This document shows positions 1-62,962 of a stretch of DNA of 62,962 nucleotides, in pieces. The stretch spans positions 1 to 62,962 of the forward strand of contig CAMYVX010000006.1 in the NCBI GenBank assembly GCA_947302535.1, in the 5' to 3' direction. Source of the stretch: an uncultured Caryophanales bacterium. Its GTDB lineage: Bacteria; Bacillota_I; Bacilli_A; RFN20; CAG-826. The stretch's first letter is position 1; each line of letters starts with the position of its first letter. Both the position numbers and the translations under genes were made by a program. The notes beneath the pieces are model-generated. The model was not told the DNA's origin. It made no database searches and saw only the letters and a program-made list of their open reading frames with translations.

Positions 1-533
1 AAATCATCTAAATCTATATAATTTTCCGTTAAATTTACAAAAATAAATGAGGTATTAGCCATATTTTCTAAAGTAAAGTGAAATAAATCAACGTTATCAG
101 TCTTGATTAATAGACGCCCGCATTTCTTTAAAACACGAAAGTATTTTTCTAGATAAGAGGGCGCAGTCAACCGTCTTTTTTCATGTCGTTTCTTTGGCCA
201 AGGATCAGAAAAATTTAAGAAGATATTATTCACGCTATTATCTTTTAAAGAGTCAAGGACGGCGTCGGCGTTCTCATAGGCTAGCTTAGCATTGTTTATC
301 TTTTCATCTACTAACTTTTTTGCGCTTATTCCGGCGCATGTGACATTTCTTTCAATGCCAACAAACTCCTTATGAGGAAATTTCTTGGCCATATCGACTA
401 AAAACTGTCCTTTACCCGAACCAATTTCTAAAGCAAAAAGATCCTTAACATCTTGAAAATATGGTAAAGACACCATCACTTCTTGATGTTCCTCGATATA
501 AGGTTTTGTCCAAGCTTTAAATTTGGTTCTCAT
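1..533 (-). CDS. trmB: tRNA (guanine-N7-)-methyltransferase TrmB, C-terminus cut by window edge
   Basis: TrmB transfers a methyl group from SAM to N7 of G46 in the tRNA variable loop. The reading frame starts with ATG at 533 (MRTKFKAWTKPYIEEHQ) and stays open to the left edge, about 177 residues. The SAM-binding motif LEIGSGKGQFL lies near residues 37-47. The family hallmark FLNFSDPWPKKRHEKRR follows in the middle of the protein, leaving little doubt about identity. Only the last few dozen residues should be missing (family length about 210-220). The start codon overlaps the TGA stop of the upstream peptidase gene as ATGA, so the two are translationally coupled and this is the distal gene of that operon. 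Confidence 0.95.
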   Translation of the reverse strand, partial: MRTKFKAWTKPYIEEHQEVMVSLPYFQDVKDLFALEIGSGKGQFLVDMAKKFPHKEFVGIERNVTCAGISAKKLVDEKINNAKLAYENADAVLDSLKDNSVNNIFLNFSDPWPKKRHEKRRLTAPSYLEKYFRVLKKCGRLLIKTDNVDLFHFTLENMANTSFIFVNLTENYIDLDD

Positions 534-1909
534 GAGATTTTCTTCCCTAATTCTACTATCGCGTGTGCGTAAATACCTAAAGAAATATATAAATCTTTTA
601 TAGGAAGATATTCATCTGGAGAATGGAATAATAAATCAACTCCAGGGAACTGCATACCAAAAGCAACAACGTTATCAGCGTCTTTAGCATATGTTCCTCC
701 ACCTATGGCTAATGGTTTACTCTTATAATCATTAGTCTCTTCTTGATATACTTTCAACAAAGTTGAAACTAAAACAGAATCTTGTGGATAATAAAGAAGT
801 TCATGAGCGCTTAAAACATCAACTTTAAACGGCTTATTTGCCTTTTTAATGCGCTTAATAATGTCTTTTGATTTAACTCCATTAACATGACGGAAATTAA
901 CTGTCATCGAGAAATCTTTGCCATCATATGAAATCAAGCCAACATTTAGACTATTCTCTCCCATGTCTTCACTCTTGTTATAAGCATCAACCCCACGACC
1001 ATAGACATCGCTATACATTTTTACTAACTGAATTAATTCCGGATATTCATAAATATAGGCCAAAGTACTAATTCCAATCATTCCAGCGTTGATACCATCT
1101 TGTGGAGCGGATCCATGAGCGGATTTACCATAAATAGTAATAAATAGTTTGTTGCCTTTTTTGTTAAACGAATGCTTTATCTTATTCTCTTCAAGATATA
1201 AAAGGAGGGATTCATTATCATCAGTGACCATTTCAAACTCCTCAATAACACAGTTAAAAGCTGTGCCACCTTTGAAGGAATAAATATGAGGAAGTTTAAA
1301 TGCTTTTTTAACCTCATAATTAATAATAGCTTTCTCTCCATAAATTAAAGGATAGTCAGCATCAGGAGAAAAACCTAGAGTTGGTTGATACTTCTTTAAT
1401 GTGTGGAAATAATGTTCCATACAAGCAGAACCGCTTTCTTCATTTCCGCCCACTAATAAGCGAACTTGATAGTCTCCTAACAAGTGATTATCTTTGAGCA
1501 TTTTTAAAGCATAATAAGAGGCAAGTAAAGGTCCTTTATCATCGCTTACGCCACGTCCATATAAAACATTTTTCTTTTCTAAGACTTCAAAAGGATTATG
1601 TTTCCATCCATTTCCCGGAGGAACTACATCAGCATGGGCTAAGATAGTGATGTTCTTTTCTTTTTTATCACCCTCAAGAATTTCCACTATCTTATTATCG
1701 TAATTAGTAACGGTGAAGCCATCTTTCTTGGCTAATTCTTCAATAAACTTAAGAGCCTTACTGACGCCTTTACCAAAAGGATTTTTCTCATCCGCAGTAC
1801 TAGCATCATAGGTTGAATCAATTGCGCAAAACTTTTTTAGATTTTCAACCATCACTTTGTAATAATTCTTGCCTAAGCTTTGATAAATACTTTCTTGTTT
1901 TTTACTCAT
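530..1909 (-). CDS. pepV: M20 family dipeptidase, PepV-like
   Basis: A cytosolic zinc dipeptidase of the PepV branch of family M20, which cleaves dipeptides during peptide nutrition. The M20 metal-ligand motifs are all present: AHADVVP, GRGVSDDKGP, GGNEESGS, the FSPDADYP Asp and the C-terminal FHSPDE His. Length (459 aa) matches PepV (about 465). An in-frame ATG exists 15 nt upstream (1924), but the ATG at 1909 is preceded by GGAGG at 8-nt spacing, so I place the start there. It overlaps the end of the upstream ECF gene by 8 nt and is followed by trmB through an ATGA overlap. The substrate range cannot be read from sequence. Confidence 0.9.
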   Translation of the reverse strand: MSKKQESIYQSLGKNYYKVMVENLKKFCAIDSTYDASTADEKNPFGKGVSKALKFIEELAKKDGFTVTNYDNKIVEILEGDKKEKNITILAHADVVPPGNGWKHNPFEVLEKKNVLYGRGVSDDKGPLLASYYALKMLKDNHLLGDYQVRLLVGGNEESGSACMEHYFHTLKKYQPTLGFSPDADYPLIYGEKAIINYEVKKAFKLPHIYSFKGGTAFNCVIEEFEMVTDDNESLLLYLEENKIKHSFNKKGNKLFITIYGKSAHGSAPQDGINAGMIGISTLAYIYEYPELIQLVKMYSDVYGRGVDAYNKSEDMGENSLNVGLISYDGKDFSMTVNFRHVNGVKSKDIIKRIKKANKPFKVDVLSAHELLYYPQDSVLVSTLLKVYQEETNDYKSKPLAIGGGTYAKDADNVVAFGMQFPGVDLLFHSPDEYLPIKDLYISLGIYAHAIVELGKKIS

Positions 1910-2537
1910 TATCTTGTCCTCCATCTTCTTCTTGACTTGCTATTTCTCTCATACTCCTTTTCTTATCAAAATAGCGATAAATCATATAAATAACGTGCGA
2001 AAGAAAGGAATTTACTAATAATTCAAATATAAAATTAATGCCAATTACCGAAAGGATAAGGAAAGAGAAAGCATTATCCGATCCGTTGTTCTTGGCCATA
2101 TCTTGAAAAAATAATAAGAAACACACACTAAACAAAAGTGTATTAATAATAGGAATGGAAATACAAGCAAGTATGCTGCCTAAGAATTCTTTTTTCCTTC
2201 CTTTAAATAGTTTAAAAATCCAACCAGCACAAAAGCCAGCGGCGCTACATTTTAATAAACAAGTTACAATTGTTCCGGGAACGGTAAGCGGATAGAATAT
2301 AGCAATTGTGTCCGCTGAAAACAAAACGACAAAACCATTTAGCAAACCTAATAACAGCCCGCCAATTGGACCTAATGTTAAAGCACCAATGGCAATAGGA
2401 ACAAGGGATAAATTTATAGTAGCAAAGCCAAAATTAATCAAATTTCCAAATATCTGTAAAACGATTGTAACAGCAGATAAGAAGGAAAGATAAGCAATAT
2501 TTTTGCTTGTAAAAAAGGGTTCACTTTTAACGCTCAT
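1902..2537 (-). CDS. ECF transporter S component, probably for pantothenate
   Basis: A 211-residue, very hydrophobic protein with about six membrane segments and the INLSLVPIAIGALTLGP plus GLLLGLLNG pattern typical of substrate-binding (S) components of energy-coupling factor vitamin importers. S components work with a shared EcfA/A'/T module, which is not in this window. It overlaps the start of the type III pantothenate kinase operon partner by 11 nt, so pantothenate (a PanT-type role) is the best guess; this is inferred from context, not from a substrate motif. The C-terminus is an acidic soluble tail. Alternatives are other B-vitamin S components. Confidence 0.8.
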   Translation of the reverse strand: MSVKSEPFFTSKNIAYLSFLSAVTIVLQIFGNLINFGFATINLSLVPIAIGALTLGPIGGLLLGLLNGFVVLFSADTIAIFYPLTVPGTIVTCLLKCSAAGFCAGWIFKLFKGRKKEFLGSILACISIPIINTLLFSVCFLLFFQDMAKNNGSDNAFSFLILSVIGINFIFELLVNSFLSHVIYMIYRYFDKKRSMREIASQEEDGGQDNE

Positions 2538-3309
2538 TTTTCTTTCCTCCGTTCTTAAATCCGATGGAATTGAGACCTTCTAAAACAAGATTCTCATCAT
2601 AAATAAACGGGATATCTAAATAGTCTTTTACGATATTAGCGCTTCCACCTGTAAGAATATGTTTACAAGAATAACCAAGTTCTTTTTCTAAGCGTTTAAC
2701 TAACCCACATAACATATCAGCATGTCCATAGACAATTCCTGCATTCATGGCTTCAAAAGTGTTCTTTGCCATTATAGATTTTGGTTTATCTAAATTAATA
2801 CTAGGGAGCATCGCGGCTTTATTAGATAAGCTTCTTAATGAAATGGTTAATCCAGGTAAAATCAACGCACTTGAAAAGGAACCATTTTTATCTAAAAGAA
2901 GCACCTTACTAGCGGTTCCTAAATCCATAATAATAAGAGGATAGGAATATTTTTCTTTTGCTCCAACTAGATCGGCAATTAAATCTCCTCCAACTTCAGA
3001 AGGATGATCGACATTTAAAACTAATCCTGTCTTAATGCCAGGGCCAACACTCATAATTGAGGCATTTGGAAAGATTTTTCCTAATGCGTCTTTGAGTGAA
3101 AAATTAATTTCAGGAACAACTGAAGAATATATGATATTCGTCACATCTTCAATTTGCCCACTATTAGCAATTTGTTTAACGATGATATCTTGATATTCAT
3201 CGCTAGTTTTAACTAAGTCGGTTGTTAAAGACAAAGAACGAATAATCTTCTCGTCTTTAAAAATACCAACATTAATTGTGGAATTACCCACATCTACGCA
3301 TAAATTCAT
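2527..3309 (-). CDS. coaX: type III pantothenate kinase
   Basis: Phosphorylates pantothenate with ATP, the first step of coenzyme A synthesis. The N-terminal phosphate-binding motif reads MNLCVDVGNSTINVG, the type III signature (DVGNT-like, ASKHA fold). The central GGDLIADLVGA and the later LTGGSAN segments are also type III features. Length 260 aa is normal. The start is supported by AGGAGG seven bases before the ATG. It is the first gene of a unit with the ECF S component, dipeptidase and trmB. A 14-bp perfect palindrome lies just upstream and may be an operator. Confidence 0.93.
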   Translation of the reverse strand: MNLCVDVGNSTINVGIFKDEKIIRSLSLTTDLVKTSDEYQDIIVKQIANSGQIEDVTNIIYSSVVPEINFSLKDALGKIFPNASIMSVGPGIKTGLVLNVDHPSEVGGDLIADLVGAKEKYSYPLIIMDLGTASKVLLLDKNGSFSSALILPGLTISLRSLSNKAAMLPSINLDKPKSIMAKNTFEAMNAGIVYGHADMLCGLVKRLEKELGYSCKHILTGGSANIVKDYLDIPFIYDENLVLEGLNSIGFKNGGKKNER

Positions 3310-3325
3310 AATTACCTCCTACAAT

Positions 3326-3339
3326 CTCACAATTGTGAG
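3326..3339. promoter_or_regulatory. 14-bp perfect palindrome upstream of coaX
   Basis: CTCACAATTGTGAG is fully self-complementary and sits 16 nt before the coaX ATG, in the 46-nt gap after leuS. It has no loop and no T-run, so it does not look like a terminator; a dimeric repressor site is possible. Its CACAATT core resembles the inverted repeat at 22272-22290. Function is inferred only. Confidence 0.35.
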
Positions 3340-3355
3340 TATCGTGTTATAAAAA

Positions 3356-5758
3356 TTATAATGCGACAATATTTATAATCTTATTTTTTACAAAAATAAT
3401 CTTTTTAATTTCTTTGCCTTCGATGTGCTTCAACACATTCGGATTATTAAGTGCAAGTCTCTTTAATTCTTCTTCGTCTGTATCCATGTTCACTTCAATG
3501 GTGTCGCGAAGTTTTCCGTTAACTGAAACAGCAATCTTACAAGTATTAAGCACTAATTTTGTTTCATCATATGTCGGCCATGGTTCATAAACGATAACAT
3601 CTTCATGACCCATAATAGACCACAATTCTTCTCCTAAATGAGGAGCGATGCAATCAATCATCTTAATGAAGCCTTCTAAATATGGACGATAAAGTTTTTC
3701 TGCTTTATAGAATTCATTGGTAAGAATCATTAAAGCACTAATCGCTGTATTAAACTGCAAAGCATTGAAGTCATCAGTTACTTTCTTCACTGTGGAATGA
3801 TAAATGAAATCAAGTTTACCATCATTCTTATCAGTAAATTTTGAAGTAAATTCTTTCTCTGTGAACAAACGATAAACACGGTCTAAATATCTTTTCGCGC
3901 CATCAAGACCACTATCACTCCAAGGAAGTGAAGCCTCTAATGGTCCCATGAACATCTCATATAAGCGTAAGGAATCAGCTCCATATTGCTCAACAACATC
4001 GTCAGGATTTATAACGTTCCCGCGGGATTTAGACATTTTTTCGCCGTTTGAACCCAAAATCATACCTTGGTGGAATAATTTCTTAAATGGTTCTGAGCAG
4101 CTCACAACACCTTGGTCATACAAGAACTTATGCCAGAAACGAGCATAGAGTAAATGTAAAACTGCATGCTCTGCTCCTCCAATATATAAATCTACAGGAA
4201 GCCAGTGATCTAATAAGGCTTTATCAGCAATAGCTTTATCATTATGTGGATCGATGTATCTAAGATAATACCAACAAGATCCAGCCCATTGAGGCATAGT
4301 GTTAGTTTCTCTTAAACCATGTTTTCCATTAATGGTGACATTAAGCCAATCAGTTGCGTGCACTAATGGAGATTCTCCGGTTCCAGATGGTTGATACTTT
4401 TCCATTTCTGGTAATACTAATGGAAGAGCGTCTTTATCCAAAGGATAAATGGTCTTATCATCCATTAAAACAACAGGGATAGGTTCACCCCAATATCTTT
4501 GTCTAGAGAAGAGCCAGTCTCTTAATTTATAATTAACTTGTTTACTTCCTTGTTTTGAAGCAATTAATTTATCTAAGATAATCTTTTTCGCTTCTTTAAT
4601 GTTTTTACCATTAGCTTCCTCTGAATAAATATGAGGAGCATCATCGACCATCGCATTCTTAGAAATATCTCCTTCAAGAACTTGAATCATAGGAAGATGA
4701 TATTTGCTTGCGAAAGCATAGTCTCTTTCATCATGCGCAGGAACCGCCATAACAGCCCCACTTCCATAGGAAGCTAAAACATAATCCGCGATATATATTG
4801 GTACCTCTTTACCGTTGATTGGGTTAATCGCATAACTACCAGTAAAGCAACCAGTCTTGTCTTTGTTTAATTCTGTTCTTTCTAAATCAGACTTACTTTC
4901 AATCGATTTAATGTAAGCTTCAACTTCTTTTCTTTGTCCATCGGTGGTAATGCTTTTTACTAAAGGATGTTCAGGCGCTAAACAGCAATATGTGCACCCA
5001 TATAATGTATCAACGCGTGTGGTAAAGACTTCAAAAGTCTTATCACTACCTTTAATTTTAAAGGTAATCTTTGCACCTTCGCTTCTTCCAATCCAATTTC
5101 TTTGCATCTCTAAAGTAGAGGCAGGCCAATCTAATCCATCTAATCCTTCAAGAAGTTTATCGGCGTAATCCGTAATCTTTAAGACCCATTGACGCATTGG
5201 CTTACGAATAACTGGGAATCCACCAACTTCACTTTTTCCATCAATCACTTCTTCATTAGCAAGAACGGTTCCAAGTTCAGGACAGAAGTTTACCGGACGA
5301 TAATCAACATAAGCTAAATTCTTATCGTAAAGATTTAAGAAGATCCACTGTGTCCAACGATAATATGAAGGATCGCTAGTGGCAAATTCTCTATTCCAAT
5401 CATAAGAAAAACCGAGCATCTTAATCTGTTCACGGAAATGATCAATATTCTTCTTTGTGATAATTGAAGGATGCTGATTGGTTTTCATCGCGTATTGTTC
5501 AGCGGGCAAACCAAAAGAATCCCATCCCATTGGATGCAAAACGTTATAACCTTGCATTCTTTTCATACGGGCTAAAATATCCGAAGCAGTATATCCTTCT
5601 GGATGTCCAACATGTAAACCTTGTCCACTTGGATAAGGGAACATATCTAAAATATAGTATTTTGGTTTTGAAAAGTCGTAAGTGTCACAGACGAAGGAAT
5701 TCTTTTCTTCCCAAATCTTTCTCCATTTCTTCTCAATATTCTTATAATCGTATCCCAT
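3356..5758 (-). CDS. leuS: leucyl-tRNA synthetase
   Basis: Class Ia synthetase charging tRNA-Leu. Visible features: [10 protein letters not shown] (HIGH motif) near residue 50, the editing-domain segments [12 protein letters not shown] and [16 protein letters not shown] in the CP1 insertion, the YWGEPIPVV catalytic block, and KMSKSRGNV (KMSKS). The 800-residue length equals the bacterial norm. The SD AGGAGA lies before the ATG, 9 nt after the glgA stop codon, so leuS appears to be read from the glycogen operon as well as, possibly, its own weak promoter. Nothing in the sequence suggests loss of editing. Confidence 0.97.
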
Positions 5759-5767
5759 ATAGGTCTC

Positions 5768-7198
5768 CTATTTGTTAATAATACTTAAATATATTTTGTA
5801 ATATTCATCCGCACTCTTTTGCCAAGAGTTGTCAGTTAATAAAGCATTCTTCATTAATTGCTTCCTTAAAGGAAGATTTTCCCAACAATTATAAGCAAAC
5901 TGACAAGTTTGATTAATTTCATGTTGGTTGTAATAATCAAAGCCAAAGCCGTTTGCTTCACCTTCATTAGTGCCATCATAAAGAACAACTGAATCTTTTA
6001 ATCCGCCCGTTCTTCTTACTAAAGGAAGGGCTCCGTAACGTTGAGCAATCATCTGTGTTAATCCACAAGGTTCAAATAATGAAGGAACTAAGACAATGTC
6101 GCTGGCTGCATATATTTGATGTGCAAGAGCGTCGTTATAGCCGATATAGATAGCAAGATTTTTAGGATATCTTTTTCTTAAATCTTCTAACCATTGTTCA
6201 TAACGGTATTCTCCAGAACCAAGAACAACAGCGGAGCAACCTTGCTTTAACATTTCTTCTAAAGCTGGTAATGCAATATCTAAACCCTTTTGCCAAGTAA
6301 GTCTAGTCACTAATGAAAATAGAGGCTTACCATAATCATAAATATTCAATTTTCGCATTAATTCTAGCTTATTTTTGTTCTTTTTGCGGAAATAGTCATT
6401 CGCGTTATAGTTTTCAAAAATCAATTTATCTTCTCTTGGATTAAACTCGTCGTAGTCAATTCCGTTAAGAATTCCCACAAAATCATATTCGCGGAAACGA
6501 AGTACTCCATCTAATCCCATACCACCTTCTGGGGTTAATAATTCATAACGGTGATTTGGAGAAACGGTTGTAATCTTATCAGAATATACAATCGCCGCTT
6601 TTAAAGTTGATACTCCACCTTTAAATCTAATAGAGCCATTTTCATAAACAGAATATGGAAGTCCATATAATTCTCTTGTTGCAGAAGCGTCAAGCAATCC
6701 TTGGAAAGCCGGATTATGAATAGAGAAAACAAATTTAGTTTTCTTGAAATAATTATTCGCATATTCATCTTCCTTGATTAAACAAGGAAGCATACCCACA
6801 TGCCAATCATGGATATGAATGATATCCGGAATATCCATCAATTGATAAAGAAGCTCTTTAACTGCGAGAGTGAAAAAAGCAAATCTTTCCCCGTCATCAT
6901 CAAAACCATAGAATTGATCACGATGGAAATAATGACCATCAATAAAGAAATAACGGATGTCCTCGTGTTTTGTAAAATAAACATCACATCCAACCTGTCT
7001 CCAACCAACGGCTACGAGGAAAGTATTAATTTTTTCTAAGTCTTTAAATTGTTCTTTAACACCTTGATATAAAGGGGTAAAGATGGAAACTGATTCACCT
7101 TTTTTTACTAATTCTGAGGATAAGGAATAAACAACATCCGCTAATCCACCAGTCTTAGAAAAAGGACGTGACTCAGCGGCTACCATATAAATTTTCAT
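5768..7198 (-). CDS. glgA: glycogen synthase (ADP-glucose type)
   Basis: GT5-family glycosyltransferase that extends alpha-1,4-glucan from ADP-glucose. It carries the N-terminal ADP-glucose-binding motif FSKTGGLADVVYSL (residues about 13-26), the HIHDWHVGMLP segment and the C-terminal FEPCGLTQMIAQRYG with TGGLKDSV (GT-B fold, retaining mechanism). Length 476 aa is standard. Its ATG overlaps the glgD stop by one base, giving a tight glgC-glgD-glgA unit. Branching enzyme and phosphorylase are not in the window. Confidence 0.96.
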   Translation of the reverse strand: MKIYMVAAESRPFSKTGGLADVVYSLSSELVKKGESVSIFTPLYQGVKEQFKDLEKINTFLVAVGWRQVGCDVYFTKHEDIRYFFIDGHYFHRDQFYGFDDDGERFAFFTLAVKELLYQLMDIPDIIHIHDWHVGMLPCLIKEDEYANNYFKKTKFVFSIHNPAFQGLLDASATRELYGLPYSVYENGSIRFKGGVSTLKAAIVYSDKITTVSPNHRYELLTPEGGMGLDGVLRFREYDFVGILNGIDYDEFNPREDKLIFENYNANDYFRKKNKNKLELMRKLNIYDYGKPLFSLVTRLTWQKGLDIALPALEEMLKQGCSAVVLGSGEYRYEQWLEDLRKRYPKNLAIYIGYNDALAHQIYAASDIVLVPSLFEPCGLTQMIAQRYGALPLVRRTGGLKDSVVLYDGTNEGEANGFGFDYYNQHEINQTCQFAYNCWENLPLRKQLMKNALLTDNSWQKSADEYYKIYLSIINK

Positions 7199-8316
7199 TA
7201 GACGATAACCCCTTTCTTAATATAGAGAATTTCATTCTCTTCACCACTCAATTCGCTGGAATTAAGAATTTTAACTTGCTTATCAGCAAGAACGTGATTA
7301 ATCTTAACACCTTGACCGACCTTAGTGTGAGTAAAAAGAATAGAATTCTTTACGACCGCACCTTCTTTAACAACAACATCACGAGAAATAATCGAATTAA
7401 TTACTGTTCCCTTAATAATGCTACCATTAGCGATAAAACTATTTTGTACAACAGCTTTAGGTCCATATAAAACAGGAGGAGTGTTATGAGAGATTGTATA
7501 AATTGGCCAATCATCTAAAAATAATTTTTGGCGGTTCTCATACTTTAATAAATCCATGGAATGTCTTACGTAATCCTGTAAAGAAAGGATTGGATAAACA
7601 ACGCCATCAAATCTATAAGTAGCAATACTCATTTGTTGATTGGCACAGACATGCTTAATCATTTTTCTTAAACTATAAAGAATCGAGACTTCTTTGGATA
7701 ACTCGCAAAGACTTAATAAAGCGTATTTAGAAATAACAAATGTTTCTAAAGAAATATCAGCCACTCTTTTTCTAGCGGCAATACGATAGAAATCTTTTAC
7801 TGTTCCATCAGGATTAAGTTCAAGACCGTCACAATTTTTAAAATTAGCTTCCGCATTATTGGAGTGGATATAAGCAAGGGTAATATCTCTACCACTTTCA
7901 ACATGTGCTTTGATTAATGGACGGAAATCAAATGACATTAAGAAGAATGGGGGCGTAAAAACAAAGTAATCTGCATCAGCATAAACAAAGTAATCTCTAT
8001 TGCTTAAGATATTAGAAATATCTGTATTAAATTTCACATCCGCAAAGACTTCCTCGTTAGTAAAGAAACGAATGTCTCCTGTCTTTGTATTAGGGATCCA
8101 AGCATGTCCATCTTTAATGTGATCATGAATGGAAGTACCTTTTTTCTCAACTAAAATTCCTATTTGACTAATATGCGAATTAGTGAAATTCGACAACGCA
8201 AAATCCATTAAACCATAACGCCCTAAAAACGTATTAGCGGCTAATGGTCTTCTCTCAGTTAAACCCCCAAGATAAGGTCCATCGTGAAGATTACAAATAC
8301 CAACAATTTTCGCCAT
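7198..8316 (-). CDS. glgD: GlgD-type glucose-1-phosphate adenylyltransferase subunit
   Basis: Non-catalytic or regulatory partner of GlgC in the Firmicute GlgCD heterotetramer that makes ADP-glucose. It keeps the nucleotidyltransferase fold and C-terminal left-handed beta-helix (hexapeptide repeats around NSFIANGSIIKGTVINS). The glycine-rich GGxGTRL loop of GlgC is replaced by CNLHDGPYLGGLTERR, as is usual in GlgD. I set the start at the ATG at 8316 (MAKIVGICN), which has AAAGG upstream at 10 nt; an alternative GTG two codons earlier overlaps the glgC stop. Length 372 aa is typical. Confidence 0.92.
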   Translation of the reverse strand: MAKIVGICNLHDGPYLGGLTERRPLAANTFLGRYGLMDFALSNFTNSHISQIGILVEKKGTSIHDHIKDGHAWIPNTKTGDIRFFTNEEVFADVKFNTDISNILSNRDYFVYADADYFVFTPPFFLMSFDFRPLIKAHVESGRDITLAYIHSNNAEANFKNCDGLELNPDGTVKDFYRIAARKRVADISLETFVISKYALLSLCELSKEVSILYSLRKMIKHVCANQQMSIATYRFDGVVYPILSLQDYVRHSMDLLKYENRQKLFLDDWPIYTISHNTPPVLYGPKAVVQNSFIANGSIIKGTVINSIISRDVVVKEGAVVKNSILFTHTKVGQGVKINHVLADKQVKILNSSELSGEENEILYIKKGVIV

Positions 8317-8321
8317 AACCA

Positions 8322-9446
8322 CTACGCCTTTCTAGAAATCAAAACGATTTCTTTGCTATTAAGATTTATTCTTTCATTTTCTTCAATAACTGTTCCAGCC
8401 GAAATAATCGCATTAGAAACATGGGCTCCAACTTTAATTCTTGCCCCTTCCATAATGACACAGTTTTTACAAACTGTTTTTTCTTCTAAAACCGCATCAG
8501 AAGAAATCACACAACAATCAGCTTTACCAAGAATAATGGCTCCTTGATTAGCAATGGAGCGTGTCACTGAGCCTTCAGGTCCAACATATTGAGGAACCGA
8601 ACTAGGATCCTCACTATAAATTCTGGTTGATAAATCACCATCATATAAATCCATTAAATGTCTATCTAAAGCAATATCCATATTGGCTTGATGTAGGGAG
8701 GCAATTGTTCCTACATCTCTCCAATAGCCTTTAAAGCGATAAGCTTGAATCTTTTTATTACTAGCAAGCATCGCGGGAATGATATCTTTACCGAAGTCAT
8801 GGGAACTATTTTCATTCTTCATATCTTCTTTTAAAAGTTTAGATAATACCTTCCAGGTAAAAACATAAACACCCATACTTGCTAAATTGCTTTTTGGTTT
8901 ACGGGGCTTTTCTTGAAATTCAACAATACGATCTTTTTCGTCAGTAATAACAATTCCGAATCTAGAAGCTTCGCTTGGATCGACTTCAATACAAGAAATA
9001 GTGACATCCGCTCCACTTGAAATATGGAGGTCAATCATATCGTTATATTTGGTTTTATAAATATGGTCACCAGAAAGAATCAAAACATAATCGGCTTCCA
9101 TATTATCTAAAAAGTCGATATTACGAGAAATCGCATCAGCGGTTCCCTTGTACCAGTTAGATCCTTCTTCGGTTTGTTTTGGAGATAAAGTTGCCATTAA
9201 AGCGTGGACTCCATTAAGTCCCCACTTTTCTCCGTTACCTAAATATGAATCTAAAGAGGTTGATTCATACTGAGTTAAAACGCCAATTGTGTTAATACCA
9301 CTATTAGCGCAATTACTTAAAGGAAAATCGATGATACGATAACGAGCAGCAAAGGAAACAGCGGGTTTCGCAACCTTTTTTGTCAAAGACTCTAAACGAG
9401 TTCCTTTTCCACCGGCTAAAATCATCGCGACAACTTTATTGTTCAT
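8322..9446 (-). CDS. glgC: glucose-1-phosphate adenylyltransferase, catalytic subunit
   Basis: Makes ADP-glucose from ATP and glucose-1-phosphate, the committed step of glycogen synthesis. Motifs: MILAGGKGTRL (residues about 8-18), RIIDFPLSNCANSGI, LSGDHIYK (metal Asp) and FQEKP (sugar phosphate binding), then a beta-helix of hexapeptides. The frame is open further upstream, but the ATG at 9446 has GAGG at 8-nt spacing and aligns with the family N-terminus, giving 374 aa. First gene of the glgC-glgD-glgA(-leuS) unit. A possible promoter (TTTAAA, 17 nt, TAACAT ending at 9467) lies in the divergent spacer but is weak. Confidence 0.95.
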   Translation of the reverse strand: MNNKVVAMILAGGKGTRLESLTKKVAKPAVSFAARYRIIDFPLSNCANSGINTIGVLTQYESTSLDSYLGNGEKWGLNGVHALMATLSPKQTEEGSNWYKGTADAISRNIDFLDNMEADYVLILSGDHIYKTKYNDMIDLHISSGADVTISCIEVDPSEASRFGIVITDEKDRIVEFQEKPRKPKSNLASMGVYVFTWKVLSKLLKEDMKNENSSHDFGKDIIPAMLASNKKIQAYRFKGYWRDVGTIASLHQANMDIALDRHLMDLYDGDLSTRIYSEDPSSVPQYVGPEGSVTRSIANQGAIILGKADCCVISSDAVLEEKTVCKNCVIMEGARIKVGAHVSNAIISAGTVIEENERINLNSKEIVLISRKA

Positions 9447-9553
9447 AATTAAAACCTCGCACATATATGTTAACACACGCGCATATTCATTTAAACAAAG
9501 TCATATTTTTTCTTTAAAAAACCTATTTTTTCAGTAAACTTATACATAGCGAT

Positions 9554-10006
9554 ATGAATAAAATTAGACCATCATTTAAGAAGCTTCTCTTATACGCTAT
9601 TATCTCATTGGTAGTTGTCGAGACTATTTTATTTATTTCTTTCTTTTCCTATTTTGCCACTTTCCCATGGCAAGCATTCACTTATGCAATTGTTATTCTC
9701 CCACCTGTTTTAATATTCATTTTATTTATTTTCTCCACGAGACAATATTATTACGTTATAGATAAAAAGAATTTTATGATGAAAAAGTTTAACAAAGAGT
9801 TTTACTTTGATTACGACAATATAATTTACATAGATCAAAACCGTAAAAACAAGAATAAAGCAATCGCATTTTTCACTCCAAAAAACGGCGTGCATTACCT
9901 TACTCCTGATAAAGATGACATCCTTTATCAAACATTGTTAAAAAAATGTCAAAATCTTATCAGTGAGCAGGATTTTAAAATTCGCTTTCCAAATGTAAAA
10001 ATATAA
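9554..10006 (+). CDS. small two-TM membrane protein with soluble C-terminal domain, unknown
   Basis: A 150-residue protein I do not recognise. Two membrane helices (about residues 9-34 and 40-61) are followed by a basic cytosolic domain of beta-rich look (YYYVIDKKNFMMKKF, YDNIIYIDQ), reminiscent of small PH-like bacterial membrane domains. A TATACA box at 9541-9546 ends 7 nt before the ATG and there is no Shine-Dalgarno, so translation may be leaderless. It lies divergent from glgC and upstream of rpmB, which has its own promoter overlapping the end of this gene. Confidence 0.65.
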   Translation: MNKIRPSFKKLLLYAIISLVVVETILFISFFSYFATFPWQAFTYAIVILPPVLIFILFIFSTRQYYYVIDKKNFMMKKFNKEFYFDYDNIIYIDQNRKNKNKAIAFFTPKNGVHYLTPDKDDILYQTLLKKCQNLISEQDFKIRFPNVKI

Positions 10007-10016
10007 TAAAATGCTA

Positions 10017-10046
10017 TTGCATGTAATGTTCAGTTTGTGGTATATT
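10017..10046 (+). promoter_or_regulatory. sigma-A-type promoter of rpmB
   Basis: TTGCAT (10017-10022), an 18-nt spacer, then TATATT (10041-10046) preceded by TGG, an extended -10. The predicted start is near 10053, leaving a short leader with the strong SD AAAGGAGG before the rpmB ATG. Confidence 0.65.
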
Positions 10047-10076
10047 TAGCAAGACTCGTAAAAGGAGGTCTACGAT

Positions 10077-10271
10077 ATGTCAAGAGTTTGTCCCGTATTA
10101 GGTAAAGGCCCAGTGAGTGGTAACAATCGTTCCCATTCATTAAGAGCCACCCGTCGTAAATGGAACACCAATTTACAAGTCCGTACAGTCGTAGTTGACG
10201 GAAAACCAATGCGTATTAGAATGTCAACACGTGCCTATCGCAGTCTCAATAAACAATATAAAGATAGATAG
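10077..10271 (+). CDS. rpmB: 50S ribosomal protein L28
   Basis: A 64-residue basic protein. The N-terminus SRVCPVLGKGPVSGNNRSH followed by ATRRKWNTNLQ and VDGKPMRIRMSTRA is diagnostic of bL28. Only the first Cys of the zinc-ribbon form is present, so this is the common zinc-free version. Strong SD (AAAGGAGG), own promoter and a terminator immediately downstream make it a monocistronic unit, as in B. subtilis, where rpmB lies near the same prkC-rsgA-rpe cluster that follows here. Confidence 0.97.
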   Translation: MSRVCPVLGKGPVSGNNRSHSLRATRRKWNTNLQVRTVVVDGKPMRIRMSTRAYRSLNKQYKDR

Positions 10272-10290
10272 GTTAAACTACTGAATAGAA

Positions 10291-10317
10291 AAAGCAGCTC
10301 GGAAGCTGCTTTTTTTA
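10291..10317 (+). terminator. intrinsic terminator of rpmB, probably bidirectional
   Basis: Hairpin AAGCAGCT-CGGA-AGCTGCTT followed by a T-run. On the opposite strand the stem is followed by TTTTTCT, so it can also stop transcription of the minus-strand operon whose last stop codon is at 10315. Confidence 0.85.
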
Positions 10318-10974
10318 CATAGATGAATAAAGAATAAACATATTTATCAAATTAAGGAAAGAAATAATTATAAGAAGCCATTCACTAAAGGCTAAGGGAA
10401 TAGTCTTAGGGCGAACATTTATAGTATTGCCATCCTCTAAAGCCTTTTGTTCATACTTTATAGGTTTTGTTAATTTAGGATTCATCAATATCACGAATGT
10501 TGCAAGAGTCAAAATCACTCCAAAGACAAACGTGAAGAAGCCGACTCCTTGGTTAGTCACTTGATAATGACGGAATCCCGCAGTCATTACTAAACCAGAT
10601 AAGACTAAGCTACTAGTAAAAAATATAGAAGCTAAAACAAAATGAAACTTATATAACTTCAAAGGTAAAAATACTAAGAATCCAATCATAATAAAGCAAA
10701 CAATACCCGCAATCGAGGAAGCAATAATTAGTCCATTGGTAAAGGATATATCAAAGCAAGAGAAATAGAAAATAGCAGCAAAAACAGACAAAATAATGGC
10801 AGAATTACCGTAAAAATTATCAATAAATCGACTATTATAGTTAAATTCAAATGGAAACATGTTCTTTGGTGAATACTTATTTTGGTAACGGCTTTTATAG
10901 GAAAAAGAAGACGCCACAAAAAAGATAAGAAAGAACAAAACTGATAAGAGTAAAGCGGTAATACGAATAATCAT
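10315..10974 (-). CDS. six-TM membrane protein, unknown
   Basis: A 219-residue protein with about six predicted membrane helices (near residues 3-24, 57-75, 80-103, 107-130, 141-165, 193-215) and a cytosolic loop rich in Lys and Asp before the last helix. I do not recognise the family. Its ATG overlaps the rpe stop as ATGA, so it is the last cotranscribed gene of the gmk-to-rpe cluster; nothing in the sequence suggests a specific role in that cluster. Confidence 0.7.
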   Translation of the reverse strand: MIIRITALLLSVLFFLIFFVASSFSYKSRYQNKYSPKNMFPFEFNYNSRFIDNFYGNSAIILSVFAAIFYFSCFDISFTNGLIIASSIAGIVCFIMIGFLVFLPLKLYKFHFVLASIFFTSSLVLSGLVMTAGFRHYQVTNQGVGFFTFVFGVILTLATFVILMNPKLTKPIKYEQKALEDGNTINVRPKTIPLAFSEWLLIIISFLNLINMFILYSSM

Positions 10975-11630
10975 CTTTTGAGTTTTTTAATACGTTCAGC
11001 GATATCATCGTGACCGAATAAATATGATCCTGCAACTAAGACATCAGCGCCTGCTAATGTACATTGCTTTCCTGTTATTTCATTTATTCCACCATCGACT
11101 TCGATAAGAACAGGCAAATTGTCTTTTTTGATGTGATATTGAAGTAAGAAGATCTTTCCTAAAGCTTCTGGATTAAATTCTTGTCCGCCAAATCCAGGTT
11201 CTACAGACATAACTAATACTAAGTCAACATAAGGAAGGAGTGGGAATATCTCTTCAGCCTTTGTTCTTGGTTTAATAGAAATGCCAGCTTTCGCACCATT
11301 TTCATGAATGATATCAATGATGTCACGGGCTTCATAAATGTTTTTGCAAGCTTCGTAATGGAAGGTTAAGACATCTGCTCCTGCTTCCACAAAAGTTTTG
11401 GCGTATTTTTTTGGATTATCAATCATGATATGAACGTCATTAATCATCCCATGATTTCCTTTGATGGACTTTAGAACAGGTATACCAAAAGAAATATTAG
11501 GGACAAAATGTCCGTCCATAACATCAAAGTGAAGCCATTTTGCTCCTCCTTTTTCTGCTTGTTGAATTTCTTCTGCAAGTTTTTTGAAATCTGCGCTTAA
11601 GATGGAAGGCGCAACAATAATTTCTCTCAT
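10971..11630 (-). CDS. rpe: ribulose-phosphate 3-epimerase
   Basis: Interconverts ribulose-5-phosphate and xylulose-5-phosphate in the pentose phosphate pathway. TIM-barrel with family motifs APSILSADF (residues 7-15), LHFDVMDGHFVPNISFG, VLVMSVEPGFGGQ and EVDGGIN, including both metal-site Asp/His residues. Length 219 aa is standard. It overlaps rsgA by ATGA, the same order as in B. subtilis (prkC-rsgA-rpe). Confidence 0.97.
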   Translation of the reverse strand: MREIIVAPSILSADFKKLAEEIQQAEKGGAKWLHFDVMDGHFVPNISFGIPVLKSIKGNHGMINDVHIMIDNPKKYAKTFVEAGADVLTFHYEACKNIYEARDIIDIIHENGAKAGISIKPRTKAEEIFPLLPYVDLVLVMSVEPGFGGQEFNPEALGKIFLLQYHIKKDNLPVLIEVDGGINEITGKQCTLAGADVLVAGSYLFGHDDIAERIKKLKR

Positions 11631-12493
11631 TTATAAAACCTCCTAGTTTTAAATATCGCTTCTTGGGAAATCTTTAAATATTCCTGATATGCAATTTCCG
11701 GAATCTTTTTTTGATTCACTGCTTCTTTAATATCACACTTACCTTCAGAAATATGTAGACAATTGGGATAATAGCATTTTTCATATCTTTCATAACAGCC
11801 AGGGAAATACATGGCTAAATCTTCTTTATATAATTCTAAGTCAAGTGAAGAAAACCCTGGAGTGTCAACAATAAAACCATTTTGATAAGGAAGAAGTATA
11901 ACTTCTTTAGTCTTATGCTTTCCTCTTCCTAAAGCCCAGGAGTATTCTCCCACTTCACGAGCAAAATTCTCATCGATAGAATTAACTAGAGATGATTTAC
12001 CAACGCCAGTTTGTCCAATAAGACATGAAGTCTTGTTAGCAAAAATAGATCTAACTTCGTCTAGACCTTCCTTTGTCTTATTTGAAACAATATGAATCTC
12101 GATATTCAAAGTATTAAAAACATCTAAAATCTCTTTAACTTTGTTATCATCATTAAATTCATCTGATTTAGTTAAAATTATTATTGATTTAATTCCATTG
12201 GAATTAGCGTATGTAATATATTTAAACAAAAGTGAATAAGAGAACTCGGGCTTAGTTAGTGATTGAACAATAATCATTTGGTCTAGATTAGCCACTACTG
12301 GTCTTTTCAAGAAAGACGTACGTTCATAAATAAAAGTAATAACACAGTTCTCTTCATTTACATCAACTCTATCGCCAACAACTGGTTTAGTTTTTTTAAT
12401 ACGGAAAAGACCACGAGCGGGCACTTTAAAAATTATTCCATCTGCAAGAACAGAATAGATACCACAACTAAGTGCAACAATCCTTCCTTCCAT
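11627..12493 (-). CDS. rsgA: ribosome small subunit GTPase RsgA
   Basis: Circularly permuted GTPase that checks late 30S assembly and releases on GTP hydrolysis. Order seen: N-terminal OB-fold (residues 1-70), G4-like LTKSDE, then G1 GQTGVGKSSLVNS, G3 DTPGFSS, and a C-terminal zinc site with Cys and His (CYERYEKCYYPNCLHISEGKC). Length 288 aa is normal. Its start overlaps the prkC stop by one base (TAATG). Confidence 0.97.
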   Translation of the reverse strand: MEGRIVALSCGIYSVLADGIIFKVPARGLFRIKKTKPVVGDRVDVNEENCVITFIYERTSFLKRPVVANLDQMIIVQSLTKPEFSYSLLFKYITYANSNGIKSIIILTKSDEFNDDNKVKEILDVFNTLNIEIHIVSNKTKEGLDEVRSIFANKTSCLIGQTGVGKSSLVNSIDENFAREVGEYSWALGRGKHKTKEVILLPYQNGFIVDTPGFSSLDLELYKEDLAMYFPGCYERYEKCYYPNCLHISEGKCDIKEAVNQKKIPEIAYQEYLKISQEAIFKTRRFYK

Positions 12494-13380
12494 TATTTAA
12501 ACCCGAAAATCTTCGATAAAAGTCCTTTCTTTTCTTTAAAAAGCTCTGGATGAGAATTAAGTTCTACTAATTCATCATGGAATTCTCTAGCTGTTAAATA
12601 TCTTTCTTTTAGCCTCTTTGCAGTGGCTTTTTGAATTATTCTTTCAACTTCACGTGGACAGTTTGGAAGATACTTCTTAGGCGAAGGAAACTTATCCTTA
12701 ATATGAGAAACAGCAATAGCAACCGCATCCCCTTCGGTAAACGGAAGATGCCCGGTGACCAATTCAAAGAATGTGACACCCGCCGAATAAATATCTGATT
12801 GGGCCGATGCAGCTTTGCCTTTTGCAATTTCAGGAGCAATATAATGGACTGATCCCACAATCTCTTTGCTCTCAATTGGATTAGTAATATCTAATCCATC
12901 CGCTTCGGCAATCCCAAAGTCGCCTAATTTAATAGTTCCATCTTGAAGAAGAAAAATATTTTGAGGCTTAATATCGCGGTGGATAATGTTATGGTCATGA
13001 GCGTATTGTAAAGCTGAAGTTAATTGAATCATAATACTCAAAGCTTCAGAGATAGGAAGTGGAGAACGGAAATCTAAAACATCTTTTAATGTTTGTCCTC
13101 CAATGAACTCGTTCGTAATATAAGGACGGCCATCAATTGTCCCATTGTTATAAACTTTAACAATATTCGGATGATTTAAACTTGCCGCAATGGTAGCTTC
13201 ATTTTTAAAACGTTTCAAATTAACGGGGTTTTTCATCACGTCTTCTCTAATCAATTTGATAGCAACACGTTTACGAGAAATAATATCAGTCGCTTCATAG
13301 ACTTCTGACATACCACCATGTCCAACGCGGCCATTGATATGGTAACGGCCGTCAATTAAAGAACCAATCTTGATTGGCAT
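12493..13380 (-). CDS. prkC: Ser/Thr protein kinase, PrkC-type but lacking TM and PASTA domains
   Basis: Hanks-type kinase. Glycine loop GHGGMSEVYEA (20-30), catalytic lysine VAIK (K42), HRDIKPQN (134-141), GDFG (153-156), APE and C-lobe motifs are intact, so it should be active. The protein stops at 295 residues, right after the kinase domain (tail KKGLLSKIFGFK), where PrkC/StkP normally continue with a membrane helix and three or four PASTA repeats (about 600-660 aa). The stop overlaps the rsgA start, so nothing was lost to a visible frameshift. It sits next to its cognate phosphatase gene and probably acts in the cytosol. Confidence 0.92.
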   Translation of the reverse strand: MPIKIGSLIDGRYHINGRVGHGGMSEVYEATDIISRKRVAIKLIREDVMKNPVNLKRFKNEATIAASLNHPNIVKVYNNGTIDGRPYITNEFIGGQTLKDVLDFRSPLPISEALSIMIQLTSALQYAHDHNIIHRDIKPQNIFLLQDGTIKLGDFGIAEADGLDITNPIESKEIVGSVHYIAPEIAKGKAASAQSDIYSAGVTFFELVTGHLPFTEGDAVAIAVSHIKDKFPSPKKYLPNCPREVERIIQKATAKRLKERYLTAREFHDELVELNSHPELFKEKKGLLSKIFGFK

Positions 13381-14136
13381 TTATTCTTTAGCCTCCCATA
13401 ATGCAATTGCGATATTATCACTACCTCCATTAGCATTGGCTAAGGAAATTAATTCGTGTACTTTTTGATGGGTGGTATCATCGCTTTTTAAAATAGCGGC
13501 GATATTACCTTCTTCAACATTGTTATATAAACCATCACTACACACTAACACAGATTCATTAGTGTATGGTCTAACTCTTACATCCATATTTAAGGATGGG
13601 AAAATTCCTAAAGCATTCATCAAAACATGACGTTTTGGATGAGTCTTCATCTCATCTTTAGTGATTTTTCCAATTCTATATAAATAGCCAACATAACTCT
13701 GGTCTTCGGTAATCTGATCGAATTGACGGTTTCTTAAAATGTAGGCACGCGAATCACCAACCTGACAAGAAATTAGATGAGAATGATAAATTAACACTAG
13801 TGTTAAAGTTGTGCCCATCCCTTCATAGTTAGGGTTTCTTTGTGATTCATTATAAACCTCTCTATTGGCTTTTCTCACAATCTTATTTACCCAACTAATC
13901 GCAGTAAAGTGATTAAGGAATTTTTGTTTTTGTTCAAAAGATTCACTAATTAATTTACTCGCCATCTCTGCGGCGTACTCACCTTTATTTTGTCCGCCCA
14001 TGCCATCACAAACAATTAAAAGAATATTTCCTTTAATGTTCACACTAGAAACGACACGGTCTTCGTTGGTCAAACGAACTTTACCGATATCGGTCAAAGA
14101 ATAATATGTTCCAGCTACGTATTGTTTATTTCCCAT
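13381..14136 (-). CDS. prpC: PP2C-family Ser/Thr phosphatase
   Basis: Removes phosphates placed by the adjacent kinase. PPM motifs with metal-binding Asp residues are visible: VRLTNEDRV (motif 1), VCDGMGGQNKGEYAA (motif 2), GDSRAYILR, and the C-terminal GGSDNIAIALW. Length 251 aa matches PrpC/Stp1. I choose the ATG at 14136 (AAAGG at 9 nt) rather than the in-frame TTG three codons upstream; it overlaps the rlmN end by 11 nt. The kinase ATG follows directly after its stop. Confidence 0.95.
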   Translation of the reverse strand: MGNKQYVAGTYYSLTDIGKVRLTNEDRVVSSVNIKGNILLIVCDGMGGQNKGEYAAEMASKLISESFEQKQKFLNHFTAISWVNKIVRKANREVYNESQRNPNYEGMGTTLTLVLIYHSHLISCQVGDSRAYILRNRQFDQITEDQSYVGYLYRIGKITKDEMKTHPKRHVLMNALGIFPSLNMDVRVRPYTNESVLVCSDGLYNNVEEGNIAAILKSDDTTHQKVHELISLANANGGSDNIAIALWEAKE

Positions 14137-15172
14137 TGTCTTCAACCTTTGCTCTTAATTGTCCGCATGCCGCATCGATATCTGAGCCGAACTCCTTTCT
14201 TATTGTCGCGGTGACACCGCCCTTAGTTAAATAATCTAAAAATGCATGTACTCGATTGCCACTACTACGATGATAATCGTTTTTATCAGTTTCATTATAA
14301 GGGATTAAATTAACGTATCCCATCGTGCCTTTGATTAACTTAATCAACTCTTTAGCGCATTCCTCTGTGTCGTTAACATGATCGATTAATAAATACTCAT
14401 AAGTTACTCTTCTACCACTGATGGTTTCATATTCTTTAACCGCAGGCAATAAAACTTCAAGAGGATAAGCTTTATTAATTTTCATTAATTTATTTCTTAA
14501 TTCATTGTTAGGAGCGTGAAGAGAAATCGCTAAATTAGTTTGTAAACCTTCGCGTGCATACTTATGTATGCCTTCAATAATTCCACAAGTAGAAACAGTA
14601 ATATGTCGAGCTCCAATTGCTAATCCTTTAGGGTGATTCAAGATACGGATAAAATCCATCACATTATCATAATTATCAAAAGGTTCGCCCGTTCCCATAA
14701 CAACAATATGAGTAACTCTTTCTCCTTTACCTTCTTCTTTAAGAAGTTTGTTAATCAAGAGAACTTGTCCCATCATTTCTTCAGGAAGGAGATTTCTTTG
14801 TTTACCTAACAAACCAGATGAGCAGAAGGAACATCCCATATTGCAGCCAACTTGGCTAGAAACACAAACAGCGTTCCCATATGAATAACGCATCAAAACG
14901 CATTCTACTTTTTTACCATCATTTAGCTCAACAAGGAGTTTAACTGTTCCATCTTTACTCTCTTGTTTTAAGAATATTTTAGGGAGTTCTAAGCAATACT
15001 TTTCTTTTAAAACTTCACGGAATTTTAATGAAATATCACTCATTTCGTCGAAGTTTTGAGCCTTTTTTTCATAAATCCACGTATAAAGTTGGATGGCTCT
15101 ATATGGCTTTTGGCCTTCCTCCACCATCAACTTTTGTAGCTTGTTCATTTCCATTCCGTAAAGGTTAATCAT
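14126..15172 (-). CDS. rlmN: dual-specificity RNA methyltransferase RlmN
   Basis: Radical-SAM enzyme methylating C2 of A2503 in 23S rRNA and A37 in some tRNAs. The radical-SAM cluster motif is CNMGCSFCSSG (CxxxCxxC), with VVMGTGEPFDNYDNV, the ISLHAPNNELRNKLM region, and the C-terminal AACGQLR whose Cys (with the mid-protein Cys) is needed for catalysis. Length 348 aa is standard. The start at 15172 has AAGG at 9 nt and overlaps the RsmB-like gene by 8 nt. Confidence 0.97.
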   Translation of the reverse strand: MINLYGMEMNKLQKLMVEEGQKPYRAIQLYTWIYEKKAQNFDEMSDISLKFREVLKEKYCLELPKIFLKQESKDGTVKLLVELNDGKKVECVLMRYSYGNAVCVSSQVGCNMGCSFCSSGLLGKQRNLLPEEMMGQVLLINKLLKEEGKGERVTHIVVMGTGEPFDNYDNVMDFIRILNHPKGLAIGARHITVSTCGIIEGIHKYAREGLQTNLAISLHAPNNELRNKLMKINKAYPLEVLLPAVKEYETISGRRVTYEYLLIDHVNDTEECAKELIKLIKGTMGYVNLIPYNETDKNDYHRSSGNRVHAFLDYLTKGGVTATIRKEFGSDIDAACGQLRAKVEDNGK

Positions 15173-16406
15173 CTTTTTTGACCTTCCTTAAAATCGCATA
15201 GAACAAGGATGTGGAATATTTATCAAATGGGAAAAATTGTTTTTGTTTAATTAAAACAAAATCAGGATACTCACTTAAGAATGAAGCAATTTGTCTTCTT
15301 CCTTCTTTATCGTTAAGCGTTGGAACGATGTAAATTAATTCTCCACCTTCTTCAACAAATGGAGCAAAAGAAGTTAATGTTTCTTTTTGACGAGTCAAAC
15401 TCTCATCTATCTTATTAGAAGATAAACGGAAATAACAATCTGGATACTTACGAAGTAAATCTAGCTCAGAGTTCTCAGGCACAACTATAATCGTATGGGA
15501 TGGTTGACTTAAAATTGTAATTGCTTCTTGGGGTTTTGCTTCATAAAGATTGATTTTACTCAAGCCATATTCTTCTAATAATTTCTTGGTGGGGAAATAT
15601 GTCTTTGGATTATCAGTAATGATTTCATAAGAAAGATTATTACTAAAGCGAAGATACATTTGTTCAATTAAAGAATTTAAAGAGGAGGAGGAATAGATCA
15701 CTAACCCCCTTAATGGATCAATCTCGCTATCATTAAAAATGCATTCATAAGCAGGATTCATTCTAATGAGTTGAGAAGATATGTTTTTCTCTTTTTCTTC
15801 TTTAACTACATATTCTTTAAATTCGGAATCTTTGAAAGAATTACTATCCTTCAATAATTCTTCTTTAAAAGATTCATCTTTTAATCTATAGAAGTTCCTC
15901 GTCGTATGCATGTTTGCACGCAAAATTGCGTAAGTTCTATTCTCACCAAAATGTTTCTTCCACATCCTGATAATAAAATCAGGAGTGTTATAACGAATTC
16001 TTAAATAATCAATACTTCCTTTTTCAAATTCAGGAGGTACTAGATCTTCACGAGCTTTTAATTTTTCATCTAACTTATCAAAGTTTATATCTTTTTTATC
16101 CGCTAAAAGACCTTCGACATATTTTTGGGCTTTACCTTCATCAATCTTATGAACAAACAAAGAATTCACAATATAAACAAAAAGTGGATATCGAACAGTT
16201 TTTGAAATCTCGGGATATTCTTTATTTACAAAAGCATCAAGAAGACAGTAATGTCTCATGCTCGAAGCCGCTAAAGAAGAAATTATATTCTTATCTTGAA
16301 GAGCAAGTTTTTCGTTTTTGAAATTTTTATTTAAAGACAAGGAAAAAAGGACATGGTTATCCACTACATCACTAATGATTTTGCTAGCAATGATAATTTC
16401 CTTCAT
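15165..16406 (-). CDS. RsmB-like protein, probably catalytically inactive
   Basis: Occupies the rsmB position before rlmN and has the RsmB layout: NusB-like helical domain (residues about 1-125), a linker matching the family (RYNTPDFIIRMWKKHFGENR) and a Rossmann-like domain. The catalytic features are gone. The SAM loop (normally CAAPGGKT) reads IYSSSSLNSL, the DAPCSG motif reads VPENSE, and the YSTCS strand reads YIVPTL, so neither catalytic Cys is present. The surrounding scaffold (ESLTRQKETL, VEEGGELIYI, FLSEYPDF) is still alignable, and the frame is intact over 413 codons, which argues for a maintained pseudoenzyme rather than decay. It may still bind rRNA. Four nucleotides separate it from the upstream gene. 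Confidence 0.8.
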   Translation of the reverse strand: MKEIIIASKIISDVVDNHVLFSLSLNKNFKNEKLALQDKNIISSLAASSMRHYCLLDAFVNKEYPEISKTVRYPLFVYIVNSLFVHKIDEGKAQKYVEGLLADKKDINFDKLDEKLKAREDLVPPEFEKGSIDYLRIRYNTPDFIIRMWKKHFGENRTYAILRANMHTTRNFYRLKDESFKEELLKDSNSFKDSEFKEYVVKEEKEKNISSQLIRMNPAYECIFNDSEIDPLRGLVIYSSSSLNSLIEQMYLRFSNNLSYEIITDNPKTYFPTKKLLEEYGLSKINLYEAKPQEAITILSQPSHTIIVVPENSELDLLRKYPDCYFRLSSNKIDESLTRQKETLTSFAPFVEEGGELIYIVPTLNDKEGRRQIASFLSEYPDFVLIKQKQFFPFDKYSTSLFYAILRKVKKDD

Positions 16407-16409
16407 AAA

Positions 16410-16868
16410 TTATTTCAATTTATCTTTCACATCAGCGAAGATGTCGCCAGTATAAATTTGATCTGGTCCATCGCCTTCGTCGAGTTCATCTTCATATTCA
16501 TCATCGACATCAACGAGATTATCTGAAGCAATATAACGTGGGTAATCTTTGTTAAGTAATTTATAACGGTCATCTTCCGAATAATAAACAAAAGTTAAGT
16601 GCTTGTTGATGGCTAAATCACCAATTGACGATAAAACAAAAGAAGCGACTTCGTCTTGCAAAACTTTGACCTTCAGAGGCGCTAAAATTTCGATATAGAT
16701 ATTCCATGATGTTTGCTCTACTCCATTATGAAAAACCATGGAACTTGAACCAACAAAATTAATGTCATCTTCATCCACTTCGTATAACTTAGCAAGCGAA
16801 GGAGTGAGTTCGCGAGATAATCTACCAACGACAAATTGGTCTAAACCGTAAAACTTAACTGTAATCAT
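16410..16868 (-). CDS. DUF1904-like small protein with acidic tail
   Basis: A 152-residue protein. The first ~110 residues (MITVKFYGLDQF, then FNIYIEILAPL-type strand and a helix) resemble DUF1904, small Firmicute proteins with a tautomerase-like fold; I am only moderately sure. The last 40 residues are strongly acidic (VDDEYEDELDEGDGPDQ). There is no N-terminal Pro after Met, so tautomerase catalysis is not suggested. It stands between priA and the RsmB-like gene, where def and fmt lie in B. subtilis. A TATAAT box and AAGGA precede it, so it probably heads its own transcription unit. Confidence 0.6.
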   Translation of the reverse strand: MITVKFYGLDQFVVGRLSRELTPSLAKLYEVDEDDINFVGSSSMVFHNGVEQTSWNIYIEILAPLKVKVLQDEVASFVLSSIGDLAINKHLTFVYYSEDDRYKLLNKDYPRYIASDNLVDVDDEYEDELDEGDGPDQIYTGDIFADVKDKLK

Positions 16869-16927
16869 AATTAAACCATCCTTAAAACAGATAGAATAAT
16901 TATAAAGGAATATTTACATTTTTTATA

Positions 16928-19123
16928 CTAAAAATTGTAAGGATCAACGTTAATTGAAATATTTAAAGAACTGTTCATTCCAAAATGAGATAGAATCTTT
17001 TTTAAAACATCTTGAACTTTTTTATAATCTCGGTACTTAACGATCACTGTTCTTAAAACATTATCATCATAAGTAGCAAGATAAGGAGTAATAGGTCCAA
17101 GGACATCAACACTATCGATATGATATTGGCGGATATAATCGGCAAGATTAAAAGCCAAGTTAACTACCTTTTCTTCGTTCTTCCCGGAAACATTAATTGA
17201 GGCCACATAACAATAAGGAGGATAGTTAGATATTTTTCTCATTCCCATCTCCTTGGTGTAGAAAAGATTATAGTTTTGTTGGGCTGCTAAAGTTATAGCA
17301 TAATGTGTAGGATTGTAGGTTTGAATAAAGGCTTCGCCCTTTTTATCATTTCTTCCACTTCTACCTACAGCTTGCGTAATTAATTGAAATACTCTTTCAT
17401 TGCTTCGATAAGTTGGCATCGATAGGCCAATATCCGCTAAAACAATGCCAACAAGAGTGACATCTGGGAAATCATGGCCCTTAGCGATCATCTGTGTTCC
17501 AATAAGTATATCAGCCTCTTTGTTGCGAAAAGACTCAACAATTGACGGTATTTTTGTTCTAATCTTTGCCGAATCGCTATCTAAACGAAGTGTTCTAGCA
17601 TTGGGATAAAGCTTCTTAACTTCATCCTCAATTCTTTCGGTACCAAATCCAGTTTTAAGTAAAGATTCACTTCCACACTTAGGGCATGAGGAAGGATATA
17701 ATTCAATATGACCACAGTGATGGCATTTCAATAAATTATCAATACGATGATAGGTTAATGATATGCCACAATTAGGGCATCTAAATATATGACCACACTT
17801 ACGACACGTTAAAGTTGTGGAATAACCTCTTCTATTAATTAACAAGATCGCTTGTTCGTGATTCTCTAATACTCTACTTAGTGCTTTTCTTAAAGGTAAT
17901 GAGAAGATATAAGAATCGCGATCAATATTTCGGTAATCAGCTAAATTCACAATAGTGGTTTTAGGAAGGGGTTGTTGGTTAATTCTTTTATCTAATGATA
18001 AAAGATGATAAACATTTTTGCTGGCCCTTGCTTTGCTCTCTAATGATGGAGTGGCGCTTCCAAGGAGAACTTTTGCGTGGTGCATTTTTCCTCTTATAAT
18101 GGCTACTTCACGGGCGTGGTAGAAAGGTGGAGTATCTTGTTTATAAGACTCCACATGCTCTTCATCAAGAATAATAAGACCAATATTTTCTAAAGGAGCA
18201 AATATCGCACTTCTTGCCCCTACAACAACACGACATTCACCTTTTGAAATCTTTCGATACTCATCATATTTTTCTGCTGGAGTCAGTTCGCTATGTAATA
18301 TAGCTACTTCACCTTTAAAGCGACGGATGAAATATTCATTCATCATCGGGGTTAATGATATTTCTGGAACCAGCATCAAAACTGTTTTGCCTTGTTTTAA
18401 AACATAATCTGATAAAGAAAGATAAACTTCGCTTTTTCCACTACCAGTAACACCTTGAAGAAGATAGACTTCATCGTCAGAATCAATGAATTCATCGACG
18501 ACTTTTTGCTGGTCCACTGTTAAAGAAGGGATTTCTTTTTCTTCATATGTTGGCAATTTTAGCCTTCGCTTTTCCTCTTTTTGAATGGCGATTCTTTTTG
18601 AAAGAAGGAGCTTGCTAACTATAGAAGCAGAGTTGACTTCTTTTTTTAAAACTCTTCCTTCATTTTTAATCAATCGCAATATTTCAATTTGCTTATTAGT
18701 TAGGCCAGTTTCATCTTCATTAACAACATATAAATAATCTTCGTAAGCAATCTTTGGTTTCTTTAAAGCCGAACTCTTTGGCGATAAAGAAGGAGGAAGC
18801 ATTGTCTGAAGAACTTTAATTTTGGGACTTAAATAATATGAAGAGATTTGTTCCGCTAAAGAAAGAAGATCATCATTTAATAAAGGGGTATGGTCAATTA
18901 TTTCTTCAATAAAACCATACTTTAATCCGGTTTCTTCTTCTAACTCTATTGGAGTTTTATTTGTCTCTTCAACCTTCGTAACATAGCCAACAATTTCGCG
19001 ATTATTAAAAGTGACTTTGACACGATAACCAGCATCAATTTTCTCATCTCCGTCATAAAGATAAGAAAAAGGACGATTCAACGTAAGACTCGTATATTCA
19101 GTAAGAATTTCCACAAGTTTCAT
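16928..19123 (-). CDS. priA: primosomal replication restart helicase PriA
   Basis: 3'-5' helicase that reloads the replisome at stalled forks. Visible: N-terminal DNA-binding domain, Walker A GVTGSGKSEVYL, LILDEEHVESYKQD (DEEH), GSATPSLES, the paired zinc sites from CRKCGHIFRCPNCG to CPKCGS, and helicase motifs V-VI (QMIAKGHDFPDV, QAVGRSGR). Length 731 aa is close to family size (about 800). Gmk lies 13 nt upstream; rpoZ and coaBC, which separate them in B. subtilis, are absent here. Confidence 0.97.
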   Translation of the reverse strand: MKLVEILTEYTSLTLNRPFSYLYDGDEKIDAGYRVKVTFNNREIVGYVTKVEETNKTPIELEEETGLKYGFIEEIIDHTPLLNDDLLSLAEQISSYYLSPKIKVLQTMLPPSLSPKSSALKKPKIAYEDYLYVVNEDETGLTNKQIEILRLIKNEGRVLKKEVNSASIVSKLLLSKRIAIQKEEKRRLKLPTYEEKEIPSLTVDQQKVVDEFIDSDDEVYLLQGVTGSGKSEVYLSLSDYVLKQGKTVLMLVPEISLTPMMNEYFIRRFKGEVAILHSELTPAEKYDEYRKISKGECRVVVGARSAIFAPLENIGLIILDEEHVESYKQDTPPFYHAREVAIIRGKMHHAKVLLGSATPSLESKARASKNVYHLLSLDKRINQQPLPKTTIVNLADYRNIDRDSYIFSLPLRKALSRVLENHEQAILLINRRGYSTTLTCRKCGHIFRCPNCGISLTYHRIDNLLKCHHCGHIELYPSSCPKCGSESLLKTGFGTERIEDEVKKLYPNARTLRLDSDSAKIRTKIPSIVESFRNKEADILIGTQMIAKGHDFPDVTLVGIVLADIGLSMPTYRSNERVFQLITQAVGRSGRNDKKGEAFIQTYNPTHYAITLAAQQNYNLFYTKEMGMRKISNYPPYCYVASINVSGKNEEKVVNLAFNLADYIRQYHIDSVDVLGPITPYLATYDDNVLRTVIVKYRDYKKVQDVLKKILSHFGMNSSLNISINVDPYNF

Positions 19124-19136
19124 GCTTAATAGTCCT

Positions 19137-19721
19137 TTATTTCATCATAGCTAATTTATTGGATATAATCGACTTAATTTCCTCAGCGGCTCTTTGAATA
19201 TCATCATTGATGATAACGTGATCATATGAGCCAGTCATCGTCATTTCTTTTAAACCTTTATTAAGTCTTTCTTGAATAACTTCTTCAGGTTCACTACGAC
19301 GATTACGAATACGGTTTTCTAAGGCCTCAAAATTAGGTGGCATTAAGAAGAAGGAAATAACTCCATCATCTTTAACTTTTTTCATCACTTGTTTCGCCCC
19401 GTTAATTTCAATCTCCAAGATGACATTGATGCCTTTATTTCTCATCTCTTCGACTTTATAAGAAGGGGTACCATAATAATGGCCAACAAACTTAGCGTGT
19501 TCTAAGAAATTGCCATCTTCGATATCTCTTAAGAATTCATCTTCAGAAACAAAATAATAATCAACCCCATCTTTTTCACCTTCACGAGGTGGACGAGTGG
19601 TCATAGAGATGGAATAGCCAAGATTCAAAGTATTATCTTTTACAATCTCTTTACGTAGTGTTCCCTTACCAACGCCTGAAGGTCCACTAAGGATGATAAG
19701 TAAGCCTTTTTTGTTTTCCAT
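19137..19721 (-). CDS. gmk: guanylate kinase
   Basis: Phosphorylates GMP to GDP. P-loop SGPSGVGKGTL (residues 12-22), GMP-binding SMTTRPPREGEKDGVDYYFV and the lid NRRSEPEEVIQERL are canonical; length 194 aa. A near-consensus promoter places the transcript start about 5 nt before the ATG and there is no SD, so translation may be leaderless or nearly so. First gene of gmk-priA. Confidence 0.97.
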   Translation of the reverse strand: MENKKGLLIILSGPSGVGKGTLRKEIVKDNTLNLGYSISMTTRPPREGEKDGVDYYFVSEDEFLRDIEDGNFLEHAKFVGHYYGTPSYKVEEMRNKGINVILEIEINGAKQVMKKVKDDGVISFFLMPPNFEALENRIRNRRSEPEEVIQERLNKGLKEMTMTGSYDHVIINDDIQRAAEEIKSIISNKLAMMK

Positions 19722-19732
19722 AATTTCTTTGA

Positions 19733-19761
19733 ATTATAAATAACTATTTATATAAAATCAA
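19733..19761 (-). promoter_or_regulatory. sigma-A promoter of gmk with a 5-nt predicted leader
   Basis: On the minus strand, TTGATT (19761-19756), 17-nt spacer, TATAAT (19738-19733). The expected start is near 19726 and the gmk ATG begins at 19721, with no Shine-Dalgarno between. Confidence 0.7.
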
Positions 19762-19785
19762 ATAAAAGATAAAATTAAAAAGAAA

Positions 19786-21162
19786 ATGAAACTAAACGTC
19801 TCTTTACTTAACGAAATTACTCTTGATTTAAGAGAACATGTATTGGCTAATCGTCTCGCGACAGTGACAACAGTCAATTCAACCGATTTTATCTTTTCTT
19901 TTTCTGTTTATCGCAAGGAAAAAATGTTTGTTTCTTTATCCCATGGTTTTCCTTTTCTTACATTAGTAAGGATTGATGAATCAATTTCCACTACTGGAGA
20001 TAAAAATAGTCAAATATTAAGAAAAGAATTAAAGGATGCTTATATCACTGATATCTCTGTATTAAATAATGACCGTGTGATTTGTTTTTCTTTGTTAAAG
20101 TCTAATGATTATTATGAAAAAGAAAAACGTTCATTACTTTTAGAATTAATCCCACATCGCGCAAATATGGTTTTACTTGATCAAAATGAGCATATCATTT
20201 TTGTCTTACATCAAAACGGTTTAGAAACTTCTCGCCCATTGATGAAAGGATTAATCTATCAACCTCTAGTTAATCAAAACAAAAGTAATGAACCGGCGAG
20301 TGCTTCTTTAAATGATATTAAAGAATACGCTTCGAACTATATCTATCAAGCTAAGTCTTCTCGACTCAAAGAAAGATATCATCTACTTTTTAAACACATT
20401 AAATCAAAAAACCATTCTTTAGATAATAAACTCATCACTTTAGAAATAGAAGCAAATAGAGCTAAAGATAACCTTATCAATCAAGAATATGGACAGATGA
20501 TTCTTTCTCTTGGAGAAGATGAAAAAGAATTAGAAAGTTATCTTTTAGATAAAAACATAGAAAAAGATTATGATAAGAGTCTATCTTATGGAGTTAACGC
20601 TGATCGTTTCTTTAAGAAATATAAGAAAGCAAAGCGCACTTTAGAAATGAATAAGATTGAAAAAGAAAAGAGTTTAGAAAAGCTTTCTTATTATCAATCT
20701 TTGCAAAATCTTCTCCCTTATATGAACGAAGATGATTTATTAGAGCTCGCTAAAGAATTACTTCCTCATAAAACAAGTAAAGATGTAAAGAAGAATGCAA
20801 ACAAGATTTCTTATGTCGAATACAAAAATACAAGAATTTATTTTGGTAAAAACTCAAAACAAAATGAGCTATTAACATTCAAGTTAGCTAAGAAAGATTA
20901 TTGGTATTTCCATATTAAGGACACTCATGGTTCTCATGTCGTCATAGCCCTTGAAAACCCGGATAATGAGACTAGACTTATCGCTTCTGAAATTTGTTTA
21001 ATATTAGCAAATAAAAAAGATGGAGAAATCTATACCACGCAAATACGCAATATCAAAAAAGGCGCAAGCGAGGGCTTGGCCTTATTAAAATCTTATAAAT
21101 CCATCTATCTTCACGATGTTCGTGAATGCACTATCGAATTATTAAAACACTATAAATCTTAA
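19786..21162 (+). CDS. rqcH: RqcH/NFACT family ribosome quality-control protein, short form
   Basis: RqcH (Rqc2/NEMF homologue) binds stalled 50S-peptidyl-tRNA complexes and directs C-terminal alanine tailing. The NFACT-N domain contains an Asp-Arg pair (residues 96-97, NNDRVICFS) at the place of the essential DR of the family, followed by the LIPHRANMVLLDQ strand. A coiled-coil middle with YGVNADRFFKKYKKAKR leads to the NFACT-R domain with YWYFHIKDTHGSHVVI. At 458 aa it is about 110 residues shorter than B. subtilis RqcH (about 570), the loss falling between NFACT-N and the coiled coil (HhH region). No SD precedes the ATG; AT-rich promoter-like boxes end about 10 nt upstream. Confidence 0.88.
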   Translation: MKLNVSLLNEITLDLREHVLANRLATVTTVNSTDFIFSFSVYRKEKMFVSLSHGFPFLTLVRIDESISTTGDKNSQILRKELKDAYITDISVLNNDRVICFSLLKSNDYYEKEKRSLLLELIPHRANMVLLDQNEHIIFVLHQNGLETSRPLMKGLIYQPLVNQNKSNEPASASLNDIKEYASNYIYQAKSSRLKERYHLLFKHIKSKNHSLDNKLITLEIEANRAKDNLINQEYGQMILSLGEDEKELESYLLDKNIEKDYDKSLSYGVNADRFFKKYKKAKRTLEMNKIEKEKSLEKLSYYQSLQNLLPYMNEDDLLELAKELLPHKTSKDVKKNANKISYVEYKNTRIYFGKNSKQNELLTFKLAKKDYWYFHIKDTHGSHVVIALENPDNETRLIASEICLILANKKDGEIYTTQIRNIKKGASEGLALLKSYKSIYLHDVRECTIELLKHYKS

Positions 21163-21677
21163 TGTTTTTCCTTTAGAAGGAAATCTTCTCCTTTAATCGC
21201 TTCTGAAGTTGCTAAGGAAGGGAAATATTGTTGTCTTAAAACTTCATAAGCCACAATAGCTACACAGTTAGATAAATTCAAGCTCCTAGCTTCAGGAACC
21301 ATTGGTATTCTTAACAAAGAATCCTGGTGTTCTTTAAGTATGTCATGAGGTATACCAGTTGATTCTCTTCCAAACATTAAATAGATATCTTCTATCTGAT
21401 TAGAAAAATCAAACGAGGAATAAACTTTATCCGCATAACGGCTCACATAATAAATTTTATCTTTATGGTGTTTAGAAAGAAAACCCTCATATGTTGGATA
21501 ATAGATCATCTTTAAGTCACCAATATAATCCATACCCACTCTTTTTAAATCTTTAGAATCAATAGAAAAAGTCAACGGGCCAATGATATGCAAAGTCGCG
21601 TGTATAGCCACGCAAGTTCGCATAATATTACCTGTATTTTGTGGTTTCTCAGGACGATAAAGAACGATATTTATCAT
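21159..21677 (-). CDS. trmL: tRNA (cytidine(34)/uridine(34)-2'-O)-methyltransferase TrmL
   Basis: SPOUT-class knotted methyltransferase acting on wobble position 34 of tRNA-Leu. Motifs: NIVLYRPEKPQNTGNIMRTC (N-terminal), LMFGRESTGIP and the knot region IPMVPEARSLNLSNCVAI. Length 172 aa is normal. Its start shares one base with the ppa stop (two-gene unit), and its end overlaps the convergent rqcH end by 4 nt. Confidence 0.94.
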   Translation of the reverse strand: MINIVLYRPEKPQNTGNIMRTCVAIHATLHIIGPLTFSIDSKDLKRVGMDYIGDLKMIYYPTYEGFLSKHHKDKIYYVSRYADKVYSSFDFSNQIEDIYLMFGRESTGIPHDILKEHQDSLLRIPMVPEARSLNLSNCVAIVAYEVLRQQYFPSLATSEAIKGEDFLLKEKH

Positions 21678-22240
21678 TAGCGATAAAGTTTCTTTCTTTG
21701 TTCAATAATCTTAGGTTCAATCTTAGCTTTATAGGCTTCCATTGATTCAAGAATAATTTGTTTCGCAGCTTTTGCATTTTTAAAAACGCCAACCGCTGTA
21801 GCCTTACCCTCTAAGGTCTTGTACACTTCAAAGAAGTGTTTAATCTCCGCCATAATGTGGTCAGGGAGTTCACTAATATCGCCATATTCGTTATAAAATG
21901 GGTCGTTTTCCGAAATAGCGATAATTTTTTCATCAGGTAAACCACTATCAGTCATAATAAGAACACCAATAGGTTTACATTGAACAAAGCACATTGGAAG
22001 AATTGGCTCGCTACACAAAACCAAAACATCAAGTGGGTCAAAATCACGGGCGTATGTACGTGGAATAAAACCATAGTTTTGTGGATAGTGAGTAGAAGTG
22101 AATAAAACACGGTCTAAGATTAAGTGACCAGTTTCTTTATCTAATTCGTATTTGTTTTTTGTTCCTTTAGAAATCTCAATAAGCGCTAAAAATGAATCGG
22201 GCGAAATTCTTGATTCCGCAACATCATGCCAACTATGCAT
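21677..22240 (-). CDS. ppa: inorganic pyrophosphatase, family I
   Basis: Soluble Mg-dependent enzyme hydrolysing PPi. Family I features: NKYELDKETGHL, YPQNYGFIPRTYA, DPLDVLVL (the DxxDxxD-type site DFDPLDVLV) and the C-terminal KATAVG-VF region. Length 187 aa is typical. SD TAGGAG precedes the ATG. It is notable beside a predicted PPi-dependent phosphofructokinase elsewhere in the window, since the two compete for PPi. Confidence 0.95.
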   Translation of the reverse strand: MHSWHDVAESRISPDSFLALIEISKGTKNKYELDKETGHLILDRVLFTSTHYPQNYGFIPRTYARDFDPLDVLVLCSEPILPMCFVQCKPIGVLIMTDSGLPDEKIIAISENDPFYNEYGDISELPDHIMAEIKHFFEVYKTLEGKATAVGVFKNAKAAKQIILESMEAYKAKIEPKIIEQRKKLYR

Positions 22241-22271
22241 AAATATCTCCTATGTCTTTTTATAGTTTAAT

Positions 22272-22290
22272 TTTATCACAATTTGATAAA
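22272..22290. promoter_or_regulatory. inverted repeat in the ppa / thioredoxin-lipoprotein divergent spacer
   Basis: TTTATCA-CAATT-TGATAAA: perfect 7-bp arms with a 5-bp centre, between the divergent starts of ppa (22240) and the lipoprotein (22314). No T-run follows, so a shared operator is more likely than a terminator. The core CACAATT is also found in the coaX palindrome. Function inferred. Confidence 0.4.
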
Positions 22291-22313
22291 GAAAAATATG
22301 ATAATATCATAGT

Positions 22314-23084
22314 GTGAAAAAAGTAGTCCTATTTCTTTTAACTAGTTTATGCCTTGTCTCGTGTAAAGACGCTAACGAGAACGCTTTAATGTTAGTTAAT
22401 GATTACGATTATGTAACAAATAATAATGTTACTAATTTCATAGATTTAAATGGCAAAGATGTCATCAATAGAATTAGTGAAAGAGATGACTTCATTTTGT
22501 TTTATTATTCAAGGACTTGTTCCAGCTGCAACGAAACGAATGAAACACTTCAAAAATACATTAATGATTATCATTACATCATCAATAGAGTGGATGCTGA
22601 TGTATATACAAAAGATTTGTTAGAAAAAACATATCCAGATGTCTTTATGGAACATCCAAATCCTCAATTAATGTTCTTTAAAAATGGTGAGTTAACCTAT
22701 TCTCATGGATATATTAATCTAAAAAACTATGATGCATTTAAGTCTAGGAATAAGAATCGGGTGAAAGAGAGTAATCTATATCAATTAACAACTCCAGAGG
22801 CAATAAAGGAATTTATTAATAATAATCCAAATACAACCATTTTCACTTATGACAAGAACAACGCGTATGAATTAAATTATTATGTACAAAAAATTAAAAA
22901 GACTCATAATCCAGACAATGATGAAAAAACTGTGATTATTGAAAAAAACTCCTTGTTTTGCATGAGTTATTTAGAAATTTATAAGGCGATAGGATTAGAA
23001 ACTACTCTTGATAGATCACTAATAATCAATATGGAAAATGGCCTTGTAAAAGGTTATGGTGACTATGTATTTGGTGAAAGGTAG
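22314..23084 (+). CDS. thioredoxin-like lipoprotein, probably two Trx-fold modules
   Basis: A 256-residue exported protein. The N-terminus KKVVLFLLTSLCLVSCKD is a short signal peptide with lipobox LVSC, so it should be lipid-anchored at C17. Module 1 has FILFYYSRTCSSCNET (redox CxxC as CSSC) and NPQLMFFKNGELTYSHG with the cis-Pro, a thioredoxin fold. Module 2 (from about residue 155) looks Trx-like (TIFTYDKNN, IIEKN, LIINMENG) but lacks CxxC. The start is a GTG; promoter-like GATAAT ends about 8 nt before it and there is no SD. Likely an extracellular thiol-disulfide protein; its partner is unknown. Confidence 0.75.
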   Translation: MKKVVLFLLTSLCLVSCKDANENALMLVNDYDYVTNNNVTNFIDLNGKDVINRISERDDFILFYYSRTCSSCNETNETLQKYINDYHYIINRVDADVYTKDLLEKTYPDVFMEHPNPQLMFFKNGELTYSHGYINLKNYDAFKSRNKNRVKESNLYQLTTPEAIKEFINNNPNTTIFTYDKNNAYELNYYVQKIKKTHNPDNDEKTVIIEKNSLFCMSYLEIYKAIGLETTLDRSLIINMENGLVKGYGDYVFGER

Positions 23085-23106
23085 TGGCTAAATTCCACTA
23101 CTTTTT
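23081..23106 (+). terminator. intrinsic terminator of the thioredoxin-like lipoprotein gene
   Basis: GTAGTGG, 7-nt loop, CCACTAC, then TTTTT. The stem includes the gene's own TAG stop and overlaps the 3' end of the convergent atpC. Confidence 0.75.
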
Positions 23107-23501
23107 GCTTTCAAATAATTTAATTCTGTTATTAGCTCTTTTAAGCGCTAATTCAGCTCTAATACTATCAAGGGATTCGGCTTTATCACTTAACCTTTTT
23201 TCCGCTCTTTCTTTTGCGGCTTTAGCTCTTAATATATCAATATCATCAGCGGCTTCAATAGAATCGAGCATTAAAGTCACTTTCTCTTCGTTGATGTTAA
23301 TCATGCCGCCACCAACAGCGTACTTATAAACATTAGCTTTCATGTTTATTTCTAAAATAGAAATAGCTACATCAGAGATAAGTGGAGCATGGCCTGGAAG
23401 AATGCCTAAAAGATAGTTAGTCGTTTGTACTTTAATAAAGTCGACATCCTCTTCTAGATATTTTCCAAAAGGAGTAAAAATAACTAACTTTAAAGTCTTC
23501 A

Positions 23502-23502
<1 letters not shown>
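23098..23502 (-). CDS. atpC: ATP synthase epsilon subunit
   Basis: Central-stalk regulatory subunit of F1. The N-terminal beta-sandwich (LKLVIFTPFGKYLEEDVDFI, LGILPGHAPLISDV, AVGGGMININ) and the C-terminal two-helix domain (RAKAAKERAEKRL) are both present; 134 aa is normal. Last gene of the atp operon, its ATG overlapping the atpD stop by one base. Confidence 0.95.
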
Positions 23503-25749
<2,247 letters not shown>

Positions 25750-25754
25750 AATTC

Positions 25755-27263
25755 TTATTCTTCGTTATGAGCAAAAAATTCTTTAATCGCGTCCACTAAC
25801 GCGGTTTCATTGTCCGCTGTTAACTCTTTCTTATCCATAATATCTTCAAAGATATTTGGGTTAGAATTATTAACGTACTTATAACAATCATTTAAAACCT
25901 TGCGGACATTAGAAAGTTCTAAATTATCGAGATATTTGTTTTTAGCCATATAGAGTTCAAAAACTTGTTTAGCTAAACTACGAGGAGCATATTGCTCTTG
26001 TCTTAAAACTTGAAGTAAAACTTCACCATGTTTCAAAATGTTGACTGTACTGGCATCTAAATCACTACCAAATTGGGAGAATGATTTCATTTCCATAAAG
26101 CTTGCTAAATCAATCTTTAAAGACTTTGCCACTTGCTTTGTGGCCTTGTATTGAGCCGCACCACCAACACGTGAGACAGAAAGACCGCTATCAATTGCTG
26201 GTCTTTGACCGGCATTAAAAGCATCAGTCGTTAAGAAAATCTGACCATCAGTAATAGAAATAACGTTGGTAGGAATATAGGCCGAAATATCACCAGCTTG
26301 AGTTTCAACAATAGGAAGAGCGGTAATAGAGCCACTACCATATTCAGGAGCTAACTTACAAGCTCTTTCTAATAAGCGGGAATGGAGATAGAAAACATCA
26401 CCAGGGTAGGCTTCTCTTCCAGGACTACGTTTAAGTAATAAAGACAAGGTTCTATAAGAAACAGCGTGTTTACTTAAATCATCGTAGATGATTAAAACAT
26501 CTTTACCTTGTTCCATCCATTCTTCAGCCATAGCAACTCCAGCATAAGGAGCTACATAAAGAAGTGGAGCGGGTTCGCTAGCCGTAGCAGCAACCACTAA
26601 GGTATATTCCATCGCGCCATGTTTTCTTAAACGGTCCACAATTTGTGCCACTGTTGAATTCTTTTGTCCAATAGCGACATAAATACATAAGACACCTTTA
26701 TCCTTTTGATTGATAATGGCGTCAATAGCAATCGCCGTTTTACCAGTTTGACGATCACCAATAATAAGTTCACGTTGTCCGCGTCCAATTGGAGTAATCG
26801 CGTCAATCGCGGTAATACCGGTTTCAAGTGGAGTGTCAACACTTTTACGAGTAATAACACCTGGAGCAATTCTTTCGATGGGTCGAGTCTTATTTGTTTT
26901 AATTTCTCCACCGCCATCAATTGGTTGTCCTAAAGCATTAACAACACGTCCTAATAAAGCATCTCCAACAGGAACAGTCATTACAGTTTTGCTTCTTTTT
27001 ACAGTATCGCCTTCTTTAATAAGTTGGTCGTCCCCTAAAAGCACCACGCCAACAGAATCAGTTTCCAAATTTAAAACCATACCATAAACATCACTAGGGA
27101 ACACCAATAGTTCACCAAGCATGGCATCTTTTAAACCATAGACAATAGCGATTCCATCGCCAACAGAAACAACTGTGCCAACATCATTACTATCAATCTT
27201 GGTCTCATAGTTTTTAATTTGTTCTTTAATCAAGGCGCTAATTTCATTTGCATTAATTTTCAT
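25755..27263 (-). CDS. atpA: ATP synthase alpha subunit
   Basis: Non-catalytic nucleotide-binding F1 subunit. [15 protein letters not shown] (P-loop), [26 protein letters not shown] and [21 protein letters not shown] are all canonical. Length 502 aa is standard. It follows atpH by 11 nt with a good SD (AAGGAGGG). Confidence 0.97.
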
Positions 27264-27274
27264 AACGTCCCTCC

Positions 27275-27802
27275 TTATTTCAAAAGGTCTTTTTTCATCA
27301 TTTCAATTCGATTCTTAATCGAGCCATCATAAATATGATCGTTAATCACAACCTTAACCCCTCCGATAATTGATGGGTCAATGCGACTAATGAGTTCAAT
27401 TTCTTTGTTCTCTTTTTTAGAGATTTCCCTCTCAATGGCTTTAAGGGTCTTTTCATCAAGTTTGGATATTGAATAAATTAATCCTTCATCCACTCCACGA
27501 TAAGCATTGCAATAAGAGTTAAAAGCCTGCAAAACTTCAATTAAATAGGAAATTCTGCCATTTTTAATCATAATTTTAAGTAAAGCAATAACATCTTCGT
27601 CAACACGAACTAAAGTCTTATCAAGAATACTTTGTCTTTCTTCTATGCTAAGAAATGAAGAATTTAAAAGCATCACAAAATCACTATTAGACTCGATAAG
27701 TTTGATAAGTTCCTTAACCTCTTGTTGAAGAGGGATAACCTTATTCTTATCTAACGCTAAAGAGAAAAGAGCTTGTCCATAACGTGAAGCGATTTCATTC
27801 AT
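27275..27802 (-). CDS. atpH: ATP synthase delta subunit
   Basis: Peripheral-stalk subunit joining F1 to subunit b. N-terminal [15 protein letters not shown] and C-terminal [33 protein letters not shown] segments match the OSCP/delta family (175 aa). Located 4 nt after atpF in the usual order. Confidence 0.94.
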
Positions 27803-27806
27803 AACT

Positions 27807-28358
27807 TTACTTCAACTTTTCTACAAATTCCTCTGCTAATCGTGCGTCATCATCTTTATTGATTTCGCGTTTTAAAATTTCTTCGCTGGCGCTTAAAGCA
27901 ATATCCACCATCTCATTATGAATAGCGTCTAAAGCTTCTTGTTTACTATTTTCAATATCGATCTCAGCTTGCTTTTTCATCTTCAAAACATCGTTACGAG
28001 TTTCTTCAAGAATGTTTTCTCTATTAATCTCAGCTTGATTATTAGCGTTTTCAATAATCATTGCCGCTTCTTTTTTAGAAGCAAGAATTAGTTCTTGAGA
28101 TTCAATCCTGTTAGTTTCCGCAGCGGCGTTTTTCTCTTCGGCTTCGCGGATATTGTTTTCAATATATTCCGCTCTTTTATTAAGCATCTTTTTAATTGGC
28201 TTATAAGCAAAGATGAAAACCACAATAAGGAGAACAACTAAAGCACCGAATTGTACGACAAAAGAAAGCCAACTAGGAATCAATTTGTTATTGATGCCTT
28301 GACTAATTTCATCGCCAATATCAGCGAATACGCGAGAAAGTGCAAAAGCACGATTCAT
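27807..28358 (-). CDS. atpF: ATP synthase subunit b
   Basis: Peripheral stalk. A short N-terminal segment (residues 1-28), one membrane helix (about 30-52, SFVVQFGALVVLLIVVFIFA) ending in YKPIKKMLNKR, then a long charged coiled coil. Length 183 aa is typical. It is preceded by an SD (AAGGAGGACAA) in the gap after atpE. Confidence 0.94.
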   Translation of the reverse strand: MNRAFALSRVFADIGDEISQGINNKLIPSWLSFVVQFGALVVLLIVVFIFAYKPIKKMLNKRAEYIENNIREAEEKNAAAETNRIESQELILASKKEAAMIIENANNQAEINRENILEETRNDVLKMKKQAEIDIENSKQEALDAIHNEMVDIALSASEEILKREINKDDDARLAEEFVEKLK

Positions 28359-28372
28359 GTAATTTGTCCTCC

Positions 28373-28588
28373 TTAATTAATGAATAAACATAAGATAGCC
28401 ACTAATAGGGCATAAATAGCGGTTGTTTCAACCAACGCACATCCTAAAATCATTGTGGTACGAATTTTGGAATATCCTTCTGGGTTACGGGAAATGCCAT
28501 TGATAGAAGCCACACAAACCATAGCTTCACCAATTGCGTTGGCCATACCAGACATCATCGCTAATGCGGCGCAAAATGCACTTGACAT
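28373..28588 (-). CDS. atpE: ATP synthase subunit c, two-carboxylate variant
   Basis: Two-helix proteolipid of the rotor, 71 aa with the polar loop SRNPEGYSK (33-41). The ion-carrying Glu is E54 in ALVETTAIYALL, with T55, T56 and Y59 matching the S/T-T-x-x-Y arrangement of Na+-binding c subunits. Helix 1 carries a second carboxylate, E21 in AIGEAM, exactly 33 residues earlier, the same spacing as E32/E65 in the Na+-coupled Fusobacterium nucleatum rotor. The helix-1 glycine repeat is partly replaced by Ala (GMANAIGEA). Na+ coupling is inferred from these residues. Strong SD; operon position normal. Confidence 0.93.
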   Translation of the reverse strand: MSSAFCAALAMMSGMANAIGEAMVCVASINGISRNPEGYSKIRTTMILGCALVETTAIYALLVAILCLFIN

Positions 28589-28591
28589 ATA

Positions 28592-29353
28592 TTAATTTCC
28601 TCCTTTCCTTGATAATTCCACATTCTCTTCATCTTCAGGAACTTCTTGTCCAATTAAAATAACTGATAAAGAGATAAAAACAGTCGTCTGGATAAATCCA
28701 GAGAATAAATCAAAATAAGCATGTAAGACTGGGGTAACAAATGGAGGCAAAATAGCCGCACCCACAGCCCCACCATCTGGGAAGGTCACTGTCATAAATG
28801 AGAAAATCATTCCTGATAATGACTCTAAAGCGTTATAAACGATAGTCATTAAAACCCAACCAGAAATGGCGTTACCAAATAAACGTAAACTTAAAGAAAG
28901 TAACGGTGCCCACATCGAAATCAAATTGATGGGAAGGAACAATGGAAGAGGTTCAACATAACGTTTGAAATATTTCCATTTTGTAAACCTTGCCGAAGTG
29001 ATGTGAATCAAAAGGAAGGTTGTAAAACCTAGTGATAAAGGAACCGCCATATAGGTGACAGGTGAAGGTAAACCGGTTAAACCAAAAATAAAGGCAATGA
29101 ATAAGTAAACAGCAACACCAAAAACAAATCCGCCCATATTTGGAAGTCTATTACCAATCATATTACGAGTGAAATCATCAAAGAATTTCACACCTAATTC
29201 AGTAATCAAAAGTAAGCCTTTAGGCTTTTTTAAGGGATCTTGAAAACGTGCTTGAATACCAACGATGATCGCTAAAATCATCATGATACCCATGACAATT
29301 AATGACGAGATAACTTCTGGAGCGATAACCATTTCGAAGAAATTATCAAACAC
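28592..29353 (-). CDS. atpB: ATP synthase subunit a
   Basis: Membrane stator subunit forming the ion half-channels with the c ring. About six membrane helices in 253 aa; the essential Arg is in SLSLRLFGNAISGW, and the C-terminal HAYFDLFSGFIQTTVFISLS helix is recognisable. It lies between atpI and atpE, 3 nt from each neighbour at its closest, with good SDs. Confidence 0.95.
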   Translation of the reverse strand: MFDNFFEMVIAPEVISSLIVMGIMMILAIIVGIQARFQDPLKKPKGLLLITELGVKFFDDFTRNMIGNRLPNMGGFVFGVAVYLFIAFIFGLTGLPSPVTYMAVPLSLGFTTFLLIHITSARFTKWKYFKRYVEPLPLFLPINLISMWAPLLSLSLRLFGNAISGWVLMTIVYNALESLSGMIFSFMTVTFPDGGAVGAAILPPFVTPVLHAYFDLFSGFIQTTVFISLSVILIGQEVPEDEENVELSRKGGN

Positions 29354-29354
29354 G

Positions 29355-29756
29355 TTATTCTTCTTCCTCCTCCTTAAAAATTAAATGACTAAGGGCAAGG
29401 GATATTGTAGAAAGCAAATATCCTCCAACAACAGCAAAGATATTAAATATTTTGATATCTTTAACATAATATAAATAACCAACTAACAAAAGAATACCAG
29501 CAAGAATCAAAAGTCTTGCAATAATCACGATAATCGTGCCAACAAGTTTCTTATCCTCGTTTTCTTTGTTGGTTACTAGAAACATAACCAGGAGGCAAAG
29601 TACACCATATAATCCTCCTAGCAACAAGCCTTGTGGTATATCTGGTAGATGATTAATCCAAAGAGGAATCATCCCCAAATTAATAACAAGCAAAGCACAT
29701 AAATCCAAAGAGAGAGCTTTGATATAAATATTTAAATGACGCCACTTCTTTTTCAT
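29355..29756 (-). CDS. atpI: AtpI-like membrane protein at the head of the atp genes
   Basis: A 133-residue protein with four membrane helices (about 12-32, 40-61, 73-96, 102-124) and a charged tail of Glu. It occupies the atpI position before atpB, where a c-ring assembly or ion-uptake factor is normally encoded. Sequence identity of this family is low, so the name rests on size, topology and location. Only one base separates it from the phosphofructokinase stop. Confidence 0.75.
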   Translation of the reverse strand: MKKKWRHLNIYIKALSLDLCALLVINLGMIPLWINHLPDIPQGLLLGGLYGVLCLLVMFLVTNKENEDKKLVGTIIVIIARLLILAGILLLVGYLYYVKDIKIFNIFAVVGGYLLSTISLALSHLIFKEEEEE

Positions 29757-29757
29757 T

Positions 29758-30960
29758 TTATTTCACAAGTTTTTTCTTAAATGTTGTTAATTGGACTATG
29801 CCGTCTTTACAAATGGGAGCGATATCTCCTTGGATTAAAGGACGAACATATTCTCTAAATGAATCGGACATACGAGTATCGTCATACATCATTTCTTGAG
29901 GAATCTTTCTTTCAGCGTTAGCTACTAAAGAAACAGGAGCCATTTCATATTCTAATTTCAAAGGCTCATTAGAGACTCTTTTAACAATAGTCATTTTAGC
30001 AGTTTCACCTCTTAAAGCGGCTTTCACAGAAAGTTCACCAATCTTAATGGCTTCATCGCGATCGTTTTTTGAAATTAAGAATGGATTAGCTCTTTGAGTT
30101 AAAGATAATTCCACCACACGGCTTTGAATGCCCGCTCTATTTAATAAGATTTTCGCTAAAGCTGCACCGGTACCAGATAGTTGTTTATGACCGAAGGCAT
30201 CAACTTCAGCTGATTCTTCTCTTTCAAAGCGAACACCTTCACTGACAACAACAATACCGCTGCCATTATGTTTATCAGCGACAGCTTTGACTTTTTCCAC
30301 AAAGTCATCAACATCAAATTCATTTTCAGGTAAATAAATTAAATCAGGGTGACCATCTTCTGGAACTAAATCAGCCGCAGCAGTGAGCCAGCCAGCATTT
30401 CTACCCATAACTTCAACGATATGGACTTTACCTTTCTTAAAACATAATGCGTCTTTAGATAAAGCGTAAATTTCATTAATAACTGCTTTAGCAGCGCTAC
30501 CATAACCTAAAGTGTGGTCAGTACAAGCCAAGTCGTTATCAATGGTCTTTGGAACGCCAATAACGCAGACATCAAGTTTAAGCTTTTCGCAAAGTTGACT
30601 TAATAAGTTGCATGTATCCATGGAGTCGTTACCACCGTTAACAAAGACGTATTTAATTTCAAACTTTTTGATATTTTCAAGAATCAATCCATAAACAGGA
30701 TCGTTGATATCGTTAGGTAATTTTCTTCTAGTTGTGCCTAAAGCTGCACCTGGAGTTTGTTTTAAAAGTTCGATTTCCTTTTCATCTTCATCTTTTAAAT
30801 CAAACAAACGTCCTTCAATTAAACCTTCAACGCCATTGAGTGATCCATAGATATGATCGATTTCATCAGGGTGAAGGCAAGCTTCTTTAAAAGCTCCATA
30901 TAAAGAAGAATTTATCACTGATGTTGGACCACCAGATTGAATATAAACCATATTTTTCAT
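29758..30960 (-). CDS. pfp: 6-phosphofructokinase, predicted PPi-dependent
   Basis: Phosphorylates fructose-6-phosphate in glycolysis. Phosphate-donor loop IQSGGPTSVINSS (8-20), catalytic PKTIDND (137-143) and HIVEVMGRNAGWL are present in 400 residues. Two positions indicate PPi rather than ATP: Asp after the GGN triplet (GGND, 109-112) and Lys in PKTIDND, where ATP-dependent enzymes have Gly at both. PPi use is inferred from established PFK residue rules. SD GGAGG sits 9 nt before the ATG. It is the first gene of the atp transcription unit. Confidence 0.88.
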   Translation of the reverse strand: MKNMVYIQSGGPTSVINSSLYGAFKEACLHPDEIDHIYGSLNGVEGLIEGRLFDLKDEDEKEIELLKQTPGAALGTTRRKLPNDINDPVYGLILENIKKFEIKYVFVNGGNDSMDTCNLLSQLCEKLKLDVCVIGVPKTIDNDLACTDHTLGYGSAAKAVINEIYALSKDALCFKKGKVHIVEVMGRNAGWLTAAADLVPEDGHPDLIYLPENEFDVDDFVEKVKAVADKHNGSGIVVVSEGVRFEREESAEVDAFGHKQLSGTGAALAKILLNRAGIQSRVVELSLTQRANPFLISKNDRDEAIKIGELSVKAALRGETAKMTIVKRVSNEPLKLEYEMAPVSLVANAERKIPQEMMYDDTRMSDSFREYVRPLIQGDIAPICKDGIVQLTTFKKKLVK

Positions 30961-30988
30961 ATAATCTTTCCTCCAAAAAACATTAATA

Positions 30989-31017
30989 ATTATCCTAATA
31001 TTCTATTGAATATTCAA
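30989..31017 (-). promoter_or_regulatory. promoter of the pfp-atp operon
   Basis: On the minus strand, TTGAAT (31017-31012), 17-nt spacer, GATAAT (30994-30989). The start is expected near 30982, giving a leader of about 22 nt containing GGAGG. The -35 overlaps the perfect palindrome TTGAATATTCAA (31006-31017). Confidence 0.6.
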
Positions 31018-31027
31018 GAAAAATCGC

Positions 31028-31555
31028 TTAGATAACTTCAATATGCAAATGTTCAAGTAAATCAAACGATTTCTGTTGGACATTTAAATCAAAAGAACTG
31101 GTTGCGTTTTTATGCACAATAATGCGGCATTTTGTGTTCGCGCTTGCTTTAGCAATAATCGCGTTTGAGAAGACGCAAATGTCACTCACTAAACCGCATA
31201 AATGGATTTCGTTATATAAATCTTTATGCTCATCAATGTATTTTCCTAATTCTATTGATGGGAACCCAGGTTTCTTAAAAACCAATGAATCCTGTAGTAA
31301 AGGCTGTAACCTCTTTGTTAACTGCCATCCTTCAGAATTTTCGATGCAATGTGGGACAGGAAGATAATGTCCTTCAATTGTTTCCATATAGTCATTTTGA
31401 TGAGTATCCATCGTAAAAACTACTTCATCGTTATTCTTTCTAAAATCATTAATCAACCTAATAATTTCGTCTTCAATATCATATGCTCCATCAAAGCCAA
31501 GTTTGCCATCAACGAAGTCCTTTTGATAATCGACAACAACCAATAATTTTTTCAT
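31028..31555 (-). CDS. cysteine hydrolase, nicotinamidase-like
   Basis: Isochorismatase-fold amidase of 175 residues. Catalytic triad candidates: Asp in VVVDYQKDFVDG (D9), Lys in FKKPGF, and Cys in CGLVSDICV. MDTHQNDY with a following EGHYLPVPHC supplies the Asp-His-His metal ligands typical of nicotinamidases (PncA), so nicotinamide to nicotinate in NAD salvage is the best assignment; another amide substrate is possible. A TATAAT box (31583-31578) lies upstream. No neighbouring NAD gene supports the call. Confidence 0.8.
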   Translation of the reverse strand: MKKLLVVVDYQKDFVDGKLGFDGAYDIEDEIIRLINDFRKNNDEVVFTMDTHQNDYMETIEGHYLPVPHCIENSEGWQLTKRLQPLLQDSLVFKKPGFPSIELGKYIDEHKDLYNEIHLCGLVSDICVFSNAIIAKASANTKCRIIVHKNATSSFDLNVQQKSFDLLEHLHIEVI

Positions 31556-31695
31556 ATTTTTCCAAGCCTCTTGGCAAATTATATCATAAGAATTTTATTT
31601 CTTATAATATTATTCATTATTTTTTCTTTTGTTTATTTATCAAAGCATTAATGATAAAATCTTAGTGTCTTAAATAGATAGAAAAGGAGTATTTT

Positions 31696-33333
31696 ATGTC
31701 TTTTAATGTTACTTTTAACAATGAAACAAAGTCATACGACAATCCTTTATCGGTTTTAGATATCATCGGACCTGATAAAAAATATATTTGTGCGTATGTT
31801 AATGGACGTGTTCGTGAATTAACTTATACTTTAGATAAGGATTCAGTTGTTGTCCCATTAACCGTCAAAGATCGTGACGCAAAACCATCATATGAAGCCA
31901 GTCTACGTTTCTTAGTAGCTATGGCTATGCATAACATCTATCCAGATTTGAGAATTCGTTTCTCCTATAACGTTTCTCGTTCTATCTTTATGCAAATCTT
32001 GAATGAAGGTATCACTTCATACGGAAATATGGCTAAAGATTTAGAAAAAGAAATGAGACGTTTAGTGGAAGAAGATTTACCATTAGTAAGAAAAATCATC
32101 TCCAAAGAAGAAGCCGCTAAGATTCTTAAAAAAGAAGGATTTGATGACAAGGTCGAAATCCTTGCTTATAGACCAGAAAAAACCGCTCACATTTATACTT
32201 GTGGTAACTATCGTAACTACATGTATAACAGAATGGTTCCTTCAACTGGCTATATCACTGATTGGAAGATTAGATTCTACCATCCAGGTATCATTATCCA
32301 ATATCCACGTCCAGAAGCTGGTGGAGAAATTCCACCATTTGAAGATGCCCCAACATTTGGTAAAACTCTTAAAACAGCGCACCAATGGGCAACAGCTACT
32401 GGTTGTAATACCATTTATGGTATTAACAAACGTATCGAAAGAGATGGGGATGTCGATTTCATCACTTTATGTGAACAAAGACACAATCGTCAATTATGCG
32501 AATTAGGCGCCATGATTGAAGATGATAAAGAGAATATTAGATTAATTTGTATTGCAGGTCCTTCAAGTTCCGGCAAAACAACATTCGCTAACCGTTTAAG
32601 AATTGAATTGTTATCCCGTGGTATTGAACCAATTCGTATTTCCTTAGATGACTATTACTTACCACGTGATCAGGCACCTAAAGATGAAAATGGCGATCCT
32701 GATTTAGAGTCTGTTGATGCTTTAGACATCGAACTCTTCAACCAAAATATGGCTGACCTTATTTCTGGTATTGAAGTTCAACTTCCTAAATTTGACTTTA
32801 AAGTCGGCCACCGTGTTCCAGGACGTGTTTTAAAAGTCCCAGTTAATCAACCAATTATTATTGAAGGCATTCATGCTCTCAATGATCGTATGACTGCTTC
32901 TGTTCCTAACCATCAAAAATTCAAAATCTTTATTGCTCCACAAGCACAAGTTAATATTGATGAACACAATCCTCTCTCATTAACAGATTTACGTCTTCTA
33001 AGAAGAATTGTGAGAGACTACCAATTCCGTGGTGCTTCCGCTATTGACACAATGTCAATGTGGGCAAGCGTGAGAAAAGGTGAATTCAAATGGATTTATG
33101 GCACCCAAGAAGGAGCAAATTATGTCTTTAATTCCTTCTCTAGCTATGAATTATCTGTTATGAAGAAGTACGCAATGCCTTTACTTGAAGCCATTGATGT
33201 TGAAAGCGAATATTTCCCAATCGCTGAAAGATTAATTCGTATGCTTAAATTCTTCGATGATATGCCAGACAAGTGGGTTCCATGTAACTCCATCATCCGT
33301 GAATTCATCGGTGGTTCCTGTTACGAAGAATAA
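31696..33333 (+). CDS. nucleoside kinase with N-terminal TGS-like domain (uridine kinase family)
   Basis: A 545-residue protein of the Firmicute family that fuses a ThrRS-like N-terminal region to a uridine kinase domain. Residues about 1-60 look like a TGS domain (VTFNNETKSYDNPLSVLDII), then the ThrRS second additional domain (to about 230), then the kinase with P-loop IAGPSSSGKTTFANRL (about 284-299), DDYYLPRDQAP and GIHALND. Uridine/cytidine phosphorylation is the expected activity. SD AAAAGGAG precedes the ATG. Monocistronic with its own terminator. Confidence 0.88.
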   Translation: MSFNVTFNNETKSYDNPLSVLDIIGPDKKYICAYVNGRVRELTYTLDKDSVVVPLTVKDRDAKPSYEASLRFLVAMAMHNIYPDLRIRFSYNVSRSIFMQILNEGITSYGNMAKDLEKEMRRLVEEDLPLVRKIISKEEAAKILKKEGFDDKVEILAYRPEKTAHIYTCGNYRNYMYNRMVPSTGYITDWKIRFYHPGIIIQYPRPEAGGEIPPFEDAPTFGKTLKTAHQWATATGCNTIYGINKRIERDGDVDFITLCEQRHNRQLCELGAMIEDDKENIRLICIAGPSSSGKTTFANRLRIELLSRGIEPIRISLDDYYLPRDQAPKDENGDPDLESVDALDIELFNQNMADLISGIEVQLPKFDFKVGHRVPGRVLKVPVNQPIIIEGIHALNDRMTASVPNHQKFKIFIAPQAQVNIDEHNPLSLTDLRLLRRIVRDYQFRGASAIDTMSMWASVRKGEFKWIYGTQEGANYVFNSFSSYELSVMKKYAMPLLEAIDVESEYFPIAERLIRMLKFFDDMPDKWVPCNSIIREFIGGSCYEE

Positions 33334-33341
33334 TTAAAAAA

Positions 33342-33386
33342 ATAGCCGTTTTCCATAAATTTAGTAAGGAATTACGGCTTTTTTTA
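33342..33386 (+). terminator. bidirectional intrinsic terminator between convergent genes
   Basis: Outer stem AGCCGT (33344-33349) with ACGGCT (33374-33379), an A/T-rich imperfect inner part, then a T-run on the + strand. Read from the minus strand the stem is followed by ATTTTTTTAATT, so it can serve both the nucleoside kinase and the gene ending at 33387. Confidence 0.75.
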
Positions 33387-34517
33387 TTATTTTATTTCGT
33401 GTTTCTTCGACCAATTAGCGAAGTTTCTCGTCTCGCGTTTATGAATATTAACGAGTTGTGAGTAATAGATATCCCTCATCTTTTTGTAGCTATCTATCGC
33501 TTCTTTTCCAACACGATTAACGAATAAAGACACAAAGACTTTTTCTAATCTAAAGAATGATTCATATAAGCTCAAAATGGTAACAAAGTGAAAATATTCA
33601 CGATTAGAATAAATTAACATTGGTGTGCTATGAATGATTTCCGAGCTCATGTCATAGCGGCTATTATAGTTCTCTAATCCTGCTACTTTTTCTAAGCCAT
33701 CTCTAAAGTTAAGCTTAAAGTCTGGATTGTTTTTGACTTCGTCAATCGCATATAGCCAACCATATTCAATATATTTTTTAATATCTTTGCTTTTGAGATT
33801 ATATTGTTTCATCTCTTCTTTCATATGCATAAAGATTTCAGTTTGCTTGTCTTTATCTTCCATTAAGTTTCTAAAAGCCATACCGTAATTCATATGGAGA
33901 AGATAACGGTTAATAATATCCTTTTTATATTTATCGAGAATTAATAATGTACATTCGCATTCATGAAGTGTTCTCCATGCTGAGAAAGCTGTGGTTTCAA
34001 AGCCATCCACTAGTAAACCAATTGAACATTTCATAATACTTAATGATTTAAATAGAAGATCCGCAATTAAAGAGATGGTCGGATCTTTTCTTTGATATGA
34101 ATTCACAATTGTTAACATAAAATTCACATATAAGCTTAATGAAGAAATAGGTGGGAAATATTTGGAAGTTAGTTTTCTTTCTTTATGTTCAAATTTAGCC
34201 AAAGACAGATATTTATCCGCCACAACAGATGCCATTGAGTCTTTAACATCTTCATTATGAATAAAATCTTCTTTTTGTTTATCATTTAGCCCCATCGAAC
34301 TATAAAGATATTCTCCTAAAGTATATTGAATAATTTCCAAAGGATTAAGCGATTCTACTTGAGCAAAGGCATGATTATTTGAGGTTAATTCTTCAATACC
34401 TTCCGTGGCTTCTTTATAAACATCATAAAGGTAATCATAGTCCGCTCCATCAGGAGTCTTGAGGACCGAACAAATCTTTAAAAAATTTTCTTTATTTATG
34501 ACAACAAATTTAGACAA
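33387..34517 (-). CDS. DUF5677-like protein
   Basis: A 376-residue, mostly helical soluble protein. The segment TAFSAWRTLHECECTLLILDKY followed by a later SSEIIHSTP resembles DUF5677, whose members share an Arg, Glu and His pattern of unknown role; assignment is tentative. It starts with TTG at 34517, supported by GGAGG at 9 nt; no ATG occurs in frame for about 75 codons. It overlaps the addA end by 8 nt and is therefore read with the recombination genes. No catalytic motif is evident. Confidence 0.55.
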   Translation of the reverse strand: MSKFVVINKENFLKICSVLKTPDGADYDYLYDVYKEATEGIEELTSNNHAFAQVESLNPLEIIQYTLGEYLYSSMGLNDKQKEDFIHNEDVKDSMASVVADKYLSLAKFEHKERKLTSKYFPPISSLSLYVNFMLTIVNSYQRKDPTISLIADLLFKSLSIMKCSIGLLVDGFETTAFSAWRTLHECECTLLILDKYKKDIINRYLLHMNYGMAFRNLMEDKDKQTEIFMHMKEEMKQYNLKSKDIKKYIEYGWLYAIDEVKNNPDFKLNFRDGLEKVAGLENYNSRYDMSSEIIHSTPMLIYSNREYFHFVTILSLYESFFRLEKVFVSLFVNRVGKEAIDSYKKMRDIYYSQLVNIHKRETRNFANWSKKHEIK

Positions 34518-37500
34518 TTTCTTTTTCCTCCCCTGTGATTGAACTTAACAGATGCATCTTAATTGGTTTATTTGAGATTTTACTAATATAATCACGATAC
34601 GTTTTTAACTGCAATACATATTTATCATCATCAATGTTCTTCAACTTAAAATCAATGATATCAATATAGTCGTTTCTCATTACTAGAGCATCAATAATGC
34701 CATGTACATTATTCTCTTCGTCGTAGTATTGATATTCATGAATGATATCTTTATTTTTTACTCCGTTGAATAACGGTGAGCGAAGAACGTTATCGACATA
34801 TTTTCTAAGACGTGGCTGCTTAATAAATGAAGTATCTTTATTTTCATAATCTGCGATCTCTAAAAGATAATGGAGCTTAGTTCCTAGTTCAAGAAGAGAC
34901 TCGTCTATTTGGCCATCATATTCTTTGCTTGCTTTTGTTTTGTAGATTGGAGTGGAAACGACATTAATTGAATCAAATTTTATATCTTTTACGCCTTTAT
35001 TAGAGGTTTTTACACTCTTTTTAGAACCTTTGAATACATATGGAACACCATACTTATATTGGAAATCAAAGTACGCTAATAATTGGGCAAAGTTGTTACA
35101 GCCCACCAACGATAAAGGCTTTTTATATTCCTTATCTTCAAAGATGATAATAGCTCTTTCTTTAACTCTAGTAATAGCAACATAGAGCAAGCGTAATTTC
35201 TCTTCAAAATCTTTTTGCGCTTCTTCTATGCGATAAAGATGATTCATTAAAGAAGTATAATTAACTCCATCAATATTTTTATAAGGAAGAAGAACGCCAA
35301 AGCCTTTATTGACTATAAAAGAAGTGTCGTTATCCCGATTGAATCTTTTACTGAGTCCAGGGAAATAAACAAATGGATATTCAAGTCCTTTAGATTTATG
35401 AATGTTGATAAGAGTCACTGAATCAGATGAATTCTTCGAACCTTTAAAATCAATATCTTCATCAAGATTATCTATATCGTTAAAATAAGTAACTAAATCA
35501 AGAATTCCAAAACCAAGATCATCCATCTGTTTGGCCATCATTAAAAGGGATTCGGCTTTATGAGCGTTATCTTCAAAATGACGAATAGACATTATTTTGT
35601 AGTATAAATCAAATTCTTTAAATAATTCGTTAGTTATCTCGAACAAAGAGGCGTTTTTACATCTATTAATCACACCCATTATTCTCTCGTGTAAAGAGGA
35701 AGAGAGATACAGTTTTGATTTAACTATTGTATAAATATCTTGGTCTTTCGTTTCCATTAAGAAACTACGAGAGATAGAAACAAAAGTATGAACATATTCA
35801 TCATCATATTTTTGTATCGCGGAATAGTAATAAAGCTTAATAAGATTTCTAATCACGAAAACAATATCGTTTGTTTTAATCTTTTCGTTATTAATAACAA
35901 ATAAAGGGATGCCACATTTGGCAAATTGGCGACGATATTCGTTAAACGAAGTACCACGGTCTAGAATAATGGCGAAATCTTTGTACGAACAATCGCGTAA
36001 ACCTTTTATATCTTTATCATAAACTTGGTAATGATGTTCAATCTTATAAATAATATCATCGATGATGATTGATATTTCTTTATCTTCACGACTTTCCTTT
36101 TCTTCTAATGTGTAGTTATAGAACTCGACTTTATAGTCCTCGTTAGAATCAATAAGGCTCTTATAGGCATCAAAACCAGATTTAAAGATGTGTGATGCTT
36201 CATAGTCTATGGGATTACAATTAGCGTTCATTAATTTGGAAAAAACATCATTAACAAAATCCACCACCTCAACACGAGATCTAAATGAGGTGTTCATATC
36301 GATTTTTGTTCCACCGTTATTCAAAGAATAATTATTATACTTTTCATTAAATATATCGCAATTAGCGTTTCTAAAACGATAGATGGATTGTTTTATATCT
36401 CCAACCATATAAACATTATTATTGCTAATCTTAGAAATTATCGTCTCTTGAATATCGTTCGTGTCTTGATACTCATCAACCATAATGAAGTCGAATGAAT
36501 CTTTAAGTTCCTGACAAATCTTTTTATCTTCTAACAGTTTTAAAGCCATCATCGCTATATCGGCAAAGCAATAAGCATTAATGCTCTTCTTATATATATC
36601 CATCTGTTTATCTACTTCATAAGCAATATCCACTAACAACGAAACATATTCTTTATTGGCAAAATAAAGTTGGCGGCTCACTTCTTCACTACCATATTTC
36701 CATTTCTTCTTAAAATTATCGTAATCTGTTTTAATAGAATCTCGATAAGCCTTATCGCTTGTTGGAGTGGAGGGCTTAGTTGGGAAACTCGTTGATAAAA
36801 TCAACGAATTCGTCTCGTCATAACTATCAGTCTTAGAAATAGGCGCTAATGCCGCTTCGATATTCTCAGCATCGCTCGCGTCCTCTAATTGACTTGAGGC
36901 ATCTAAAATACTCTTAATGAAATCCTTAACGAGTTTCTTTTCCTGATTTAAGCGCGACAAGAAATAATCTTCATTATAGAAATTATCAACAAATGTTTTA
37001 TAAAAAGCGTCTTTATCTAACGCACGATGTGATAGTTCAATGACTTTAAATACAATTTCTTTAAGTGAAGCATCATCTTTCACACAGCAATCATTAATCA
37101 TTTTTAAAAATAACGGATCACCTTTTTCATATAACAAGTCAAACTTTTCTTGAATTATTTTTCTTGTTTTAATAGAGGCAATGCCCTGATCTAAAACAAT
37201 AAAATTCGCTGCAATTCCAAGGTAAAATGCATATTTTTTAACAATAAATGAAGAAAATGCATCAAAAGTTTCAATATGGGAATTAAGGACATCATTAGCC
37301 AAATTAACTGTTTCTTTATCCTTGCATAAGCGGTCATAGATTCGGCTTTTCATTTCCATACTTGCGGGTTCAGTAAAAGTCATGATTAATAATCTAGATA
37401 ATGAATACCCTTGTTTAATTAGATAATAAACTCTTTCAGTAAGGACTGCGGTTTTGCCACTTCCCGCTCCAGCGGAGACAAGGTAATTACCATTAAGAGC

Positions 37501-37548
37501 CTCAATCGCGGCTTGTTGTTCTGTTGACCACTTAATCTCTTGACTCAT
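34510..37548 (-). CDS. addA: ATP-dependent helicase/nuclease subunit A
   Basis: UvrD-like helicase plus RecB-type nuclease of the AddAB (RexAB) double-strand break repair complex. Walker A NYLVSAGAGSGKTAVL (22-37), DEYQDTNDIQ (motif II), VGDIKQSIYRFRNA (III), LINIHKSKGLEYPFVY (V), LLYVAITRVKE (VI). The C-terminal nuclease has GIIDALV and DIIDFKLK with the QLKTY helix. At 1012 aa it is shorter than B. subtilis AddA (about 1230). Overlaps addB by 17 nt. Confidence 0.93.
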   Translation of the reverse strand: MSQEIKWSTEQQAAIEALNGNYLVSAGAGSGKTAVLTERVYYLIKQGYSLSRLLIMTFTEPASMEMKSRIYDRLCKDKETVNLANDVLNSHIETFDAFSSFIVKKYAFYLGIAANFIVLDQGIASIKTRKIIQEKFDLLYEKGDPLFLKMINDCCVKDDASLKEIVFKVIELSHRALDKDAFYKTFVDNFYNEDYFLSRLNQEKKLVKDFIKSILDASSQLEDASDAENIEAALAPISKTDSYDETNSLILSTSFPTKPSTPTSDKAYRDSIKTDYDNFKKKWKYGSEEVSRQLYFANKEYVSLLVDIAYEVDKQMDIYKKSINAYCFADIAMMALKLLEDKKICQELKDSFDFIMVDEYQDTNDIQETIISKISNNNVYMVGDIKQSIYRFRNANCDIFNEKYNNYSLNNGGTKIDMNTSFRSRVEVVDFVNDVFSKLMNANCNPIDYEASHIFKSGFDAYKSLIDSNEDYKVEFYNYTLEEKESREDKEISIIIDDIIYKIEHHYQVYDKDIKGLRDCSYKDFAIILDRGTSFNEYRRQFAKCGIPLFVINNEKIKTNDIVFVIRNLIKLYYYSAIQKYDDEYVHTFVSISRSFLMETKDQDIYTIVKSKLYLSSSLHERIMGVINRCKNASLFEITNELFKEFDLYYKIMSIRHFEDNAHKAESLLMMAKQMDDLGFGILDLVTYFNDIDNLDEDIDFKGSKNSSDSVTLINIHKSKGLEYPFVYFPGLSKRFNRDNDTSFIVNKGFGVLLPYKNIDGVNYTSLMNHLYRIEEAQKDFEEKLRLLYVAITRVKERAIIIFEDKEYKKPLSLVGCNNFAQLLAYFDFQYKYGVPYVFKGSKKSVKTSNKGVKDIKFDSINVVSTPIYKTKASKEYDGQIDESLLELGTKLHYLLEIADYENKDTSFIKQPRLRKYVDNVLRSPLFNGVKNKDIIHEYQYYDEENNVHGIIDALVMRNDYIDIIDFKLKNIDDDKYVLQLKTYRDYISKISNKPIKMHLLSSITGEEKEIV

Positions 37549-39838
37549 TAACCTTCTCCTCCTTGGCGTCGTAATAAACTATTTGTTCGTTTTTGAGAAA
37601 ACAAACATCCCTAAAGGAACAATATTGGCATGGATTAACATTGCTTCCTATATGAACCGGGGCAATAGTAAAAACGTTGTGTCTAATAAGATTGTCTGCC
37701 TCTAAGTATTTGCTAAGCGCAAGATCTTTAAAACTATTAATCTCCTCTTGACTTGCCACAGGTCCACCCAAGGCATTATTCTTTTTAACAAACTTAACGC
37801 CTTTAATAAATGTCGTTTGTAAACCATCAAACGTTTTATCAATTTTATAAATAATTTCTTGGTTATTAATGGTAATACCATTAAGTTTTAGATGAGGTTG
37901 AATTAATTGATCTTCAATATTTTCTTCGTTAATCGAAGGATTGATTACATTATTGATATATAAACCCACGATAGGTAAATCTTTAAAGCATTCATTGGAA
38001 TCTGCTAAAAGCATATAAGTAGGTAGCTGTAAAGATTGACCGTAACTTATCAAATTTTTATGGAATGATTCTTTTCCTGTTTTATAATCGACAAGAACTA
38101 AATAGCTTCCATCAACAATAATCGCTTTATCAATAATTCCATAAATGGATGTTTTGGGATTGATATAGTATTCACATTGTTTTTCAACATAAGCCACAGG
38201 ACTTTCCATATAGTCTTTATAATGAAGTGAACTAGCATCAACCGCGTCCTTAAGCTGTTTTTTTAAACGAATGCATAAAGCTTGTTCTCTTGGGGTGAAA
38301 TTCATCGAAGCAAAAACTTTTTGATAAACAGCTTCAAAATTAAAATCGATATCAAATAATCTTTCTAAAACAGCGTGGAAGAAGGTTCCAAGTTTAGCAT
38401 TAAAAAGTTCATCCATATTCTCTTTAAGAGATAACACTGATTTTAAATAATACAAAAATGGGCAGGAGAAATAATTTTTGATAGATGAATATGAATAACG
38501 TATTTTGTTGTTTTGATTATAAGCGATTACTCCATTAAAAGAATTATCATATTTATGCTGTTTTTCACATAATTTATTCAAAGAATAAAAATCTTCATCC
38601 TTTTCATAATATATTTCTTCTAAATCCACTTTATCCGCGAATAAATAATCCGCCATAAAGCGAGAATAAATAATTGGTGGTAATATTGGCTTTGTTGCAT
38701 TTTTAATGCCATATTGTTTCATCAAAGAAGAAGGATTAAGCTCTTGAGAATGGAGTAAAAGACTATATGAAACATAGAAAGTGTTATCGCTAGAAAAGAA
38801 ATCATTAATTAAATCGATGGAGATCTTGGTCAAATCATCTGTAGTATTTAGATGAAGACTTTCCTTATCAACATTATTTAAATAATCCTTATCTTTATGT
38901 ATGGCGGGGTATTTGCCTTGGATAAAGCCAAGAACAAAAATATGTTTATTAGAGCAATATAATAAGTCTCTACTAACCTTAATTGCATTATCAAAAACAA
39001 CACTATTAATTTTGCTGCGCTTTAATAAGGAAACGTAATAATCCTTTTGCTGTTCAAAGGAAAAATCGGTGATTATATTCTCAGTGATGATTTGTTTAAA
39101 TTCTTTAATTTCATCATCTTCTTCATCTAGCGTTTCTAAGGCTTTATTAATATCCTTTTGTTTTTCGTATTCTTGGAAGAAAAGCGAAGAATATTCCTTA
39201 GTGTAGAGAGTTTCATTATTAGCGATATTTAGGTTAAAACCAAATGAAGAAGAGAATGTTTTCAAATAGTAGTCATATTCTTCATTTTGATTGATGATAA
39301 TAATATTTTTTAAAGCTACACCTTGATGTATTAAATTTGCGATTTTATTAAGACAATACAAAACTTCTTCTTCGACTTTTTTATATTCAGTGACATTGCT
39401 CACATGAATATTAACGTTATGTTTAATAAACTTAGCTTTTAATCCTTGGGTGTTTAAAAAATGACTTAGTTCTTTATCAAGTTCTGAATAACCATAAACA
39501 AAGATCTCATAGTTCTTTAGTTCATATAAAAGATATTCGTTAATTTCTAACAATCCTTTAGTTAATAAATCTTTTTTTAAGTCATATAAATGATTAATCT
39601 TTATTGACTCAGACTCACGGGCATAAGGAATATATTTGAGTAAAGTTAAAGCGTTATCATAGTTAACTTTTTCTTTCTTAATCAAATAACTAATAGCTTC
39701 TTTTTTATATTGACCATAACTAGAAAGCAAAAGTTCTGCTTTGCTCATAAGCTTTAAGGAAAAGAAAGGATCGTCTTTTCGATATAAGGAAAGAAGTTCT
39801 TGATGCATAAAAAATGGTGCAATAATCAATAATTTCAT
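37532..39838 (-). CDS. addB: AddB/RexB-like nuclease subunit
   Basis: Partner of AddA. The C-terminal half has the Fe-S/nuclease module: YFSCPFLYYLK, the PD-(D/E)XK core (GIIDKAI, LVLVDYKTGK, SLQLPTYML) and the closing CQYCSFRDVC, giving the four cluster Cys. The N-terminal helicase-like region lacks any Walker A motif, as in streptococcal RexB. The protein is 768 aa, well below the usual 1100-1160. The ATG lies about 2 nt after the predicted transcription start and has no SD. First gene of addB-addA-DUF5677. Confidence 0.85.
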   Translation of the reverse strand: MKLLIIAPFFMHQELLSLYRKDDPFFSLKLMSKAELLLSSYGQYKKEAISYLIKKEKVNYDNALTLLKYIPYARESESIKINHLYDLKKDLLTKGLLEINEYLLYELKNYEIFVYGYSELDKELSHFLNTQGLKAKFIKHNVNIHVSNVTEYKKVEEEVLYCLNKIANLIHQGVALKNIIIINQNEEYDYYLKTFSSSFGFNLNIANNETLYTKEYSSLFFQEYEKQKDINKALETLDEEDDEIKEFKQIITENIITDFSFEQQKDYYVSLLKRSKINSVVFDNAIKVSRDLLYCSNKHIFVLGFIQGKYPAIHKDKDYLNNVDKESLHLNTTDDLTKISIDLINDFFSSDNTFYVSYSLLLHSQELNPSSLMKQYGIKNATKPILPPIIYSRFMADYLFADKVDLEEIYYEKDEDFYSLNKLCEKQHKYDNSFNGVIAYNQNNKIRYSYSSIKNYFSCPFLYYLKSVLSLKENMDELFNAKLGTFFHAVLERLFDIDFNFEAVYQKVFASMNFTPREQALCIRLKKQLKDAVDASSLHYKDYMESPVAYVEKQCEYYINPKTSIYGIIDKAIIVDGSYLVLVDYKTGKESFHKNLISYGQSLQLPTYMLLADSNECFKDLPIVGLYINNVINPSINEENIEDQLIQPHLKLNGITINNQEIIYKIDKTFDGLQTTFIKGVKFVKKNNALGGPVASQEEINSFKDLALSKYLEADNLIRHNVFTIAPVHIGSNVNPCQYCSFRDVCFLKNEQIVYYDAKEEKVNESRD

Positions 39839-39846
39839 ACACCATT

Positions 39847-39875
39847 ATTATAAATAAATTTCTTGATATAATCAA
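39847..39875 (-). promoter_or_regulatory. promoter of addB with a 2-nt predicted leader
   Basis: Minus strand: TTGATT (39875-39870), 17-nt spacer, TATAAT (39852-39847), 8 nt, then the addB ATG at 39838. Predicted start near 39840, so the mRNA would be essentially leaderless. Confidence 0.7.
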
Positions 39876-39897
39876 ATAGAAATACTATTTCTATTTG
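39873..39897. repeat. 25-bp near-complete palindrome upstream of addB
   Basis: Perfect 11-bp arms CAAATAGAAAT and ATTTCTATTTG around ACT. It starts inside the addB -35 box and ends 5 nt from the glpK stop. No T-run follows on the minus strand, so it is a better operator than terminator candidate, though a weak glpK terminator is possible. Confidence 0.5.
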
Positions 39898-39902
39898 TTT
39901 AA

Positions 39903-41381
39903 TTATACTTTGAAAACTCTTGTAGCTTCAATAGCTTTTTTCCAGCCCTCATATAAAGATTCAGCAACTTTTTTATCCATGCAAGGTTTAAATGTCGCTT
40001 GATATGAATGGATAGATTTAATCTCTTCAATATTCTTGAAGAAACCACTTTCTAATCCTGCTAAATAACAAGCCCCTAAAGCAGTAGTTTCTAAACATTG
40101 AGGAAGTTTAATCTCAACTTCCAATATATCGCTTTGGAACTGCATCAAATATTTATTTGAGGTGGCTCCACCATCAACTCTAAGTGTCTTTAAGCAGCAA
40201 TCAGTTTCAGATCTCATCGCTTCAAAGACGTCTTTACATTGATAAGCAATACCCTCTAAGGCAGCCGCTACTAAATGATTGGTGTTACTTCCTCTAGTTA
40301 AGCCAAATATCGATCCACGTACTTCATTATCCCAGTAAGGGGTGCCGAGTCCAACAAAGGAAGGAACAAAATATACGCCATTACTGCCTTGGCCGTCAAA
40401 AGCCAATTTCTCAGTATCGGAAGAGTGTTCAAACATTTTCATTTCATCTCTAAGCCATTGCACTACAGCACCGCCGACAAAAACAGAACCTTCTAAAGCG
40501 TAGGTTACTTTCTTTCCTATTTGCCAAGCGACAGTTGTCAGTAATCCATTATGCGATAAGGTGGGTTTAGAGCCGATGTTTAAAAGCATAAAACAACCAG
40601 TTCCATAAGTATTTTTGCTTTCGCCTTTTTCAAAACAAGTTTGACCAAATAAAGCAGCCTGTTGATCTCCAGCCACGCCACATATATTAACATTCTTAGA
40701 AAAATAAGATGCCGGCCCATAATTATATGAAGAGGGGTAAACTTTAGGTAATATTTCCATAGGGATATTAAATAAAGCGCATAACTCTTCATCCCACTTC
40801 ATAGTGATAATATTAAAAAGTAAAGTTCTAGAAGCGTTGCTCACATCAGTAGCGTGTACTTTTCCTTTGCTCATCATATAAATAAGCCAACTATCAATTG
40901 TTCCAAACATCAATTCCTTGTTTTCAGCTCTTTTTTGACCGTTAGGAATATGATCCAATATGAAACGAATCTTACTTGCAGAAAAGTACGGATTAATCAA
41001 TAAACCTGTCTTTTCCTGGATATTTTTCTTTTTTTCTTCTAATTCTTCACAAATTTTTAATGATTGACGAGATTGCCAAACAATGGCGTTATAGACTGGT
41101 CTACCGGTTTTCTTATCCCAAACAACAGTTGTTTCTCTTTGGTTAGTAATGCCAATGCAATCGATATCATCCATTGTGGCATTAGCTTTAATTAAGACTT
41201 CGTTAACAACATCGACAACGCTAACCCAGATACTTAAAGCATCTGCTTCCACCCAACCAGGTTGAGGGAACAAACACTTTACCTCCCTTTGTGCTTGAAA
41301 ACAGTTTCTTCCGTGCTTATCAAAAAGTATCGCGCGTGAAGATGTTGTTCCTTGATCAATTGAAATTATATATTTCTTCAT
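39903..41381 (-). CDS. glpK: glycerol kinase
   Basis: Phosphorylates glycerol to glycerol-3-phosphate. FGGY-family motifs: SIDQGTTSSRAILFD (6-20), QPGWVEADALSIW, CIGITNQRETTVVWD, GVAGDQQAALFGQ and the C-terminal LRVDGGATSNKYLMQFQ. Length 492 aa is standard. It overlaps pepP by ATGA and is the last gene of yigZ-mrp-pepP-glpK; no glycerol facilitator or GlpO is beside it. Confidence 0.97.
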   Translation of the reverse strand: MKKYIISIDQGTTSSRAILFDKHGRNCFQAQREVKCLFPQPGWVEADALSIWVSVVDVVNEVLIKANATMDDIDCIGITNQRETTVVWDKKTGRPVYNAIVWQSRQSLKICEELEEKKKNIQEKTGLLINPYFSASKIRFILDHIPNGQKRAENKELMFGTIDSWLIYMMSKGKVHATDVSNASRTLLFNIITMKWDEELCALFNIPMEILPKVYPSSYNYGPASYFSKNVNICGVAGDQQAALFGQTCFEKGESKNTYGTGCFMLLNIGSKPTLSHNGLLTTVAWQIGKKVTYALEGSVFVGGAVVQWLRDEMKMFEHSSDTEKLAFDGQGSNGVYFVPSFVGLGTPYWDNEVRGSIFGLTRGSNTNHLVAAALEGIAYQCKDVFEAMRSETDCCLKTLRVDGGATSNKYLMQFQSDILEVEIKLPQCLETTALGACYLAGLESGFFKNIEEIKSIHSYQATFKPCMDKKVAESLYEGWKKAIEATRVFKV

Positions 41382-42637
41382 GCTTTTCTCGTTCTCATCA
41401 TGCGTTCGATATCTTTAATCTCTTTAGCGATGCCACTAGATAAACAATATCCCGCTCCATCTTTAATTAAGACATCGTCTTCAATACGAACGCCGATACC
41501 ATATTCAGCAAAATATAAACCTGGTTCGACAGTAATGACATTACCGTTTTCCAAAGGTTTATTTCTATCGGAAATATCGTGTGTATCAATGCCTAGATGG
41601 TGAGAAACATTATGATAATAATATTTCACAATATCTTCATCTTCTTTCATGAGACCACGTTTAACGCACTCTTCTTTTAAGAATTCTTTTGCCTTCTCTT
41701 GCAAGTCAATAAGTGTCATACCAGAACGGACATAATCAATGATGTATTTATTACAGGCAAGAACAGCTTCATAAATCTCTTTTTGTTTACCTTCAAAAAC
41801 ACCACTGACAGGATATGTTCTTGATATATCAGCACAGTATCCATTATGTTTAAAACCCAAATCAAAGAGAACCATATCATTTTCATGGATGAAATCATTC
41901 TGTGAAGGATAGTGTAAGCATGTCGCATTCTTTCCACTAGCAATAATTGTGGAGAAAGCTAATTTATGACGTCCGTGACTTCTGCCATAGAATTCGAATT
42001 CATCAGCAAGATTAAATTCATAGGTTCCAGCCTTAAGATTATAAATAAGTTGAGCAATTCCACTATTAGTTAAATTGATAGCCTCCACCATTTCTTCAAT
42101 CTCAAATGGAGATTTAATCATTCTTAAGTCTCTTAGAATTGGGAAAACATCGCTAACTTCAATATGAGGATATTCATTATTAATGAATTCTTTTAAATCT
42201 TTAGTATAGAAATCATCTTTAATTTTTAATTCAGGAGTTAAATCTAAATAAAGTGTATCAATTTGTCCATATTGATTGTCGTCTTTACTCAAGGCCAAAG
42301 AGAGCATGTTCTCAAAAGCACTGGTATAAAGAACATTATTGATTTTTGATAATAAATTAGCTTCATCTGAGGTTAAACGTTTCCCAGTCCACTTCTCTTT
42401 CTTTTCATCATATTCATCAATAAATAGGTATGTTTTCTTCACTCCTAATCCTTTTACGAGCATTAAGATAGAATTGTCCTGTTGGATATTTGTAAGATAA
42501 AAGAAATTACGATTTACTTCAAATGGATAAAGTTCATCAGCGGAAACGATCTTTTCTTTTCCAGCATAAATAAGAGCGACCGAATTATCTTTCATTCGGT
42601 TAAAAAGTCTATCCCTTCTATTTTCTAATTCTCCCAT
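41378..42637 (-). CDS. pepP: Xaa-Pro aminopeptidase family protein (M24B)
   Basis: Removes N-terminal residues preceding proline. The pita-bread metal site is complete: LFDLGFKHNGYCADISRTYP (two Asp), HHLGIDTHD (His), TVEPGLYF (Glu) and RIEDDVLI (Glu). An AMP_N-type N-terminal domain (about 1-150) makes it the long PepP form. I place the start at the ATG at 42637 (AAGG at 8 nt, one base after the mrp stop); the frame also contains a GTG three codons upstream. Length then 419 aa. Confidence 0.92.
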   Translation of the reverse strand: MGELENRRDRLFNRMKDNSVALIYAGKEKIVSADELYPFEVNRNFFYLTNIQQDNSILMLVKGLGVKKTYLFIDEYDEKKEKWTGKRLTSDEANLLSKINNVLYTSAFENMLSLALSKDDNQYGQIDTLYLDLTPELKIKDDFYTKDLKEFINNEYPHIEVSDVFPILRDLRMIKSPFEIEEMVEAINLTNSGIAQLIYNLKAGTYEFNLADEFEFYGRSHGRHKLAFSTIIASGKNATCLHYPSQNDFIHENDMVLFDLGFKHNGYCADISRTYPVSGVFEGKQKEIYEAVLACNKYIIDYVRSGMTLIDLQEKAKEFLKEECVKRGLMKEDEDIVKYYYHNVSHHLGIDTHDISDRNKPLENGNVITVEPGLYFAEYGIGVRIEDDVLIKDGAGYCLSSGIAKEIKDIERMMRTRKA

Positions 42638-42638
42638 A

Positions 42639-43451
42639 TTATTCACCTTCTATCTTTCTAATAACATCTTCAATTTCCTTTAATCGAATCTCTTCTATTC
42701 TTCCAGAATCCATTAATGAAGTATTCTCGCTCACTATTGGTAGTCTAGCTAAAATGTCAAAATCCATATTCTTAGCAAATTCATCGAGATGTGATTCGCC
42801 AAATACACTTATGTGTTTACCACAATCTGGACAAACTAAATAAGACATATTTTCAATGACACCAAGGATATTGATATTCATCATCTTTGCCATCTTAAGA
42901 GCTTTAGTAACAACTAAAGAGACTAAATCTTGTGGAGAGGTCACTATTATTAAATCATCAATAGGTATAGATTGGAAAATGGTTAAGGCAATATCTCCAG
43001 TTCCTGGAGGCATATCGATTAATAAATAATCTAAGTCCTCCCATAAGACATCCTCGTAGAATTGTTTTACCAAATTACTAAGGAGTGTACCACGCCAAAC
43101 AATGGGTTCGCTTTCATCTTCTAACAAGCAGTTAGCAGACATAATTTTAATACCGCTTTTTGTTTCAAGCGGATAAATCAAGCTATCTTCACCATAAGCT
43201 TTTTCTTTAACACCAAAAGCTTTAGGAATACTTGGTCCAGTCACATCAGCATCTAAAATGCCAACGTTATGCCCTTTGTTTCGCAAATAGACCGCTAGTA
43301 AGGAAGTGATAAAAGATTTCCCCACTCCTCCTTTACCAGAAAGAACAGCAATCACTTTCTTTATAGATGAACGTTCGTTTAATTTTGCTTTTTGAATTGA
43401 ACAATTGCCACTTGAGGCGCAATTAGAACAATCATGATTACATTCTGCCAT
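42639..43451 (-). CDS. Mrp/NBP35-type Fe-S cluster carrier ATPase
   Basis: P-loop ATPase that binds and transfers Fe-S clusters. The deviant Walker A is LSGKGGVGKSF; IDMPPGTGD is the family switch region, and the C-terminal LVCPDCGK CxxC holds the bridging cluster. The N-terminal CNHDCSNCASSGNC resembles the extra four-Cys ferredoxin-like site of NBP35 and of clostridial Mrp. Length 270 aa. Acts in the cytosol; no SUF genes are in the window. Confidence 0.93.
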   Translation of the reverse strand: MAECNHDCSNCASSGNCSIQKAKLNERSSIKKVIAVLSGKGGVGKSFITSLLAVYLRNKGHNVGILDADVTGPSIPKAFGVKEKAYGEDSLIYPLETKSGIKIMSANCLLEDESEPIVWRGTLLSNLVKQFYEDVLWEDLDYLLIDMPPGTGDIALTIFQSIPIDDLIIVTSPQDLVSLVVTKALKMAKMMNINILGVIENMSYLVCPDCGKHISVFGESHLDEFAKNMDFDILARLPIVSENTSLMDSGRIEEIRLKEIEDVIRKIEGE

Positions 43452-43461
43452 ATCATTTCTC

Positions 43462-43839
43462 CTACATATCTACAATACTCGCGCTTTCAAGAACATTAAT
43501 ACCAGCTTGTAAATAAGTTCTTAACAAACGAGAAGCCCCTAACTTGGTTCCACCAAAATAACGAGCGACAAAAACAACAATATTGTTTAAATCTTTCTTA
43601 TAGAGTAATTCTAGTAAGGGTCTACCCGCGGTTCCTTTGGGTTCTTGATCATCGCAAGATTTACTTTTATTACCAACACGATAAGCATAAACGACATGCT
43701 TTGCTTTTCCGTGTTGTTTCTTAACATTGTCAAGGAGGCTTTTAAACTCATCATAATCATTTAGTGGAATAGCAATAGCGACAAATTTGCTTTTCATTAC
43801 TTCTACAGTCGATGTGTTAATAGCCTCAATAGTTTTCAT
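43462..43839 (-). CDS. YigZ/IMPACT family protein, N-terminal domain only
   Basis: UPF0029 (IMPACT) domain: KSKFVAIAIPL, HVVYAYRVGN, DDQEPKGTAGRPLLELL and VVFVARYFGGTKLGASRLLRTY are classic. The protein ends at 125 residues, whereas YigZ is about 200-215 aa with a C-terminal DUF1949 domain, so the second domain is missing. No remnant is visible before mrp (10-nt gap). Function of the family is not settled, though links to translation regulation are known for IMPACT. Confidence 0.88.
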   Translation of the reverse strand: MKTIEAINTSTVEVMKSKFVAIAIPLNDYDEFKSLLDNVKKQHGKAKHVVYAYRVGNKSKSCDDQEPKGTAGRPLLELLYKKDLNNIVVFVARYFGGTKLGASRLLRTYLQAGINVLESASIVDM

Positions 43840-43868
43840 TTTAATATCTATAACTTAAAGTTATCCCT

Positions 43869-44678
43869 ATGACAAATGTCAAAAATAGTGTATATTTTTT
43901 TCTTAGAGAAATAAAGCAAATGTTAGAAGAAGAAACAAAACCCAACATTGAATTTGTAGAAGAGCCTTCTTATGATGGCCAAAAAAGTCCAGAAACAAAA
44001 GACAACAAAGTTGATTTTTCTTTATATCTTCAACTTTCACTATTTTTAGTTGGCCTTGCTGGATTGCAAATTATAGCCATTATTCTTTCTTTTGCGTTTT
44101 TAGGTCTTAAAGACTCTGATGAATACTCATTAATCGTTAACTACGCATCTTATTTCATTACATTTACTGTGTTAATTGGTATATGCACTATTGAGTATAA
44201 AAAGATTCTTGCAAAACTAAAGAATTGGAAAAACTGGGTCATTGGTATTGCAATAGGTATAATGCTCATTATTGCCACAGCAGTTATAAGCATTATTATT
44301 TCCCTTATAGTGCAGTTCGATAACAATAACAACGAACAAACCGTCAGAAGTTTAATTAGTCTCAACCCTCTTCTTTCCGTCCTAGTTATCGGTATTATGG
44401 CGCCATTTTGTGAAGAGTTAACATATCGAGTTGGCTTATTTTCTTTATTACATAGGAAAAACAAAATTTTAGCCTATGTTGTTACCATTGTGGTGTTTGC
44501 TTTTATACACTTTGATTTTACTAATATCACTAGTGTAAACGAGTGGCTTAATCTTCCAATATATTTGAGTGCAGGTTTTATCTTAACTTTTGCTTATGAT
44601 TATTTTGGACCCGCTGCTTGTATTACTGCACATTGCATTAATAATTTGTATTCAGTACTGGCATCACTTATTATCTAA
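43869..44678 (+). CDS. CPBP family intramembrane metalloprotease
   Basis: A 269-residue membrane protein with about 7 helices after a 50-residue hydrophilic N-terminus. The CPBP/Abi motif set is present: APFCEELTYRVGLF (EExxxR), FAFIHFDF (FxxxH) and HCINN. Members include CAAX proteases and bacteriocin self-immunity proteins; the target here is unknown. TATAAC ends 14 nt before the ATG and no SD is visible. The TraX-like gene begins 2 nt after its stop. Confidence 0.82.
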   Translation: MTNVKNSVYFFLREIKQMLEEETKPNIEFVEEPSYDGQKSPETKDNKVDFSLYLQLSLFLVGLAGLQIIAIILSFAFLGLKDSDEYSLIVNYASYFITFTVLIGICTIEYKKILAKLKNWKNWVIGIAIGIMLIIATAVISIIISLIVQFDNNNNEQTVRSLISLNPLLSVLVIGIMAPFCEELTYRVGLFSLLHRKNKILAYVVTIVVFAFIHFDFTNITSVNEWLNLPIYLSAGFILTFAYDYFGPAACITAHCINNLYSVLASLII

Positions 44679-44680
44679 TT

Positions 44681-45565
44681 ATGGAAAATATCGAAAAAGA
44701 AACGAGAAATTGGCGATTTTTATCATCATTCTGGTTAAAAGTCATTGCTATTGTGTCTATGACTTGCGATCATCTCGGAGTGATGTTTTTGCTCTACTAC
44801 TTTGATGCCAGCCATCCTCTAGTTTATACATTAAGGATTATTGGACGTTTGGCATTGCCTCTATTTTGTTTCATGATTCATGAAGGCGTAATGAAAACCA
44901 AACACTTTGGCCGCTACGCATTACGATTAGGAATTTTAACCATCATTATCGCAATTGCTCTTGCAGTAATGATTTATGGAAATATGGGCTTTCCTAACAA
45001 TATGGGTAATATCTTTATGGATCTCTTCCTTGGCGCGGTCGGCGTATATTTTTTAAAGCGAAAAGAAATCTACCTTAAATTTATAGCGTTGATACCTCTA
45101 GCTATTGCTATTTTATCAACTGCCGCTAATAGTATGGAAGCCAGTCAAGGTATCATCATTCACTGGTTCCCTGCTATCTTTAGGCTCCAATATCACTACT
45201 ATGGCATACTGATGATTTATGGATTCTATTTCATGAGTCTATTTAAAGATTTTCTTCTTTCTATTTATGCTAATAATGCTGGTGTTGATATTGAAAGCGT
45301 TAAAGAAACACCATTTGATCTCACACTCTCTAATTTATTAGCCTTAATCGTAATCTTTGTGGCTACTATAATTTATTATAATTTGAATTATGGACTTAAC
45401 GAATTAGGCTCAGTGCAACTTTATGCGATATTTTCTGGTGCATTACTTTTGTTTTATAATGGCAAGCGCGGTTATAATAAAAAGTGGTTCCAATATGGAT
45501 CTTATCTCTACTATCCATTACATATTGGAATACTCGCATTAATATTTTATTTATTAAGCTTATAA
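44681..45565 (+). CDS. TraX-like membrane protein
   Basis: A 294-residue polytopic membrane protein (about 8 helices) of the TraX family: FWLKVIAIVSMTCDHLG, RIIGRLALPLFCFMIHEGV and the later YNGKRGYNKKWFQYGSYLYYPLHI are the conserved blocks. F-plasmid TraX acetylates pilin, but chromosomal members in Firmicutes are widespread and uncharacterised, probably acyltransferase-like. Coupled to the CPBP protease gene; trxA follows 12 nt later with a good SD. Confidence 0.82.
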   Translation: MENIEKETRNWRFLSSFWLKVIAIVSMTCDHLGVMFLLYYFDASHPLVYTLRIIGRLALPLFCFMIHEGVMKTKHFGRYALRLGILTIIIAIALAVMIYGNMGFPNNMGNIFMDLFLGAVGVYFLKRKEIYLKFIALIPLAIAILSTAANSMEASQGIIIHWFPAIFRLQYHYYGILMIYGFYFMSLFKDFLLSIYANNAGVDIESVKETPFDLTLSNLLALIVIFVATIIYYNLNYGLNELGSVQLYAIFSGALLLFYNGKRGYNKKWFQYGSYLYYPLHIGILALIFYLLSL

Positions 45566-45577
45566 GGAGAAAAAAAT

Positions 45578-45883
45578 ATGTTAAAACATGTTGAGTCAGT
45601 AAACGAATTTGATGAAGTAATTAAAAGTGGAAAAGTCCTTGTTGATTTTTATGCTGATTGGTGTGGACCATGCAAAATGCTTGCTCCCGTTTTAGAAGAG
45701 CTTTCTTCAGAACTAAATGATGTTACTATCGTCAAAGTTAACGTTGATGAATTAGGTGTTCTTGCTCAACGTTATAAAGTCCAAGCCATTCCTTCTTTGT
45801 TCTATTTAGAAGATGGGACTATGAAAAATCAAAAGCTTGGTTATATGAACAAGAATGATCTTTTAAAATTTTTAGGAAAATAA
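45578..45883 (+). CDS. trxA: thioredoxin
   Basis: Cytosolic dithiol reductant, 101 aa. Active site FYADWCGPCKMLAP (WCGPC), and cis-Pro in VQAIPSLFYLEDG are present. SD AAGGAG lies before the ATG. It is the third gene of a CPBP-traX-trxA unit; no thioredoxin reductase is nearby. Confidence 0.96.
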   Translation: MLKHVESVNEFDEVIKSGKVLVDFYADWCGPCKMLAPVLEELSSELNDVTIVKVNVDELGVLAQRYKVQAIPSLFYLEDGTMKNQKLGYMNKNDLLKFLGK

Positions 45884-45885
45884 AA

Positions 45886-45915
45886 TTGATTATTAATCGT
45901 TACGAGTTTTATAAT
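45886..45915 (+). promoter_or_regulatory. promoter of the tRNA-Gly gene
   Basis: TTGATT (45886-45891), 18-nt spacer, TATAAT (45910-45915), ending 19 nt before the tRNA 5' end. Confidence 0.65.
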
Positions 45916-45934
45916 ATTAACCGCAACGATTGAT

Positions 45935-46008
45935 GCAGGTGTAGTTCAATGGTAGAACTTCAGCCTTCCAAGCTGAATACGCGGGTTCGATTCCCGTCAC
46001 CTGCTCCA
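45935..46008 (+). tRNA. tRNA-Gly (anticodon UCC)
   Basis: Cloverleaf: acceptor GCAGGTG/CACCTGC, D arm GTTCAATGGTAGAAC, anticodon stem TCAGC/GCTGA with loop CTTCCAA (anticodon TCC at 45967-45969), T arm with TTCGATT, discriminator T at 46005, and the 3' CCA encoded at 46006-46008. Confidence 0.96.
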
Positions 46009-46026
46009 GATGCAAAAAATTTAGAG

Positions 46027-46047
46027 CCCTGATGTTATCAGGGTTTT
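46027..46047 (+). terminator. intrinsic terminator after tRNA-Gly
   Basis: CCCTGAT-GTT-ATCAGGG followed by TTTTATT, 19 nt after the tRNA end and just before rdgB. Confidence 0.75.
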
Positions 46048-46068
46048 ATTAAATTCGAGGAATAGAAG

Positions 46069-46668
46069 ATGAATTTTGAAATCGTATTAGCCACCAATAA
46101 TGCTCATAAATTAAAAGAGGTAAGATCAATTTTAGCGCCACACAAGATTGTTGTTTATGGTCTTAAAGATTTGAACATTGATATCGGCGAAGTGGATGAA
46201 AACGGAAAGAATTATTATGAAAACGCTCTTATCAAAGCTCAAGCCGTACAACGTTTTACAAATAAAGCTATTATCGCTGACGACTCAGGATTAGAAATCC
46301 TTGCTTTAAATAATGAACCTGGTCTACATTCTGCTCGTTACGCTTCCTCTTTAGGAGGACATCAAGAAGCCTTTAAAGATATTTTTAAAAGATTAGAAGG
46401 AAAAGACCGTAAGGCTCGATTTGTATGTGATATTGTTCTTCTTAATGTAGCTAATAAGCCTTTGTTATTTGAAGGAATTACTGAAGGTCACATCACCGAA
46501 ACTGCGCATGGAGAAACAGGCTTTGGTTATGACCCTATCTTTTTAGTGGACGAACTTGGTCTGACATATGCAGAAATTGGAGATGAAATAAAAAACAAAG
46601 TCTCCCACCGCGGAAAAGCCTTGAAAAAATTATTAACGTTTTTAAAAATCAATCAGTCAATAAGATGA
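46069..46668 (+). CDS. rdgB: XTP/dITP diphosphatase
   Basis: Ham1-family house-cleaning enzyme removing non-canonical purine triphosphates. Motifs: IVLATNNAHKLKEV (substrate loop), ENALIKAQAV, IADDSGLEI (metal Asp), GLHSARYA, FGYDPIF and SHRGKALKK. Length 199 aa is normal. SD AGGAA-type upstream. Its 3' end overlaps the convergent neighbour by 16 nt. Confidence 0.95.
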   Translation: MNFEIVLATNNAHKLKEVRSILAPHKIVVYGLKDLNIDIGEVDENGKNYYENALIKAQAVQRFTNKAIIADDSGLEILALNNEPGLHSARYASSLGGHQEAFKDIFKRLEGKDRKARFVCDIVLLNVANKPLLFEGITEGHITETAHGETGFGYDPIFLVDELGLTYAEIGDEIKNKVSHRGKALKKLLTFLKINQSIR

Positions 46669-47720
46669 CGTCTAGATTTAATCTTATAACGCCAAACAAT
46701 TCTTAAAATTAATAAGACAATAAAAACAGTAACAGATAAACCGAAAACTATATAGCCGATCCAATAAAGGTCGGTTTGTTTTCTTAAAAGGGCAGTCGCA
46801 ATTAAAGAAGCGAAGATAGCAAAGAAGAAGATGATAATGAAAATGAAATCAACCTTCACCCAACGATATAGATGAGTGTTATCAGGGAAAACTCTATCTT
46901 TGATTAAATACTTTGATGTTCCATCATCTTCTAAAGTCTTATTGAACAAACGAATACCACTAACTTTAGCCTTGTGTTCTTCTTTAGCAAGAAGTGGATT
47001 TCCCTTATCACTAAATTCAATCAACTTGTAAGTTGATCCATCACCAGTAATAAATTTGTGTTTGGCTTCATTTTCCTTTGTAGAAATCTCTAATTCTAAT
47101 TCATTATATAAAGAGCTTGCTCTAGTAGAGTGCTTTTCTTTTTGCATATAGGGTTCTAACTCTAGAAGCATCATCTGTTTTAATCGTTTAATTTCGTTAA
47201 TACGAACAAGGAAAAGTTTAATGCAATCAGCATTATAGAAATAACGATGGTACATAAGACGACGTCTAAATAGACGATCATACTCATCAATCGCAAAATT
47301 AATTTTCTCTAAAAAGATAACAAACGAATCCTTATTCCTGCTGCGAGAAAAATAATACTCTTTATCACGATTAAATAATTCATAGAATTCTTTAAAATAA
47401 GCTTTTCTTAAAGTAGAAAGATAAAGCAAGGCAATTAGACGACCAAAACGAGCTTCTTCTGACTCAGGAACAAGGTCGATGATACGGCCAAACATACGAT
47501 AAGCTTCCGCAAAATCAGTTTTTTCATATAAAACCTTATTCGCTTTTTTGATAAAGTTATTCATTAAATTGTTAAAGTCTTTAATTGCGTCTTTTGGTTT
47601 CAAACCTCTAGTGCAATAAGGACAATAACAAATCTCGGCCTCAGCGACTGCTTCGAAAATAGAATAACGACCTTTATCTTCGTTAGAACAAAATCTACAA
47701 TAAGCTTTTTCTAAACCCAT
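46653..47720 (-). CDS. zinc-ribbon protein with C-terminal membrane hairpin, unknown
   Basis: A 355-residue protein I do not recognise. An N-terminal zinc ribbon is formed by CRFC (8-11) and CPYC (33-36). A helical, TPR-like middle follows (YEKTDFAEAYRMFGRIIDLVP reads like a TPR), and two membrane helices lie near residues 287-312 and 318-342 before a basic tail. CATAAT ends 6 nt before the ATG, overlapping a hairpin (TGCCA/TGGCA), with no SD. The neighbouring + strand gene is divergent. Confidence 0.65.
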   Translation of the reverse strand: MGLEKAYCRFCSNEDKGRYSIFEAVAEAEICYCPYCTRGLKPKDAIKDFNNLMNNFIKKANKVLYEKTDFAEAYRMFGRIIDLVPESEEARFGRLIALLYLSTLRKAYFKEFYELFNRDKEYYFSRSRNKDSFVIFLEKINFAIDEYDRLFRRRLMYHRYFYNADCIKLFLVRINEIKRLKQMMLLELEPYMQKEKHSTRASSLYNELELEISTKENEAKHKFITGDGSTYKLIEFSDKGNPLLAKEEHKAKVSGIRLFNKTLEDDGTSKYLIKDRVFPDNTHLYRWVKVDFIFIIIFFFAIFASLIATALLRKQTDLYWIGYIVFGLSVTVFIVLLILRIVWRYKIKSRRHLID

Positions 47721-47831
47721 GCCACTATTATGGCATAATGTACTTTTTCATACTAGATAAAATGTTCCAATAGGATCATTTTTCACTTTTACCACTTGTT
47801 TAAGTTCTTTCCAAATAGGAAAATAAAGAGG

Positions 47832-48896
47832 ATGAGATTCAAATTAAGGCCAATAGAGTTAGTCAAATTACAAAAGTTAATTGAAGCAAAAGAAAGAAAC
47901 ATCATCATTTCTGATATGCTGATGAATTTTTATATGACTAACAAAGGTTTCTCCTATGTCAAAGATAAAAATGACTACATTGAAAAAATGAGACAAGTTT
48001 GGAATGTAGGAGAATTTTCTAAAGAAGATAAACGCCTTATTGATAAGTATATTAAACCGTATATAGAGGAGCTCGATATATCAATTATCACAGAAAATCC
48101 ATACTATAACACGGTAAAAATACCAGAAATTAATGAAAAAGACTGCCGCTACGAGACTCAGGTTTATAACCCATATCAAGGTTTTGCTAAAGACGATATA
48201 GAGGTTGATTCCAATTTTGATGAATATCCACAAACTGCCTATTTCAAAGAGAAAGTTACTTTCCCATCTTTGGTCAATAAAAACGGCATTTGGATGGCTA
48301 TTAATCCTAATGAGATTTTTACCATGAAAGAGGCCATCGCAAAGGCTCATGGAGAAGTTATCACTTATGGACTAGGCCTAGGATATTTTGCTTACATGGT
48401 CCATCTAAAAAATGAAGTCACTTCAATCACTATCATTGAAAAAGACAAAAATGTAATTAACTTATTCAACAAACATATTCGTCGCTATTTTAATGAAGGG
48501 AAGTGTCCTATAAACATCATTCATAGTGATGCTTTTAAAGTAAAATATGATAAGACTTATGATTTTGCTTTTGTCGATATATATCATAATCCAGAAGACG
48601 GTCTTCCAACATTCATTAAGTTCATAGCGAATAAAAATGCTCTTCCTATCAAGGAATTATCTTTCTGGCTTGAACGTTCTTTATATGCTTATTTAAGAAG
48701 ACTCTGTATCTATGTGATTCAAGAATGTTTAGACGACGTTGATTCTTCGTTTTTTAATTATGAAGAAAACGAAACTGATCACATCATAAACAAAATATTT
48801 CATATCACTAATGATATGAACTTCACTAGTTTCGACGATATCAAAGAATTATTAAGTATTGAAGGATTAAACCGTTTGATCATGAAGATGAGATAG
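47832..48896 (+). CDS. SAM-methyltransferase-fold protein, unknown target
   Basis: About 354 residues. A helical N-terminal region (1-150) precedes a Rossmann-like domain with ITYGLGLGYFAYMVHL (motif I), then a strand ending in an acidic residue (ITIIEKDKNV) and YDFAFVDIYHNPEDG (motif IV-like), as in class I methyltransferases and spermidine synthase-like proteins. The frame is open from a TTG at 47796, but the ATG at 47832 is a more natural start. Substrate cannot be told. The 3' end overlaps the convergent amidohydrolase by 30 nt. Confidence 0.65.
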   Translation: MRFKLRPIELVKLQKLIEAKERNIIISDMLMNFYMTNKGFSYVKDKNDYIEKMRQVWNVGEFSKEDKRLIDKYIKPYIEELDISIITENPYYNTVKIPEINEKDCRYETQVYNPYQGFAKDDIEVDSNFDEYPQTAYFKEKVTFPSLVNKNGIWMAINPNEIFTMKEAIAKAHGEVITYGLGLGYFAYMVHLKNEVTSITIIEKDKNVINLFNKHIRRYFNEGKCPINIIHSDAFKVKYDKTYDFAFVDIYHNPEDGLPTFIKFIANKNALPIKELSFWLERSLYAYLRRLCIYVIQECLDDVDSSFFNYEENETDHIINKIFHITNDMNFTSFDDIKELLSIEGLNRLIMKMR

Positions 48897-50159
48897 ATAT
48901 CTCTTTTCTAATTCATCAGTGGCTTTTTGACAATTATTAAAAATATCATCAATAGATTCATCTAAGAAGAATTCTCCTTTATCAAAGAGGATTTTTCCGT
49001 TAATCATAGTCATGGAAATATTTGAGGGGTTACCACTATAAACGATATTGGTGATGATATCGTTAAGTGGTTGCATATTTGGAGAAGATAAATCTATTTC
49101 AATAATGTCCGCTAATTTGTTTTCTTTTAAAACATCACATTCATTTAATCCCATGGCTCTTGCTGCGTTACAAGTGGCCATCTTTAAAATATCAAATGAA
49201 GCCAAACAATTTGGATTTTTTGTTCTTAGGTTTTGTAATGAAAATGTTAAAGCCATTTCTTTAAACATATCTAAACAGTTGTTGCTTGCTGGTCCATCTG
49301 TTCCTAGAGCTACATTAATACCAGCTTCTAAATAATCAGTAATTGGAGGAATACCGCTTGAGAGTTTGGTGTTACTACCAGGACAAGAAACAGCGTTTAA
49401 TTTCTTATCTTTAAATATCTTTATATCTTCTTCATTAAAGTAGATACAGTGATATCCGCCTCCGCCATAATCAAACAATCCAGCATCAGCAAAGAATTTT
49501 ACTGGCGAACATCCTCTAGCTTTATAACAATTATCAACTTCATCTTTTGTTTCGCTAATGTGAGCATAGAAAGGCGCTTTTAATTCTTTAACAGCTTTTT
49601 TCATCATTTCTAGTTCTATATCGCCGGTTGTATATTCGGCATGAACTCCTAAACAATAGGTGATCAAGGAATCTTTCTTATCGTTAAAATAATGATATGT
49701 AGAAAGTACTTTTTCATAAGAACCATTATAAGTTCCTAACAAAACAACTCTCATACCCATTTCTTCCGCTGCTTTCGCGGACATGTGTGGGAAATAATAT
49801 TGATCAAAACAAGCAGTAATGCCGTTACGGATATATTCTAAATAAGCTACTTTAGCAAAGTGATAAACATCTTCTTCTTTTAGTTCTTTCTCACGAGGAA
49901 AAACAACATCAAAAAGCCAATCATGTAGCTTTAAACCATCACTCTTACTACGTAAGAATGTCATCGCACTATGAGCGTGGGCATTTTTAAATCCTGGCAT
50001 TAAAAGATTACCATGACAATCTCTTATGATATTAACTTTCTCCTTAAGAGGCTTTTCACTAATCTTTTTGATACGGTTGTTTTCAATAAGAATATCTCCA
50101 AAAACAATATCGGAGTCTTCCATTGAAAGTATTCTAGCGTTCTTTAATAAAATCTTCAT
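48867..50159 (-). CDS. mtaD: amidohydrolase, MTA/SAH deaminase-like
   Basis: Metal-dependent hydrolase of the TrzN/MtaD group, 430 aa. Metal ligands: NAHAHSAMTFLR (HxH), GVHAEYTT, HISETKDE and LGTDGPASNN (Asp). The N-terminal strand (ILLKNARILSMED) and C-terminal LADIIEIDL strand form the composite domain. Deamination of methylthioadenosine or S-adenosylhomocysteine is the best family match; guanine or other substrates cannot be excluded. TATAGT ends 9 nt before the ATG with no SD. Confidence 0.82.
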   Translation of the reverse strand: MKILLKNARILSMEDSDIVFGDILIENNRIKKISEKPLKEKVNIIRDCHGNLLMPGFKNAHAHSAMTFLRSKSDGLKLHDWLFDVVFPREKELKEEDVYHFAKVAYLEYIRNGITACFDQYYFPHMSAKAAEEMGMRVVLLGTYNGSYEKVLSTYHYFNDKKDSLITYCLGVHAEYTTGDIELEMMKKAVKELKAPFYAHISETKDEVDNCYKARGCSPVKFFADAGLFDYGGGGYHCIYFNEEDIKIFKDKKLNAVSCPGSNTKLSSGIPPITDYLEAGINVALGTDGPASNNCLDMFKEMALTFSLQNLRTKNPNCLASFDILKMATCNAARAMGLNECDVLKENKLADIIEIDLSSPNMQPLNDIITNIVYSGNPSNISMTMINGKILFDKGEFFLDESIDDIFNNCQKATDELEKRYLSHLHDQTV

Positions 50160-50224
50160 AACACTATTACTATACCTAATTTTATAAATATTGTATTGAG
50201 ATTTTTAATAAAATTAAACAAAAG

Positions 50225-50233
50225 TGGTATAAT
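50225..50233 (+). promoter_or_regulatory. extended -10 element of the cls locus
   Basis: TGG directly before TATAAT (50228-50233), 8 nt before the ATG at 50242. No good -35 is seen at 17 nt, as is common for extended -10 promoters. Predicted leader about 2 nt. Confidence 0.6.
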
Positions 50234-50241
50234 CATTACAT

Positions 50242-50472
50242 ATGGGCATTTTAAAGAAAATATTTTCTCGCTTTGTTATCGTCGCCTTATTAATACTTAT
50301 AGAATTTGGCGTCATATTATTTTTGGCCTTCTATGCCTATGTTCACCTTCTCCCAATCAGTGTGGCGTGCCGTGTTCTCGCGATACTAATAGTTGTCTTT
50401 GTTGTTAACATGGATTGTTGTCCTTTTAGCGGTCCCAGTCGCTGGTATTCTTACATTCTTCCTTTTTGGTAA
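50242..50472 (+). pseudogene. 5' part of cardiolipin synthase in a different frame from the rest
   Basis: This frame encodes KKIFSRFVIVALLILIEFG and a second hydrophobic helix ending VFVVN, the usual two-helix start of Firmicute cardiolipin synthases. After about residue 55 the frame becomes nonsense and stops at 50472, while the expected next helix (TWIVVLLAVPVAGILTFFL) continues in the +1 frame. The conserved NxDxNPxYK-type loop between the helices is missing, so a short out-of-frame deletion around 50405-50412 explains the break. Confidence 0.65.
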
Positions 50473-51742
50473 TAACCGCTTAAGAAAAAGAGAAAAGAAA
50501 TTTCTTAATTATGGAAAAGAAAATTCTTTAAAATATCGCGTTGTTAATAAAAACAGCGTTGAAGAATATGATAGTAAGATTAGGCACAACACTAATCTCT
50601 TTAACTATTTAAGAAATATCGAAGGTGATACTGGTTTTTTTGATAACCATATTACCTACTTTAAAGATGGAGAATCTTTCTTTGAAGATGCGAAGAAAGA
50701 AATGGAAAAAGCAAAGAAATTCATTCTTATTGAATCTTTTATTATTGGTTTAGGAAAATTATGGGATGAAATTCACGAAATCCTCTTAAGGAAAGTTAAA
50801 GAAGGCGTTAAAGTTAGAATCCTTTATGATGATGTTGGAAGTAATCCTTACATTTATGTAAATTATTATCGTCGTCTAAGAAAAGAAGGCATAGAAGCCT
50901 ACGTCTTTAATCCCATGAAACCAATCATGTCTGGTATCTATAATAATAGAGACCATAGAAAAATTATTGTCGTTGATCATACCGCTGCTTATACAGGCGG
51001 GCTCAATATCCGCGATGAATATATCAATTACACTCACCCATTTGGCTATTGGAAAGATGTTGGTATTAAAGTTCAAGGAAGCGCGATCAAATCATTTATC
51101 ATCTTCTTCCTATCAATGTTTGATATGACGAGAAGAGAACAATCTGATTATGACTTCTACTTAGAAGACCCGTATGAAAAATATAATGAAGATGGTTTTA
51201 TCTTCCCGTTTGTTGATGGACCTAATCCATTCTATTCTGATCAAATTGGAGAAAACACTTTCGTCCATATGATTGAAAACGCAAAGAAGAGAATCTATAT
51301 CTCCACACCATATTTAATATGCAGTCATCGTCTCATGAGTGCTTTAAGAAACGCCGCCTTACGAGGGGTAGATGTTAAACTAACAATTCCTGGTATCCCA
51401 GATAAGAAGCTAGTTTATTGGATGACTTTCTCTTCCATTAAGTCGCTTTTAGAATCTGGAGTAAAAGTGTATAAATTTACCCCAGGATTTAACCATGCAA
51501 AAATAGTTTCCGTTGATGGAAATTTATCCTTTGTCGGCACGATTAACTTTGATTATCGTTCATTAGTTCACCACTATGAGGATGGTGCTATTATTTATGA
51601 TAGCCACATCAACTCTGATATAGATAAAGACTATGAAGAAATGATTTCTAAGAGTGAACAAATTACTTTACTTACTTATAAATTTTCCTCGTTTAACCGC
51701 TTAATCTGCGCGTTTTTGCAATTATTCTCACCTTTATTATGA
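50393..51742 (+). CDS. cls: cardiolipin synthase, catalytic part (N-terminus frameshifted)
   Basis: Phospholipase D-family enzyme joining two phosphatidylglycerols to cardiolipin at the membrane. Both HKD motifs are intact: DHRKIIVVDHTAAYTGGLN (about residue 186) and NHAKIVSVDGNLSFVGTIN (about 366), with GSNPYIY- and FDYRSL-type context. The frame can begin only at a TTG (50393) without SD, and its first segment is the second half of the membrane region. The promoter and natural ATG belong to the upstream frame. Either the deletion is real and the enzyme is damaged or re-initiated, or the assembly has an error. PLD core otherwise normal. Confidence 0.85.
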   Translation: MSLLLTWIVVLLAVPVAGILTFFLFGNNRLRKREKKFLNYGKENSLKYRVVNKNSVEEYDSKIRHNTNLFNYLRNIEGDTGFFDNHITYFKDGESFFEDAKKEMEKAKKFILIESFIIGLGKLWDEIHEILLRKVKEGVKVRILYDDVGSNPYIYVNYYRRLRKEGIEAYVFNPMKPIMSGIYNNRDHRKIIVVDHTAAYTGGLNIRDEYINYTHPFGYWKDVGIKVQGSAIKSFIIFFLSMFDMTRREQSDYDFYLEDPYEKYNEDGFIFPFVDGPNPFYSDQIGENTFVHMIENAKKRIYISTPYLICSHRLMSALRNAALRGVDVKLTIPGIPDKKLVYWMTFSSIKSLLESGVKVYKFTPGFNHAKIVSVDGNLSFVGTINFDYRSLVHHYEDGAIIYDSHINSDIDKDYEEMISKSEQITLLTYKFSSFNRLICAFLQLFSPLL

Positions 51743-52515
51743 TGATAGATTATTGTTATCATACACACACTAAACGCTGTGGCCACGCTCGCGGAGAAGA
51801 TGAAGAATATGTTCTCAACGCTATTAGTAACGGTATTAAAGTATTAGGATTTTCTGATCATGTTATGTTACCCCACATTAGCCAAAATGGTATTAGGGGT
51901 GATTTTTCCTTATTAGAAGATTATCTTTCTTCGATAAATAGATTAAAAGAGAAATATAAAGAACAAATTGAAATCCTTATTGGTTTTGAGTGTGAATATT
52001 TGGAAGACTTCGTCCCATATTATAAAGACTTGCTGAAAAGTAAAAAAGTCGATTATCTTATTCTTGGTCAACACTGCCGTATTGATAAAGACAATAATGT
52101 TGAGTGGTATTTTTCTAAAGACACTCCCTTAGCTAATTACACCAAATATAAAGAAGATCTAATTAAAGGAATGAGAAGTGGTCTATTTAAATATGTTGCT
52201 CATCCTGATCTCTTTGTTCCTTCAATAAAAGGAGAATTCAATGAATTCTTTATTAACATGAGTAAAGAAATATGTGAATGCGCTCAAGAGTGCCATATTC
52301 CTCTAGAGATCAATCTTAATGGACATCACTACTATAGACCCTATCCATCTAAAGAATTCTTCTCAGTTGCTAAAGATTATTCTATTGATTTTATCGTTGG
52401 AGTTGATGCTCATACACCAAACGATTTTGCTAGACTAAAAGAAGATTGGTATCTATCTTTTATAAATGAATATAATCTTTCTATTCTTCCTCGTTTAAAA
52501 ATGAAGGAATATTAA
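51739..52515 (+). CDS. PHP-domain phosphatase, HisK (histidinol-phosphatase)-like
   Basis: A 258-residue PHP-fold metal phosphoesterase. Metal ligands: YCYHTHTKRCGH (HxH), LGFSDHV, LIGFECEYLE, ILGQHCRI, VAHPDLF and GVDAHTPNDF. Sequence pattern fits the HisJ/HisK histidinol-phosphatase family, but no his genes are present here and members often have other phosphate ester substrates. The start (ATGATG) overlaps the cls stop. The 3' end overlaps the convergent reductase by 35 nt. Confidence 0.85.
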   Translation: MMIDYCYHTHTKRCGHARGEDEEYVLNAISNGIKVLGFSDHVMLPHISQNGIRGDFSLLEDYLSSINRLKEKYKEQIEILIGFECEYLEDFVPYYKDLLKSKKVDYLILGQHCRIDKDNNVEWYFSKDTPLANYTKYKEDLIKGMRSGLFKYVAHPDLFVPSIKGEFNEFFINMSKEICECAQECHIPLEINLNGHHYYRPYPSKEFFSVAKDYSIDFIVGVDAHTPNDFARLKEDWYLSFINEYNLSILPRLKMKEY

Positions 52516-53632
52516 CTTTTACCACCATATCCGAAAGTGGATAAGTTACGCAGCTATGAATATAGCAAGCCTCTTTATCACTGTAGCGGCGGTGATCGTT
52601 TTCTTCTCTAATTAAATATTCACCTTTAATAACTTTTAATCGACAAAAGCCACATTCGCCACTACGGCAAGCAGAATGAACATATATATTATTTCTTTCT
52701 AAAGCCACTAATATTGATTCGCTATTTTTGGCTTTGATATTTCTAACTTCTAGGCCAATATGAACTTCAATGTTATAAAACTTTTCTTCTTGAATATCTA
52801 ATGTCCCAGTTGGTTCAACGTCAAAACGAACTTTCCTCATATCCATAGGAAGTTTACTTAATTCTTTCTTTAAGTAATCTTTCATCCCTTTCGGCCCGGA
52901 TACAAATATTGAAGTATCTTCTTTTAAATATTTCTTAATGATAGAAGCATCAATAAAACCAACTTCACTATTAAAGGAAGGGTATTTATTCTCTAAAACA
53001 TGAACCACTCTAACTCTTTTAGAGTTTAGCGAATCTAAAAGTGGTAAATCGATAATATCTTCATAATTCTTATCACCTAATAGAATAGTTATATTAACAT
53101 CAAGATTTCTTTCGTTAATATCTTTAGCAATAGAAACAAATGGAGTTACTCCACTTCCTCCCGCAATAGCGAGGATGTTATTTTTGTCTCTTAAAGGTTC
53201 ATATACAAAATTGCCCAACCCAACTTCCATTCTTATTTCGTCATCAACTTTTAAGTCATGACACAAATAAGCGGAAACAAAGCCGTCGGCTTTTTCTTTA
53301 GCAATAATCTCAATATATTTTTCTTTGTAACTAGTTAAAGGAGAGGAAACAATTGAATACGCTCTACTCGTAATAGTGTTTTCTATCTTAAGTATTAAGG
53401 AAGCATAACTACCAGCTTTAAAAAGTGGAACATCTTTGCTTTCAATTCTAATCTTTTTACAAGCCTTGCTAACAGCCTCAATTGAGCTAACTTTGCCAGT
53501 AATAAGACCAGGATGTAAGTTTTTGTTAATAGAAGCAATATAATCTTTCTCTAAAGATGAACAACTTTTTTTAATAGTCTTTCTTCTTAAAGATATATTC
53601 TTAAGCGTCTTGAGGAGGTTTTTAATTTTCAT
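52481..53632 (-). CDS. FAD/NAD(P)-binding reductase with C-terminal 2Fe-2S ferredoxin domain
   Basis: Domain order FAD, NAD(P), 2Fe-2S, like PaaE- and HCR-type reductases. FAD motif RAYSIVSSP (about residue 93), NAD(P) motif AIAGGSGVTPFVSI, and CFVSGPKG-type strand SIFVSGPKGMKD are seen. The ferredoxin domain has CRSGECGFC plus a distal Cys in HSCV, the plant-type 2Fe-2S set. The first ~50 residues are a basic extension. It overlaps the CrtI-like gene by 11 nt with SD AGGAGG, so it very probably passes NAD(P)H electrons to that flavoenzyme. Confidence 0.87.
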   Translation of the reverse strand: MKIKNLLKTLKNISLRRKTIKKSCSSLEKDYIASINKNLHPGLITGKVSSIEAVSKACKKIRIESKDVPLFKAGSYASLILKIENTITSRAYSIVSSPLTSYKEKYIEIIAKEKADGFVSAYLCHDLKVDDEIRMEVGLGNFVYEPLRDKNNILAIAGGSGVTPFVSIAKDINERNLDVNITILLGDKNYEDIIDLPLLDSLNSKRVRVVHVLENKYPSFNSEVGFIDASIIKKYLKEDTSIFVSGPKGMKDYLKKELSKLPMDMRKVRFDVEPTGTLDIQEEKFYNIEVHIGLEVRNIKAKNSESILVALERNNIYVHSACRSGECGFCRLKVIKGEYLIREENDHRRYSDKEACYIHSCVTYPLSDMVVKVNIPSFLNEEE

Positions 53633-55187
53633 ATTTCTTCCTCCTCTTGGCTCTAGCTAGTACATCTATCCCCACTTTTCTACCGTTATTTATAACAGGG
53701 GCCATGCCATCTCCATTAAGTTGATGAGCGCCAGTAAAGAAAAGGTTCTTAACAAATTCTTCTTTATTCTTATCCTGTTGACGAGCCACTACAGAATTAT
53801 CCATCTTATGACGATATCCATAAATGCTTCCCATATAAGCGCCAGTATAATGGGCGATAGTAATCGGAGTCTCAACAATAAGATCAATGATGTGTTTTCT
53901 TAAATCAACATTTAGTCTCTTACTCTCTTTAGCAATTAATTCATTAGCGATTCTATTTTTATAATCTTCATATTCTTCCGCTTTCATGTCTTTAAAAGCG
54001 ACACCTAAAGGAAGACAAGTAATGGAATAAATAGATGTTCCTTCTTTAGAGGCTAAAGGATTAATAACGTTTGGACAAACACTAGTTAAGAAGGTCCAAG
54101 AAGAAGTAGATTTACCTTCTTTAAATTGCTTATCGCAATTAAATTCACCATCACTATAAAAAGTTGCGTAATCATTAATGTTTAAATCCTTATATGGTTT
54201 ATCAAGAAGCATAACAAGAGAAAAGCATGACACCCCTAATTCCATCGCATTGATAGTTTTATAGGCTTTCTTATTTATCCTCTTATCCGACACAATCATC
54301 TTTTGGTAAACCGTATTAGGATAGGCTCCAGAAATAAGATAGTCACAAGAAATAGTAATACCGTTATTTAAAAGAATAGAATCAATTTTTTTGTTTTTAA
54401 CTAGGATTTTATGTACTTTTTGATTAAATTCTACTTGAATGCCTCGATTTTCAACAGCCTCTAAAAGCTTTAAAGACATCTCATAAGAAGTATGTTTTGG
54501 CATATAAGAGCCATAACCTATATAGTCGTACAATAAATAAGCGTAAGGAACAAAAGGAGTCTCGCTAATTGGAGATCCTAAATATACCCAATAAGCAGAT
54601 AATATATCAATCGCAGTTTGCGGTAAATTAAAGGCTTCAAAAGCTTCTTTTACACTATAGCCAGCATAAGAAAGAAAATCTTTAAACTTTTTCATAATGG
54701 CCATATTAGAAAAATCTTTTAAAGTCATCGCGTTCGAGGCTTCATAAATCTTTCCACATAAAGAAAAGAAAGACACCAGTCTATTATAAATAGATCCGTC
54801 TTTATCTTCACAAGCCTCTGCTATTTGTTTACAAGGCAAAGAGAAGTCTCCTTCATTTCCTGGAGATAAAACAAAATCTAAATCATTAGTAACTAGATGG
54901 AAGCAGTCTTTAATTTTAATCCAATCAACATCGATACCATATTCATTAAAAAACTGTCGAATCATTAATGGATTTTCGTTACTACCAATTGACATCATTT
55001 CATGAAGAGAAGCTTCAAATTCAACTTTATCTCTAACATAAGAAGTCGCCACTCCCCCAGGAAGATTATGTTGTTCTAAAACTAAAACAGATAATCCGTG
55101 CCCACTTAAAGTTAAAGCGCTTGATAAACCCGCTAAAGAGGCACCTATAATAACGACATCATAATGGTCTTTATAATACTTTGACAT
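53622..55187 (-). CDS. CrtI-like FAD-dependent oxidoreductase (phytoene desaturase/retinol saturase family)
   Basis: A 521-residue amine-oxidase-fold flavoprotein. N-terminal dinucleotide motif DVVIIGASLAGLSSALTL (10-27), LEQHNLPGGVATSY and the C-terminal FAD-contact FFTGAHQLNGDGMAPVINNGRKVG place it in the CrtI/CrtISO/RetSat group. Substrate is unknown; no carotenoid or quinone genes are nearby. It is the first gene of a two-gene unit with the FAD/2Fe-2S reductase. TATAAT ends 11 nt before its ATG and there is no clear SD. Confidence 0.82.
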   Translation of the reverse strand: MSKYYKDHYDVVIIGASLAGLSSALTLSGHGLSVLVLEQHNLPGGVATSYVRDKVEFEASLHEMMSIGSNENPLMIRQFFNEYGIDVDWIKIKDCFHLVTNDLDFVLSPGNEGDFSLPCKQIAEACEDKDGSIYNRLVSFFSLCGKIYEASNAMTLKDFSNMAIMKKFKDFLSYAGYSVKEAFEAFNLPQTAIDILSAYWVYLGSPISETPFVPYAYLLYDYIGYGSYMPKHTSYEMSLKLLEAVENRGIQVEFNQKVHKILVKNKKIDSILLNNGITISCDYLISGAYPNTVYQKMIVSDKRINKKAYKTINAMELGVSCFSLVMLLDKPYKDLNINDYATFYSDGEFNCDKQFKEGKSTSSWTFLTSVCPNVINPLASKEGTSIYSITCLPLGVAFKDMKAEEYEDYKNRIANELIAKESKRLNVDLRKHIIDLIVETPITIAHYTGAYMGSIYGYRHKMDNSVVARQQDKNKEEFVKNLFFTGAHQLNGDGMAPVINNGRKVGIDVLARAKRRKKYEN

Positions 55188-55207
55188 AATACTTCTTTAT
55201 TATAAAG

Positions 55208-55232
55208 AAAAATAAAAGGGAGTACATCCCTT
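55208..55232 (-). terminator. intrinsic terminator of the AbrB-ABC operon
   Basis: On the minus strand AAGGGA-TGTAC-TCCCTT followed by TTATTTTTC, immediately after the permease stop at 55235. Confidence 0.75.
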
Positions 55233-55234
55233 CT

Positions 55235-55912
55235 TTAAAAATCTACCTTCTCAAGTCTTTTCGCCGAGATACGATAAACTAGTAAATGGATAAGACCATA
55301 GAGAACAAGTCCCCCTAAAAGGAGCAGGAACTGAATCCATAAATCACTATCACATAAGAACGATTTATATCCATTAAATCCAGGAATATAAGGAAGAATA
55401 ATTGTAAAAATAGATAAATAGACAGTAAACCCTAAAATGGTAAGCAAAGTGGACATGACTATCGATTTACCTTTTTTGTAATAAATAGGGAAGAAAATAA
55501 GGTCAGCAACTGCATATCCCACTAAAGCAATCGCCACAATAGAGACATAGCCGTTTAATGTTAAGCCAGCGTTATCAAATTTCCCGCTACCTAAAGATTG
55601 GATATAAAAGGCTAATGGAAGTAATAAACTCATCATAATAATAAAGACAAATTGAATAATCATCACGGTAAATATACGAGCTAAAACAATATCTTTCTTT
55701 CTGACAGGAAGTAATGTTGAAAATAATAAGTCATTACTTTGTTGACCCTTGTTTGCCCCTAAAAAGATGATAGGGTAGCAAGATAAAATATAGATATAAC
55801 CAATCGCTAAAGGATAGCCAGGGATTAAAATCATAAAAGGAAAAAGGAAAATGAAGATATAGCAAATGGGGTGCATCGCTAATTTGAATTCTTTATAAAG
55901 TAAAGCTTTCAT
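55235..55912 (-). CDS. ABC-2 type transporter permease
   Basis: A 225-residue membrane protein with six helices, starting MKALLYKEFKLAMHP, the usual beginning of Firmicute ABC-2 permeases, with the polar loop FSTLLPVRKKDIVLARIF between helices 2 and 3. SD AAGGAG at 8 nt; overlaps the ATPase end by 20 nt. Exporter substrate is unknown. Confidence 0.87.
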   Translation of the reverse strand: MKALLYKEFKLAMHPICYIFIFLFPFMILIPGYPLAIGYIYILSCYPIIFLGANKGQQSNDLLFSTLLPVRKKDIVLARIFTVMIIQFVFIIMMSLLLPLAFYIQSLGSGKFDNAGLTLNGYVSIVAIALVGYAVADLIFFPIYYKKGKSIVMSTLLTILGFTVYLSIFTIILPYIPGFNGYKSFLCDSDLWIQFLLLLGGLVLYGLIHLLVYRISAKRLEKVDF

Positions 55913-56762
55913 GATTCTTACTCCTTTCTAAATAGACCATAATTTGTTCTAAATCTGGCTCTTTAATTTCAATACCTTTTTTCTTAAATAAGTCTTTCTT
56001 ATCGCTACTAACTAGTCCTTCGATATGTTCATCGACCTCTTTATAAGCAATATATTCTTTTTCTAATAAGACATTGTTAGTCTTATCAACAACAAAGGCA
56101 TAGGAATTAATGAAGTCTTGTTTACTACCTGTATATAAAATAGAGCCATCATGGATATAAGTGATATGAGAAGCGCATTTATCTAAATCGCTCGTAATAT
56201 GAGTGGAGAATAAGATGGCTCTATCCTTATTCTTTACAATTTCTTTAAATATATCTAATATCTCATCTCTAGAAACTGGATCAAGCCCACTTGTGGGTTC
56301 ATCTAATATCAATAATTCCGCATGATGAGATAAAGCTATCGCTACTGAATATTTCACTTTCATACCGCTAGATAATTCTTCTAGTTTCTTGTCTAAATCT
56401 AAATTAAATAAACGACAAACTTCTAAAAACTTATTCTCATCAAAGTTTTTATAAAACTTTCTTGTTACCTTCATTAAAGAGCGGATAGTTTTATTGGGAT
56501 AATAATTTATCTCGCTTAAAGCAAAACCAATTCTTTGTTTGTTCTCTAATTCAAAATCTTTCATGTCCTTATCAAAAGCGGCTATTGTTCCACTATCGTA
56601 ATGAACAAGATTCATAATGCTCTTTAAGGTTGTTGTTTTACCCGCTCCATTACGACCAATAAAGCCCATAATTTCTCCCGGTCTAATAACAAAAGAGACA
56701 TCCTTAAGATGAAAAGAAGGATATGATTTATTAACTTTCTCTAACTTTAATAAAGTACTCAT
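55893..56762 (-). CDS. ABC transporter ATP-binding protein (exporter type)
   Basis: Walker A GFIGRNGAGKTTTLKSI (34-50), Q-loop region, signature ELSSGMKVKYSVAIALSHHA, Walker B LLILDEPTSGLDPVSRDEIL and the switch His in LFSTHITSDLDK. 289 aa with a C-terminal extension beyond the NBD, like YtrB/BcrA-type exporters. Its start overlaps the AbrB-like stop by one base (TAATG). Confidence 0.93.
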   Translation of the reverse strand: MSTLLKLEKVNKSYPSFHLKDVSFVIRPGEIMGFIGRNGAGKTTTLKSIMNLVHYDSGTIAAFDKDMKDFELENKQRIGFALSEINYYPNKTIRSLMKVTRKFYKNFDENKFLEVCRLFNLDLDKKLEELSSGMKVKYSVAIALSHHAELLILDEPTSGLDPVSRDEILDIFKEIVKNKDRAILFSTHITSDLDKCASHITYIHDGSILYTGSKQDFINSYAFVVDKTNNVLLEKEYIAYKEVDEHIEGLVSSDKKDLFKKKGIEIKEPDLEQIMVYLERSKNHESFTL

Positions 56763-56956
56763 TATTTTTTCTCCATTAATTCATAGAAAGCCTCTGCTTT
56801 TAATAAAGCTAAGCCTCTAGATTTATCTCCCATCACCATTAATGTATCCCCTTCTTGAATAGAAAACATTTCCCTGGCTTCTTTAGGGATGGTGATTTGT
56901 CCTTTTGGTCCCACCTTTACGGAGACAATAAAGCGGGAATCATTTACTTTATTCAT
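56762..56956 (-). CDS. SpoVT/AbrB-domain transcription regulator
   Basis: Small swapped-hairpin DNA-binding protein: VSVKVGPKGQITIPKEAREM then IQEGDTLMVMGDKS is the AbrB/SpoVT N-terminal fold. An open frame runs further upstream to 57013, but a consensus promoter occupies 56985-57013, so translation must start downstream of about 56978; the ATG at 56956 gives 64 aa and fits the family. It heads the ABC exporter operon and probably regulates it. Antitoxin role is unlikely since an ABC ATPase, not a toxin, follows. Confidence 0.82.
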   Translation of the reverse strand: MNKVNDSRFIVSVKVGPKGQITIPKEAREMFSIQEGDTLMVMGDKSRGLALLKAEAFYELMEKK

Positions 56957-56984
56957 ATTCTTACTTTTCTTACCTTTCTTACAC

Positions 56985-57013
56985 ATTATAGATAACGAAA
57001 AGTAGATTATCAA
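56985..57013 (-). promoter_or_regulatory. near-consensus sigma-A promoter of the AbrB-ABC operon
   Basis: Minus strand: TTGATA (57013-57008), 17-nt spacer, TATAAT (56990-56985). Predicted start near 56978, about 22 nt before the ATG at 56956. Confidence 0.8.
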
Positions 57014-57027
57014 GATAATAAGTAAAC

Positions 57028-57660
57028 TTATATCCCGGCGTAATGGCTAAGTACAACCCAAACAGCAAGAAGGATTAAAATAACTCCTCCAATAATTCCG
57101 GCAATCTCATATTTGCCTTTTAAGAATTTCATTACTTGTTTACCAAGAAATAAACCAATTAAACAAATAATGAAAGTGATAACTAAAATAATACTAACAT
57201 GGAGCCATATTGTTGATGTCGTTGACATATCAGCGTGTAACGCAACTCCAGCGGCTAAGGCATCGATTGCGGTAGCAAAGCCATAGAAAACAACTTCTTT
57301 AATAGAGAAGCATCTTTCTTTTTTCTCTTCTTTAGGTTTTTTCATTTCAATAATTGATTCAATAAGCATCCTGCCACCAATATATAAAAGTAAAGCAAAA
57401 GCTAACCACACCACTATGATGGAAGCTATCTCGCCCGCTTTTGCCCCTCCTCCAGAAACAAGAACTTCCACTAATTCAACAAGCCAAAAACCCACTAATG
57501 GCATAAAAGCTTGCAAGAATCCAAAGACAAAAGCAATAAAGAAAGAGCGCTTTTTATTAATATCAACATATGTTAATCCATCAGTTAAAGCGACAGAAAA
57601 AGCATCCATTGATAGACCAATACCTAATAAAACAATCTGAATTAATATGGAAAAAGTCAT
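57028..57660 (-). CDS. mntP: manganese efflux pump MntP
   Basis: Six-helix Mn2+ exporter made of two DUF204 repeats: GIGLSMDAFSVALTDGL (residues 14-30) and FYGFATAIDALAAGVAL in the second half carry the conserved transmembrane Asp pair. Length 210 aa (family about 185-200) with a Lys/Glu-rich central cytosolic loop. A TTGCTT/TATAAT promoter puts the transcript start exactly on the A of its ATG, so the mRNA should be leaderless and cannot carry a 5' Mn riboswitch. Confidence 0.9.
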   Translation of the reverse strand: MTFSILIQIVLLGIGLSMDAFSVALTDGLTYVDINKKRSFFIAFVFGFLQAFMPLVGFWLVELVEVLVSGGGAKAGEIASIIVVWLAFALLLYIGGRMLIESIIEMKKPKEEKKERCFSIKEVVFYGFATAIDALAAGVALHADMSTTSTIWLHVSIILVITFIICLIGLFLGKQVMKFLKGKYEIAGIIGGVILILLAVWVVLSHYAGI

Positions 57661-57666
57661 AAGGCA

Positions 57667-57695
57667 ATTATATGCCTTTTAAAAAAAGCAAGCAA
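57667..57695 (-). promoter_or_regulatory. mntP promoter giving a leaderless transcript
   Basis: Minus strand: TTGCTT (57695-57690), 17-nt spacer, TATAAT (57672-57667), then six bases and the ATG at 57660, which is the predicted +1. The 57661-57678 segment is also a hairpin (AAGGCA/TGCCTT). Confidence 0.75.
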
Positions 57696-57701
57696 TACAA
57701 A

Positions 57702-57719
57702 ACCCCTGTATAGAGGGGA
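57702..57719 (-). terminator. hairpin, likely terminator of the BMP importer operon
   Basis: CCCCT-CTATAC-AGGGG on the minus strand followed by TTTTGTATT. It may instead be a terminal hairpin left from the IS200-type remnant at 57786-57932. Confidence 0.5.
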
Positions 57720-57785
57720 ATACTTGTTTGCATTTAAGCTGCGTTAAATTTTTCTTTTGGCTGTCTACATCTTAGACATTTCCAG

Positions 57786-57932
57786 TTATCTAGTAGTTCT
57801 ATAAATGGAACCCCATCTCTTTGGTGGTATGCGAACCAACATATGTATGTGATCTGGCACTACATGGGCTTCGATTATCTCAACATCTTTGTATGCACAA
57901 AGTTGTCTAATTATTTGGCCTATGTCAGTACT
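57786..57932 (-). mobile_element. IS200/IS605-type TnpA transposase remnant
   Basis: About 45 codons without start, between stops. The translation contains DIGQIIRQLCAYKDVEIIEA, then HVVPDHIHMLVRIPPK, the HUH-motif region of IS200 TnpA. The N-terminal part and the C-terminal catalytic Tyr region are absent, so it cannot be active. The rest of the 290-nt spacer (57661-57950) holds only the mntP promoter and a hairpin. Confidence 0.75.
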
Positions 57933-57950
57933 TTAAGAGCTGTTTTAAAA

Positions 57951-58895
57951 CTATCTTTTGCCTTTATCATAAGGCTCACCTAGAGCCTTTGGGCCAACAT
58001 TTTTCTTGCTGGTAAATATTAATACAATTAAACACACAACATAAGGAAGCGCTAAATAGAAGTAAGATGAGATTCCTAAATTATTTAAGAAATTAATTGA
58101 TGAATAGAAAACAGATAATGTCTTAAATCCTGAGAAGATTAAGGCGCCTAATAAGATATATAAAGGCTTCCACTGCCCAAAGATTAAAACCGCTAAAGCC
58201 AGATAACCAAATCCAGTTGCCCCATTGGCAAATTCCCATTCAGAATTCATAGTGATTAAGAATAAGCCACCGAATCCCGCTAAAGCGCCAGAAATGATAA
58301 TACCAATATATCTAGTCTTATTAACATTAATTCCTAAAGAATCGGCACTAGATGGGTTTTCTCCACAGCTAGAAAGTCTTAAACCAAATCTGGTTTTATA
58401 AATAACGACATAAACAATTGGCACTAAAACTAAAGCGATGATAATAAGCCAGTTAAAACTGACACCTTGCATACCAAAGAAATTGACATTAAAGATCTCA
58501 TAGAATCTCATAAAGCTAAGTCGAGAATTACCAAGAGGTAAAGCTTCGGTTCTAGTAACTTGTTTGATTAAGACTACTGCTAAAGCAGTAGCTAAGATAT
58601 TTAAAGCGGTTCCTACTAAAGTTTGATTAGCTTTAAAAGTCACACACGCTACCGCTAATAATAAAGAATATAATCCTGCACTAACTATAGCGACAAGGAT
58701 CACAATTAATGCGCTAATTCCAGCAGGTACACTATTAGGAAGAACATACATCACCATGCCGGCGTTAAAAGCGCCAAAAGTCATACAGCCCTCCAAAGAT
58801 AAAGCGACTGTACCACTTTTTTCAGAGAACATGCCTCCTAAAGCAACAATAGTAAGAATAGAAACAAACGCTAAAAGAAATAATACAGCACTCAT
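57951..58895 (-). CDS. BMP-type ABC importer permease 2
   Basis: A 314-residue membrane protein of the BPD_transp_2 family with about nine helices; GLRLSSCGENPSSADSLGIN (coupling region) and the first-helix GGMFSEKSGTVALSLEG are typical of the second permease of nucleoside ABC importers (NupQ/RnsD-like). It overlaps the other permease by ATGA. Cotranscribed with ATPase and binding protein. Confidence 0.9.
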   Translation of the reverse strand: MSAVLFLLAFVSILTIVALGGMFSEKSGTVALSLEGCMTFGAFNAGMVMYVLPNSVPAGISALIVILVAIVSAGLYSLLLAVACVTFKANQTLVGTALNILATALAVVLIKQVTRTEALPLGNSRLSFMRFYEIFNVNFFGMQGVSFNWLIIIALVLVPIVYVVIYKTRFGLRLSSCGENPSSADSLGINVNKTRYIGIIISGALAGFGGLFLITMNSEWEFANGATGFGYLALAVLIFGQWKPLYILLGALIFSGFKTLSVFYSSINFLNNLGISSYFYLALPYVVCLIVLIFTSKKNVGPKALGEPYDKGKR

Positions 58896-60031
58896 ACTTT
58901 GTTCTCCTTATTTCTACTTAGCTTATTAAGTTCGCTTTTAATTTCAAATTTTCGCATCGCTTCTTTAATAAAGAAGACAAATCCAGATAAATAAATAATC
59001 ACAGAAGTCATAATTGAAGCAGTTTCAGGAGAGAAACCTAAATCAGTAATCATTGATCCACCTTCGGTGATATGCATAATAAAATACGAAGAGAAGATTA
59101 CTCCAATTGGATGAAGTCCTCCTAAGAAGGCTGAAGAAATTCCTTGGAAGCCAATTTCTGGAGGAACAGAAGATAATCTCCAACTAGTGAATCCGTTTTG
59201 TAAGCTGAGAGAGGCTGATAAGCCTGCTAAAGCACCGGAAATAGCAGTTGCGATTAAAATGCTTTTAACTTTGCTAATTCCAGCGTATCTAGCAGCATCA
59301 CTATTAAGTCCAGTAGCCTTAAGTTCATAGCCCACTGTAGTTTTCTTTAATAAGATAAAGATAATTATGACCACTATTAAGATTAAAATCATTCCTAGTC
59401 CGACAATTGAGTTACCAGCAAATAATTTATCTAATCCAATAGAAGGAATAAATGAATTATATTCACTAGTAATCATTATTGATTCCGAGTGAGCTCCATC
59501 CCAAACACTACTACTATTAGATAAAAGGCCATTAACTAAATATAAGGCAATCCAATTAAGCATAATGCCAGAAATAACTTCGTTAACGTTAAAAAAGGCT
59601 TTTAATAATCCGGTAATAGCTGACCAAATAGCAGCGGCAATCATGGCGATAATCATGACGACGTACCAGGGCCAATTCGCACCTACTCCTAAAAAGCAGA
59701 TCACAAGTACCGCAATTGAATATTGTCCAGAAGCACCTAAATTAAATAAACCTGCTTTATAAGAGACTAAAATTGATAAGCTCATCGCAATTAATGGAGC
59801 GGTTTTCGCTAAGGTCTGACCAAAATAATTTAATCTGTCACCAGGATTAGAGAAGATTAAATAATTTCCTAATACTGAACTCATACCATACGCTGCATTG
59901 CTTGGATTAATGACTAATAAAATAAAGAAACCTAAAATCAAACCCAGTAAAGCACACCATAAAGATGTCACCACTGTTTTAGTAGAGTCTTTTTTAATTA
60001 AAGAAGAGAAAAATGATTTAATCTTATTCAT
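58892..60031 (-). CDS. BMP-type ABC importer permease 1
   Basis: A 379-residue BPD_transp_2 permease, with the coupling segment VGYELKATGLNSDAARYAGI and the FNLGASGQYSIA segment of NupP/RnsC-type proteins; about 9-10 helices. The start is the ATG at 60031 with AAGGAGG at 6 nt, overlapping the ATPase gene end by 8 nt; ten further in-frame codons upstream are not used by homology. Confidence 0.9.
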   Translation of the reverse strand: MNKIKSFFSSLIKKDSTKTVVTSLWCALLGLILGFFILLVINPSNAAYGMSSVLGNYLIFSNPGDRLNYFGQTLAKTAPLIAMSLSILVSYKAGLFNLGASGQYSIAVLVICFLGVGANWPWYVVMIIAMIAAAIWSAITGLLKAFFNVNEVISGIMLNWIALYLVNGLLSNSSSVWDGAHSESIMITSEYNSFIPSIGLDKLFAGNSIVGLGMILILIVVIIIFILLKKTTVGYELKATGLNSDAARYAGISKVKSILIATAISGALAGLSASLSLQNGFTSWRLSSVPPEIGFQGISSAFLGGLHPIGVIFSSYFIMHITEGGSMITDLGFSPETASIMTSVIIYLSGFVFFIKEAMRKFEIKSELNKLSRNKENKV

Positions 60032-61646
60032 TTGCACCCTCCTTAATCGCATTAACTTCATCCTTTTTAGCGCCTGACATATATAAACCTAGAGTTTTTT
60101 TATTTACTTTTTCTGGGGTGAATTCGCCAACAATTTCACCTTCATACATTACTAATATACGGTCTGATAAAGTAAAGACTTGGTCTAATTCTAAAGAGAC
60201 TAATAAGATTGCTTTATCTTCTTCTCTTTGCTCGAGCAAAAGGTTATGAATTCCTTCAATTGCTCCAACATCTAAACCTCTAGTTGGTTGAACCGCAATT
60301 AATAAATCTTGGTTACGTTCTATTTCTCTGCCAACAATTATTTTTTGTTGGTTTCCTCCAGACATACTTCTAACGATTGTGTTACCGTCTCCACTAGAAC
60401 GGACATCATATTTATCAATTAATTCATCCGCGTATTTTTTAATGTTCTTTTCATTTAAAAATAAGCATTTAGAAAATTCTTTTTCGTAGTATCGATCTAG
60501 TACAGTATTTTCATAAATTGAGTAATCTAAGATTAAGCCGTGTTTATGTCTATCTTCAGGGATATGAGAGATACCAGCTTTAATCTTTTCTCTAATAGAA
60601 TAAGAAGATATATCTTTTTTATCTAATAAGATAACTCCATCACGGGCTTTTTTAATTCCGGTAATGCCGTAAATTACTTCTTGTTGCCCGTTACCATCAA
60701 TTCCCGCTAAAGTGACGATTTCTCCTTTTCTAACGTTAAAAGAGATATCATTAACCACTTTCTTTTTAGAGAATGGATCAATCATTGTTAAATGTTCCAC
60801 TCTTAAGACTTCTTCTTTTGGAGTCTTTTTAGATTTTTCTTTAAAATCTTTTAGTTTTCTGCCCATCATTAAAGCGGATATTTCTTCTTTAGTGGTCTCA
60901 CTTGTTTTTAAAGTATCAATATACTTACCTTTTCTAATGACAGTGATTTGATCACTAACCGCAAATATTTCATTAAGTTTATGGGAAATAAAGATAATTG
61001 ATTTCCCTTCTTTTTTAAGATTATTCATTACTTTTAAGAAGTTTTGGATTTCTTGTTCGGTTAACACTGCAGTTGGTTCATCAAAAATTAAGATATCGTT
61101 CTTACGATAGAGCATTTTAATGATTTCCACTTTTTGCTGCATCTCTACTGAGATATCTTTGATCTTCTTATCTAAATCAACTTGTAAATCGTATTGATTA
61201 ATAATCTTGTTAATATCTTCTCTAGCTTTTTTATAATCAAGAATTTTGAAAATGTGTTTGTTTAAATAGTTAAGTGACTTCTTAACAATGTTAAGATTAT
61301 CTCCTCTAAATTCTTTAAGAGTTTCATCGCCTAAAACAATATTTTGCAACACTGTAAATGTGTCCACTAGTTTGAAGTGTTGATGAACCATGCCAATATT
61401 TAAATTAGTGGCGTCATTAGGATTAGTGATTTTTACCTCTACTCCTTCTTTTTTAATAATTCCCTCATCTGGAGCATATAATCCAAATAAAATCGACATA
61501 ATTGTGGATTTACCGGCACCATTTTCGCCACACAACGCTAAAATGTGACCTTTTTGAAGTCTAATGTCAATGTGGTCATTGGCCAATATATTACCAAATT
61601 TTTTGGTAATGCCTAACATTTCAATCGCATATGTTGTTTCTTCCAT
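60024..61646 (-). CDS. BMP-type ABC importer ATPase (two NBDs)
   Basis: A 540-residue duplicated ATPase, as in sugar and nucleoside importers. First NBD: CGENGAGKSTIMSILFG, DISVEMQQKVEIIKML, ILIFDEPTAVLT. Second NBD: AGIDGNGQQEVIYGITG (degenerate P-loop), RSMSGGNQQKIIVGREI, and LLIAVQPTRGLDVGAIE, where the Walker B Glu is replaced. This asymmetry is normal for the family. Start placed at the ATG at 61646, one base after the binding-protein stop; an in-frame ATG at 61664 without SD is the alternative. Confidence 0.92.
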   Translation of the reverse strand: MEETTYAIEMLGITKKFGNILANDHIDIRLQKGHILALCGENGAGKSTIMSILFGLYAPDEGIIKKEGVEVKITNPNDATNLNIGMVHQHFKLVDTFTVLQNIVLGDETLKEFRGDNLNIVKKSLNYLNKHIFKILDYKKAREDINKIINQYDLQVDLDKKIKDISVEMQQKVEIIKMLYRKNDILIFDEPTAVLTEQEIQNFLKVMNNLKKEGKSIIFISHKLNEIFAVSDQITVIRKGKYIDTLKTSETTKEEISALMMGRKLKDFKEKSKKTPKEEVLRVEHLTMIDPFSKKKVVNDISFNVRKGEIVTLAGIDGNGQQEVIYGITGIKKARDGVILLDKKDISSYSIREKIKAGISHIPEDRHKHGLILDYSIYENTVLDRYYEKEFSKCLFLNEKNIKKYADELIDKYDVRSSGDGNTIVRSMSGGNQQKIIVGREIERNQDLLIAVQPTRGLDVGAIEGIHNLLLEQREEDKAILLVSLELDQVFTLSDRILVMYEGEIVGEFTPEKVNKKTLGLYMSGAKKDEVNAIKEGANE

Positions 61647-61647
61647 A

Positions 61648-62751
61648 TTATTTAATGTTGTCATGAGGGATTATAGTTGTGTATTCACTAACAGGCACTT
61701 CTCCTGGTTTATAGTGGATATCAGGGCTAACTGCCTCTTCGTGATTATATAGATAGTTCACTAATTCTTTATATTCATCCACTGTGAAATTTTCCATTCT
61801 CCAATCATCTAAAGGGAGTTGGACATAGTTTTCTTCGACGTGTTCTCCAGAGACTAAGCCAAGATTTTGTAGCCCACCTTCTAAAGGTATGCCTTGATAG
61901 CACATCTCTAATTTATCTATTACGGTTTTTTTAATCATTTTCATCGCACTGGTAATACAAATTCCAGGTGCAAAGTCACGGTCCACAATTGGAGCTTGGT
62001 CGCTATCTACCCCAATCATATAGCCACCATTTTCTTTAGCTGCTAAAGCAACAGAAGTATAAATACTTCCTCCACAAGAGAACACTATTTCTGTGCCGTT
62101 TTTATACCACTGGTAAATATAATTATGAATATCACTATCACCAAAGAATTGACCGCCATAAACATAATCGATATCAATATGTTCTCCTAATTCATTTGCG
62201 GCATCATCAGCCCCTTGAATATAGCCATATCCATATCTAATAATTGATTCGTATTCTTGTCCGCCTAAAAAACCAAGCTTTCTAAAACCTTCTTTTACTA
62301 CTGCGTATCCTGCTAAATATCCTGCTATTTCTTCATGATAATTATAAACAGTGACGTTATCAAATAGTTGAAGGCTAGAAATATCTAAACCAATAAATTG
62401 AACATTTGGGTGTTCAGGAGCAACGGTAGAAATTGGTTCTCCTAAAGCAAAACCAGGACATAAGATCACGTTATAGCCGCGATCAATAGCTAGTCGCATA
62501 GATTTAATTCTTTCAGCAGGAGAAATACCTGCTGGCTTATAGTAGTTAAAAGTGATGTTATGTTTTCTACTCCACTCTTTGGCCCCTTCGTAGCATGCTT
62601 GGTTAAATGAACCATCATTAACATCAGAGAAGTCAGTAACCATCGCTACTTTAAATTCTTCAGCATTATTTCTTCCAATTGTGCCCAAGGTAAAAACAAG
62701 AGTAAAAAATACTGATGCAGTGACAAGTAATGCAATAAGCATTTTTTTCAT
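61648..62751 (-). CDS. BMP-family substrate-binding protein, N-terminally anchored
   Basis: PnrA/BmpA-like extracytoplasmic binding protein of the adjacent ABC importer, probably for purine nucleosides. VAMVTDFSDVNDGSFNQACYEG is the start of the mature fold, followed by VILCPGFALGEP, YLAGYAVV and VFSCGGSIYT family blocks. The N-terminus is KKMLIALLVTASVFFTLVFTLG with no lipobox Cys, so it is predicted to stay membrane-bound by an uncleaved helix or be released. Start placed at the ATG at 62751 (MKKM); another ATG lies at 62763. TATGAT ends 7 nt before it and no SD is present. First gene of the importer operon. Confidence 0.85.
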   Translation of the reverse strand: MKKMLIALLVTASVFFTLVFTLGTIGRNNAEEFKVAMVTDFSDVNDGSFNQACYEGAKEWSRKHNITFNYYKPAGISPAERIKSMRLAIDRGYNVILCPGFALGEPISTVAPEHPNVQFIGLDISSLQLFDNVTVYNYHEEIAGYLAGYAVVKEGFRKLGFLGGQEYESIIRYGYGYIQGADDAANELGEHIDIDYVYGGQFFGDSDIHNYIYQWYKNGTEIVFSCGGSIYTSVALAAKENGGYMIGVDSDQAPIVDRDFAPGICITSAMKMIKKTVIDKLEMCYQGIPLEGGLQNLGLVSGEHVEENYVQLPLDDWRMENFTVDEYKELVNYLYNHEEAVSPDIHYKPGEVPVSEYTTIIPHDNIK

Positions 62752-62763
62752 AACAATAATCAT

Positions 62764-62962
62764 ATATTGTTAAAAAATAAAAAACTATCACTTTCGTGTG
62801 TTTTTATTGTTTCTAACCTTGTAATGGGGGCAAGCAATTCTCCCATCTTTAGTTAATAAGCCCTTTTTATTGAGTTCGATACATTTCGTGAACTTACTCG
62901 GCAATTGAATAACCGAGCATCTGGGTTATATATTGGTGAATAATATCTTCCAATATATATCC
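62764..62962. other. right-edge non-coding or degraded segment
   Basis: No open frame with a start is seen. On the minus strand, short frames (for example one containing LNKKGLLTKDGRIACPHYKV, ending near 62799) look like fragments of a zinc-binding coding sequence, perhaps a transposase, but each is interrupted. The segment next to 62764 is an A/T-rich promoter region for the binding-protein gene. Confidence 0.3.

What the first reader, a model, noticed from the sequence alone, without database searches (positions are those of the whole stretch)
28373..28588. Two-carboxylate c subunit suggests a Na+-driven ATP synthase
E21 and E54 are 33 residues apart, the same as E32/E65 of the Fusobacterium nucleatum c ring, and E54-T55-T56-x-x-Y59 matches the Na+-ligand pattern. 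The helix-1 glycine repeat is also partly Ala (GMANAIGEA), a change linked with altered ring size in alkaliphiles. Ion type and ring number may both differ from B. subtilis.
Basis: partly seen in the sequence, partly recalled or inferred. Interest (0 to 1): 0.6.

Follow-up and report, generated by a model that had tools for sequence, protein, structure and literature searches.

The report
Sodium-type rotor subunit of ATP synthase
A small gut bacterium carries the rotor protein of a rotary ATP-making or ATP-burning pump whose ion-binding residues all match pumps known to move sodium instead of protons; the binding site is conserved across its relatives, while the glycine pattern that sets rotor size is not, so these bacteria could show whether sodium-driven rotors must have eleven subunits.

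Summary
The minus-strand ORF 28588-28373 is atpE, the 71-aa F-type c subunit, third gene of a complete atp operon. E21, E54, T55, T56 and Y59 align without gaps to E32, E65, S66, T67 and Y70 of the Fusobacterium nucleatum Na+ ring. Its four best PDB sequence matches are Na+ rings. In 65 distinct c subunits sampled from its GTDB family, E/D21, E54, S/T55 and Y59 never change; T56 is Cys in seven. Sister families have the complete set (15/15). Na+ coupling is therefore the best reading. It is unproven, because the similar Burkholderia N-type site (E, E, T, Met, Y) proved H+-selective.

Two corrections. The 1.17-Mb genome (95% complete) gave no match for OAD/Mmd/Gcd-beta, Nqr/Rnf, complex I/Mrp or membrane pyrophosphatase, and this is its only c-type gene. 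An ATP-driven Na+ pump is likelier than a Na+-driven synthase. The helix-1 glycine change is real and larger in relatives: all characterised Na+ F-type rings are c11 with GxGxGxG, but 57 of 65 family members keep at most two of the four glycines (this one GxAxAxG). Ring size may have drifted while the Na+ site stayed fixed. Ring number cannot be computed here.

The parts
28373..28588 (-). atpE, F-type ATP synthase subunit c (71 aa), the feature in question
   Evidence: ORF and translation; Pfam ATP-synt_C 60 bits; NCBIfam ATP_synt_c just over cut-off; only c-type gene in the genome
28526..28528 (-). codon of E21, second carboxylate on helix 1 (= F. nucleatum E32, I. tartaricus Q32)
   Evidence: alignment; E/D in 65/65 family rows
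28412..28429 (-). codons E54-T55-T56-A57-I58-Y59, main ion carboxylate plus Na+ ligand and lock residues
   Evidence: alignment to E65-S66-T67-x-x-Y70; conservation
28523..28549 (-). codons G14 to A22, degenerate helix-1 glycine motif GxAxAxGxA
   Evidence: alignment; family, sister and outgroup comparison
28592..29353 (-). atpB, stator subunit a (GTG start), with the conserved Arg at R157 (LSLSLRLFGN)
   Evidence: Pfam ATP-synt_A 100 bits; alignment to chloroplast and PS3 subunit a; R157
29355..29756 (-). small membrane protein in the atpI position, upstream of atpB
   Evidence: position only; no Pfam or NCBIfam match
27807..28358 (-). atpF, subunit b
   Evidence: TIGR01144 over cut-off
27275..27802 (-). 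atpH, subunit delta
   Evidence: TIGR01145 over cut-off
25755..27263 (-). atpA, subunit alpha
   Evidence: TIGR00962, 782 bits
24910..25749 (-). atpG, subunit gamma
   Evidence: TIGR01146 over cut-off
23502..24896 (-). atpD, subunit beta (likely start ATG 24896, [13 protein letters not shown]; the mechanical ORF extends upstream into atpG)
   Evidence: TIGR01039, 828 bits, match begins at residue 59 of the long ORF; AAGGAGG upstream of 24896
23098..23502 (-). atpC, subunit epsilon
   Evidence: TIGR01216 over cut-off

Best explanation
This is the rotor (c) subunit of the organism's single F1Fo-ATPase, and the ring is most likely Na+-coupled. In each inter-subunit groove Na+ would be held by E54, by a permanently protonated E21, by T55 and the L52 carbonyl of the neighbouring subunit, and by a water on T56; Y59 would lock E54. 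The proton on E21 would not be transported. With no known primary Na+ or H+ pump found in this small, presumably fermentative genome, the enzyme most likely runs mainly as an ATPase that exports Na+, supplying membrane potential and low internal Na+ (useful to a lineage predicted to lack a cell wall). The residue set and its conservation are shown. Coupling ion, direction, and a ring number other than 11 (suggested by the degenerate glycine motif) are inferred.
For: Ungapped match of all side-chain Na+ ligands to 3zk1; the four top PDB sequence hits are Na+ rings (A. woodii 4bem twice, F. nucleatum 3zk1, I. tartaricus 1yce). AlphaFold hairpin at pLDDT 92; its best Foldseek match is 4bem and 3zk1 is third, 1.8 A rmsd over 70 columns. 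E/D21, E54, S/T55, Y59 invariant and T56 58/65 in the family; full set in 15/15 sister-family sequences. One c-type gene, so no separate V-type Na+ ATPase. No OAD-beta, NQR2/RnfD, H_PPase or Proton_antipo_M (38) in a 95%-complete genome. Precedent: A. laidlawii has a (Na+-Mg2+)-ATPase that exports Na+, and most sequenced acholeplasmas encode a predicted F1Fo Na+ ATPase (PMC4221730). Predicted wall-less families of the order RFN20: PMC10868615.
Against: Sequence predictions of Na+ coupling have failed: the B. pseudomallei N-type ring with E30/E61/Thr62/Tyr66 is H+-selective (PMC5376962), although it has Met where this protein has T56. No Na+ symporter of the SNF, SSF or SDF families was found, so no user of a Na+ gradient is identified beyond one CPA2-type antiporter. 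Even F. nucleatum's ring prefers H+ at equal concentration (PMC3692424), so low Na+ or low pH could give H+ coupling. The altered helix 1 could alter the groove geometry.
Confidence: 0.65

Rival explanations
1. A proton-coupled F-ATPase that keeps Na+-type residues as a hydrogen-bond network, as in the B. pseudomallei N-type ring. E21 is permanently protonated and E54 carries H+.
For: Two-carboxylate rings with H+ coupling exist: S. pneumoniae, M. tuberculosis (PMC3692424) and B. pseudomallei, where the Na+ prediction was wrong (PMC5376962). No Na+-linked symporters of three families found.
Against: Unlike B. pseudomallei, which has Met at the water-holding position, this protein has T56. T56 is T in 58/65 and Cys in 7/65 relatives, and the other ligands are invariant at about 51% mean column identity, which indicates selection on the whole set. 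Nearest solved relatives are Na+ rings.
Confidence: 0.22
2. One reading: a Na+-driven ATP synthase running mainly in the synthesis direction, powered by a Na+ pump.
For: Site matches F. nucleatum, whose enzyme makes ATP from a Na+ gradient set up by glutaconyl-CoA decarboxylase (PMC3692424).
Against: No OAD/Mmd/Gcd beta subunit, Nqr/Rnf, membrane PPase or complex I/Mrp subunit was found in the 95%-complete genome; each profile found its targets in control genomes.
Confidence: 0.12

Closest known systems
Fusobacterium nucleatum c11 ring (PDB 3zk1/3zk2; PMC3692424)
   Same: Two carboxylates 33 residues apart, the full ligand set E/E/(S or T)/T/Y, single-hairpin c subunit, 28 of 69 aligned residues identical.
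   Different: F. nucleatum keeps GxGxGxG with GPG in helix 1 and is c11; here helix 1 is GxAxAxG with Asn for Pro. F. nucleatum has a decarboxylase Na+ pump; none was found here.
Acetobacterium woodii c2/c3 subunits (PDB 4bem)
   Same: Best fold match and, with A. woodii c1, best PDB sequence match; ETTGIY against ETTAIY.
   Different: A. woodii has Gln in place of E21, the full glycine motif, and a mixed ring with a V-type-like c1.
Burkholderia pseudomallei N-type c17 ring (PMC5376962)
   Same: Two carboxylates plus Thr and Tyr; helix-1 AxGxAxAxG, whose GxAxAxG core is the pattern seen here (register inferred from its E30).
   Different: Met where T56 is; shown to be H+-selective; N-type operon order with atpD and atpC first and atpQ/atpR.
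Acholeplasma F1Fo Na+ ATPases (PMC4221730) and the Paracholeplasma vituli c subunit (locus L146)
   Same: Predicted Na+ F-ATPases in wall-less relatives; L146 also reads G-A-A-G in helix 1 and has ETTGIY.
   Different: L146 has Gln at position 21. Acholeplasmas also encode V-type ATPases; this genome has no second c/K gene.

Membership tests
F-type ATP synthase subunit c (PF00137) | two-helix hairpin, R-x-P loop, acidic residue in helix 2, inside an atp operon | tested here: met
   60 bits against cut-off 24; helices 2-34 and 36-69; R34-N35-P36 loop; genes a, b, delta, alpha, gamma, beta, epsilon adjacent
Na+-coupled F-type rotor | Q/E at I. tartaricus 32, E65, S/T66, polar 67, Y70 | tested here: met
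   E21, E54, T55, T56, Y59 in ungapped alignment; signature as described in PMC2359735 and PMC3692424
Na+-coupled F-type rotor | Na+ stimulates activity, protects from DCCD, and is bound in the ring | not testable with these tools
   needs purified enzyme or ring
Two-carboxylate Na+ rotor (F. nucleatum type) | second carboxylate on helix 1 facing the site | tested here: met
   E21 = E32 by sequence; monomer model superposes on 3zk1 at 1.8 A. Side-chain geometry in a ring not modelled.
Two-carboxylate Na+ rotor (F. nucleatum type) | GxGxGxG helix-1 motif shared by characterised Na+ F-type rings | tested here: not met
   GxAxAxG here; at most 2 of 4 glycines in 57/65 family rows
Two-carboxylate Na+ rotor (F. 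nucleatum type) | c11 stoichiometry | not testable with these tools
   no oligomer modelling or imaging available
N-type ATPase | atpD and atpC at the front of the operon, atpQ/atpR, present beside a normal F operon | tested here: not met
   normal order I-B-E-F-H-A-G-D-C; single c gene in genome
Alkaliphile-type c subunit (B. pseudofirmus) | AxAxAxA in helix 1 and PxxExxP around the ion Glu | tested here: not met
   GxAxAxG; A51 and A57 flank E54, no prolines

The most novel reading that the evidence does not exclude
In this family the Na+ site was held fixed while the ring-size motif of helix 1 was lost repeatedly, so these are natural Na+ F-type rotors with rings other than c11 (probably larger), running as Na+-exporting ATPases in wall-less gut bacteria. 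That would break the pattern in which every characterised Na+ F-type ring is c11.
Probability: 0.35. Interest if true: 0.6.

Novelty: new member of a known kind. Interest (0 to 1): 0.4.

Why it matters
All Na+ F-type rings solved or counted by 2013 were c11 and had the glycine motif, and the authors of PMC3692424 left open whether Na+ coupling requires eleven subunits. Here the Na+ residues and the glycine motif have come apart across dozens of related natural sequences, which gives a ready test set. It also suggests that a large uncultured gut and rumen group depends on Na+ rather than H+ for its membrane energetics.

Tried and rejected
Na+ users: NhaC, SNF, SSF and SDF absent; one CPA2-like exchanger present, its ion unknown. 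A second rotary ATPase: rejected, one c/K-type match only. N-type ATPase and alkaliphile type: rejected on operon order and motifs. I first expected the glycine motif to have been lost once in the family. The subunit-a tree does not support that: sister families nest inside the family on moderately supported branches, and at least about 10 switches between >=3 and <=2 glycines are needed. Ring modelling was not possible: the structure tool takes single chains and no coordinates were given, so E21-E54 proximity rests on homology, on the monomer superposition and on the known structures. A search for papers on RFN20 and ATP synthase gave nothing specific.

Full report
What is there. The minus-strand ORF 28588-28373 encodes a 71-residue F-type c subunit with a strong Shine-Dalgarno. 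It is the third gene of a run atpI-position protein, a, c, b, delta, alpha, gamma, beta, epsilon (29756 down to 23098). The atpI-position protein had no family match and is placed by position only. Subunit a has the conserved arginine (R157 in LSLSLRLFGN). The genome (1.17 Mb, 40 contigs, 94.9% complete) has one ATP-synt_C match, this one, although the same profile found c or K subunits in all 14 control genomes. So there is a single rotary ATPase as far as the assembly shows.

Lineage. The genome belongs to the same GTDB family as G002. The G002 contig (48,888 bases, match at 11735-11935) corresponds to DVMV01000024.1, 'Candidatus Alloenteromonas pullicola'. PMC8035907 places 'Candidatus Enteromonas' (type species pullistercoris; it also names E. 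pullicola) in order RFN20, family CAG-826. That the NCBI genus Alloenteromonas is this renamed genus is my inference from the identical species names. PMC10868615 predicts that CAG-826 and CAG-288 lack peptidoglycan and do not sporulate. Wall genes were not tested in this genome.

The ion site. Aligned without gaps over 69 columns to the F. nucleatum ring 3zk1 (28 identities), the residues pair as E21/E32, L52/V63, E54/E65, T55/S66, T56/T67 and Y59/Y70. In 3zk1 these are the Na+ ligands, the water holder and the locking tyrosine (PMC3692424). The best PDB sequence matches are in order A. woodii c1, A. woodii c2, F. nucleatum and I. tartaricus, all Na+ rings; the first H+ ring (Spirulina, 2wie) comes fifth. 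Spirulina shares Q/E/Y but lacks the hydroxyls at 55 and 56. The AlphaFold model is a confident hairpin (mean pLDDT 92.3) that superposes on 4bem and 3zk1 at 1.8 A, and on H+ rings equally well, so fold does not decide the ion.

Conservation. From 224 family genomes, 203 had a match. I read 65 distinct c sequences from it. Position 21 is E or D, 54 E, 55 T/S (54/11), 56 T/C (58/7), 58 I, 59 Y, against a mean column identity of 51% in a 39-sequence subset. In 15 distinct sequences from other families of the order, all 15 have the full set with two carboxylates. Two carboxylates are therefore a feature of the lineage and not an oddity of this genome. Limits: the sample favours higher-scoring relatives; weak matches (groups g24, g28, g29, part of g19) were not read, and one more distant named relative (L136) has Val at position 56.

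Helix 1. At positions equivalent to I. tartaricus G25/G27/G29/G31, this protein has G/A/A/G. In the family 57 of 65 rows keep two or fewer glycines, 51 of 65 have at least one residue other than G/A/S there, and the commonest pattern is V/P/A/G (22 rows). Sister families are mostly G/G/G/G (9 of 15), as are Clostridia and Erysipelotrichales with a full Na+ set. On a tree of subunit a, the window falls within a V/P/A/G clade (12-row set, SH-aLRT 98), and glycine-rich and glycine-poor states interchange at least about ten times (quick tree, 35 of 82 branches weak). So the site stays and the motif drifts. Glycine-to-alanine or -serine changes in this motif go with wider or larger rings: c13 in B. 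pseudofirmus (PMC2914638) and c17 in B. pseudomallei, whose AxGxAxAxG contains the same GxAxAxG core (PMC5376962). PMC3692424 notes that all characterised Na+ F-type rings are c11 with the glycine motif, and that mutating it in I. tartaricus raises the count without necessarily losing Na+ coupling. A ring larger than c11 is thus a fair prediction, not a result.

Direction and role. Searches of the genome gave no OAD/Mmd/Gcd beta, NQR2/RnfD, membrane pyrophosphatase or complex I/Mrp subunit. NhaC, SNF, SSF and SDF (64) were absent too; one CPA2-type exchanger is present. With no pump to charge the membrane, the enzyme most likely hydrolyses glycolytic ATP and exports Na+. This parallels A. laidlawii, whose (Na+-Mg2+)-ATPase exports Na+ and keeps internal sodium low (PMC4221730). 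About 5% of the genome may be missing, other pump types (cytochrome oxidases, P-type Na+ ATPases) were not searched, and fermentation is inferred rather than reconstructed.

Why not certain. PMC5376962 shows a two-carboxylate ring with Thr and Tyr that was predicted Na+ and is H+-selective; it lacks the residue equivalent to T56. PMC3692424 stresses that even the F. nucleatum ring prefers H+ intrinsically and works with Na+ only because Na+ is in large excess. I put Na+ coupling at about 0.75 and net hydrolysis, given Na+, at about 0.85.

Verdict. The interpretation should be narrowed to a predicted Na+-coupled F-ATPase, probably an ATP-driven Na+ pump, of a known kind. The part worth pursuing is the separation of a fixed Na+ site from a drifting ring-size motif.

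Noticed in passing
L039, L040, L045, L050, L051 and others (family and sister c subunits): 14 of 65 family sequences, and most sister-family sequences, have Asp just before the ion glutamate (LDE[ST]), a third carboxylate next to the site. The window protein has Val there.
   Followed up: partly
genomes G091, G092, G094, G096, G098, G099, G102, G104-G107, G109-G112 (genus g19): Many genomes of one genus in the family have two c-type genes instead of one; the second was not read.
   Followed up: no
L008, L015, L018, L023 (genus g7): The second carboxylate is Asp instead of Glu (VADG/IADG), with Ala in place of the preceding glycine: a natural variant of the two-carboxylate site.
   Followed up: no
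L037, L043, L053, L063, L068: Water-holding Thr56 is Cys (ETCGIY), together with an S/C/S/G, A/C/S/G or A/A/S/G helix 1: possible weakening of the Na+ site.
   Followed up: no
L139 (record titled Staphylococcus epidermidis MAG, CAMBSI010000007.1): On the subunit-a tree this groups inside the RFN20-like clade (100%), so the record's organism name is probably wrong.
   Followed up: partly
window 5768-9476 (-): Glycogen-type cluster: a starch/glycogen synthase-like gene and two ADP-glucose pyrophosphorylase-like genes (GlgC/GlgD-like), suggesting glycogen storage in a very small genome.
   Followed up: no
window 29355-29756 (-): Protein in the atpI position with no Pfam or NCBIfam match.
   Followed up: no
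window 22314-23084 (+): Thioredoxin/bacilliredoxin-like lipoprotein (BrxC match near cut-off) facing the end of the atp operon.
   Followed up: no
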